A stretch of DNA of 64,000 bases from Dysidea avara (Eukaryota; Porifera; Demospongiae; Dictyoceratida; Dysideidae), in contig NC_089275.1 in the NCBI RefSeq assembly GCF_963678975.1, forward strand, positions 49,189,883-49,253,882, given 5' to 3'. The notes beneath the pieces were generated by a model that saw only the letters and a program-made list of their open reading frames with translations, searched no databases and was not told the origin of the DNA. Position numbers and translations under genes: made by a program. How positions within the stretch are numbered: the first letter of the stretch is position 1; each line of letters starts with the position of its first letter. This document shows, piece after piece, positions 1 to 64,000 of this stretch.

Positions 1-740
1 TATAACCTGAGACCGGAGGGGGGTGTGGGGTATAGCTATAGCTATTGCAATGATTGTAACTACAAGTAAAAAGAGAGTTTGTGTGACAAAGTACAGTGAA
101 GAGGGATTCGCAAAATGATTATCACAGTGTGTGCTGTATGAGTGCTGATGACCAGAGATGAGCATATGTTCACAATCTAGGTTTATCCAATGAGTACATG
201 TTATTAATGATTGTATATATGTACATTTACATGTTACCCTTACAGCTAATTATTGCTAAAAATATATGTGATATAAAAAAAATGCAGTGATGTAACAAGG
301 ATGCTTATTTTGTCACATGAGCATGTATAGTTATATTAATTACTGTCAGTGATTTGATATTGATTTTTATTAATTTGTGAAAATTCACAGGGGCTGGAGA
401 GTAAAGGGCCTATAAGAACACCCCCTAAAAGAATGCAACATTTACACGACACACAACACAAACTGCAAAAATATTTACATAACACAAAATTAATAACAAA
501 AACAAACAAGAAGTTATATACATGCAGTACAGCAGAACAAAAACCTTATGTGAATTTACATTACATATTATATACAGAAGCTGGTAATGTGTTCCCCAAG
601 AGATATGTACAAAAAAAGAGTAACGATATGCATTAATCACTGATGATTTGTTTTAGTCATGAGTGTCCTAGAATGAGATTTTGTGTTGTTAAAGTTAAAT
701 TTGAAGTGATCATCAAAAGTAATCAAAGTTTGGTGATGCA
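1..740. other. Intergenic, no gene seen
   Basis: AT-rich sequence with short open frames on both strands but no recognisable domain, RNA gene or repeat ends. I see nothing supportable here. Confidence 0.5.
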
Positions 741-1382
741 TCAAGTCATACAAAAATAACAATGATATGGTGATGAGCCGTGTGTATATGGAAGGCCAAG
801 TAAGTTCAGAAAGGCAGGATCCTGATAATGGTGATCATGTAAACGTAGAAGGATTAAAATGACTGCCACAAATCCAGCGAGCATCCCGATTCTGAATAGA
901 TTCAAGTTGTTTGAGGTACTTATTATAATGAGGTAACCAAACTGGACAGCCAAACTGGATTAGCAGAAGAACAAGAGCACAATATGAATGGCTTTTAGCA
1001 GATTGTGAACAACAGTATAACAAACGACGTAGCAGGTTCAAAACTTTAGTAGCCTTAATGCATGCTAACTTACATTGATCTGTCCATGTCAAATGTTGAT
1101 TGATGTAAACTCCCAAATATTTCACCACTGAAGGGGTTGACCATCAAAGAGGTATGCGAAAGTAGGAGGATAATGATTGCTTGAGATACAAAGAGCTTCA
1201 GGCTTTGGAAGCTGCAAACGCATTAACCACCTTTGGCACCATTTAAGGAAAGTGTATAGATTTTCTTGCAGATATAAACAGTCAGCATTTGAAATAATCT
1301 GATGGTAGAAAGTGAGATCATCCAGCAATAAGCTTGAACTTTGCCAAGCCATTAAAATACAAAGATACTGTGCAGCAATCAA
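741..1382 (-). pseudogene. Non-LTR retrotransposon RT fragment
   Basis: Two overlapping minus-strand frames (1382-1122 and 1128-835) carry the C-terminal half of a LINE-type reverse transcriptase. The first has a degenerate catalytic-box remnant (LDDLTFY) followed by a W...W.M.L...K region. The second has the thumb/connection pattern KYLGVYI..., ...VWLPHY... and LESIQNR.ARWI. The frames are shifted relative to each other and truncated on both sides, so this is a dead copy. Family assignment (CR1/Jockey-like) is inference. Confidence 0.7.
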
Positions 1383-1420
1383 TACAGATTATAATGCAAG
1401 GGTGTGTTACTTTGTACATA

Positions 1421-1669
1421 TGTGACCCAGTCTGACAAAATGGGGTTTATAGCCCATCAAATTCTGACCATAATTTCAAAATTTGAAATTTTATAACGTT
1501 TTCTGTAGACATGATAATTATTTAAATTTTTTATCACTTATGTGGAAATTATGAAGAGTTTACTGAAACTTGCAGAATTGTTATAGCTTACACAGAAATG
1601 GAGATACTCATAATTAAGCAAACACATGTATTTCCAGCTAAAAGCCCCTTTTTGTCAGACTCGGTCACA
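1421..1669. mobile_element. Small MITE with 19-bp TIRs
   Basis: Terminal inverted repeats TGTGACCCAGTCTGACAAA (1421) and its near-perfect complement ending at 1669 enclose about 210 bp of AT-rich non-coding DNA. No transposase. A related end (CAGACTGGTCACAT) occurs near 6105. Confidence 0.55.
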
Positions 1670-2880
1670 ATTTTTATTTGCTTGTCTAAATTATGTCAGA
1701 AGTGATCAAAGATTGAGGAGTTAGCTACAAAAAAGTCTAAAATATTCCAAATTTTATTTACAGATGGGAAGAATGAAACCATAAAGGAGTCAATTCTTGT
1801 AGTTATAGTTGTCATGAGTGAAGTATCCTTTTCTTGTGGAATGGTAATTATAGGTACGAAGTAGCAGGTGGGTAAGTCAGTAAGATGATATACATACTAT
1901 TCTATTGCAGAAGTTAGTTTGGTATGGTTTTAGTGATAGTGGTCACTATAGGTTAATACAGGGGCGGATTTAGGATTTCTAACAGGGGATTTCCAGTGGT
2001 AGTAGGACTCAAATGCAGGAAACTGGGGGTGCAGCAAACCAGTTGCTGGCAAGATTTGTAATGTTTGGAATTTAATAAAATGTTGTGGTTTAAAACTAGG
2101 TAAATGTATCTACTGAATTCACTAGGCTTGAAACATTTTTGCAATAATCTTTGAACATTTTAATCAGTGAATGTTCTATTAGAGTATTTCACTACAAAGT
2201 GACTGCTCTATTAGAGAGTATCAATCTAAGATTTGCTTTACAGCATCTCAAAATATATTTATGACACGAGACTGCAGGGAGAGGCTGTGCCCTACTTAAA
2301 CATCTGAATCTTGGCTGTAGCATTATATTTTTGTACTTTCACCTTTGCCACACCCACATGGTTTCTTTTTTTGAGCCAGTCTTTGTGGTCACATGTGACC
2401 AAGAATTTTCATGCATATACTTAATGTATTACATTCTCTCATTTTAATAACAATCAATAAAACTAATCAACTCTTTGCTTCTTCATCTTGGCATTTGTCC
2501 TTCATTGCATCACAACTGCCATCATTTCCTCTGTTTGTTCTAAATGTAGCCTTGGAAGTTCATTACTAAACTATATTGATTAAATGATAGGCATTAAAAG
2601 CTTGGGGTGTGATCCTTAAGTTTTGCTATAAGGAAGTGATGGTATCAGTTACTGAGCTGATTCATGTGCATGTTATGCTCTCTGAGATGGTTTAGTTGTA
2701 GTTAAGGAACAATTGGTATAATATTATCAATAGCTAATTGCCTGGACAGCTGTTCTGAAGTAAGCCAATTCCAAAGGGGTTTCTGGAAACCTTGGAAAGC
2801 CGCTTCTGGGTTAAGGAATTTTCTAAATAATAGAACACAGCAGTTTGCCTATGAAGGCTGGTTGTCATCCAGTGGGTCTA
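1670..2880. other. Intergenic, no gene seen
   Basis: No coding exon recognised. A GGGGCGGATTTAGGATTT motif at about 1962 resembles the ends of the MITE family at 19,029 and 28,008, but no partner end was found. Confidence 0.4.
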
Positions 2881-2884
2881 TTAA

Positions 2885-3862
2885 AGTAGGCAGGGTTCAA
2901 TCCTACTGCCCTTACTTTTTTCAATGTATGTCAATGACTTGCCAAGTATTATATAGCTATTTCATTGTCTGACATTAGTATGTATGCAGATGATACTGAG
3001 CTGCACTTCGGCCACAGTGACCTTTCTGTAGTTGAGAATGCTGATGTTGAGAATGTATCCACATGACTGATTGTTAACAGACTGAAATTGAATGTGATAA
3101 AGTCATTATGTATACTGATTGGTTCCCGCCAGTACACAATCTTACAGTAACATTGAATGGTGCTAGTTTGTACTACCAAGAATCTAGCTAGGTACATATC
3201 TAGATCAACATCTCACTTGGCAAGCTCATGTGGGTATGTTCTGAGAAGAGTTAGAAAGAAACTTTATGCTGTAAATCACGTTAAGCATACTTTCTCTAGA
3301 GTTATTCAGTTGTTGTATATATATCGATACAAGCTTATACTATCAGTTTTGGATTACTGTAATACTGTGTGGTCACCATCAAACTCTACTAGCACTTGTC
3401 GTCTGGAGAGACTTCATTCTAAATTTACTTCATCATTACCTTCTTCTTCTATTAATTTGAACTTGCAATCGACTGTAACTGAAAGGCATACTTTTCATAA
3501 AGCGTTGCAGGTTTTTAGAATTGTTAATAAGATCTGTCCTCCTTATTTACATGGAATTTTCTCTTATGCTGTTGGTGTCACTGGTCACTCTGGTAGAAAT
3601 GTACACAGATTGTTTGTTCCTAGTGCGAAGACTAGTTGTGGTAAGCAGTCACTGGCATTTGGGGGCACAGCCATTTGGAACAGTTTACATAAAGCACTGT
3701 ACAGTGCTAAAACTGCCGATAAATTTAAAAACTTATATCATGCAATGTAGTTAATTTTTCTTTTGTGAACTGTATCTTGTATTTTACTGTGTTCTTAGGG
3801 TACAGCTGAAAAGAAGCCTTCCTTGGCTGATGCTGTTTTCCCTGACTAAATATTTGAGAAAA
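2885..3862 (+). pseudogene. Non-LTR retrotransposon 3' half
   Basis: Plus-strand LINE remnant. The RT active-site box reads MYADDTELH near 2980, followed by a region with an in-frame stop and a frameshift. A longer open frame (3157-3750) has the typical C-terminal pattern: ...YRYKLILSVLDYCNTVWSP..., LERLHSKF and a terminal WNSLHKAL...FKNLY. It ends in a short 3' UTR with GGTACAGCTGAAAAGAAG and an A-rich tail near 3860. A similar 3' tail lies at 48,928-49,026, so the family retroposed more than once here. Confidence 0.75.
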
Positions 3863-3864
3863 AA

Positions 3865-4010
3865 AGTTATACAGGCACAATGTGGAGTCTATGAAGTTTA
3901 TAAACCTTCAGGTCATTAGTAGCGCCCTTGCAATTGCTTCACTCGTGTGCTACAGATTAGGGCCTTCAGGTTTATAAATTTAATAGACTCCACATTGTGC
4001 CCGTATAACT
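3865..4010. mobile_element. 146-bp hairpin MITE
   Basis: Almost palindromic: the left arm starting AGTTATACAGGCACAATGTG is mirrored by ...CACATTGTGCCCGTATAACT at 3990-4010. The central core (CCTTCAGG...GTGCTACAG...GGGCCTTCAGG) is shared with the hairpin at 18,466-18,606, whose outer arms differ. Confidence 0.65.
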
Positions 4011-4311
4011 ATTATATGTAACTGATGTGTATACAAGTAATTAATGGTCATCCAAGTCAGAAAACTAATTAATAAGTAACTTGCAATTGTCTTGCCGCAT
4101 CCCATCTATTGTTGTCTAATACATAATTACAGCAAAGTTAACAAATCTGGCATGGCCGCACTGCTTTCTATTGTGTGGAGGAGAGTGGTACGGTATCCAG
4201 TAGTCCAGTCACCTGGCAGTGATTGTATACAACCCAAACACAGTTGGTTGTCCTAAACATGTTCACTTCATCTGTTCATCATCCCTGAGACATTAGCTAC
4301 AGTTTTAGTTG

Positions 4312-4698
4312 TCAGGGCCGCCCACAGGGGGGGGCAACTGGGGAATTTTGCCCCGGGCCCCAGCCTGAAAGGAGCTCCCAGGATGCCCCATGGAGGGCCC
4401 CTTGAATACCTGTTTAAAAGATCGATATACTCTAATAGAGCAGTCAGATCTAGATACTCTAATAGAGCAGTCACAGTATTCTTCAGAGTAGCAGTGTAGC
4501 AAGTTTATAAATAAGGAGATATGGTGGGTGAAGGGTAGCTATTGTCATTGTCAGCATGTAATGACCTTTTTTTTTTGGAGTTCAACTTACAGCTTGGGTG
4601 AAGTTGTGATTCAGAATGGAAACCTCCTTGCCCCTGAGGCCCCACTTTAACTCTTTGCCCTGGGCCCCTTAATTTCTCTGGGCGGCCCTGTCAGTTGT
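4312..4698. mobile_element. MITE with GGGCCGCCCA-type TIRs
   Basis: Ends CAGGGCCGCCCACAGGGG (4314) and GGGCGGCCCTGTC (4680-4693) are inverted repeats. The interior holds two TACTCTAATAGAGCAGTCA units and a GTAGCAAG...CAGCTATTGTC...TGACCTTTTTTT block. That block recurs at 62,250-62,540, marking a dispersed family. Confidence 0.55.
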
Positions 4699-4852
4699 AT
4701 GTCTCAGCTCAGGTGAATACAAAAAGACTATAATAAGAAATCATGTTTTAATCTTAAACACTTCAAGTTATGTTGCGCTTATAAGGAAGTAATGTTTCCT
4801 TGTGCATGAAGTTCAGCAAGTGATGTTGCTTTGAACTGAATATTAAGGAAAT

Positions 4853-5155
4853 ACAAGTATAAGAAAAATTTGGAATTTTAAATTAGATTAGGGACAATGT
4901 ATAATGCTGCAATAAAAAGTACTGAAACAAGCTGGATCGGAGTAGTACGTAATGTCCAAATACTGTAAAACAATAAGAAGTGAATATCCCTACTGTGCTA
5001 CACTCAATGCACAGTAGGAATATTCATTTCTTATTGTTTTACAGTATTTGGACATTATGTACTACTCTGATCCAGCTTGTTTCAGTACTTTTTATTGCAG
5101 CATTATACACTGTCCCTAATCTAATTTAAAATTCCAATTTTTTTCTCATACTTGC
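4853..5155. mobile_element. Long-arm hairpin MITE
   Basis: Arms of about 140 bp form an inverted repeat around a short CTGTGCTACACTCAATGCACAG centre. Arm landmarks are TTAGGGACAATGTATAATGC, CAATAAAAAGTACTGAAACA and AACAATAAGAAGTGAATATC. A truncated copy lies at 23,560-23,790 and a divergent relative at 35,943-36,195. Confidence 0.75.
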
Positions 5156-6377
5156 ATGTACACAGTAAATTCAAATGGATCAATTTGAACTCCATGGGTA
5201 AATTTAAACTGCAGAAGTTTTGGTTAAAATGACTATCTAAACCGGAGTAGGTATTTGAACTAATGAGTCAAAATAACCAGGGAAGGTCAATACAACTGTT
5301 CACTTAAGATCTTATTATTTTGGTGGTTTGAGTGTGAATTGTCAAGTCTACTATGGTAAAGTCTAGATGACCGGCTACATGGTTAAATTTACAGTATACT
5401 GACCGTTATAACAGTTGTGTTACATCCCACAATCAAAAGTGAACATGGAGAACATAGGTTTTAGATACAATTTTAAAACTCCATAAGACCAGGTATGGTT
5501 AAAGTATTAAAATGTAGTATGTAACAATTATTGTGAATATGTGTCATAGATAGGTTATTACTGATGATGACTGACTTGTTAATTATAAACAGACAAACAA
5601 ATAAACAAATCTTTTGTGACACAGGTTAGCTAATTTTACCACAGATGGTTAAATGACCATGATGGCAAAGTTATTTCAAACACCTGGCTAGAGGTTGAAG
5701 AGATTATAGAGCATCTGGGTAATATGACTATATCTTACAAAGTTAAAATAAACCAATACATCCTTGGGTCATTACTGCCAAAAAATTGGTCGTTTGAACT
5801 ACAGTTGCAGGTAAAACAATCCAAAAATTTGAGTCGTTTGTATACCTTACAGTGTACAGTATATATTTACTTCATAGATTATCAATAGTTGAGTCAATAG
5901 TTCTCCGGTCTGTGAAAAGGAATCTTATATAGCCTTTTCAATTACATGTACTTGGCTACCTGTAACTTGACTTGTGAATGTGGTATCACCCTGAAATTTG
6001 GTCCCCTTATACCACCATGGATTGGCTGTGTGTAATATGAAGGTGATAGGTTGAAAACATGAGGAGTTATGACAATTTGCAAAGGCTATAAGATCCCTTT
6101 TTGCAGACTGGTCACATCATAAGTTATAGTGTATGTGTCTATAATCTATGGTCACAGACAAGCTCAAATGTCACTGCGCATTAGCGCAAGCCCGGCTGGG
6201 CACGAGACTACCTGAAACAGCGTCAGCTCACATGTCAGCATTGCTATCAAGTTGGCACAATTAAACTTCATGTTTGCATGTGCAACTTAAAAAGGAAGGA
6301 ACAAGCTAAGCATGCTTTTATGCAGCTTTTTATGGTTGTGCTAGCTTGAAAAGCTGCCAATCTCCCGATTATCAGAA
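5156..6377. other. Intergenic, no gene seen
   Basis: AT-rich; no coding exon, RNA gene or clear element ends, apart from a possible MITE end (TTTTTGCAGACTGGTCACAT) near 6100. Confidence 0.4.
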
Positions 6378-8265
6378 ACTAGCATTGGTACCTGCCCTAT
6401 GTGCAGGACCATCTCCACATTAAACATTTTAATGCCACGAAGAGGGACTAAGCATTAAACACCAGCACTGCTAATGTAGCTATGTAGGGTACATGGTGAT
6501 GTCACATTTTTTAAAGAGCATGAGGTTTTCTTATGTCATTAATGATGCAAAACACTAAAGTTTATTGTTTGTGGTTTTGACAGGAATGTAGTTTAATTAT
6601 TCAGTGCATCTTCCCTACCAGTGACTTCAACGTGCTGTATAGAACAAACGAAACCTTTGCTGCTTTACATGAGAACTAATGCAACAATAATTAATATATT
6701 GGGAACCAAGCATAAATATTAGTGTCCTATATTTGCTGTGTAGCATGTATGTCGATAGTGCTTTAAAGTACATGATCCTTATGCAGTACATAATAATTTA
6801 TAGTGAAGCATGCATGCAAGGCTAGCTAATTAGTTAAACTGCATGCGAGCTAAGGCAATTGTATACAGTATACCCTACATTACATACAGGTTGTGTACAC
6901 ACGGTACAGTTTCAGTTTCTACATTTTGATGTTTACTTTACCGACTGTCACAAAGAGAAATGAACTTGAGCATAATTTAAAGTCAACACAATTTGCAGTT
7001 ATAGTTACTGCATGGCAAGCAAAAGTTCAGAACTTGTCCTATGCACTTTCAGTTCTGATGTTGCAGTGACACATATACCTCTTGCCATACAAAAACCCAG
7101 TTTTGAAACACCTGCAGTGTAATTGACCAATAAGGTAATGTATGAATCTTTAGAGTGAAAGCATGTAAGCAGGATAGTGAAACAGTTGTGCCAGGTCAGA
7201 TGCAGTTCCTTGGTGTAAACTATGGATCTGCATGGTTCCAGTATTATCATTTTTCTGATGCACAGTAGTATTTGTTCAATCATGCAAGCTGCCTATTATT
7301 ACAGCAGTATTGAGGTAGTCTGAACAAACAGTTTTTCATGTCAGTGCACACCAATGTGCTTAAAACAAAGATGTAGATATTCTGGATACTGGTGAAAGAA
7401 GCTTTTACCTACTCTAATACAACACACTGGACCAACACACAGATGGACAAATATGTTGGCAATTAGTCTGCCCTGTCCCAAAAGTGCTATAAGAGTCCCT
7501 ATTATGTGAGGTAATTCAGTGCCAGTGCTGAAAAATTGATCATAAGAGTTTGTAGATGAAGACTTGCATGGAACAGATAGAGCAAAAAGGTGCATCAAAA
7601 AGGTCCCAAAAGTGAAAAAAAAGTTATGACCTAGGCGGGGATTGAACCCTGGCTGGTTATAATAACTTAGGGTTAAGGGAGGTGCACAAATCGCCACAGT
7701 TGTTTATCAGTGGTTTTGACAGGAATGTAGCTCAACTTTTCAGTGATCCTTCCCTACACCAGTGCCTTCATCGCCCTATAAAGAGCGAACAAAAGCACGT
7801 ATTGATTTGCTACAACAACACTCGAGTTGCCAGATGATGGGCGTTTAATTTCGCTAAAGTCCCGCCTCGATACGTACTTTGCATGCCAAGATATGATGAA
7901 CTAAAAGTCGTGTTTTAAAAAGGTGTTCACAAAAAGGTACTGAGTAGAAAGAAAAAAATCTGTCAACACGTGGATTTGAACCCACGACCTCTTACATGCT
8001 AGTCAGGCGTTCTACCACTTGAACAGTATTTACTGTGGTTTTCAAAGGAATGTTGCTCAAGTTTTCTCTACACCTTGGCCTTCTACGCGCTGTAGAGACC
8101 GAACGGAAGCACGCGTGAACTCGTGATAACAATCTTAGAGTAGGCGGATGATGAGCGCTTCATTATCAGCACAGACTATGTCGATTCGCGCCAAGTCTGG
8201 TGAGTAAGCAGCGTGACCGTCAGACAGACAGACAGACAGACAGCTTTTCAGCTTTATATATATAG
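6378..8265. repeat. 1.89-kb repeat, tandem copy 1
   Basis: Starts ACTAGCATTGGTACCTGCCC and ends (GACA)n-GCTTTTCAGCTTTATATATA. It is followed directly by a nearly identical copy (a handful of substitutions and a 3-bp indel). Internally, a block starting GTGGTTTTGACAGGAATGTA recurs in diverged form at 6570, 7711 and 8035, so the unit is itself built from duplications. It contains tRNA-like segments on the minus strand (about 7960-8035, anticodon-loop CTAGCAT and B-box GGGTTCAAATCC; about 7635-7665). A diverged third copy lies at 27,679-29,652. Confidence 0.75.
7958..8035 (-). repeat. tRNA-like segment (SINE-like), copy 1
   Basis: Read on the minus strand it has an A-box-like GTTCAAGTGGTAGAACGCC, an anticodon loop like tRNA-Ala (AGC) and a B box GGGTTCAAATCC. 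It lacks a good acceptor stem. It is probably a tRNA-derived part of the surrounding repeat, not a working tRNA gene. The same segment repeats at 9843-9920. Confidence 0.5.
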
Positions 8266-10156
8266 ACTAACATTGGTACCTGCCCTATGTGCAGGACCAT
8301 CTCCACATTAAGCAGTTTAATGCCACGAAGAGGGACTAAGCATTAAACACCAGCACTGCTAATGTAGCTATGTAGGGTACATGGTGATGTCACATTTTTT
8401 AAAGAGCATGAGGTTTTCTTATGTCATTAATGATGCAAAACACTAAAGTTTATTGTTTGTGGTTTTGACAGGAATGTAGTTTAATTATTCAGTGCATCTT
8501 CCCTACCAGTGACTTCAACGTGCTGTATAGAACAAACGAAACCTTTGCTGCTTTACATGAGAACTAATGCAACAATAATTAATATATTGGGAACCAAGCA
8601 TAAATATTAGTGTCCTATATTTGCTGTGTAGCATGTATGTCGATAGTGCTTTAAAGTACATGATCCTTATGCAGTACATAATTTATAGTGAAGCATGCAT
8701 GCAAGGCTAGCTAATTAGTTAAACTGCATGCGAGCTAAGGCAATTGTATACAGTATACCCTACATTACATACAGGTTGTGTACACACGGTACAGTTTCAG
8801 TTTCTACATTTTGATGTTTACCTTACCGACTGTCACAAAGAGAAATGAACTTGAGCATAATTTAAAGTCAACACAATTTGCAGTTATAGTTACTGCATGG
8901 CAAGCAAAAGTTCAGAACTTGTCCTATGCACTTTCAGTTCTGATGTTGCAGTGACACATATACCTCTTGCCATACAAAAACCCAGTTTTGAAACACCTGC
9001 AGTGTAATTGACCAATAAGGTAATGTATGAATCTTTAGAGTGAAAGCATGTAAGCAGGATAGTGAAACAGTTGTGCCAGGTCAGATGCAGTTCCTCGGTG
9101 TAAACTATGGATCTGCATGGTTCCAGTATTATCATTTTTCTGATGCACAGTAGTATTTGTTCAATCATGCAAGCTGCCTATTACTACAGCAGTATTGAGG
9201 TAAGTCTGAACAAACAGTTTTTCATGTCAGTGCACACCTATGTGCTTAAAACAAAGATGTAGATATTCTGGATACTGGTGAAAGAAGCTTTTACCTACTC
9301 TAATACAACACACTGGACCAACACACAGATGGACAAATATGTTGGCAATTTGTCTGCCCTGTCCCAAAAGTGCTATAAGAGTCCCTATTATGTGAGGTAA
9401 TTCAGTGCCAGTGCTGAAAAATTGATCATAAGAGTTTGTAGATGAAGACTTGCATGGAACAGATAGAGCAAAAAGGTGCATCAAAAAGGTCCCAAAAGTG
9501 AAAAAAAAGTTATGACCTAGGCGGGGATTGAACCCTGGCTGGTTATAATAACTTGGGGTTAAGGGAGGTGCACAAATCGCCACAGTTGTTTATCAGTGGT
9601 TTTGACAGGAATGTAGCTCAACTTTTCAGTGATCCTTCCCTACACCAGTGCCTTCATCGCCCTATAAAGAGCGAACAAAAGCACGTATTGATATGCTACA
9701 ACAACACTCGAGTTGCCAGATGATGGGTGTTTAATTTCGCTAAAGTCCCGCCTCGATACGTACTTTGCATGCCAAGATATGATGAGCTAAAAGTCGTGTT
9801 TTAAAAAGGTGTTCACAAAAAGGTACTGAGTAGAAAGAAAAAAATCTGTCAACACGTGGATTTGAACCCACGACCTCTTACACGCTAGTCAGGCGTTCTA
9901 CCACTTGAACAGTATTTACTGTGGTTTTCAAAGGAATGTTGCTCAAGTTTTCTCTACACCTTGGCCTTCTACGCGCTGTAGAGACCGAACGGAAGCACGC
10001 GTGAACTCGTGATAACAATCTTAGAGTAGGCGGATGATGAGCGCTTCATTATCAGCACAGACTATGTCGATTCGCGCCAAGTCTGGTGAGTAAGCAGCGT
10101 GACCGTCAGACAGACAGACAGACAGACAGACAGGCTTTTCAGCTTTATATATATAG
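8266..10156. repeat. 1.89-kb repeat, tandem copy 2
   Basis: Second head-to-tail copy of the 6378 unit, with the same start (ACTAACATTGGTACCTGCCC) and end (GACAGACAGGCTTTTCAGC...TATATAGA). The very low divergence implies a recent duplication, or two haplotypes joined in assembly. Confidence 0.75.
9843..9920 (-). repeat. tRNA-like segment (SINE-like), copy 2
   Basis: Counterpart of 7958-8035 in the second tandem copy, with the same tRNA-Ala-like A box, loop and B box. Confidence 0.5.
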
Positions 10157-10916
10157 ATATGCCCCCACTCACGCCCCCACGTACATTTTTAGCATAGAAA
10201 ATAGACACCCCGGTAATTAGTCTGGCGGCGCCCGCCCCTTCGCATAGAGTAAGGGTCTGGTATGCTTAGTATAGCGGAGTTGTACCCGATTACCAAAAAC
10301 TGGTGCAACCAATCAGAACGCTCCACGTTTAATCAGCGCATTTTTTGTGTATGTTACGTCAAAAGAATGAATCATACTGTCCTAACAGTACTGAAGAAAC
10401 AAAAGGAGTTAGCTAATAAAGAACAAAGAGAAGAAAGTGTTATATCGGGAAGGGCTTTTCGCCTTGTTTGATACGCGAAAAACCCATGTTACGCTCTGAT
10501 TTCCTAGGTAGGGAGGCATGTGTATTTTATAAAAGTAGACCAATCCGCTGTCGCCTGTGTAAAGGCGAAGAAAGTTCAATATCTCTACCACAGTTTTGGG
10601 TCAAGGGGGTGGCACTCCACGAGGCACTCCAATAGTAGCTGTACTCCGAGCTGTGACCGCGGTCAAGGTGCTGGTCAAAAATCAACCTGAATAAAATGGT
10701 TCAGTCAAGAGTCATGCTGCTGTAGTACGGCGGTCAACGGTCAAGCAAAATCACACAACAAAAACCCACAATCGATATAAAAGAAGTGAAATATACGACA
10801 ATTTTCGGGGAAAAGCGAAAACAGCGATATAAATAGCTAGTTTGAGTATAGTGTCGTATGCAACTAGTAGCTATTATGGCAGATTCTGTAACAATGAAGT
10901 GCTCGAGAAGGCCGTA

Positions 10917-13900
10917 ATGGCCGATTTCGTGAAAGTGGCTGTAGCTCGCGATCGAGACGAGGGCCATGAAGTAACCAAGGTATGGCCGAGGGTATGGCGA
11001 TTCAGAAAGTGCTGTCTTACAGAGTACACGCTTGCAGAAGTCGAAGATGACATCGTGGGATATTTTCCAGAAATAAGTTCCAAGAAGTTGGGAATATCGT
11101 TAAAGTATTATGACTCATTAGTATTAAAGAAGAAGCTATTTATTGAGAGCGATGGAGATTTGCGAGTAAGTTTAGTTCCTGGCACAGATCACTGCATGTA
11201 TGTATATGTACAGTTCCATACTGATTTATTTTATAACCATCTAGCTAAACTGCTCTCTCGGTAGCAAGCTACTGGAATTTCTTGCTCCGCTGTAGCCTTA
11301 TATAGCAATTAATATTAGCAGAACAAACAAGTTACATTCCTCCCTGTATGTATTCTTAGGTTAGTGGACAATAGAATAAAATACACCAATTTCTTTATTG
11401 CTTGCTCTTTCTGTACAAATATTAGGTTAGTGAATAATAAATTACACTCATTGATAATCTTGAGCTGTAAGGATTTAATATGCATCCTGGCATATAAATA
11501 TTATTAGTAGAACCAAAAACCCATCCCATATTCCCTCTGTGGACAATAGTTTATGTTCCTTCAGTAACAACATAAATCCATTCCCATATATTGACTGCAG
11601 AAAGCCACTCTTTGTTCACTCCCATAGCTATAGGTTGAGTGCACGGACAGTCTGTATAGTATGAGTATTAGGCTGCCAGTGTGGGTTAGTGCTTTCCTAT
11701 AAGTTTGTTTTGTTTATTTCCATGCTTAATTGTGGTTATTATTCAAACAAGTTATATTGTAATGTCTCTCCATTCAGTTGAGTGTGCTGGAGTATATGAT
11801 CGGAAATATGAGCAATTTTATAATTATGGAAGCAGTGGTTAAGAAACTATGGGAAATACACAGAGATGCAACCAATGATCCAGATGGAATAACTGTCAAC
11901 TGTAGCTGTTGTGAAGAATACAGAATTTGGAAAGAAAATTATCCAACTGATATTCAAAAATTAAAGGAAATTTCCGATAATCCTTCTTTTTACAAGACAT
12001 TCCCATCAAAAAAAGTTACAGTTGTTGAAGATGGAAGCAATGTTGTTTACACTGGAACTATCCATGCTGTTGCTTGCACTGGCAAAGCCTTTTGTGGTAG
12101 CAGCCACCCATATCAGTGTAATGCTTGTTTTCAGTTAGTGCATGGAAAATCCTCACAATTATTAAGAATTTTCACGTGCATTAGCCGTATTGTATTGTAA
12201 CAAACTTGGTGAAAGAAACTACAATGAACTTTCACCATTGCTGGGTTTACCATGTTTGAGACAAGTTCAGATCAAAAGAAAGTTACTAGAAGGTGAAATT
12301 TATCTGCCAGGGATTAATGAATGGGTCCTTCTAAAGTTATGTGAACGTGACAAACGACCAATACAAAATAGCATGGATGGTACCCGTATAATACGAACTA
12401 TTGAATTGTATGAAAATAAGTATCTTGTGGGAGAAGAATTTCCAGCTGATGTCCGAATGCATCCTACATCATCACATTTACCAACGTTTCAAAATCCTAA
12501 ACAAACTGCTGAGTATATATTTATGGTTTGTTCTGAAGGTCTTTATGCAGCAGAAGCTTATACAATGGATTTTGTGGATACCACAGGTAAGTTTAGTGAT
12601 TTTGTAGTCGGTTCAATTCCAGAAGCAAAGAGTGGGGTCACAGGTTTACATATATTTGCTATGATGATGACAGTTGAAAAACATATTGCAGCAAGTTTGC
12701 TCTATCTTTAATTGGCAATAGTACTGATTCTGCTAGCAATTCCTTGAGAGCACTTATCACACTGGCCACACCTAGTATGTATGTAAAAGTAAACTCAAGT
12801 TTAAAATTTTTAGGTTTGCCTATGATTGGTTTTGCATATTTTGCACCTGTACTGCAAAAGGGTTATCCTTCCATTCCCAGCTTGCCTACCCCTGCTGGGA
12901 TCATTGTGGCCGTACAGCTATTCGTAACTTAATGAATGAAAATATTAAAGTATTTGCAGAGGTTATTTCTGGTGTTGATGGAAGCCTTACGTATTCGCTG
13001 GCTACCATTCAAGACCTCAGAGAATTGAAAAAAAAATTCCAAATTCGGTCATCAAACAGGCAGACATTACACCACATGTACGGCAAAATTGTGATGCTAC
13101 AGTAAGAGTTATATCCCAAAAGGCTATTGAAGAAGTTAAAGAATTTACCCCATCTGCCAAAGCCACACAATTATATCTACAAACAACACTTTGGATTATT
13201 GAACCCTTTCGGAACAACAAGTTTGGGTCACCACCAAAAGTTGTCCAAATCCTTTGGGCAGGCATTATGACTTGGAGGCGGCGGAGAAAATATGTAGAAA
13301 TAACTGATAGTCTTAGTCTCACAGCAAACTGGATTAGCAGAATTCATTATCTGACATTAGAATCAATGGAACATGCTGGAATTTTGCACCAGCTTGCACT
13401 GTTTCTGTCCTTTCCAGATCTTCAAGCTGAGGATTACAGTTTAAGGAGAACTGGCAATACACAAATTGAAGCCTTTCATTCTATACTACATGGTAGAGCA
13501 GCACATCTGCCTATCACTTCTGCTAATTTGACATTTAGAGATTTCTTGTGTCAAATGAATAAGGCAATGCAAATTAAAAATGCAGAAAACACTCTCGAAA
13601 AAGTTTCTGGTAATTCCATTCAAAACAGCAAAAAAAGGAAAATCACATTTGCGCCATCATCAAATGATGCCACATTGAACACCACAGACACATACCAGAA
13701 GCCCAGTAAGTATGAAGATTTTGTAGCTGAGTTAATTTCTGCATGTAAAAGTGGTGATAATGACTCCAAAAAGTTGATGCAAGAGCTAGTGCCTCACTTG
13801 GCTCACAAGCTAAGGAAGAGTAAACAGTGGGAAAACCCAAGTCATTGTCTTTTGAATTCTATTGAATCAATAAAATTAGTTGCAAGTGAAGCAGATTTTG

Positions 13901-14893
13901 ATGATGTGTGTACTGCTGAAAATATATTTGATACTTTAGTTTCAGCTCACCTGGACAAAACTATGAAAGACATTAGTGAAGAATTAGAATTACTAGAAGA
14001 TAATGATGAAAATGGATATGTCTTGTCAGTGCCACATCATGATCAAGCTGTGCAGGAAAACACAATAGAAGCAGTTTGCAATTTAATATCAGATGTAAAC
14101 ATGGACACAATTGATCAGCACTCAGCTAATGCAAGCTCACTTCTCAGAGATCTTCAGCCACACAAAGAGAAACCCTCAAAGGATAGAAGTAGACGATTCC
14201 ATTGTGGTGGTTTGTTTGGAGATCAAGCAACACCTGCAAACCATGATGTCTCTTCATTTGATTTTTGGGCAATACATCCAAGTAAGAATCTCCTTCGTAA
14301 ATTACGGTATTTCTTAATTGGAAAATAATGCTTTTAATGGACCAAGATATTAGTTGTAACACTGGATCATCATCCAATCCTAACTTAACAGCAATTTTTG
14401 AAATATATAAATATGATAGTGCCAAAAATGTATATATTAGCACAGGTCGTACTAAAGTTAGCAAAACATTGATCACTTGTGTAAGCAAAAGTGATGAATT
14501 TGTGAACAGCAATGGTATTGTACAACTTGATCTAGAGAAAATTCCATAGCTAATATAAGAGATTATCTGCCATATCATGCTGATGTTGATATTGATAAGA
14601 GGATGGAAGAATGTGTACAAGCAGATGATGAGTAAGATGAAGGAAGCAGTGATGAAATGAGTACTGATCCATACATTGTTAATGAAATACTAGAAAAGAG
14701 GTTTCACAGCATCAGGAATCAATATGAGTTCTTAGTATCATGGATTGGATATAGTGATACAACCTGGGAAATAGCCGATAATATTCCTCAAGAAAAGATC
14801 CAAGAATTTGAAAGGAAAGCTAATAATTCTATACCTCGAAGTGGAAGAATACAAAAGCCTACTACTAAACTTGATTATATTAAAACTTTTTAA
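10917..14893 (+). pseudogene. Transposase-like gene with chromodomain, frameshifted
   Basis: Exon 1 runs from ATG 10,917 to 11,165 (83 codons) with donor GTAAGT. The acceptor TTCAG at 11,777 keeps phase 0 into exon 2. The reading then continues through frames 11,778-12,165, 12,170-12,700, 12,700-12,900, 12,900-13,030 and 13,080-14,326, joined by frameshifts without splice sites. Two more blocks follow: 14,328-14,549, then a frame with one stop into 14,657-14,893. Cys/His motifs (CSCC, CNAC; CWDHCGR near 12,890) suggest zinc binding. TGNTQIEAFHSI near 13,455 may hold a catalytic Glu (inference), and KKRK near 13,635 is a likely NLS. The C-terminus is a chromodomain (YIVNEILEKRF...YEFLVSWIGYSDTTWE). 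Chromodomains usually target integration to methylated-histone chromatin. Several frameshifts indicate a dead copy. Superfamily not recognised. Confidence 0.6.
14657..14893 (+). other. Chromodomain (C-terminus of transposase)
   Basis: About 50 residues match the chromodomain fold: YIVNEIL, then YEFLVSWIGY and TTWE, which supply the aromatic-cage type residues (Y, W, W). It lies at the very C-terminus after an acidic linker. An in-frame stop just upstream (near 14,634) separates it from the rest in this copy. Confidence 0.75.
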
Positions 14894-15034
14894 GCTCAGC
14901 TTCAAGCAATTAATTACTGTACACAATTATAATGTTAGTAGATAAATACTAAATGTACAATGAATATAAGGTAGCTTAATTACATGTCATTTGTGTAATG
15001 TTGTTATTTGAACTAGAACATTAAGTTGTCTAGA

Positions 15035-15969
15035 TCAATTATAGAAAGGTGCATCCTTTGGTTGGTACATCTGAAAGACAAAACCATGTATGACAGGATT
15101 GACAGCCATGCATTATATATTGCATAGCTACATGGATATATGTATGACAGATTTTAGCTTTTTACCTCATAGTCAATTCCATGGTGTTGTAAAACGCTGA
15201 AAATCTTGTTATGGTGTTTAACTTTTGCTGCTTGAACTGAAACCAGGATATCTGTGGTTCTGTATCGATATGACCTGGAGTCTATTTTCTCAATTATCTT
15301 TCCACTTATGCACACTCTATAACATACATTTGAAATGTAAATACTTTATAATTATTAATGAACTGCATGCATGTGATATGCTGGTGTGTAGCTAGCTAGT
15401 TAGGTAGTATAACAATAATATTCTTTTAGCTGTAGCTGGCTATCAGCTGTAGTTTGTATGAACTAGGCAGCTGATCATTTTCATTCTCATTCATGCAGCT
15501 AATCTGCAAATAGCTAGCTATTACTTATGATATAGTTGCACATAATACACCAAGGTCAGGTGTAGCTATGCATCACAGCCATCAGAAGAACCAACATTAT
15601 ACAATTATATCACATATAGTGGAACAATTTATGCAGCATAATAATAGTTTAGCAATCATCATGCACTCACAAAAGGAATCGAGCATCTATTCGTTCTTCT
15701 TTGTACTGAATCTCATAAACTGCTTCAGTGACATTTGCACTCAGGTGTCCCAGTACTTTGTTATTGGAGCAACGTTTTACGAAATATGCTTTGCAGTGCA
15801 TGGTGTTCATTCTCGGTATCCCGTTCAATGTAGGCATGCACGAATTGATCTGTGCGCAAATGCTCACGGCCGTTGTAGAACATAACCCCTTTAACCTCTG
15901 CTTCGAAACTGCACACGTTTATCATATCTTCACGTAGCAGTTTAAAATGATCAGTCCAGTTCTGCGGCA
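15035..15969 (-). pseudogene. HIRAN-domain gene inside the transposon
   Basis: Three minus-strand exons with matching phases: 15,969-15,671 (acceptor TATAG, donor GTGAGT), 15,316-15,166 (acceptor TATAG, donor GTAAAA) and 15,070-15,035 (ends in TGA). Exon 1 reads as a HIRAN-type domain: FEAEVKGVMFYNGRE near its start, then CKAYFVKRCSNNKVLGHLS. HIRAN domains bind DNA ends in HLTF-type proteins. A one-base frameshift near 15,790 separates the two halves. No start codon is evident, so an upstream exon is missing or lost. It is on the strand opposite the transposase and looks like an accessory gene of the element. Confidence 0.55.
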
Positions 15970-16044
15970 CTATACAAACGCTGTAATGAATATTGTATTG
16001 ATGACTACATTGATAGTTACAATTCTGCAGTTAGAATTAATCCT

Positions 16045-16085
16045 GGACCTTCAGTGCTGGTCACTGTAAAGTGCTAATAATAAAT
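16045..16085 (+). repeat. SINE 3' tail fragment
   Basis: CTTCAGTGCTGGTCACTGTAAAGTGCTAATAATAAAT matches the 3' tail of the SINE that follows and of the insertion in the RING-kinase gene at 17,270. Confidence 0.5.
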
Positions 16086-16099
16086 ACTTTAGGTTTAAG

Positions 16100-16342
16100 G
16101 AAGAAAATCCATCCCTCCTGGAGGAAGACTGAGTGTGGCCCCGACTAGACATTGGGTGACCTGCAGTTCGAATCCTGGGGCTGCATGGAGGGATTTTTTT
16201 CCTTACTTTGGCCCCTTTTCTGTTACACCTTTTCAGTCAGTCAGTAGGTGAAGGCATTAGATCTAAGTCCCTGAAATTAGGTTAGGTAATCGTAAGGCTG
16301 CAGCACATGTTGCTGTAAAGTGCTAATAATAAAAAATAAAAT
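16100..16342 (+). mobile_element. tRNA-derived SINE
   Basis: The head has a Pol III-type box region ending in a B box (AGTTCGAATCC at about 16,167). It is followed by a unique body and the tail TGCTGTAAAGTGCTAATAATAAA plus an A-rich end. The same tail appears at 16,045-16,085 and 17,288-17,349. Confidence 0.6.
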
Positions 16343-16587
16343 AAAATATAGCTATGTAGTGGTCAAACGGAGGATCAGTCAACGGTCAAGGACGAATATA
16401 GAGAATTGTCAAGAGTGAACATAAATAATTGGGCGGTCAACCAACCTTGACCGAGGTCGCTGCTCGGAGCAAAGGCACCATCGGAGTGCCACCCCCCTGC
16501 GAGTGAGGCACCTCCGTTAAAGCCATTTTCGTTACGTCATTGCATTCAAATTAAATTCCTCCAGAACAACTCGGTGATACTAAGGCC

Positions 16588-16892
16588 CAGACATGCCAAC
16601 TCTCACGCATTAGGCGTGAGTCTCACCCCTTGGCTAGTAATCTCACGCTCTCACGCCTAACCCTCTGTTTCTCACTCTTTCAGCTTATTTCTCACGCCTG
16701 ATCTGCTTCGTAATTAGCCCTGTGCTTAAATTTGGGCAAACCTGTGCTTATTTTTGTACTTGGAACATGCGACGACCATTTTTTTTTTGGTCTTCACTAC
16801 CAAAAATCTTGGAACTGCACTTGAATCTGGTCCACATTGCTGGTAGTGTTTGAGGTCTCACTCCTAAAATTGTTCAGAGGTTGGCATCTCTG
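16588..16892. mobile_element. MITE nested in transposon TIR
   Basis: Ends AGACATGCCAACTCTCA and GAGGTTGGCATCTCTG are inverted. It sits inside the right TIR of the 6.7-kb element, splitting the GATACTAAG/CATACCAG sequence that is contiguous in the left TIR. Flanks ACTAAGGCCC and ACTAAGCCCT look like a duplicated target of about 8 bp, as made by hAT elements. Confidence 0.65.
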
Positions 16893-17035
16893 ACTAAGCC
16901 CTGATACTAAGCATACCAGACCCTTACTCTATGCGAAGGGGGGCGCCGCCAGACTACCCAGTAACAGCAGAGTGCCATAGCGAGCGCTTTAGACCTTTAG
17001 TTCCGGTGGTGTGGAGGTGATTGGAGGACAATGAA

Positions 17036-20000
17036 ATGGCCAGTGGAGGAAATGTAAAGGACGAATGGCAACAGATCGAAGAAGAAATAACTTGTTCCAT
17101 CTGTGGAGATCTTTATACTGATCCGAAGACCATCCCGTGTTTACACACCTTCTGTAAGCAATGTATAGAGAGGAGTATAGAGTCTAATAAGAAAATGGCG
17201 ACCATTGTTTGTTGTCCGTTATGTCGTGCACCACTTCTGCAAGACAGTTTGGAATCTATTCCAACAAACTGTAGGACCAGGTGTCCTACAGACCTTCAGC
17301 ACTTGTGCTGTAAAGCATTAATAAAAAAAAAATAATAAAAAAATAAAACTTTACTATTAAACGATTGATAGAGATCTTTAATCAAAGAAAAGAAGTCGCA
17401 GTAGACTCTCGAAGTGTCACTTCAACTGATAATCGAGATGATAACAAGGCACAATTCGCTGTACAAGTTGATACTATCAAACCGGTGGGTCAAAGTGAAG
17501 AAAATGAGGTTAAAACTAAGAAGTTGACAGCACCATTGAAACAGATGTTTAAATGGTTGAAATTATCAAAGGGAAAAAATCCAAATGTTCATGCATCACA
17601 GCATGATAATGAGGTTGATAATGAGAATGAGGTTGATAATGAGAATGAGGTTGATAATGAGAATGAGGTTGATAATGAGAATGAGGTTGATAATAAGAAT
17701 GAGGTTGATAATGAGGCTGCAGCTGATGTATCATGTCCCCATGAGGTTTCACAGCAGTCTGTTCCCCCAGATCACCTGCCATTGTTTGTAGCAAAGTATG
17801 ATTACACTGCTAGAGAAAGTGGTGACTTAACCATTAAGAGAGGAGACCAGGTCTACATCGTTGATGATAAGGAAGAGGGCTGGTGGTTGGCTAAAGCTAA
17901 ATCATCTGGTCAAGAAGGGTTTATCCCCAGTAATTACACTGCGGAGTTCAAGTCTTTGCATGCTGAAGAGTAAGTTTATGTAATTGTATACTATAAGACT
18001 ACAACAAGTTTGATACTGACATTTGATTGGCTGAAAACGTGGTCTCTAAATCTCATAGAGCCACACTCATGTCAATAGAGACCACACTCTGAGGCGATAT
18101 GAAACGATATGAAACACGATAATTACAGGATAATTACACACCTGTAACATTGGCAACACATGGGTGTTTAAATGGTGTAATGGGCTTGTTTGTACTAATC
18201 AACACTACTTTACTTGCTTACAAGCAGCTGTTGAGGCACAACAATAGCAACAATGGGTTGTAGTCCAGTCGCTTGAGTCCAGTACTTTAAAACATAGCAC
18301 GTGCCTGTAACACTGGCAACGCATGGACATTTAAACGGGTAGCAACAGCGACGCTGAGGTCCCGCCATGTAGGGAGGTGTAGAGGGCTTATTTCTAGTAA
18401 TTAGCCATGCATTTCTTGTTTACAAGTAGCTGTCAACTCAAGGTACAATAACGAGTTGTAGTCTAAATAAGTTAGACGTCAAGAACCACTAGGTTATGGG
18501 ATTTAGAAAACCTTCAGGCCCTTAATAGTGTGCTCGGGTGCTACAGCCCAGGGCCTTCGAGTTTTCTAAATCCCATAGAACCCTGGTTCTTGATGTCTAA
18601 CTTATTTATATCCCAAATGATGTCACAGATTTCAATAGATACTGGGGACTCGAATGTGAGTTCTAATGAGGCTTAATAAGAAATCGAATGAATATATATT
18701 TAATCCTGGAAGAAGATATCGACCTAAAACTAACAGGTATGGTTATAGTAGTATAATATCTATCGTCTTATGCCGGGTTGAAATTTTCAGCTTATTGTTT
18801 AAGTTGAGTAGAAATACTATCATGTCTTCATTGTGAAAACCATACCTGGAATTTTTGCCTCGATATCTTGTTTGTTAGCTGCTATACCAATCTTCAAAAT
18901 ATTGATCACCATTATTGTTAACAATACTTGAGTCCCCAAAATTGAAAATTTGCGTGACATCATTTTTGAATGGTACTACCTAGAGATTAATCTACAAGGC
19001 AGCCATTCGGGGTTTATTCACCAGTATCAGGGACGGATCCAGGAGCTGGCAAGGAGAGGGGCACAAACAGGCTAAGTTGTGGGTGGTTGGGGAGAGCAGA
19101 TTCTCTTTTAGTTGCTGTATTTTTAACTAGCAATGATCACTCTTTAGTAGGTTTCTTTTTGTCATTATGGCCTTTACAGATGGTTGTGAAGTCTTAAGAA
19201 CTGTTTAAAAGGCTACAAAAGTATTAACACCAACAACACAATAATTATTTTTAGAGGCGCCTAGTACACACGAAGGTGCTGAGTAACAGTTTGATAGCTG
19301 TTTTAACTGTGGTTTCAGGTGAGTTTGCAATAAATGGTAGTAATATGCAGTTTTCATGAGTGATATAATTGATTTTGGTCTAACAAGGTGCATAGTATTT
19401 GTATAAAAATAAGTCATTGTGTGTGTGTGTGTGTGGGGGGGGGGGGGGAGAGATTTGCCCCAAATGCCCCATCCTGGATCCGCCATTGAGTATAAACAAC
19501 TTGGCTACAAAATCTTGACAAATAGATTACAGTGGAACCTCAGTTATCTGAACCTCTTGGGACCAGGGGGTCCATTATCCTAAAAACTCTATCTCTGAAA
19601 TTGTTTATAAATAACCTTAAAATAGCATAAACAAAATTAAAAATATATATAATGATGTTGAATTACCCTAATAGAACAGTCACCACTCTAATACCATATG
19701 GAGTCAAATTTTCGTAGTAAAATAATTTTTGTAAATAGCAGGCAGTTATGAATTTTTTCCTATGAATATTACATGAGCGCACCCCCCCTCCTCAGAAATA
19801 ACGAGCATGCACGTTGAGCTTATCTTTTTCAGCAAATGCCCAACAATATTTCCACTTTTACAGCAAATGGATCGTACGCATTTGTTATCTCCCTCTACTC
19901 TAGCAAAGGAGCATTTCTTCTCGAACCAGCATCCACCTATCCTTGTATACATGAAATCCTCTCACTGGTATTGTTGTTTCACTAGCACCTCAGCTGGTCA

Positions 20001-22672
20001 GTAGACTCGTGCCCAGACCCCACCCACTGCTCAATGCAGTGGGTGGGGTCTGGGCACAAGACTGCTGGTCAGAAGTCCATCTGCGTCTAAATTAAATTAG
20101 CTATAATTATGAAAATTAACTGCCATCATAGCTCAGCATATTTTTACAAAATTTTTTATTACAAAAAATTTGTTAGGCGAATATTTTCAACTTTTACGAA
20201 ATTTTTGCATTACGGAAATTTGGCGCTATACGGTAGAGCAGTCATTTCCATAGTTCTATTAACTGAGAATCTGGATAAGTGGTGTCTGGATAACTGAGGT
20301 TCTACTGTATATTACTTTCAATAGTGCTGTAGGTCACCAACTAAAGTTCAGCAAACTCACAACTCAATTAATTTAATAGCTAATGGTGAAGTATGCAAAT
20401 ACACAACCAATACAAAGTCTATGGTTATAAGTTCCTAAATGAATTACATTGGGAAAGGTTTTAACTTCTAAAAATACACAGAGATAAGTTGTTTGGGCAG
20501 AAGAGTTTGCAGTCTGATGGCTTTAGTGTTACAGTGCTTTGTGCGATAACTAATAACAAGAGTTCATAATATATATACTGAGGAGAGTATCCTACTCTCA
20601 TATACCCCTGTAGAAGGGTGTATCGTGAAGTTATGATGTAATACTTCTGAGTTCGCCCATTTTTCTTTGTATAATTAATGATGTCATTAGTTGAAAATGG
20701 TATCGATTGAACGTGTGCCTAACAACGTCGCTAGCAACCAAATTAACTCCAACTCTAAGCGTTTCTCACCAAACTACAATCGTTTCTTCATGGGTTAAAA
20801 CTCCTTCGTAGGCATTTCTTGCTAAGCCATTCACAAATATGGCTATCCTGAGTGTCACGAGTGTAAAATGGTGCTAATGATTCTTGCACTTTTACGGCTG
20901 CCCACACATCACAAACCACAACATCTTGTCGTTACGTCCTAACTTCATGATACGCCTTTCTACAGGGGTATATGAGAGTAGGATACTCTCCTTAGTATAT
21001 ATATTATGAACTCTTGGTGTTAGTATATTGTCAGGACCACAAACAGCATACCTTTGCATTTTTGCATTACCACACTATTAACATTCACACTGCCTGAAAT
21101 GCTGTGTAGTGGTAATACAAGAATTGTTGCTTCACATGTTAAATATTATTTAAACATCAATTAACTGAAAGTTGTGCCAGGACCCCATCAGCACTGCAAA
21201 GGCCTGGTCACGCACTGACAGATTAAATTACATACCTAAAATATGGAGTGGTTTCCAGCACTTAGAAAAGGTTCATTCAGCTCATTGTGTTGAACAATAA
21301 AGCATACAAATAATGTGGCTTACTTATTAGTTATATAGTTGGACTGTTGTCCCAGTTAACAAGTGCTGTACTTTTACTGCTATTTTTATCATGAAATGGT
21401 ATGTTTTGTGTGATTTACGGCTGACAGTAACAAGTATCCATATTTTGATGGGTGTGTAACATAGAAATGGGACCTGCACAACTTATAACCCTTATGCAAA
21501 TTACCTTGACTGACTTATCTGTTTTGTGTAGGTGGTTCCATGGATGTATCGATCGTATAGATGTTGAGAAACGGTTGTTTTCTGCTCCTGTTGGATCTTT
21601 CCTTGTGCGTAGTGTCATTGAAACGGGTGCTTATTCTCTCTGTGTTAGAGATGTAGAAAAGGTGAAGTTCTACAGAATACGATATATAGATGATGATACC
21701 AGGAAATGCTTTATCACTAGACGGGTGTGTTTTGATACTGTACAAGAACTAATTGCCTACTATAGCTGTCAAGCAGATGGTCTTTGTACTACATTGAGTA
21801 CACCTTGTCAACTTGTTGAACCACTACCAACTGCAGGATTGTCAAGGAAAACTAACAAAACTTGCAAAATTGAACGAGATTTAATTCAACTTAAAAGACA
21901 ACTAGGTGCAGGGAAATTCTGTGATGTATGGGGGGGAGTGTGGAATGGCATGGCTGCAGTTGCTGTGAAAGTGTTTAAATCTGGTATTGTGGCTCCATCT
22001 GAATTTCTAAGTGAGGTAGTTTTGATGAAACAACTTCAACATACCAATGTAATCCAAGTATATGGACTATGCGCACAAGAGGACCCCATCTACATGGTGA
22101 TGGAGTTGATGAAACATGGCAGCTTGTTAGAGTACCTCAGAGGTGATGGTCGTTCTCTAAAGCTTCCCCAACTAATAGATATGGGAGCACAAGTAGCAGC
22201 TGGAATGGCTTACCTTGAGGAGAAAAATTATATCCATCAAGATCTTGCTGCAAGAAATATTTTAGTATCAGAGAATCTTATCTGTAAGGTGGCAGATTTT
22301 GGCTTAGCCCGAGTCATTGATGAAGATATCTATGAAGCACACACTGGAGCAAAGTTCCCCATCAAGTGGACAGCTCCAGAGGCTGCAATGTATAATCGTT
22401 TTACCGTAAAATCTGATGTGTGGTCATTTGGTATCCTACTTTACGAGTTGATCACCTATGATCGTTTCCCTTACCCCGGAATGAATAATGCTGAAGTCTT
22501 AGAAGCATTGCAAACAGGTTATCGTATGCCATGTCCGATGGGTTGTCCAGAACTGCTCCATCAAATTATGTTAAAGTGTTGGAAGGATGATGCGGCATCT
22601 AGATTAACATTTGAAACCCTTCATTGGCAACTGGATGATTTTTTTCATTTGGATGAACAGTTAAATACATAA
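17036..22672 (+). CDS. RING-SH3-SH2-tyrosine kinase fusion (disrupted)
   Basis: Exon 1 is 17,036-17,969 and exon 2 is 21,532-22,672. Donor GA|GTAAGT joins acceptor TTTTGTGTAG to give SLHA-EE-WFHG, the usual Src SH3-SH2 linker. Without the 80-bp insertion at 17,270-17,349 the frame is continuous for 664 codons. Order: C3HC4 RING (C20, C23, C35, H37, C40, C43, C60, C63); acidic NEVDNE repeats (about 163-198); SH3 (222-279, AKYDY, WW, IPSNY); SH2 (286-380, FLVRS Arg311); kinase (from about 408: GAGKFC loop, VAVK Lys431, HQD 520-522 in place of HRD, DFG 540-542, activation Tyr552, APE). No N-terminal myristoylation Gly and no C-terminal regulatory Tyr. Predicted role: a tyrosine kinase coupled to E3 ubiquitin ligase activity. 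The insertion shifts frame and adds a stop, so this copy yields a truncated RING protein unless bypassed. AATAAA at 22,703. Confidence 0.8.
17270..17349 (+). mobile_element. 80-bp SINE-tail insertion in RING exon
   Basis: The segment ends in TGCTGTAAAGCATTAATAAA plus poly-A and is flanked by a short AAACT duplication (17,266 and 17,346). It matches the 3' tails at 16,045 and 16,300. Removing exactly 80 bases restores the host frame (ATT CCA ACA AAC then TTT ACT ATT AAA). It introduces stop codons and a polyadenylation-like AATAAA. Confidence 0.8.
17605..17717 (+). repeat. In-frame 18-bp coding minisatellite
   Basis: About five tandem copies of GATAATGAGAATGAGGTT encode an acidic, asparagine-rich NEVDNE linker between RING and SH3. 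The near-identical codons suggest recent slippage and likely length polymorphism. Confidence 0.8.
18135..18465. repeat. Diverged direct repeat in kinase intron
   Basis: Two diverged direct copies of a segment of about 130 bp (CCTGTAACATTGGCAACACATG... and CCTGTAACACTGGCAACGCATG...) each end in a TTGTAGTC motif. Origin unknown. Confidence 0.45.
18466..18606. mobile_element. 141-bp hairpin MITE
   Basis: Left arm ATAAGTTAGACGTCAAGAACC is mirrored by GGTTCTTGATGTCTAACTTAT. The loop region shares the CCTTCAGG...GGGTGCTACAG...AGGGCCTTC core with the hairpin at 3865-4010. It lies in the intron of the RING-kinase gene. Confidence 0.65.
19027..19488 (+). mobile_element. MITE, GGATCC-type ends, copy 1
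   Basis: Ends AGGGACGGATCCAGGAGCTGG and CATCCTGGATCCGCCATTG form an imperfect inverted repeat. A second copy lies in reverse orientation at 28,008-28,486, with shared interior blocks (GGCGCCTC/GAGGCGCC, and AAGTCTTAA near CAGATGGTTGTG). It includes a (TG)n-(G)n stretch. Confidence 0.65.
19530..20307. mobile_element. pogo/Tigger-like MITE with TA target
   Basis: CAGTGGAACCTCAGTTATC at 19,530 and GATAACTGAGGTTCTACTG ending at 20,307 are inverted and flanked by TA on both sides, as for Tc1/mariner-pogo elements. The 778-bp interior has no transposase and contains the perfect hairpin at 19,999-20,066. It lies in the kinase intron. Confidence 0.7.
19999..20066. repeat. Strong GC-rich hairpin
   Basis: About 30 bp of near-perfect inverted repeat (GTGCCCAGACCCCACCCACT and complement) around a TCAAT loop, inside the pogo-like element. 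It could fold back in RNA. Confidence 0.7.
20558..21016. mobile_element. 459-bp MITE, copy 1
   Basis: TIRs of about 80 bp: CAAGAGTTCATAATATATAT...CTCTCATATACCCCTGTAGA and the complement at the right end. It is nearly identical to 43,512-43,970. No coding capacity. It is within the kinase intron. Confidence 0.75.
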
Positions 22673-23560
22673 TGCTACTTTATTAGACGGTTAAATTAAT
22701 ATAATAAAATGGCTAACTATGCATGCTAATTATTTACTCCAACATTGTATTTGGTTTCCACTGTAAAACGTATGCTATATTTATCATGCATGTACATGAA
22801 ACAATTTGTGCTGTATGATCATTTCTGCAATTAGTAATTTATGCTGACCCTATCATAAAAGTTTTGTTGTCAGTTGACGTGAGAGAGGAGACTTCATGGT
22901 ATGGTAATCATTCGTAAGGCTAAAATGAATTTGCTAGAATTGAAACTACCATTGAGCAAACAAACCGTCAAATGGAATCTTATTGATTTAAAATGTTTCA
23001 AAGTGTAGGACAATTAAGAAACAATTTTGTGCATCATTGTTAGGAGTTCAATCCAATTGCCATCTATGTGTAATAGTCGTAGATCTTGCAATTAAATTAA
23101 AACCCTTGTTTGAGCAGGCAGCTCGCATTGCTGTGTCCTGTTCTTACAGAATTTTTAATTCTAGAGCCTCCCCAGACTGGGATCGTTTAGACCACCTTAG
23201 GTAAACTTTAAGTATTACATATAGATATATATATATAGATTTTTGTGTGTGTGTGTATTGTAATTTAATTAATTAATGTAAGTCTTGCCAGGCCAGGGCT
23301 CCTGTACTGATCCATCAGCACTTGGTACCCCTGTGTCTATAGGCCCCTATATGCTTGTAATGTATATTTTGTCTTAATCATTAAGACGTTTATTCTCTCA
23401 TTTACAATCTCTGAAGAATCTTTCATTGTTTTATTATACTATAACATAAATCTAGTTGTCTGTCTTCAAAAACTCTGTAAAGTGGTGATAAAGTATTGCA
23501 CAATGTCATCAACTTATGATATTCACCTTTAATTAAAACTCGAAGCATCCTACGCCTTGT
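22673..23560. other. Kinase 3' flank and non-LTR tail
   Basis: After the kinase stop there is AATAAA at 22,703. From about 23,090 a plus-strand LINE C-terminal fragment reads LKPLFEQAARIAVSC...RIFNSR, followed by a 3' UTR with CCAGG...CTTGGTACCCCTGTG...AGGCCCC. The same arrangement recurs at 53,780-54,181. Confidence 0.5.
23089..23395 (+). pseudogene. Non-LTR element 3' end, copy 1
   Basis: Encodes the short C-terminal stretch KPLFEQAARIAVSCSYRIF ending in TAA near 23,203. Its 3' UTR shares CTTGGTACCCCTG and AGGCCCCT with the copy at 53,780-54,181. Truncated upstream by frame loss. Confidence 0.55.
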
Positions 23561-23790
23561 ATAGTTGTAAAACAATAAGAAGCGAATATCCCTACTGTGC
23601 TACACTCAATGCACAGTAGGGATATTCACTCAATGCACAGTAGGGATATTCACTTCTTATTGTTTTACAGTATTTGGACATTACGTACTACTCTGATCCA
23701 GCTTGTTTCAGTACTTTTTATTGCAGCATTATACACTGTCCCTAATCTAATTTAAAATTCCAAATTTTTTCTTATACTTGTTTGTGAAGT
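23560..23790. mobile_element. Truncated long-arm hairpin MITE
   Basis: Matches the right half of 4853-5155 (TATTTGGACATTACGTACTA through TTTAAAATTCCAAATTTT). Near its centre a 24-bp GATATTCACTCAATGCACAGTAGG-type segment is tandemly duplicated. Confidence 0.65.
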
Positions 23791-24057
23791 TTTTTTGCAA
23801 GCTCATGACCACTATATATCTGCTGAGTTACTCACAGCACTATTATACTAGATTATGACTCATACAATAACAACTGATCAGTTGGCGTGGCTCTACATAA
23901 GCCTGCAGACAATAATCGTCGTGGATTCGTGCATACCTAAGGACTGATGAATGGGCGTGGCTACCATATGTCTACAGACAGTAATTTACGTAAGTGGGCG
24001 TGGCTCACGAAAGAAGCAGAGCTATGCTATGACGTGTAGTAACACGTCCGCATTTAG

Positions 24058-24981
<924 letters not shown>

Positions 24982-25014
24982 TTAATTTAGCACGTGGGGT
25001 CAGACCCGAACAAA

Positions 25015-26262
25015 ATGTCTGTAGCTGCTCTACTAGTCACCTTCCTCACACTGTATGGTGTGAATGGACAACAAGTTGTCTGTCAAACGGATTGAATGAT
25101 ATCTCTAGGAGGGACCCAGTGTGTGCTAGTCAAATAGAGCAATTAAACTCACAATTGGACAGTGTTGGGAGCAACGCGTTACATAATATTATTACTTTTG
25201 TGATACTTAAGTGATATAACGAAATACGCTATAAAAACAATTAATATAACTCAAGTTATTTTACTTACAAATGTAATGCATTACCTAAGTAATATAGTTA
25301 CTGTAACAAGTCTAATATTATGTAATATTATTACTACAAGTAACGAAGTTACTAATTTCGTTAGTAACCCACTGAGTAACGCCTAGCCACAACGAAGTAA
25401 CGAAGCCTACTGAATGAAGCTTATTCACCAGCTTCTTACTTATAACCAAGATTTACGCATTGTCCAACAACGAAATCATGTCACGTGATAAGGTGGTAGT
25501 TTCACATGTGAATGCTTAAGGTTGTGGACACAAAGTAATATAATATGTAATATTATTATAGTTACTTTATTTTATGGGTAATATGTAACTGTAACTAAAT
25601 AGTTCAGCTGCAAGTAATATGTAACTAGTTACTTTTACAAAGTAACTTGCCCAACACTGACCAATACATGTCACAGTGTTTTTGTATAGTATTTTCAGGA
25701 CAGCATACAGCAGTTGGGGTGTTGTTTTGGTGAATCATTATTGCTATTTTCAATGTAAGTCCACACATTACTCTTCATTCTCCCTATTGATTTCACAAGT
25801 GTTTCCTACCCCTCAACAGGTTTGATAGTACTAGGAGTACACAGATCTAGAGGAGCCCAACGCCTGGAGCATACAGAGCATGACCAGTCCTCCAGACATG
25901 TGATGTAAGTATGATAGCAAGCCACAGTATTCACCATATGTTTGTTATGTATGCATTAGCTAACTGCATGTAGAGTTTTGGTGACCACAACTTTAGCTTG
26001 TTGCCTACCTATCAGCCAGTAGCTACTGGGGAGAAATCCGTCATAGTATAGCTATAGCCTGGTAAAATTCTACATAACAAATCAATACGTGAACAATTAA
26101 CTTGGAAAGTCATGTAACTTGATACTCAGGGAAGAAACCTCACAAGTCTCCTTCTACCAGCAGTTCTAGTAATGGTGCAGCAAGTGGGTGGGCAGTAAAT
26201 GGAGTAGTGATGATGTTTTCACTTGTGGTTATTCCACTGATGATCAACTCATTGTAGATAGT
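25015..26262 (+). pseudogene. Possible secreted/GPI-anchored protein gene, disrupted
   Basis: ATG 25,015 opens a 26-codon frame with a clear signal peptide (MSVAALLVTFLTLYGVNGQQ). A +1 frame continues NDISRRDPVCASQIEQLNSQ up to a MITE at 25,162. Three downstream exon-like segments have good AG/GTAAGT borders: 25,699-25,754, 25,820-25,904 and 26,130-26,262. The last ends in a Ser/Asn/Gly-rich stretch plus a hydrophobic tail (MMFSLVVIPLMINSL) typical of GPI signals, but only in a frame that does not follow from the previous exon. Either a pseudogene or a mis-modelled gene; no family recognised. Confidence 0.3.
25162..25665. mobile_element. GTTGGG...AACGCGTTAC-type MITE, copy 1
   Basis: Ends TGTTGGGAGCAACGCGTTAC and AGTAACTTGCCCAACA are inverted. 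The interior is rich in GTAATATTATTAC/AGTTAC motifs. Same family as 49,740-50,388. Confidence 0.65.
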
Positions 26263-26440
26263 ATAACTATTATACTTGACAATTAATCGTATTCTACAAC
26301 ATTCCTCATTGAAACAGTTATCAAATCAGGGACTAATTTCATATGCAAGAATTAATTATAATTACACACTTTGCTAATAGTGACCATAAACAACATCATC
26401 ACCTAATTAATTACCCCTGCAAAACCGATCACTGTTCCAG

Positions 26441-27272
26441 CATAGATAATGTATGCGTTCCTACTGGATTGGAAACGCCCGTATTATTTACGTAGTGACG
26501 TCATAGGCCATCCTCGTTTCGCTGCGCGTAAACTTTATGGCCTCGACAGGTGGAAGATTTCGCTGTTCTTGTAACCAGCAAATTAGTGTTTGTTGTTTAC
26601 AGCTGGGTTAGTTATCACCTACACTAATTGGAGGCTGGACTGGGTAGGGACGCTGGAGGGCAGTAAACAACAGCGTAAGAAAATTCAGGTTCAAAGGTGA
26701 AATATGGTGTTTCAAAACGGTTGTGCAAATTTCCTGAAGAAACAGAAAGTGTAGCATTGTTTCTTTGCTGCTGTTTACACCACTTGTAGCAGGTAGAGTG
26801 TAGTAGGCTAGCTAGATATTCATTGCTTCGCTGTATATTTCCACTGCCTCGATAAAACTTCAGAAAACAAGCACTACTTTGTGCTATTGTTTAGCTCAAG
26901 CTGAGCAGTACTGTAGCATAAAATTTATTTCAATGTATCACACATTTCTTTGGTTGTGTAAATGCGGTGACAAGAAGTTGGCTAATAGTACTGCTGTTGA
27001 ATTATTAGCTGGTGCGTACCTGCCATTGTCACCTGTCGCAAACAATATTTCTCCCACTGCCCACAGACACGCTGTGTTCTTGTTCAGTACACAACGCAAC
27101 ACAATAAGCAATGTAAAAGGAATGTCCACGCCTTCGAACCGGCCTTCAAACATGCAAGAGAAAGCCAAACAGCCACTCAACAAATTTCCCAATGTTTGGC
27201 GCACCGTAACTAGGATAGGAAAATAATTTAACTGGCGTTTCCAATCCAGTAGGAACGCATACATTATCTATG
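26441..27272. mobile_element. hAT-like non-autonomous element
   Basis: TIRs of about 38 bp (CATAGATAATGTATGCGTTC...GGAAACGCC and complement) are bounded by a GTTCCAG direct repeat (26,434 and 27,273), close to the 8-bp duplication of hAT elements. The interior frame at 26,879-27,226 matches nothing I recognise. Confidence 0.7.
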
Positions 27273-27678
27273 GTTCCAGTAGGGGTATAGCAAGAGGAAC
27301 ACTGAAACCAGCCAGCTATGCAGCTGCAGGTGGCACAAATAACTTGTATGTCCTATCACAATATAATTATACACAATACTAGCTACAAGGTCAATTCTAA
27401 AGACACTCATCACTTCATTCATTTGCTAATTGGCAGATCCCACTAATCATTATAATACATTTTAAACAGTAACATTGACTTATTTATGTTGTATTGATAT
27501 AATTTCAGTAGGCCTCAAGACTTAGGATTAATGATGGGTTAAAAGATAACTGAAAGCTCTGAGCAAATCACTCTAGCTATACTTTTTTGCAATAGCCACT
27601 GAGCATAATCTTGCAAGCTAAAAATAGTATAGGTTCCTTGTCTAACAGAACTTTTGCTGCCTCTAAATTTTATTGAAT

Positions 27679-29652
27679 ACTAGCATTGGTACCTGCCCTA
27701 CGTGCAGGGATCACTTTATAATAACAACCAAGCATTAAACATCAGTGCCATTCATGCCCTGCAGCATGCATGGTGGTAACATTTTTAATACCAACATCTT
27801 GCCAAAATCATGGGAAGCACGCAGGTACCCCTGAACCTGCAGAATTGCAGTAGCTAAACTAATGTAGTAATGTGTATGCTTATAACACATAGGTGTGAAC
27901 AATGTGGACGGTTTGTAGTACCTGTCCTATTATGCAGGCTATAGTTACATGTAGCATCATTTGATAAAAGATTGACCACAAAAGACATTATTTATTGGTA
28001 CCCAATGGCGGATCCAGGATGGGGCATTTGGGGCAAATGCCCCCCCCCCCCTCAATTTGTGGAGGAGCCACTGGCAGTCATACTTCTGATTAAAATAGCT
28101 ACTAAACTTTGTCGGGCCAAGAAACTCATGAAAATATGTACATTTTACTAGCAGTTGTTACAAATTCACCTGAAATCAAAGCGAACCAAAGTCAAATTAC
28201 CTGTGAAATTGTCACCAAGCACCTTCGTACGTACTTAGCGCCTCTAAAAATAATTATCGTGTTGCATTTGTTTAAGACATTCAGAGCCTTTTAAACAACT
28301 TTTAAGACTTCACAACCATCTGAAAAGGCAAAAATGGCAAAAATCAACAGTGAAACACTACTAAGAGGTGATTATTAGTTGCCTCAAAAAATGCAACACT
28401 GAACTAGAGAATCTGGCTCTCCCCAACCATTTACAACTTAGCTTGTTTGTGCCCCTCCCCTTGCCAACTCCTGGATCCGCCCCTGGTACCTACCCTATAA
28501 TGTAGAAGTTGCCATATTGCCGTTATATTGTGGGCATGCACATCATGTAATGGAAACCTTGCATTAAAATTCATGTAACTATGTTGCATGTATAATGAAT
28601 TAAAGACCATTAAATACCATTAGACCATCCTGCAAGTACACTGGAATGATTTGAGCATACAGATAATTTTAAACAGGAAAGCTGTGTGTAGCTACATAAG
28701 CAAATACAACTGTAATATTGTACTACCTGTCCATACCTATAATATTATGTCTACCACACAGGCACAAACTACATTTATTATGTGATATTAGTATAGTACC
28801 TGTCATGTAGGCCATACATATGACAATTAACTTACTGACAACAAAAAGAAACTACATAATGGTAGGGTGCAGTACATGCCTACAGTACAGGCTGAGCTTT
28901 GTATGTTAACAATACTACAACATTCCCTCCTGTTCCCTTTACTACACTACAACCTATTGTCATCACCTCTATCCTCCATGATCCCTACATTTACAGTACT
29001 GTATGAGTAAGCTACTACTGACAATTATCACCTATTGTCATCACCTTTGTGCAGTAAAATTAGCTACCACAAACTGTTATCAACCAATACAGTGGAACCT
29101 ATTAATCAGGACACTTGAAAATAAGGATCTGGACACTTGGTAATGCTCCTAAAGTATCCCTTAGCATGTAACTGAACTGAAAATTCAGGAAACCTTGATA
29201 ATCAGGACACTTTTGCTCAGTCCCTAATACACAGCCTTCACTGTAGAGTGAGAAAACCTGTTACCAAAAAGGCTGCCAAAATGAAAAAAGTTGTAGCAAA
29301 AAAGGTTGTTGAAGAAAAGTTGTAACCAAAAGGTTTGGAAACAGAAAAAAAAAGTGATACAACTGGGATTCGAACTCTCATCCTACCAGTTTCTAGCCTA
29401 ACGCTCTATACCACATGGACTAAATGTCACTTGTGGTTACAGAGGCTTTAAATGTTCACCCTTACACTAATCGCGCTGTAAATGACAAACGACGGCAGTT
29501 AGAAGCTTCATTTAAAAGCGAGGTAATTCTTAGATGATGAGCGTTTAGTTTGGCACAAAAAACGCTTTGATACGTGCATCATCTGGTGAGAAAATCGTTG
29601 GACGCCATCAGAATTGTAGACGGACAGACGGCTTTTCAGCTTTATATATACA
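27679..29652. repeat. Diverged copy of the 1.89-kb repeat
   Basis: Starts ACTAGCATTGGTACCTGCCC and ends GACGGACAGACGGCTTTTCAGC...TATATA, as the tandem units at 6378-10,156. It has a tRNA-like segment on the minus strand at about 29,360-29,430 (B box GAGTTCGAATCCC) and a GATGATGAGCGTTTAGTTT block. Interrupted by nested elements. Confidence 0.6.
28008..28486 (-). mobile_element. MITE, GGATCC-type ends, copy 2
   Basis: Reverse-oriented copy of 19,027-19,488: starts AATGGCGGATCCAGGATGGG and ends CCAACTCCTGGATCCGCCCCTG. Inserted within the 27,679 repeat. Confidence 0.65.
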
Positions 29653-30596
29653 GAAGATTAATACAATTTTCAAGTTAAGAAAAATTTCTATAAGATAGGA
29701 ATAATTTTTTTTTAAGTCTTATGTGCAAGGATTACTTTTACACAATTAGCATATCAATTTAATTCACTGGTTGTTATAATGATTGTTGCATTAAAATTTG
29801 TCTCCAGGACACCAGCTACATAAGCTATCATTACTACAACTTCACTCCTCAAACTAGCCACTGTAAAGTGCTGCATACACAAATGTGTAAATACAATAAC
29901 TATCACAAGTAGTGATCGTTCCAGTAGGAGGCCAGAAGAGAATTAAAATTGTGAGTAGTGCATAGAACCTGTGAATAATTTATAATTATATCTGAAAACA
30001 CTTAGCTTGTCCCTCTTAGCTAGTAGTGGATTGAATCTGTAAATGAATATTTTATATGCTATACTGCATGTGCTGCTATACTGCATGTGCGGTGCTCAAA
30101 AATTTAACCCTATTTTGTCCTTTGTGCATTATTGTTGGAAATAAATCCGTAATTTTTTTGCTGCTTTAAGCATATAATTATTATATGTGCATAACATACT
30201 ATATTGAATGACTACATACTTGCCTGCTTTATTTGAGTTATGGACTATTGTGTTAAATAAAATACAACATTTTTCACAGTAAGCTACTGTAATGCTTTTC
30301 AGACAAGGTTATATAATTATTTTAGCATCATGCATTATTCTGTCTATACACTGCCAACTTGATACTTGCAATAATTATGCCCAAGCACAATGAATTGTTA
30401 TTTAATACAATCCCCTACCTGGAGTTACACCATCAAATGAAGCCTTATAACAATAACACTTAACTAGAATAACCACAAAAGCTGGAAAAAAATTCTTTAT
30501 GCACATATAACTTAGTAGCTACTCCCTTTTCCAGATTGAATGATGTTTATAGAGTAACCTCACACATCAAGATTAATTGATTGATATTTCTAATAT

Positions 30597-30602
30597 TTTA
30601 TT
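30597..30602 (-). terminator. IQUB polyadenylation signal
   Basis: AATAAA on the minus strand about 50 nt beyond the IQUB stop codon at 30,653-30,655. Confidence 0.6.
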
Positions 30603-30652
30603 ATGAACAACAACAATAATATTACATGATGATATTAAGTGGATCATGTGAT

Positions 30653-33600
30653 CTATGGTGTGTCCGCCACAGTTGTTAGGTAACGGCTAGTCATCAATTT
30701 CTCAGCAGGACGAGGTAGTGGTAACTGTACCACCTTAGCTGTCATGTCTTCCTTCATCCCTGATAACTTAGAGAAGTGGTTTCTTGCTAGTACATGACGA
30801 TGATTAACCTTCTGTACCAATACTGCTCCATAAGCCTAGTAATGGATGACATGTTCCATGTGTAACATTGTTATTTCTTAAGGTTACGGGTTACCCAGTT
30901 AATAATTTTGTAGGCGCTTTGCTTATAGTTCTGTTCTAACCGTTTTGCACGGAAGAACACACTAAAATAACATGGCATATCAACGTACAAGAAATACCAA
31001 AAGCGGCGATACACTCAACAAGAGATGCACTTGTACAGAAATGCAGGCACTAAACAGCGAAACTGTTGAGTTGCTATTCATCAAAAACCAGGTTTCATGG
31101 GAAGCCACACCATGATATTTAGCATTAATAATCTATATATTACTTAGTGATTTCTAGGTCCTCACGAACGAATTGAGTTGTTATCCGATTGTAACAGCAC
31201 TGTAGTGCACTCGCGGTATTTCCGTAGCAGAACTAATCGCCATTATCCTTGAAAGATACGATAATTAACCAGCTACTAGTCAGTTTTCCCACAAAGTCTC
31301 CACGACAGGACCTAGATAATATAACCACCCATTGACACTGCCATAAAAATTTAGTACTAATTAGCTGACAGCTGCTATTTTTGATGAATAATAACCACAT
31401 TAAGCAGTAGCGCTAAACGCTGGTTCAACCATATTACGGGGACTGACTACCTTCCACAGTAAATTATTAACACTCACTTTGTATGATTCCTCCGCTATTA
31501 TCACATGGCTATACAACGCTTTAAAGTTGACAACCTTCTCACTAACACCTGCTTGAGTTTCGTGCCAATATTGCACCATCCATTATCACGCATCGAAAAA
31601 TAATAATCTATTATTAAGCGCCTAACCCGTAACCTTAAAATAAGATTTGTTACTCTGGAACCTGTTAATGTGGACACTTGAGGACACCTACATAATCCAG
31701 ACACTTAGTTAAGGTCCCAAAGTATCCTTTAGTACATAAACTGACCTGGAAATCAGGACACTATTGGTTTCCCTCCATTATCTGAATGGGGGGCCCTAGG
31801 TGCATTCATATAATAGAAAAGTTTGGATAAACGAAGCCCATACATTTATATACAGAGCTCCAGTTAAAATACTCTAATAGAACATACACTTTAGACAAAA
31901 TACTCTAATAGAACAGTCATTTCCACAGTTTGGATAACAGAACATTTGGATAATTGATGACCGGATAATGGAGGGATCACTGTAGTTCCACAGTGACAGG
32001 TTCCAATTAGTTGCACTAATCAGAGATTTACTGATCAATCCTCACACTGTTGTTAACAAAAACATACTAATCAGAGAGTCATATCACCACATGGAGTTCC
32101 ATTAACTGGTCAAATTCAATTACTCTAATAGAACATACAGGTCGATGGCAAAGCCTACTCCAGTATTAACAGCCAGGTAGCATACACATTCAGTGTAAAT
32201 TAAAGAAACTTTTTATTAACAGTGTAATAACCACTTGGTCTTCTCGTACAGTAAACTTCTCACCATTTCAACATCAGCAAGATTAAGATGTGCTCTTCCT
32301 TCCTCATCATTCAGTAGTACACAATTCCATGGGCTCCATGGCTCTTTAGTGTTCCATCTGATGAGCACCAGTTCAGCCAGTTCTGTGTCCCCGCTGAGCA
32401 GGCTCTGACCAGCCCAAATGTGCTCCACAAGATAACACAAGTCCATCTCCTAATAGTGATGAGTGAATTATACATACATGTTGTAGATTGTAGTAAATTG
32501 TAGTAGTAGTATACTTAGTGAAGGTATTAAAAACCACACAATGTGTCACCATAAGAAGTCATATTAAACTATGAAGTAGCCGATAGCATATAACTGATGA
32601 AGCAGCAAAGAACATCCTCAACACTGACTAATGCTAAGCAATACAATGGCTAGCAACATTGATGCACCACCTGTTGGTTCATACACAACTAATCACCAAT
32701 GCATTAGTCAACCACCATGACAGTAACATTGTTGCTTGGAAACAATTCTCACCAACAGATAATGTAATAGTCTTAGTTAGCATTCTTTCTCCTTCCGTGA
32801 CACCTTTGATCCACACACACCCCTTATCAGTAACAACACATCCATTTGGTTAGTACTTGTAAACCTCATGGGTGTAACCATAATGTAACCTATGATCTTA
32901 TTAAGCAGGTGGTTACATTAGGCAGGCCACTTTGTACACATTTTGGAAATTTCAACTGACCATATTACACAGTGACCTTATTAAACAGGTTTCAGCACTA
33001 CAACTTCATAATTCTACTCCAATGTTACATATCAAAAGTCGCAGTATTTAAATAGTAGCTATAGTATGTTCAAGTTGAGCTGAATCCTCAAAAACATTTA
33101 ATAACTCATGGATGCAATTACACATGATCTTGAAATTTGGCTCATTTGTAGTACTGCTTGATCCGCTAAAACTGTTTCAAAATCTTGTTGTTCAAATGTT
33201 TGACATAATATTTACGGCCAATCAAAATTTTCACAATACATTTCCTATGGAGAAGCCATATAAGTACAGTGTCCATTAGAGCCCTTTCCCAAACTTGTAA
33301 TGGAGCCAAACCGTACATGTCTGTTGTTGACACCTTTGCTGTACGTTACTAATAATCATCTGGTTGACAGAAATGTTAATTCTGTTGAGAAAAAATCCAC
33401 TTTTAATTTTTAGCTGTTTTTCAGGGTTCAGCTCAACGTGAACATACTATACACGATGTCTTTAAGTGAAGCATAAATGCTAGGGATGGGAGATCATATC
33501 GATTGTGGGATTAATCGTGATTGTCATCGTGATGTTGATATGTATTATAAATAACTGTGATGTTATGACATCACATGAAATGTATATTAGTAAATTCAAA

Positions 33601-36600
33601 ATGGTGGCACATACTGTTGTGGAAGAACACAATCTAGAAGGCAAGTCTGATACAGTTCATTGTATGAATAAATCTTACCACACAATTTAAAGCTTATAAG
33701 GTTCAGAATGCTGTTTGTATTAAACTGTAACTGCCTATGGTCTTAATTGTGTTGAACAGTTGTACACAATTTCACTGTGTATCGTTAAAATAAACAATTC
33801 ATACAAAATTGTACATACATGTTGCTGATGCATGTGAGTTATAACATCGTGATAGTTATCATAATTAGTTATCATAATTATTTGTTACATCCTACAATCG
33901 TGAAAGTAGCAAAATTTCACAATAAATTCATACAGAATTGATACTCTAAGGAGTTAAATGCTTATCCTGGGTTAGATATTAAGGTGAAGTAGAACTATCT
34001 TGAAGATTTATTAATATTTTCTGCAAAACAATGTCATCCTACATCATGTGTCTGGACGCAATACCTTTCATCTGCTGTTTCATTTTAGTGTAGTGAAATA
34101 TACTAAATAAGCAAGTCTCTTTATATGATGTACTGAATAGTTGCTGCACTTAAGAGCTGCTTATAAGCTATAAATGCTGCCCTCAAATAGTCTCACACCA
34201 ACTTAGATGTTGGGCTAATAGTAACCATGGTGTTTAACCAAGTGTGTAACTCTATTCCTATTCAAATAACTAACTTGTAGCAGGAAGATGACATGTGATC
34301 CATCATTGTATCGTTCCTCAGAGTGTTTGATACTCTTCACCATCAGACGATAAGTGGAGTAGTCAGCCCTAAGCCTGGCCTTATTGTCTAGTTCATCACA
34401 TTTGCGACAATGTCCCACCACCCTAAACAACAGCAGTAACAATAGCATAATATGTCATTCACTCCCTTCCCCTCACAGTATCAACACAGTTTGGTCATAC
34501 ATTACCTTTACCAGTGAAATCTGTTGTAATATGGATGCCTTGGAACAAACCAATAGTGTCCTAATTTATCAAGGTGCCCATGTTATTTTATGCACTACGG
34601 AATATTGTGGGACCTTAACTAAGTATTTGGATTATGCAGATGTCCTCAAGTGTCCACATTAACAGGTTCCACTATACAACAACATCAATATCATTATACC
34701 ATGAGCAGTCCAGTTAGCTCAGTCGTTAGAGCATCAGACTTTTAATCTGAGGGTCAAGGGTTCAAGTCCCTTACTGGGCAAAAAGTTAAGTTTTTCTTTT
34801 TAACATCACATCTACATATCATTCAGTACATGCAGTTTCCACAATGACCTTTCTTGACGTTGCAATTACATTTTTCAATGTCACAAAACAAAATGGCTAT
34901 CCTAGTGTGGGGATTGAATACAAGGAACATGAAGGAGGTATTGGGAGAGGTAGCATTTTGACATGATAATGCTTATAACATCAAACAATGGCAAAGGTGA
35001 ACCATATATTGCAGTACAAATGACACACGTTTGTGTATATTGTGTAGGGCTGCACCGATTCCACTTTTTACCGATACTTCAAATACCAAGTACTCAGTTG
35101 GGAAGCATCTGCAAGTACAAGTACCGATACCAAGTACCTTAAAGTAGCTACTTCATAGTGTGCACATTTATTATATAGTGCATTTCATGGTATTCTTGTA
35201 CACATTTTCAGTATGGTTCATGTTTATAATGAAGTAGCCAATCAAGATTCACAAAGAAGGAAGTCACTGAAATGCAAAGCAGTGGATATTCCAGTATTCT
35301 TCTGGAGAAGCGTAGATAATATCATAATGGTGCTTACAAAAACAAAATATTATTCTAATACTGAAACAGTCACTTCTACCTGATTGCTCTATTAGAGTTA
35401 TTGACTGTTCTATTAGAGTATATCGATCTTTTTCTCAGTAAAGCGTTTTCACACGTATAGGTTTCAGCATGCATAGATCAGTAATTTTGCTGGTAGTTAT
35501 TAGTGTTATACTTGATGCTTTTAGGCGTCCACTGTACTAGTAAAATAAGCAAGTACAAACGAACGTTATTTTATTCTCGCACGTGATAAGAATCGGTATC
35601 TGCAACAATATAATGGCCGATCCCGATACTTCATGAAAACAGCAGTATCAGCCCGATACCAATACCGATACTAGAATCGGCGCAGCCCTAATATTGTGTT
35701 ATTTGTGTATACATTGAAGAAACTGGCCAACCAATGAGCTTTGCCATTATATGTTTAATGCGTATTACCGTCAAAAAAAATAAATAAATAAATTTCTGAA
35801 TAACAGTCTTTGATTTGTGACATCATGTTACATTTTATCATTGCAGATATTGTCCATATATAGAATGAAAATATTTAGTGAAAACCCTACCCATTCACCA
35901 AATCTCCCTGCACCTCTCTACTATGAGACTATAAGAATTATAGTATTTTTTAAAATTGTTAATTTAAAATGATGCAATAAAAAGTAGTGAAACAAAAGAT
36001 GAATGATGGTATTACAGCATAGCTCGGTGGGAAAGTCCCTACTTTGGTATTGAGCAAAATTATAGCTAATGTGCCAAAGTAGGGACTTTCCCATCGAGCT
36101 ATGCTGTAATACCATCATTCATTTCTTGTTTCACTACTTTTTATTGCATAGATCCCTACTTCATCTTTTAAATTAACAATTTTTTTAAATACTAGTTTGT
36201 TTAGTTTTTTGTTGTAGCACAACTAGTTATAGTATAACTTGTGAGTTAGCAGTTACAGTGTAACTTGTGAGCTCACCGGTGGGATGTGCCTTTTGGGGTT
36301 CTGACAAGTGTTCGCCCTGTGTGCCTTGTCTTTCCTTTTATCTTCAATCAGGTTGGTTGTCTTCTTCTCATCGAAACCATACCGAGGCATTAATTTTTCG
36401 TATCAACACTTTTCTGTAGACACCACAAAATTATTTCAGAAAGCGCTCATGCTGCTGAAAGAGCAGGGCGCTTGTAATTTCAAGTGTCACACGTGAAACA
36501 TTAAGGCTGCTGAGTTGTCACTTTGACTTTTGCCAACATCTGGACTGCAATTGACGAAGAGATTTGTTACTTAATAGACGGACTGATACTTGACAGCTTG

Positions 36601-39600
36601 TTCCTCTGAACACACTGACTCAGCCGGATGGCGAGATCAGCTAGTGATTGGATAGTACTCGAGTGGAAATTATATTACTTTATCCTGTTAGTCGAGACTG
36701 AGCTCCAGACAACTGAAAGGGCCTGTTCGTTCGAACAACTTCCGGCCTGGGTGAATAGAACATGGACCATCGTACTGAAACAGGTCATAGATCTGAGTGC
36801 CACTGCTACTACGATCAAAGGTTGCTACTATGGGCCTATGTGTTTCCAAATTTGGGACAGTACACACTTTAATAAGCTGTACAGGAACTTAATATCTAGT
36901 TTGTTATTGTAGCATAAAATGGTGACCATGCACTGCTTCATTTGAGCTCTAGGCTTGCGACTGTGGTCAGTGAGTGAGTGACACAAAATTCAAGTTTTAG
37001 AAGTATTTTAAAAATATCTGGCCACCAGTAAGTGTTTTCTTGTTTTTAATGCTGTGTTTCATGTTAGATGGACTAATATTATTCCGTATAGGTGATTTTC
37101 ATGGTAGTTAAGTACTGTACACTTGTATACAGGAGTGTGATTCATAATGGAATTTCCTACCCACTCACATGCTATAATGTGTGATCAGAACAAGAAACAG
37201 GAAATCAGTTAGGAGTGGCCTTGTCATAGTACTGCATACCATTAGGTTCAGATAACAAGACTGTTACAACATAATACAAGCTCCAGTCCTACCAGACTCA
37301 CACTACATTACACTATTCACCTTGAGTTAGTAGGGAGGGAGAAGTCGGTGGAGGGAAGGTATTTACGACAGCTACGACACAGATAAATGTTACTACGGAG
37401 CATGGCAGGGTCGGCTGGTACACGAATGTGTTTAGCAGCCTCAGGGTTGAACAATGGAGTCTTGCAGTACTGCAAGAATAGTGTACAGATACGTTTGCGT
37501 AGACCTACAGTGAAATAATATAACCAATAGTTGCACAGATCACTTAAAGGTGTGGCTTCATTTATCACCTCCAAGAGAAGGGTCGGGTATTCCCCTCATA
37601 ATGAGGTCAGCCTCTCTATCAATCAGTTCCACAATATCTCTAGTAAGACGACAATCATGTTCCTAGTGGAGAATGATACCATAATATTCTAATAGAACAT
37701 ACACCTAAAGTACATCGTACCAATAAACCCCTTCAATCTGGACACCTTAAGAGGGACCATCCCGAAATATCCTTATTAGTGAGGCAGCTTGATTTCAGGG
37801 GTCTAAATGTGTGTACACTAATACAAATGGGACCATGGATAAGTGTCCCAGTTATTAAGGTATCCTTAATAGTGAGGTGTGTAGTTGTCTTATTCTACAC
37901 ACAGGTAACCTCCCAACATAACCCAGAGAGGTTTGTACACATTTATAATCACCTTGACTGTTTGTTTCAGTGTCAGCAATACATCAAGTCTCTCGGTAGG
38001 GTTAAGCTCCTGGCGGCTAATACTCTGGTAGATCTCTTTGAGCTGCTGAGCCCTAATGGTATCAGGTGTATCCATCTGAGTCACCTCTCCATCATGAGCT
38101 ATCCACTGCTTGGGGGCTGCAGTCTGTGTATGGAGTAGTAATGTATGTGATCAATAAAATGTTAGGATAGGTGAGAATACACTACCCTGATGTTCTTAGG
38201 CAATGTTAGGGATATGGTAAGTAACAATGTGAAATTTTGTACGGTATAATCTTAGTAAACTCCAATTACTTAAATTGAGCACAGAAAATGATTGTCCTAT
38301 TAGAGTAGATAACAATTTCATTTATCTGTTGTTGTTAGCAAAATTGATAAGCACATTGCTTTAAGATAATTGTGCACACCATTTCAAATTATAACTTTGA
38401 ACACTAGGTGGTCCCCAAAGGTTTGGATAACTAGTGAGGCTTCACTGCATGAGGGATGGTGAAAATTGGGATAAATCTGAAAGCTAAAATTTGACGATTA
38501 CAAAGTTTGTAACAAAATTTAGCAGTAAGTCTTCGTACTTACTATATAGGTAATAGAGGTGTTCAGATCCATTCGTTGTATACAAGTTTTGTTCAACGTT
38601 TCATTTTAATAGAACACAACCAGTAGGAATACTCTAATTCAACAGTCACACCTCCTACAGTAGCCAGGCAGTAAGTATTGTGGTATTGTATGGTATGAAA
38701 TAATAAAGTGATCTCTTAGTATAATGATATTGATACCATACTTTTAGTAGTGGGCCATTTCGTAGTTAACATGTAAACATATTTGTCATAGTATAGAACA
38801 TGTACATGTTGTGTTTGTTACCTCTTTGATATTACTGGCTTGCATGACTATATAGTGGTACACATGACTACTCACAGATTCAAGAAATGATCGTATTCTC
38901 TTCTCCTTGTTCTCACCATCAGCTACAATCTTGTGTTGTCCGACTGAGGCTATCAGTTGAGCCTCTTGTTCCAGTAGTCCACAAAGTGCTGCCTTCCTTG
39001 CTGCCCCGGTAGTGCTCTGGTTGATCAGGGTGAGCTCATCTTTTCTCCACACTAATGAGGTAATGTATTAAGAGTTTAGTCACCAGTAGAGGTACTATGT
39101 GAGCATATATTATTAACACAGTGTTTGTACAGGCTATATTGGGAGAAGTTAGATACTCTCCCACATAAACTCTTGTATAGTGCACTTTTACTATAGATTT
39201 GATACCTTATTAGGTTGTAACACCACTACTATGAGGTTAGCAATCAAGGCACACATGCACTTATGAGGTACCAAGCAAATCTTCTGGGTATAGGATTAGT
39301 ATCCCCCCATAAGAGGCTGCACCGTGTCTCATGAGTAAAGATGTGGACACCTGAAGTACCACCTGAACTTCACAATACAACACAATTAACACCCAATACA
39401 CCATGGAGTGTATGTAACAGTCCTAGATGTGAAACCATAGATATACGACTCTTAATAGGGATTGGAAATGTCATCACAGCCGTGTTTCAAATGGGAATGT
39501 GGTTCCCATAACTTCCACCACATATGGCCATTGATGGAGTTTTGCAAGAGGGATTAGAACCCGTAAGCAAAGTGTTCCACTGTACTACCAGCCTGCCAGT

Positions 39601-42600
39601 TTTGTTTAACTACTTGAGCATTAGATTAAAGTTTGAAAGACAAGTAGTTTGCTAGACAGCAATCGGTTACAAGTACAGAAACACGAGGGTATCACAGCAC
39701 TAAGCAAAGTTGTAACTGAGGAGATATGTAGCGATTACACTAGGGGTGTGACTTACAAACTGTTCTATTAAATTCTAATGACCAAAGGAATTCTAAAAAG
39801 CCATGCATCATTGATACCAGGAAGTATGTGTAGCGGCTACAGGAACAGAAGTGTACGTCGGTGTAGAAGTGATACCGAAAAAGCACAATATGACAAGTTT
39901 TTTAGTGGCTTTTGTGGCCACTTAGTGGCTTCCACCAAAGCAGCTCAACCTTACAGAACTTTCATATTATACTAAACCTACACTAGTACTCTACTGTAAG
40001 AACAAATATCAGTCTTTTCTTGCCCTTCAAAGTGAAATGTGCCTCATATCTAATCAGCAACATCAGGTAGTATGCTGGGAGTGTGACATTGTTTCCAATC
40101 CCTATTAAGAGTCATATATCTATGGTGAAACCCTCTAATATAACAGTCAGTACAGTACAGTTACATTGTGACATCAGGTGGGGCTTGAGGTGTCTACACC
40201 TTCACCCTTGAAATATGGTATAGTCAAAAACTCACTTTCTAAGGTGTGATATAACAGGTCAAAGTCCTCCTTAGTCTTTGGGTTCATCCTCCTCTCAAAC
40301 TCTCTCTTCATCCTCTCCTCTCTCTCCTTTTGTCTCCTGATGGCCTCCTACAGTGACCACACCATTAGATGGAGAACATTACACTATATACACTGTCAGA
40401 AGCTTATAAGCGCCAAAGGTGCAAAGGAGCATGAAACTTCCATGAGGTTGTGTGGTAACAGTGGCTGAAATCCAAAATTACTGTACCTTATATGGAACAC
40501 CACTAACAGTAGTGAAATCTCACCAACCACACAAACCACCCTCTCGCCTGGTTAGTGGGCTTCTGTTGTTATTAAACAACTTGACTAATAGCTGTGACAG
40601 TTGCACAAGATGAGTAGTACCAGTAGCCCCCAGGAAGTGCCTTTATAAGCTCCTGATACTGCCTCTACCCTAACACTTTAATAGAGCAGTATGTAATCTA
40701 GAACAGATCTTATTAATGGGATATGTTAATGGGTGCTTCAGGGCATACACTAGCGTTAGTCACATACTCACATTAGCCATGTATCACATAACAGACTGGT
40801 ATACAACACAATAAGGGTACCTGTTTTTCCCACTCCTGTCTCTTCAGTCGTTCAGCTCTCAGTGAACTAACAAACTTCTGGGCCAGCCATCGGCGCCAAT
40901 GTTTCTGTAGGATCAGTACCTGTGTGTGTACATGTGAGTAATAGAGTACACAAGGCCTGGGGGTACATACATGGGGCAACTAATAGAATCTGTGGTTTGT
41001 GTTATAACAACCACAAAAATAGTTGAACACTGAAGAATCGGATCACGACAGTGATGCTATGGTGCTGTGGTGATTCAATTGCCTGGTGTATGCGATTAAT
41101 GTTTAGGCTGTGAAGATGATATTTCTACTTCCCCTGGGGATGCAGACAGATGTTAAATAGAAAAAATCGACCCTTCTTTACCCTCCCTGATACATATAAG
41201 AATTCACACAGCTTATGTTTCAACTCTGTAGTCTGCTCACGTTATGCAGCAACAACGGCAAAACTGCAATTTGATTGGATTTCAGTAATGGTGGCACAAG
41301 TCTGTAATGCTAGACAGAGCATGCAGACACTTTTTAGGGCGATTACAAGCACCTAAATAGGATCTGGTATATATTACAATATCAATATTGCTACCCATGA
41401 GCAGCCCAGTTAGCTCAGTCGTTAGAGCATCAGACTTTTAATCTGAGGGTCAAGGGTTCAAATCCCTTACTGGGCTAAGATTACGTTTTCTTGTTTTTGT
41501 TACTTTTTTACCTTATCACATCCATTACAACACATGTAATTTTCCCACTAGGGACCTGTGAGAAGGCTATATAAACTCTATACTGGTAGGGTTTGCAATT
41601 CAAAACTTCCATTCCAGAACCACATACCGGTGTACGTACATACCTTCTCCAGTCTCTTAGCATGATACTCATCAGCAGTCTCGTAACGTTTTGGAGTGAC
41701 CAATTTATCAGTCATCTCACTGACTATACAACCAGTCTTTGTCTAGTAATGTTGACATCACCATGGTAACATGACACTAAATTGTAACAGTGCTCACCAT
41801 CTGTGTAGCAGCATCAAACATCACTTGTTGATATTTGTTACACAGTGTAACCGTCTGTGTATCTCGCTGGAATGTCTCAATCTAGGAATAAACATTAAAC
41901 AAACTAAAACTATAGTGTTGTCAATAAATGTGTATTATGACCATCACAATAACTTCACTAATTTTGTGATGACGGTATATCCTGTGGCAGTATTAGCAAA
42001 AACTACATAATATTATGTAAGTACACTACGTACGAAAATTTACAGAATGAAACTGTGCTAGTCAGTGACTCTAAAGTTATTGTGATACAAATGGTGATAT
42101 TATACGTATCAAGAAATAACAGTTTTATTAAACCAAATAATACAGCCATTACATTGATTTCAGAACATCACTCTAACCAATCAAACATACAGTGCATGCC
42201 AGGTGTCAAATTTTCAATTGAAGGCTGCACATTTAAGGTCAAGATGGGAAGAAAATAAATAGCCCCAGGGCTTCAAACAAGAAATAATATTACCCACAAG
42301 TCACTTATAATCAACATTCAAATTTGCTCACAAATGAACCTTCAAATTTCTGATCCATTACATCCTAGCTGCAGTAAATGCCTACTTTGTAAATGGTTTA
42401 ACAATTAATTCCATATAAAACAGTTATTCAATTTCTAACTCTTAAAGGATATCCACTACATACAGGGTGGTCTCTACACACAGGGTAGTCACTACATACA
42501 GGGTGGTCACAACACACAGGATGGTCACTACATACAGGGTGGTCACTACATACAGGATGGTCACTATACACACAGGGTAGTCACTACATACAGGGTGGTC

Positions 42601-44758
42601 ACTACATACAGGATGGTCACTATACACACAGGGTAGTCACTACACACAGGATGGCCACTCACTCCTTTATCAGGTCTCCTCTTGGGTAGGGTCTGTACTG
42701 CAGCATGATGATACTCCACCCCGGTACGACGATGTCTGTATCCTCCCAGAAATGGTTTAGGTACTGATGTATGCTCTATATGTACTAGTATTTCCTGCTT
42801 TCCTCCTGCAGGGGTGCAGTTGATAGATCATGTGATCACAAGTTCCACCCACTAACCATCATCTGAATCAACTTCTACAGTCAACACTGATCCCATCCTG
42901 TAACCTGGATCATGTGACCCCATTTTATAGCCAGGATCATGTGATCTTGTATTAGGGGGAGGTCCCGTGTCCACAAGGTCATTAGCAATCTCCAGTGATA
43001 CCTGTAACTCCAGTTTACCTTTATCAGCCATGCCTAACTCTTCTAGTCTGGTAGTAGCTGATAACAGCTCACCTAATAAGGAAAGGATATTGTTTGTCTT
43101 AATTTGGCAAGAAAGCAGGAACATAGGGTGTCAATACAACCAATAGCTGACTAAACCCATTAACCTGAAATTTTTATCCACTAAGCCATGTTGATACTCA
43201 CTACTGACCAAATTTCTGAAGTTATGAATTATCAAAGTTGGTAATTGGTGTGGAATATCCCCTTTTCACCAATCCCAGTCAATGACATTTTGATCACCTA
43301 GCTGATAATGTATAACTTGTTGAAATACAACATGATGATAGTGCAATATTGTATGAAGCTGTAAATAGCAAAATTTATAAATAGACTATTAAGGAGACAA
43401 TTTTCATAGTATACGAAAAAACAGTTCATAGTACACCCCCAGTGATGCAGTGATAAGATATTTCGTAGTTAACATTTTAATGATTAAATGGCCAATGTTG
43501 ATAGCTAATACCAAGAGTTCATAATATATATACTAAGGAGAGTATCCTACTCTCATATACCCCTGTAGAAAGGCGTATCGTGAAGTTATGACGTAACACT
43601 TCTGAGTTCGCCCGTTTTTCTTTGTATAATTAATGATGTCATTAGTTGAACATGGTATCAATTGAACGTGTGCCTACCAACGTCGCTAGCAACCAAATTA
43701 ACTCCAGCTCTAAGCGTTTCTCACCCAACTACAATCGTTCCTTCATGGGTTAAGACTACTTTGTAGGTGTTTCTTACTAGGCCATTCGCGAATACGGCTA
43801 TCCTGAGCGTCGCAAGTGTGAAACAATGCTAACGATTCTTGCACTTTTACGGCTTCCTGTACGTCACAAACCACAACATCTTGTTGTTACGTCATAACTT
43901 CACGATACGCCTTTCTACAGGGCTATATGAGAGTAGGATACTCTCCTTAGTATATATATTATGAACTCTTGCTAATACTTTGTATGGCTTCTTTGGGATC
44001 CTACATTAGTAAATGTTGTTACAATCAAGATTTAAAACCATCAAAAGTGTATGAGCCAGCTATTGCAAGGTACTGACATTACTATACTGGTTAGCAGTAA
44101 CTAATCTAATTAATTATTCAAAGAGGAAGGGGTGGCACCAAAAGGCTGGAGGGAATAATCATCATTGAAGTCAGTGACGTACTTGGAGATGAAAAACTGA
44201 TAAAATGGCGGCACTGTAATACCAACAATTAATTACCTTGCCACATTAGTTCAGTCGCTAGTATCTCATCAGGGAGATACCAACAATAACATTGGGATGT
44301 AATAATTATATCAGTCCAGTTACCTTCCTACCCAAGTAATGACAAGAAAACTAGCAAGTGTGTTCATGACACAAATTTCCACTAAGTATAAGGGGACCAG
44401 AACTGTGTAATAGGGAGTGTAGTGCACGTGGACAATGTAATAGATAAAGTATTACAACACCTACCACTAAATGATAATGATAGTACAGCATTGTTGGGTA
44501 TTAGGTGGTCCCAAGCTTGTTCCAATTCTCTCCTCAATTGTTCCACACTACAATGTACACTAGCAGTGGTGTGGTATGATGTGTTAGCGTCTAGTATCAT
44601 CTCCACTACGAGTAGGATGATATTATACGAGCTAACAATAGCGATATCTCACCTTCGATATTATCCTCAACGTCATTGGCAGTGGTAGCAGCCTCTTCGC
44701 TCTCCTTATACTCTTCCTCATCTTCTAGTCTGTTATTGGCCGCTGCCTCGCCCTCCAT
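30653..44758 (-). CDS. IQUB: IQ and ubiquitin-like domain protein
   Basis: Fifteen coding exons, all with AG/GT borders and consistent phase: 44758-44653, 44605-44465, 43072-42857, 42805-42663, 41881-41798, 41742-41644, 40919-40821, 40347-40236, 39051-38876, 38123-37953, 37662-37569, 37504-37321, 34422-34275, 32449-32264, 30835-30653. They give 713 aa (human IQUB is about 790). An acidic N-terminus is followed by a ubiquitin-like fold (exons 2-3), the conserved [19 protein letters not shown] block, an IQ calmodulin-binding helix in exon 7 ([14 protein letters not shown]), [15 protein letters not shown], a long helical region, two CxxC pairs (CRSC, CRKC; probable zinc site) and the SPWNCVLL block. 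IQUB is an axonemal radial-spoke-base protein needed for sperm motility, so flagellated cells are the expected site. Starts 337 bp downstream of the PCNA stop. Confidence 0.95.
31650..31985. mobile_element. pogo-like MITE remnants in IQUB intron
   Basis: CTCTGGAACCTGTTAATGTGG starts one fragment. GGTTTCCCTCCATTATCTGAA and CCGGATAATGGAGGGATCACTGTA (31,766-31,985) form inverted ends of another. Contains two ACTCTAATAGAACA motifs. Confidence 0.5.
34708..34780 (+). tRNA. tRNA-Lys (UUU), IQUB intron 12
   Basis: Full cloverleaf: acceptor GTCCAGT/ACTGGGC (one T-G pair), D arm TAGCTCAGTCGTTAGAGCA, anticodon loop CTTTTAA (anticodon TTT), T arm GGGTTCAAGTCCC. A T-rich run about 15 nt downstream (TTTTTCTTTTT) could end Pol III transcription. 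It is opposite in strand to the host gene. Confidence 0.9.
35045..35690. mobile_element. hAT-like MITE with 8-bp duplication
   Basis: TIRs TAGGGCTGCACCGATTC and GAATCGGCGCAGCCCTA are flanked by a perfect ATATTGTG direct repeat (35,037-35,044 and 35,691-35,698). Internal imperfect inverted ACCGATACT/AGTATCGG motifs. 646 bp, non-coding, in IQUB intron 12. Confidence 0.85.
35943..36195. mobile_element. Hairpin MITE, relative of 4853 element
   Basis: Arms with CAATAAAAAGTAGTGAAACA and ATGATGGTATTACAGCATAG are mirrored around a TTATAGCTAA centre. Outer motif shared with 4853-5155, inner arms different. Confidence 0.65.
37735..37905. repeat. Dispersed pogo-like fragment
   Basis: Contains a block TTTCAGGGGTCTAAATGTGT...AATGGGACCAT that recurs almost unchanged at 63,729-63,775. 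In IQUB intron 10. Confidence 0.5.
39434..40124. mobile_element. hAT-like MITE in IQUB intron 8
   Basis: TIRs of about 40 bp (ATAGATATACGACTCTTAAT...GGATTGGAAATGTCA and complement) are flanked by GTGAAACC on both sides. Non-coding interior. Confidence 0.7.
41404..41475 (+). tRNA. tRNA-Lys (UUU), IQUB intron 6
   Basis: Acceptor GCCCAGT/ACTGGGC fully paired, same D and anticodon arms as at 34,708, T arm GGGTTCAAATCCC, followed by TTTTCTTGTTTTTG. The 5' flank CCATGAGCA is shared with the other two copies. Opposite in strand to IQUB. Confidence 0.9.
42455..42655. repeat. Minisatellite in IQUB intron 4
   Basis: About ten imperfect copies of a 19-20 bp unit (GGTCACTACATACAGGGT and variants). It ends about 8 bp from the exon 4 donor. 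Confidence 0.8.
43512..43970. mobile_element. 459-bp MITE, copy 2
   Basis: Nearly identical to 20,558-21,016, with the same long TIRs. Flanked by a perfect GCTAATAC direct repeat (43,504-43,511 and 43,971-43,978), so hAT-like. In IQUB intron 2. Confidence 0.8.
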
Positions 44759-44947
44759 TGTTGATTATCGTAACATAGCAACCGCGAGCGAAACTATTAG
44801 AATAGTAATTGATGACGATTATTTCACTTGTAGACCTACCACTCGATCATTACAAATCCACTTGGAAGATGTCGCGTTTTTAGAAATCTGTTTCATCTCC
44901 TGTCCTAGCTGTATCCGTATAACCTGACACGTGAGCCACATCAGTGA

Positions 44948-44953
44948 TTTATT
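44948..44953 (-). terminator. PCNA polyadenylation signal
   Basis: AATAAA on the minus strand about 145 nt after the PCNA stop, in the 337-bp gap before the IQUB start. Confidence 0.5.
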
Positions 44954-45094
44954 TTGAGTGGGCGTTCAGAACCCCTATAAATGCCACACCACACCGAATT
45001 ACAAATTATTTTACAACAGGTTATCCATAAAATAATAATATTGGTGTTGTAATAAAACTGTGTGTTGTCAATGGTAACAAGATGGTTGTCATGG

Positions 45095-48489
<3,395 letters not shown>

Positions 48490-48927
48490 CTTGTAGTGTA
48501 ACTATCTGTGTTGAGGGACATCAGTGGCATGTAAATTCAGTATGCTGAATGATGACTAACATACATACATTTCCAATAATACTCAATTTTAGTACTGCCT
48601 ATTAACAATCAAGCCATGGTAATGCAGGTCAAAATTCTGGATCCCGACCACTGAAGCTCACCAACATCCACACTCCAAATAATATACTGTCACGATAAGC
48701 TGATCTCATCTAGTGACCAGTGTGGTAATCAAATCGGCTACAATTGATCGATCACTACACCACACAACACGTGGTGAGGTAGTCTGGAGCACAACCAGGG
48801 TGGACACAGCAATAAAGCTGAAACGATCTCTGATAAACCACAGGCTTCTCATAAACCAAGTACTAGACTAACGAAACATTATTTTACACGTACACTAATC
48901 CATCAATTCGTTCACTCCACTACCACA

Positions 48928-49026
48928 GCTGAAAAACAGGGCACAGCTGAAAAACAGGGCACAGCTGAAAAACAGCTTTTGCTGATGCTGTCTCCCTGTC
49001 TAAATAACATTAAAAAAAAACAAAAA
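48928..49026 (+). repeat. Non-LTR 3' tail in PCNA 5' region
   Basis: CAGCTGAAAAACAG repeated about three times, then GCTGATGCTGTCTCCCTGTCTAAATAA and poly-A. It resembles the 3' end of the LINE at 3157-3862 (CAGCTGAAAAGAAG...GCTGATGCTGTTTTCCCTGACTAAATA). Confidence 0.6.
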
Positions 49027-49146
49027 ACCACTGATTCGTGATGATCACGGCAACTTGTAAACAACGTAGACACCACGTGACACAGCGACATTTCCACACA
49101 ACTTAGCTCGTTACATACATGACATTACACACGCTAACACACTCAC

Positions 49147-49190
49147 CATACAAAACTTCACGTTGATCAGTTCCCGCCTGGCGCGTGTTT
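49147..49190 (-). promoter_or_regulatory. PCNA promoter / non-coding first exon
   Basis: On the minus strand, GCGCCAGGCGGGAA (an E2F-type site, TTCCCGCC at 49,171-49,178 on the plus strand) precedes TTTTGTATG|GTGAGT, a strong splice donor at 49,147/49,146. Acceptor-like sequences lie just 5' of the ATG at 48,489. E2F control of PCNA is established in animals; the exon itself is inference. Confidence 0.45.
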
Positions 49191-49325
49191 AACCCGCTAA
49201 AATCACCCGCCGTATATCACGTGAACGTATCACAACGCATGCGCACTACTACAAATCATGATAAAAACTGTTGTAACACACAAACGACTACAAGAATCAC
49301 TAATAAGGGATGCTGTCCGCTCTTC

Positions 49326-59628
<10,303 letters not shown>

Positions 59629-60877
59629 CTTGACTTTACACACTGAGCATGCGCATTTGCTTGTTTTCTTATTAATGCCGCTCTTTTCGCCAGCGTAAAA
59701 TGTGCTTTAAATAGAATGGCGTCATCAGCGTGATAAAAATGGCGGCATGATCGTTATAGCTTTTAATGTTTCATCTTCCAGCAGTTATAACTGTTGTAGT
59801 GTGGTGTTTTACACATATAAATGTAGTGCCTAGTTTGACTAGCTGGTTTTTAGGCTACAAAAATGAGTTCAGTATAGCTAGAGTCAGCTATTATCAGTTA
59901 GCTGACAATTGTATGTCACTGACACCTGATCTGAAGTGGGTAAACCAATGTACAATGAAATTACGCGATTGCTTACTGCTAGCTAACTGAATACCTACAT
60001 ACTGAGCCAGTATGGCTACCTAGCTATAATAACAGCCATCAGCTGCTGGTTTTTATCAGATCAAAAAGGCATGCAAAATTAAATACTGTCACAATTTAAG
60101 AACGTTGACACCTGGTGTGCACTATGAATTTTTAAAAAGCTTTAGATTGGAGCTAACTATAATTTTGAGCACTTCAAGTTTCATGTGTTTGAGCACAGTG
60201 CTCAGTACCTTAGTAGTTAGAGGAATTTGAAAATCACTGAGTGGCAGCTTATAACTATACTAAAGTGTGAGCTCTGTCAAGATTATCAGTGCAGTCTCTC
60301 CTCCCAGGACAGGATATTTCATTTGGTGACTCGTGAAATTCATCTGTTTGCTAATTCCACTCAACCATTCATGAGTAGCTATATTTTAGTACTTACTTTA
60401 TAATAGCTGCTCATGGGTTACTTAGCTATCTGTCTCTAGGTATTGTTTAAGGCAAACTGCACAAGTCTGCTACCTTCTCTGCTAGCACTGGCCAACCTTC
60501 TGGACCAGCTGGTGATGTCAGATTTGAGCTAATAATAAATAATACTGAAATAGTAGAGTCTTGTAGAATCAGAGTTCTGCAGTGTCACATGCAGCCAGCA
60601 CTAAATTGTAGCAGCTTGTTGATTTTCCCCATAAATTATTTTAGGAGTAAAGCTTAAACGGTGCTACATTAAAGTACTGTAATAGAACTCTCTCTAAAGA
60701 ATATCAATATTGACATATTATTGTACTGCCAAGTACCATAGCATGAGGCATTTTGTAGTTTTGAATTTTCTGTATATATTTGTAGTTTTGTTTGTCTGCA
60801 ATGGAAGTATAAATGATATATGGTGTTGTGCAGTGGATGATGTGCTGGATGTGGCAGGGTAGTTGCTAAGATTTTTG

Positions 60878-61000
60878 GTCTAGTCATGGTAGCAGCCTTA
60901 CCAAGACATTACCACTCGTTGATTGACCCCACAAACAAACTTGGCCCAGAGGGACCAGCCCACTTGTACTTGTCAGCTACTATGATGGGGAAGTGCAAAA
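60878..61000 (+). other. Possible isolated exon
   Basis: Open segment between TTTTTGGTCTAG and AAAATG|TATGTA or AAAAT|GTATGT, encoding LIDPTNKLGPEGPAHLYLS. No neighbouring exon and no family recognised; may be chance. Confidence 0.2.
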
Positions 61001-62254
61001 TGTATGTACTTAAACATGTTTTCCAGTGTTACCATTGGCTTGTGGGATCCAAGAAGCCTCGTTGTATATAATAGGTTAAGGAACTATAGATATATATCCC
61101 ATTGCACCATAGTCAATTTACCTGGTCCATACACACAATTTACATTACATTCAAAACAATCATTGTATACAGTATAATACATGCAGGCATACCACGCTAC
61201 CAGGGGTCATAATTCTTTTCAACTATACTAGCCTTTGCTAGGTACCAGTGAAAATTTTGACATTAAAATTTACATTGCAGGTCACTAAAATTTATTCGTG
61301 ATCGTAAAAATGTAGTCATTCAATTTACCATAACTTTCTCACATCATTTTTTGTGCTCTAGCTACAGCATCTAACTAACTATTATGTGTGTCTACAAATT
61401 TGAAATGTATTCTGTTCACTGTACCATGATAATGCTTTTGACAGATCATTCTGAAAACAATAGAGCCTTTTGAATTTTTGAGCACACAGATTGTATTGCT
61501 GGCCACAGTTGCATTTTGGTAGAATTTTAGAATAACATGTTTCAGATTTGAGGTCTGACTTGTAACAATAGACCCCTTGAAATTCGACTTCAAAGTTAAA
61601 ACCATACCACAGATAAAGGCTGATGATGACAGCTGTCTTCACCACGTGCACTGAGTTACCGTCAAATTGTTATCTGCAATGTGGAGGCATGCTTCAGATA
61701 GAGCATGCTCCACATGCGTACCAAGTGTGTGCTTTGCATAACATTTAAATTTGTCCTGGTAGCACCTCTTGTGAACTCCTAGTGGTCATGAGCTTGCAAG
61801 TATATCACTACACATCTTGTGTTAAGTCTCAATGCACACAGCTAATAAGATAGTCCATTATCCCTACCATGTAGTGTTGATTGTACATGTAATAGGAGAA
61901 TAGAAGCAGCTAGGGTAGTTAAGAAGAGATATGGATTACTTGTTATATCAGCCTGTATGTGTTACCAAAATATAAACACACTACATGAATACACAAATTG
62001 CTGCATTAACAGACTAGCACACTGGATAGGTTTTTGTAGTTGCATACAATCACTGGACTAGACTACTGGACTCTATTTTTTTTGTTTTTTAGCACATATT
62101 TGGGCAACTAGTTGTAGCTATTGCTACATTGAATTAAAATATGCAGGTGAACCTGTCTACTTGGTACTGTCTGTTCATCTTAGGATTGTGTGTAATTCTC
62201 TCTCTTGACATAATCTCTATTATATGACTACCACTAGTACTCATCATATCGATA

Positions 62255-62540
62255 CGGGGGGAGGGGTCAAAGGGGGCTCTTGACCTCCCCTCCAAAAAAT
62301 TTTTAGTATGCCAAGATCAAGATACTCTAATAAAGCAGTCACAGTATTAGAGCAGTGTGTAGCAAGCTATGTAAGGATTTTGATGTACTTCCAATCAGCT
62401 ATAAATGCGTAGTAGGCGAGGTGGGCAGCTATTGTCTGTGACCTTTTTTTGGGTCTCATCTTACCAAACCAGACAATGTAGTGCCTCAGATCATTTTGAT
62501 CCCCTTATCCATAAGTCTGGATACGCCCTGTCATGAAGTA
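62255..62540. repeat. Dispersed repeat related to 4312 element
   Basis: Shares GATACTCTAATAAAGCAGTCACAGTATT, GTAGCAAG and GGCAGCTATTGTCTGTGACC plus a T-run with 4312-4698, but has different ends (GGGGGGAGGGGTCAAAGG). Confidence 0.5.
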
Positions 62541-62999
62541 CATACAAGCCACACAGTGCATGTTGTAGTAACCATGTAAATACAAGTTATAGTCATTGAG
62601 TTTGCTAAATTAAGTGGTAACTTGTTATTCCATAGCTGATACAAGGGTTCTTACACGACAGCAATAACAAACGAAATCATGTGAATAAGATTTCAACCAA
62701 TCAAATTGATTCATTTTAAACTTCTAACTATAATTACTGCATGTGACCTCCAAATTACATTTAATGACACACAATAACTATTAGAACATTTGTACATAGC
62801 TGGGCAAAGTTAACAAGTCTGGCCTGATCACACCTTTCTTTTGTATGTGCGTGGGTTTCTTTATGTGTGGGGGAGTGGTCTATCTACATGAGACTCTGAT
62901 AATGGCTAAGGCTACATACAGGCTTAAGTAAGACATCACTTTAGCCTGACATGTGCCTTTTGGCATACTGCAGTACATACAATGCATACTTCATGGACT

Positions 63000-63634
63000 T
63001 ACCTGTGTCTTCCTTTCTTTGTGCCCCATTTATCTTTGCTGACAGCACAAGGTGTAGCACCCCATGATGGCTTCCCTATACATTGACTGCAGAGGTATGT
63101 CCTTCTTGTGGTGTCCTTCATTTCATTTGTAATGTTGTGTACTAGGCTGAAATGAAGCAAGCGTATAAGTCACGGCTTGTCTCACAAATTTAAATTTTAA
63201 TAATTTATAAATATACATATTATTAAGGTTTCACTGTAGTTACTGGACTGTCATGATGGTTGACAACTCACTCTGTGGTGGAGGGATGTTTCCATTAGGA
63301 AAGACAAACTGTCTGGAATGTACACAAGGTGTGGATGGTACATGGTCAACACTGAATAATGTCTTGAACAAGTCATCCACAACATCTGTAGCACTTTCTA
63401 CAAGTGGACAAAACAGTAACAACACAACACACACATCACGCAAGTTCACCTTAGTATACAATATTCTGGGGAAGAACACTTCTGTGACTAGTTTCTTGCT
63501 CAGTAATGGTGACATGACAGGATCATCCACATCAACATGTTTGAAGAGGTGCCAGTACTTCTGTCCCTCTTCATTACCACGAGGTTTGATCTGAGTATTT
63601 GGTGTTGTCACCAATGTGGCTGGGAATTCAGTAA
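63000..63634 (-). CDS. Exons of an unidentified minus-strand gene
   Basis: Three exon-like blocks with compatible phases: 63,634-63,440 (acceptor GTTAG, donor C|GTGATG), about 63,397-63,271 (acceptor TTGTAG, donor A|GTGAGT) and about 63,147-63,003 (acceptor CCTAG, donor AG|GTAAGT). Predicted residues include KYWHLFKHVDVDDP, LSKKLVTEVFFPRILYTK, SATDVVDDLFKTLFS, FVFPNGNIPPPQ and YLCSQCIGKPSWGATPC. VDDLFKTLFS recalls the plexin GAP domain, whereas FFPRIL...FVFPNGNIPP recalls the COR region of ROCO-type proteins. I cannot decide. Upstream exons lie beyond the window. Confidence 0.45.
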
Positions 63635-63681
63635 CTAACAGAGAAGAAACAAAATAACATCAGTGACAATTAACTGTAGTC

Positions 63682-63810
63682 ATGGACAAGTGTCCTGATT
63701 ATCAAGGTGTCCTTATTAGTGAGGTGTCCTTATTTCAGGGGTCTAAATGTGTGTACACTAATACAAATGGGACCATCGACAAGTCTCCTAATTCTTAAGG
63801 TATCCTAATT
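63682..63810. repeat. Dispersed pogo-like fragment
   Basis: Same family as 37,735-37,905: TGTCCTTATTAGTGAGGTGT, TTTCAGGGGTCTAAATGTGT and AATGGGACCAT. Confidence 0.5.
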
Positions 63811-63869
63811 ACTAGCGTTATTATAAGATTACAACAGATTACCCACCACTGAACATGTACTAGTACTAG

Positions 63870-64000
63870 TATTTCCCTCGATTATCCGACCCCACTGGGA
63901 CCAAGACATGTTCAGATAATCAAAGCCCATTCATTTATATACAGGCCCTGTTCAAATGTTCTAACAGAAATACATCATACTCTAATAGAGCAGTCATTTT
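63870..64000. mobile_element. pogo-like MITE, cut by window end
   Basis: TATTTCCCTCGATTATCCGA start and the AAGCCCATTCATTTATATACAG interior match the element at 31,766. Ends in a TACTCTAATAGAGCAGTCAT motif at the window edge. Confidence 0.45.

Follow-up and report, generated by a model that had tools for sequence, protein, structure and literature searches.

TRIM-type RING heads on Src-type kinase modules: a candidate fusion gene family in the sponge Dysidea avara and an interrupted member

The stretch of Dysidea avara DNA analysed here (64,000 nucleotides of contig NC_089275.1, hereafter the window) carries on its plus strand the Pfam domains RING, SH3, SH2 and tyrosine kinase, in that order across the window frames. 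The RING frame (17036..17335) opens with the ATG at 17036 and encodes 99 amino acids before the TAA at 17333. Its C3HC4 core (about 17093-17224), assigned from the translation and Pfam, is of TRIM type with a post-cysteine arginine (CPLCR), and matches zf-RING_UBOX at 9.5e-11 and zf-C3HC4 at 4.3e-9. The top solved relatives are the TRIM RINGs of TRIM30 and TRIM2, and at the DNA level the RING is 85-93% identical to the TRIM-type RING copies L022-L032 and L043-L045. The remainder of exon 1 (17347..17969, from the open reading frame and Pfam) encodes a post-RING helix, a linker and an SH3 domain (17788..17931; PF00018, 2.4e-18), and runs up to the splice donor. Within it lie the residues TAPLKQ (17527..17544), a remnant of a TRIM coiled-coil start in the alignment to the TRIM-NHL gene L044, and 6.3 copies of an 18-bp repeat (17603..17715) that encode the ENEVDN linker.

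Exon 2 had been described in the first-pass annotation as coding for an SH2 domain and a tyrosine kinase, and Pfam confirms both: an SH2 with the FLVR arginine at 21533..21763 (PF00017, 4.6e-15) and a Src-type tyrosine kinase at 21884..22633 (PF07714, 4.5e-92), with the stop codon at 22670..22672. Among the 60 matches listed for the SH2-kinase part, Src is the best at 404 bits, against 325 for the best Abl. The kinase retains the catalytic Lys, the aC-Glu, HQD, the Asn, DFG and the activation-loop Tyr; the Arg of the HRD motif is replaced by Gln, the glycine loop is atypical and the C-terminal tail, DDFFHLDEQLNT, is without the regulatory Tyr. At the other end, exon 1 begins with MASGGN and has no Met-Gly anchor. 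In the three window frames Pfam returned no B-box, nor any Cbl model; the tyrosine-kinase-binding domain (4H-EF-SH2) plus RING that marks Cbl was not found.

The same annotation had placed the RING and the SH3 together in exon 1. Both domains are indeed present, but the exon is not one open frame as it stands, since the RING frame ends at 17333 and the SH3 frame starts at 17347 in a different phase. The annotation alluded to such a break by speaking of 'the intact allele', without saying so outright. At this point we found an 80-bp insertion (17271..17350), which is the 5'-truncated tail of a SINE-like retroelement with an A/T-rich end. It includes the second of two AAACT motifs (17266-17270 and 17346-17350), which are a probable short target-site duplication, weak because it is only 5 bp long. 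When the genome was scored for the insert, 40 places were found, window included, and the other 39 are 93-99% identical. Two longer copies that were inspected have further upstream sequence in common, therefore the window insert is 5'-truncated. As a MAFFT alignment opened no clean gap at the insert, the empty site was assessed by asking, for eight paralogues, whether their post-RING DNA scores better with the insert or with the window sequence that follows it. In all eight the post-RING DNA is closer to the DNA beyond the insert than to the insert (beyond/insert scores: L040b 84/13, the clearest; L045 40/11; L044 38/10; L023 36/10; L048 31/16; L047 29/14; L043 26/12; and L051 20/12, the weakest). 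Moreover, the 80 nt of the insert match, modulo three, the shift from the frame of the RING to that of the SH3.

It is possible on paper that splicing bypasses the insert. A scan of GT/GC-AG introns of at least 26 nt, with donors at 17225-17419, acceptors up to 17789 and stop-free rejoining of the two frames, gave 112 donor/acceptor combinations that would reunite RING and SH3. The best pair by eye, donor 17310 (GTAAAG) with acceptor 17770 (TCTGTTCCCCCAG), keeps both domains and loses the post-RING helix and the linker. Read as it stands, the window copy makes no fused protein unless such an unproven splice is used; its product would be only the 99-amino-acid RING peptide, or an unanchored SH3-SH2-kinase protein made by internal initiation.

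Other features of the window lie within or near this gene. In the intron between the two exons, 17992-18602 matches L045 in both orientations at 83-84% and is likely a palindromic mobile element, and a 472-bp repeat in the same intron (20545-21016) recurs with 91% identity at 43500-43971. About 120 TGC units (99% matches) at 24349-24707, 1.7 kb beyond the kinase gene, make an unusually long trinucleotide array. A head-to-tail duplication of about 1.9 kb (6378-8266 and 8266-10157) is 98.8% identical, and on the minus strand 55359-55868 is a Kelch exon of host-cell-factor type (Kelch_HCF, 7.8e-15, under the curated cut-off). Sponges have few homeobox genes; the genome analysed here gave at least 34 homeodomain matches, and three homeobox matches within 12 kb at C10:28444938-28456739 may be a small homeobox cluster.

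A search of this 550.8-Mb genome with the window SH2-kinase exon (E <= 1e-87) gave 24 Src-type SH2-kinase places: 1 on C4, 15 on C13 and 8 on C12. We called a place RING-bearing when its own strand carried a RING match no more than 12 kb upstream, with no other kinase intervening. Thirteen of the 24 places are RING-bearing, with SH3 matches in between: the window; C13 at 16706, 17045, 17071, 17352, 17573, 17577 and 17589 kb; and C12 at 22830, 22840, 22894, 22913 and 22971 kb. Eight of the other 11 places were covered together with their upstream part, all except C13 16660, C12 22910 and C12 22978 kb. Within this genome a RING is thus not peculiar to a single Src-type gene.

Six of the 13 have an exon 1 in which one open frame covers a complete C3HC4 RING as well as one or more SH3 domains. 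These are L040a (C13:17573488; 317 codons; RING, B-box, SH3), L047 (586 codons; RING, four B-box matches, SH3), L048 (302 codons; RING, SH3), L049 (602 codons; RING, six SH3), L050 (307 codons; RING, two SH3) and L051 (326 codons; RING, B-box, SH3), the domains of L048 and L050 being assigned from homology matches and not from Pfam. Exon 1 of L035 and L036 is in a single frame, with a RING that is without the middle Cys-x-His pair and has no Pfam RING match, and with B-boxes kept. L016 has one TGA, L037 has its RING and SH3 in separate frames, L040b is broken, and in L042 a GTAAGT donor follows the B-box and the SH3 lies in a frame further downstream. In L015, from which the RING has been lost, B-box-like pairs and the SH3 remain. 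Pfam places a B-box above its cut-off in L035, L036, L037, L040a, L047 and L051, and just under it in L042. By alignment, the post-cysteine Arg of the RING is missing in L040a, L042 and L051. Since the RING is partial in L035 and L036 and absent from L015 and L041a, an E3 function would not be retained throughout. In a structure prediction of exon 1 of L040a (9 rows) the mean pLDDT was 52 and the RING, below 50, was not resolved; the SH3 alone was fairly confident (blocks of 69-86), and B-box blocks reached 76.

At the level of sequence there is good support for the proposal that exon 1, with RING and SH3, and exon 2, with SH2 and kinase, are parts of one gene. The donor GA/GTAAGT after 17969 and the acceptor TTTTGTGTAG before 21532 would remove a phase-2 intron of 3562 nt (17970..21531, GTAAGT...GTGTAG) and join the SH3 to the SH2. 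In all 14 loci examined, 10 of them with a RING and 4 without, the positions of the donor after the SH3 and of the acceptor before the SH2 coincide, and with the same two splice sites in 13 other loci those of the window are not chance. Additional candidate sites were seen at L041a, L048 and L049 (donors) and L050 (acceptor). The order and strand of the domains, common to 13 of the 24 places, point the same way. The 3.6-kb window intron would be easier to understand if two adjacent genes lay here, one for a RING-SH3 protein and the other for an SH2-kinase protein. However, the intron of L036 is only 72 nt long, the MG-starting Src relatives L033, L034 and L038 use the same intron, and six of the ten RING-bearing second exons (L037, L040a, L047, L048, L050 and L051) have no in-frame Met before the SH2. 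Together with the constant splice position, this makes a pair of neighbouring genes highly improbable.

The RING head appears to derive from a TRIM-NHL gene. L044 consists of a single 805-codon open frame that has Pfam matches to RING, B-box and NHL, and exon 1 of L040a aligns with it over 242 residues (44%, 5e-76), into the start of the coiled coil. The full coiled coil was not found, its start alone being left. In a shuffle test of this remnant, 1 of 2000 shuffles scored as high for the window and 0 of 2000 for L041a and for L040a; L051 was not counted, because 110 of 2000 shuffles did so. Long RING open frames of similar length to L044, which alone was checked with Pfam, flank the Src array of C12 on both sides. 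The many long RING open frames around the TRIM-Src array at C12:22.6-23.7 Mb are a likely source of fusions.

A Met-Gly start is the site of myristoylation, which anchors the protein to the membrane. Such a start is found in four of the seven RING-less relatives that were read (L033, L034, L038 and C13:17561241) and is missing from the other three (L006, L015 and L041a). Apparently the TRIM head took the place of the Met-Gly membrane anchor of Src, from which we infer a loss of anchoring. L006 (C13:16717826) has two SH3 domains, which by eye look like the RING-bearing family type in the first and the L033 type in the second, perhaps another hybrid exon. L041a retains the coiled-coil remnant, therefore it probably lost a RING.

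In the kinase tree the RING-bearing loci form one group (97/89), except that L041a falls inside and L051 outside it, the SH2-kinase part of L051 pairing with that of RING-less L033 (100/99). A single gain of the RING does not suffice for this tree, which requires three changes. In the SH3 tree, where 10 of 13 inner forks are open, L051 stands on the side of the RING-bearing genes, along with two genes that have no RING, and apart from L033, L034 and L038 (96/98). The different placement of L051 in the two trees points to an exon exchange across the intron. Our reading of the history of the RING is one main gain, with a loss at L041a and an exon exchange at L051, although it may have run differently. 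According to this model, a Src-type gene would have acquired in its exon 1, before the SH3, the 5' part of a TRIM-NHL-type gene with the RING, the B-boxes and the first turns of the coiled coil, which would stand there in place of the Met-Gly anchor; the fusion would then have spread by duplication and by exon exchange via the shared phase-2 intron, as the sequences and trees support.

Residues were counted in 11 of the 13 RING-bearing places (L040b, as broken, and C12 22913 kb were omitted) and in seven of the remaining 11, L006 being read separately from the other six. The full set of catalytic Lys, aC-Glu, Asp, Asn and DFG is present in only 4 of the 11 RING-bearing loci (window, L036, L037 and L040a) versus 7 of 7 RING-less ones. 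A one-sided Fisher test gives p = 0.010 for this difference, and 0.051 when the four C12 copies are treated as a single observation. Each of the four modelled C12 members has Asn in place of the catalytic Lys and HGN in place of HRD, so that both Lys and Asp are lost. The SH2 Arg is lost in 5 of 11 RING-bearing loci (L037, L040a, L047, L048 and L049), which weakens the reading of the SH2 as a phosphotyrosine targeting module. L040a alone among the 11 has exon 1 uninterrupted, a C3HC4 RING with nothing missing and every one of the kinase residues; in it the phosphotyrosine-binding Arg of the SH2 is lost and the glycine loop is altered.

The dN/dS values among C12 members were 0.09-0.18 in four pairs for the RING and 0.26-0.31 in four pairs for the SH2-kinase part. 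Other RING pairs gave 0.16-0.36, pairs of the whole exon 1 gave 0.21-0.38, and the window compared with L041a gave 0.47 over the SH2-kinase part. The values come from a simple pairwise method without error bars, dS being high in several pairs and a few pairs not computable. By these ratios the RING codons are under purifying selection.

According to these data, the window gene is probably a member, interrupted in this assembly, of a TRIM-Src fusion family whose proteins would be RING E3 ligases targeted by Src-type modules, a reading to which we give a probability of about 0.57. Its architecture, conserved splice signals, constraint and loss of kinase residues are supported by the comparisons above, and for the family as a whole E3 ligases that use a Src chassis for targeting are most likely, with E3 activity and targeting both putative. 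The protein would be a cytosolic RING E3. Its SH3 domain or domains, SH2 and kinase fold would pick as targets the partners of Src signalling, which would then be ubiquitinated; the degenerate kinase would serve as a scaffold in many members and may still phosphorylate in a few. A broader version, which we put forward only tentatively, is a single-chain machine that evolved with exon exchange between neighbouring genes: its Src-type module would mark or select partners for ubiquitination by the TRIM RING fused to it, and in a large branch the kinase would later have become a pseudokinase module for targeting.

The first-pass annotation suggested that such a protein might merge the successive steps of Src and Cbl in one chain, and by their residues a few members fit this description: L040a has its exon 1 unbroken, the C3HC4 RING and the whole set of catalytic residues, L037 retains its RING and kinase residues, and the window has the RING, the SH2 Arg and the kinase residues, apart from HQD, the atypical glycine loop and the insert. 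The proposal does not extend to the four C12 members without Lys and Asp, and the complete L040a and L037 lack the SH2 Arg. Only one of the four RING-bearing loci with a complete kinase also has a complete RING with exon 1 in one open frame. It is thus unlikely that the family generally consists of bifunctional enzymes whose kinase phosphorylates partners and whose RING ubiquitinates these partners or the protein itself.

The TRIM head might also act by clustering and not through ubiquitin, oligomerising the kinase as in oncogenic TRIM-RET fusions. A review lists TRIM24-, TRIM27- and TRIM33-RET fusions with dimerisation, typically by coiled coils (PMC7230609), and L035 and L036 retain B-boxes despite a degenerate RING. 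However, the coiled coil of the sponge genes is reduced to its start, 7 of the 11 RING-bearing kinases are degenerate and the RING codons of the C12 pairs are more constrained than the SH2-kinase part, so we regard this role as quite improbable. We think nearly as little of the idea that the fused copies are birth-and-death relics, products of recombination between neighbouring arrays that decay without function. The insert of the window, the TGA of L016, the broken L040b and the degenerate RINGs and kinases fit such decay, but in six members exon 1, with its full RING, is still open over about 300-600 codons, and dN/dS is well under 1 in both the RING and the SH2-kinase part.

If the preferred reading, a family of E3 ligases on a Src chassis, is true, these genes are a naturally occurring and inherited equivalent of the fusions between TRIM proteins and kinases in tumours, and a single gene family combines the 'write, read, degrade' sequence of phosphotyrosine signalling. 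Members that are intact, degenerate or RING-less lie adjacent to one another, so the order in which the anchor, the RING and kinase activity were gained or lost is directly testable.

The order SH3-SH2-kinase is that of the Src family kinases, Src being the best solved relative. The window gene differs in having a TRIM RING head where Src has the Met-Gly anchor, in being without the tail Tyr, and in reading HQDLAARN where Src reads HRDLRAAN. With TRIM-NHL E3 ligases of the L044 type the family shares the RING, the B-boxes and the start of the coiled coil; in contrast, it is without the filamin and NHL parts, its coiled coil is short and SH3-SH2-kinase follows instead. In Cbl, too, one polypeptide contains both a RING and a phosphotyrosine reader of SH2 type, but Cbl has no kinase and the two assemblies are unrelated. 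The catalogued oncogenic fusions of TRIM24, TRIM27 and TRIM33 with RET also join a TRIM head to a tyrosine kinase, but they are somatic, involve a receptor kinase and are activated by dimerisation (PMC7230609); the sponge genes are genomic, multicopy, of Src type and often degenerate in the kinase. Src-Aque1, a sponge-specific Src family, has the same SH3-SH2-kinase core and, compared by description only, appears in passages on it with SH3-SH2-kinase alone, the main text of the paper containing 0 occurrences of 'RING domain' (PMC8662651). Titles and abstract openings of the open-licence literature gave no RING-SH3-SH2-kinase protein, a scope that leaves most subscription papers outside and does not prove absence. 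As judged from its sequence, the window gene has the module order of Src and a head like that of TRIM proteins, and as a whole it fits neither definition, because it has no Met-Gly anchor, tail Tyr or B-box and its coiled coil is cut short. The family is therefore best called the TRIM-Src fusion family.
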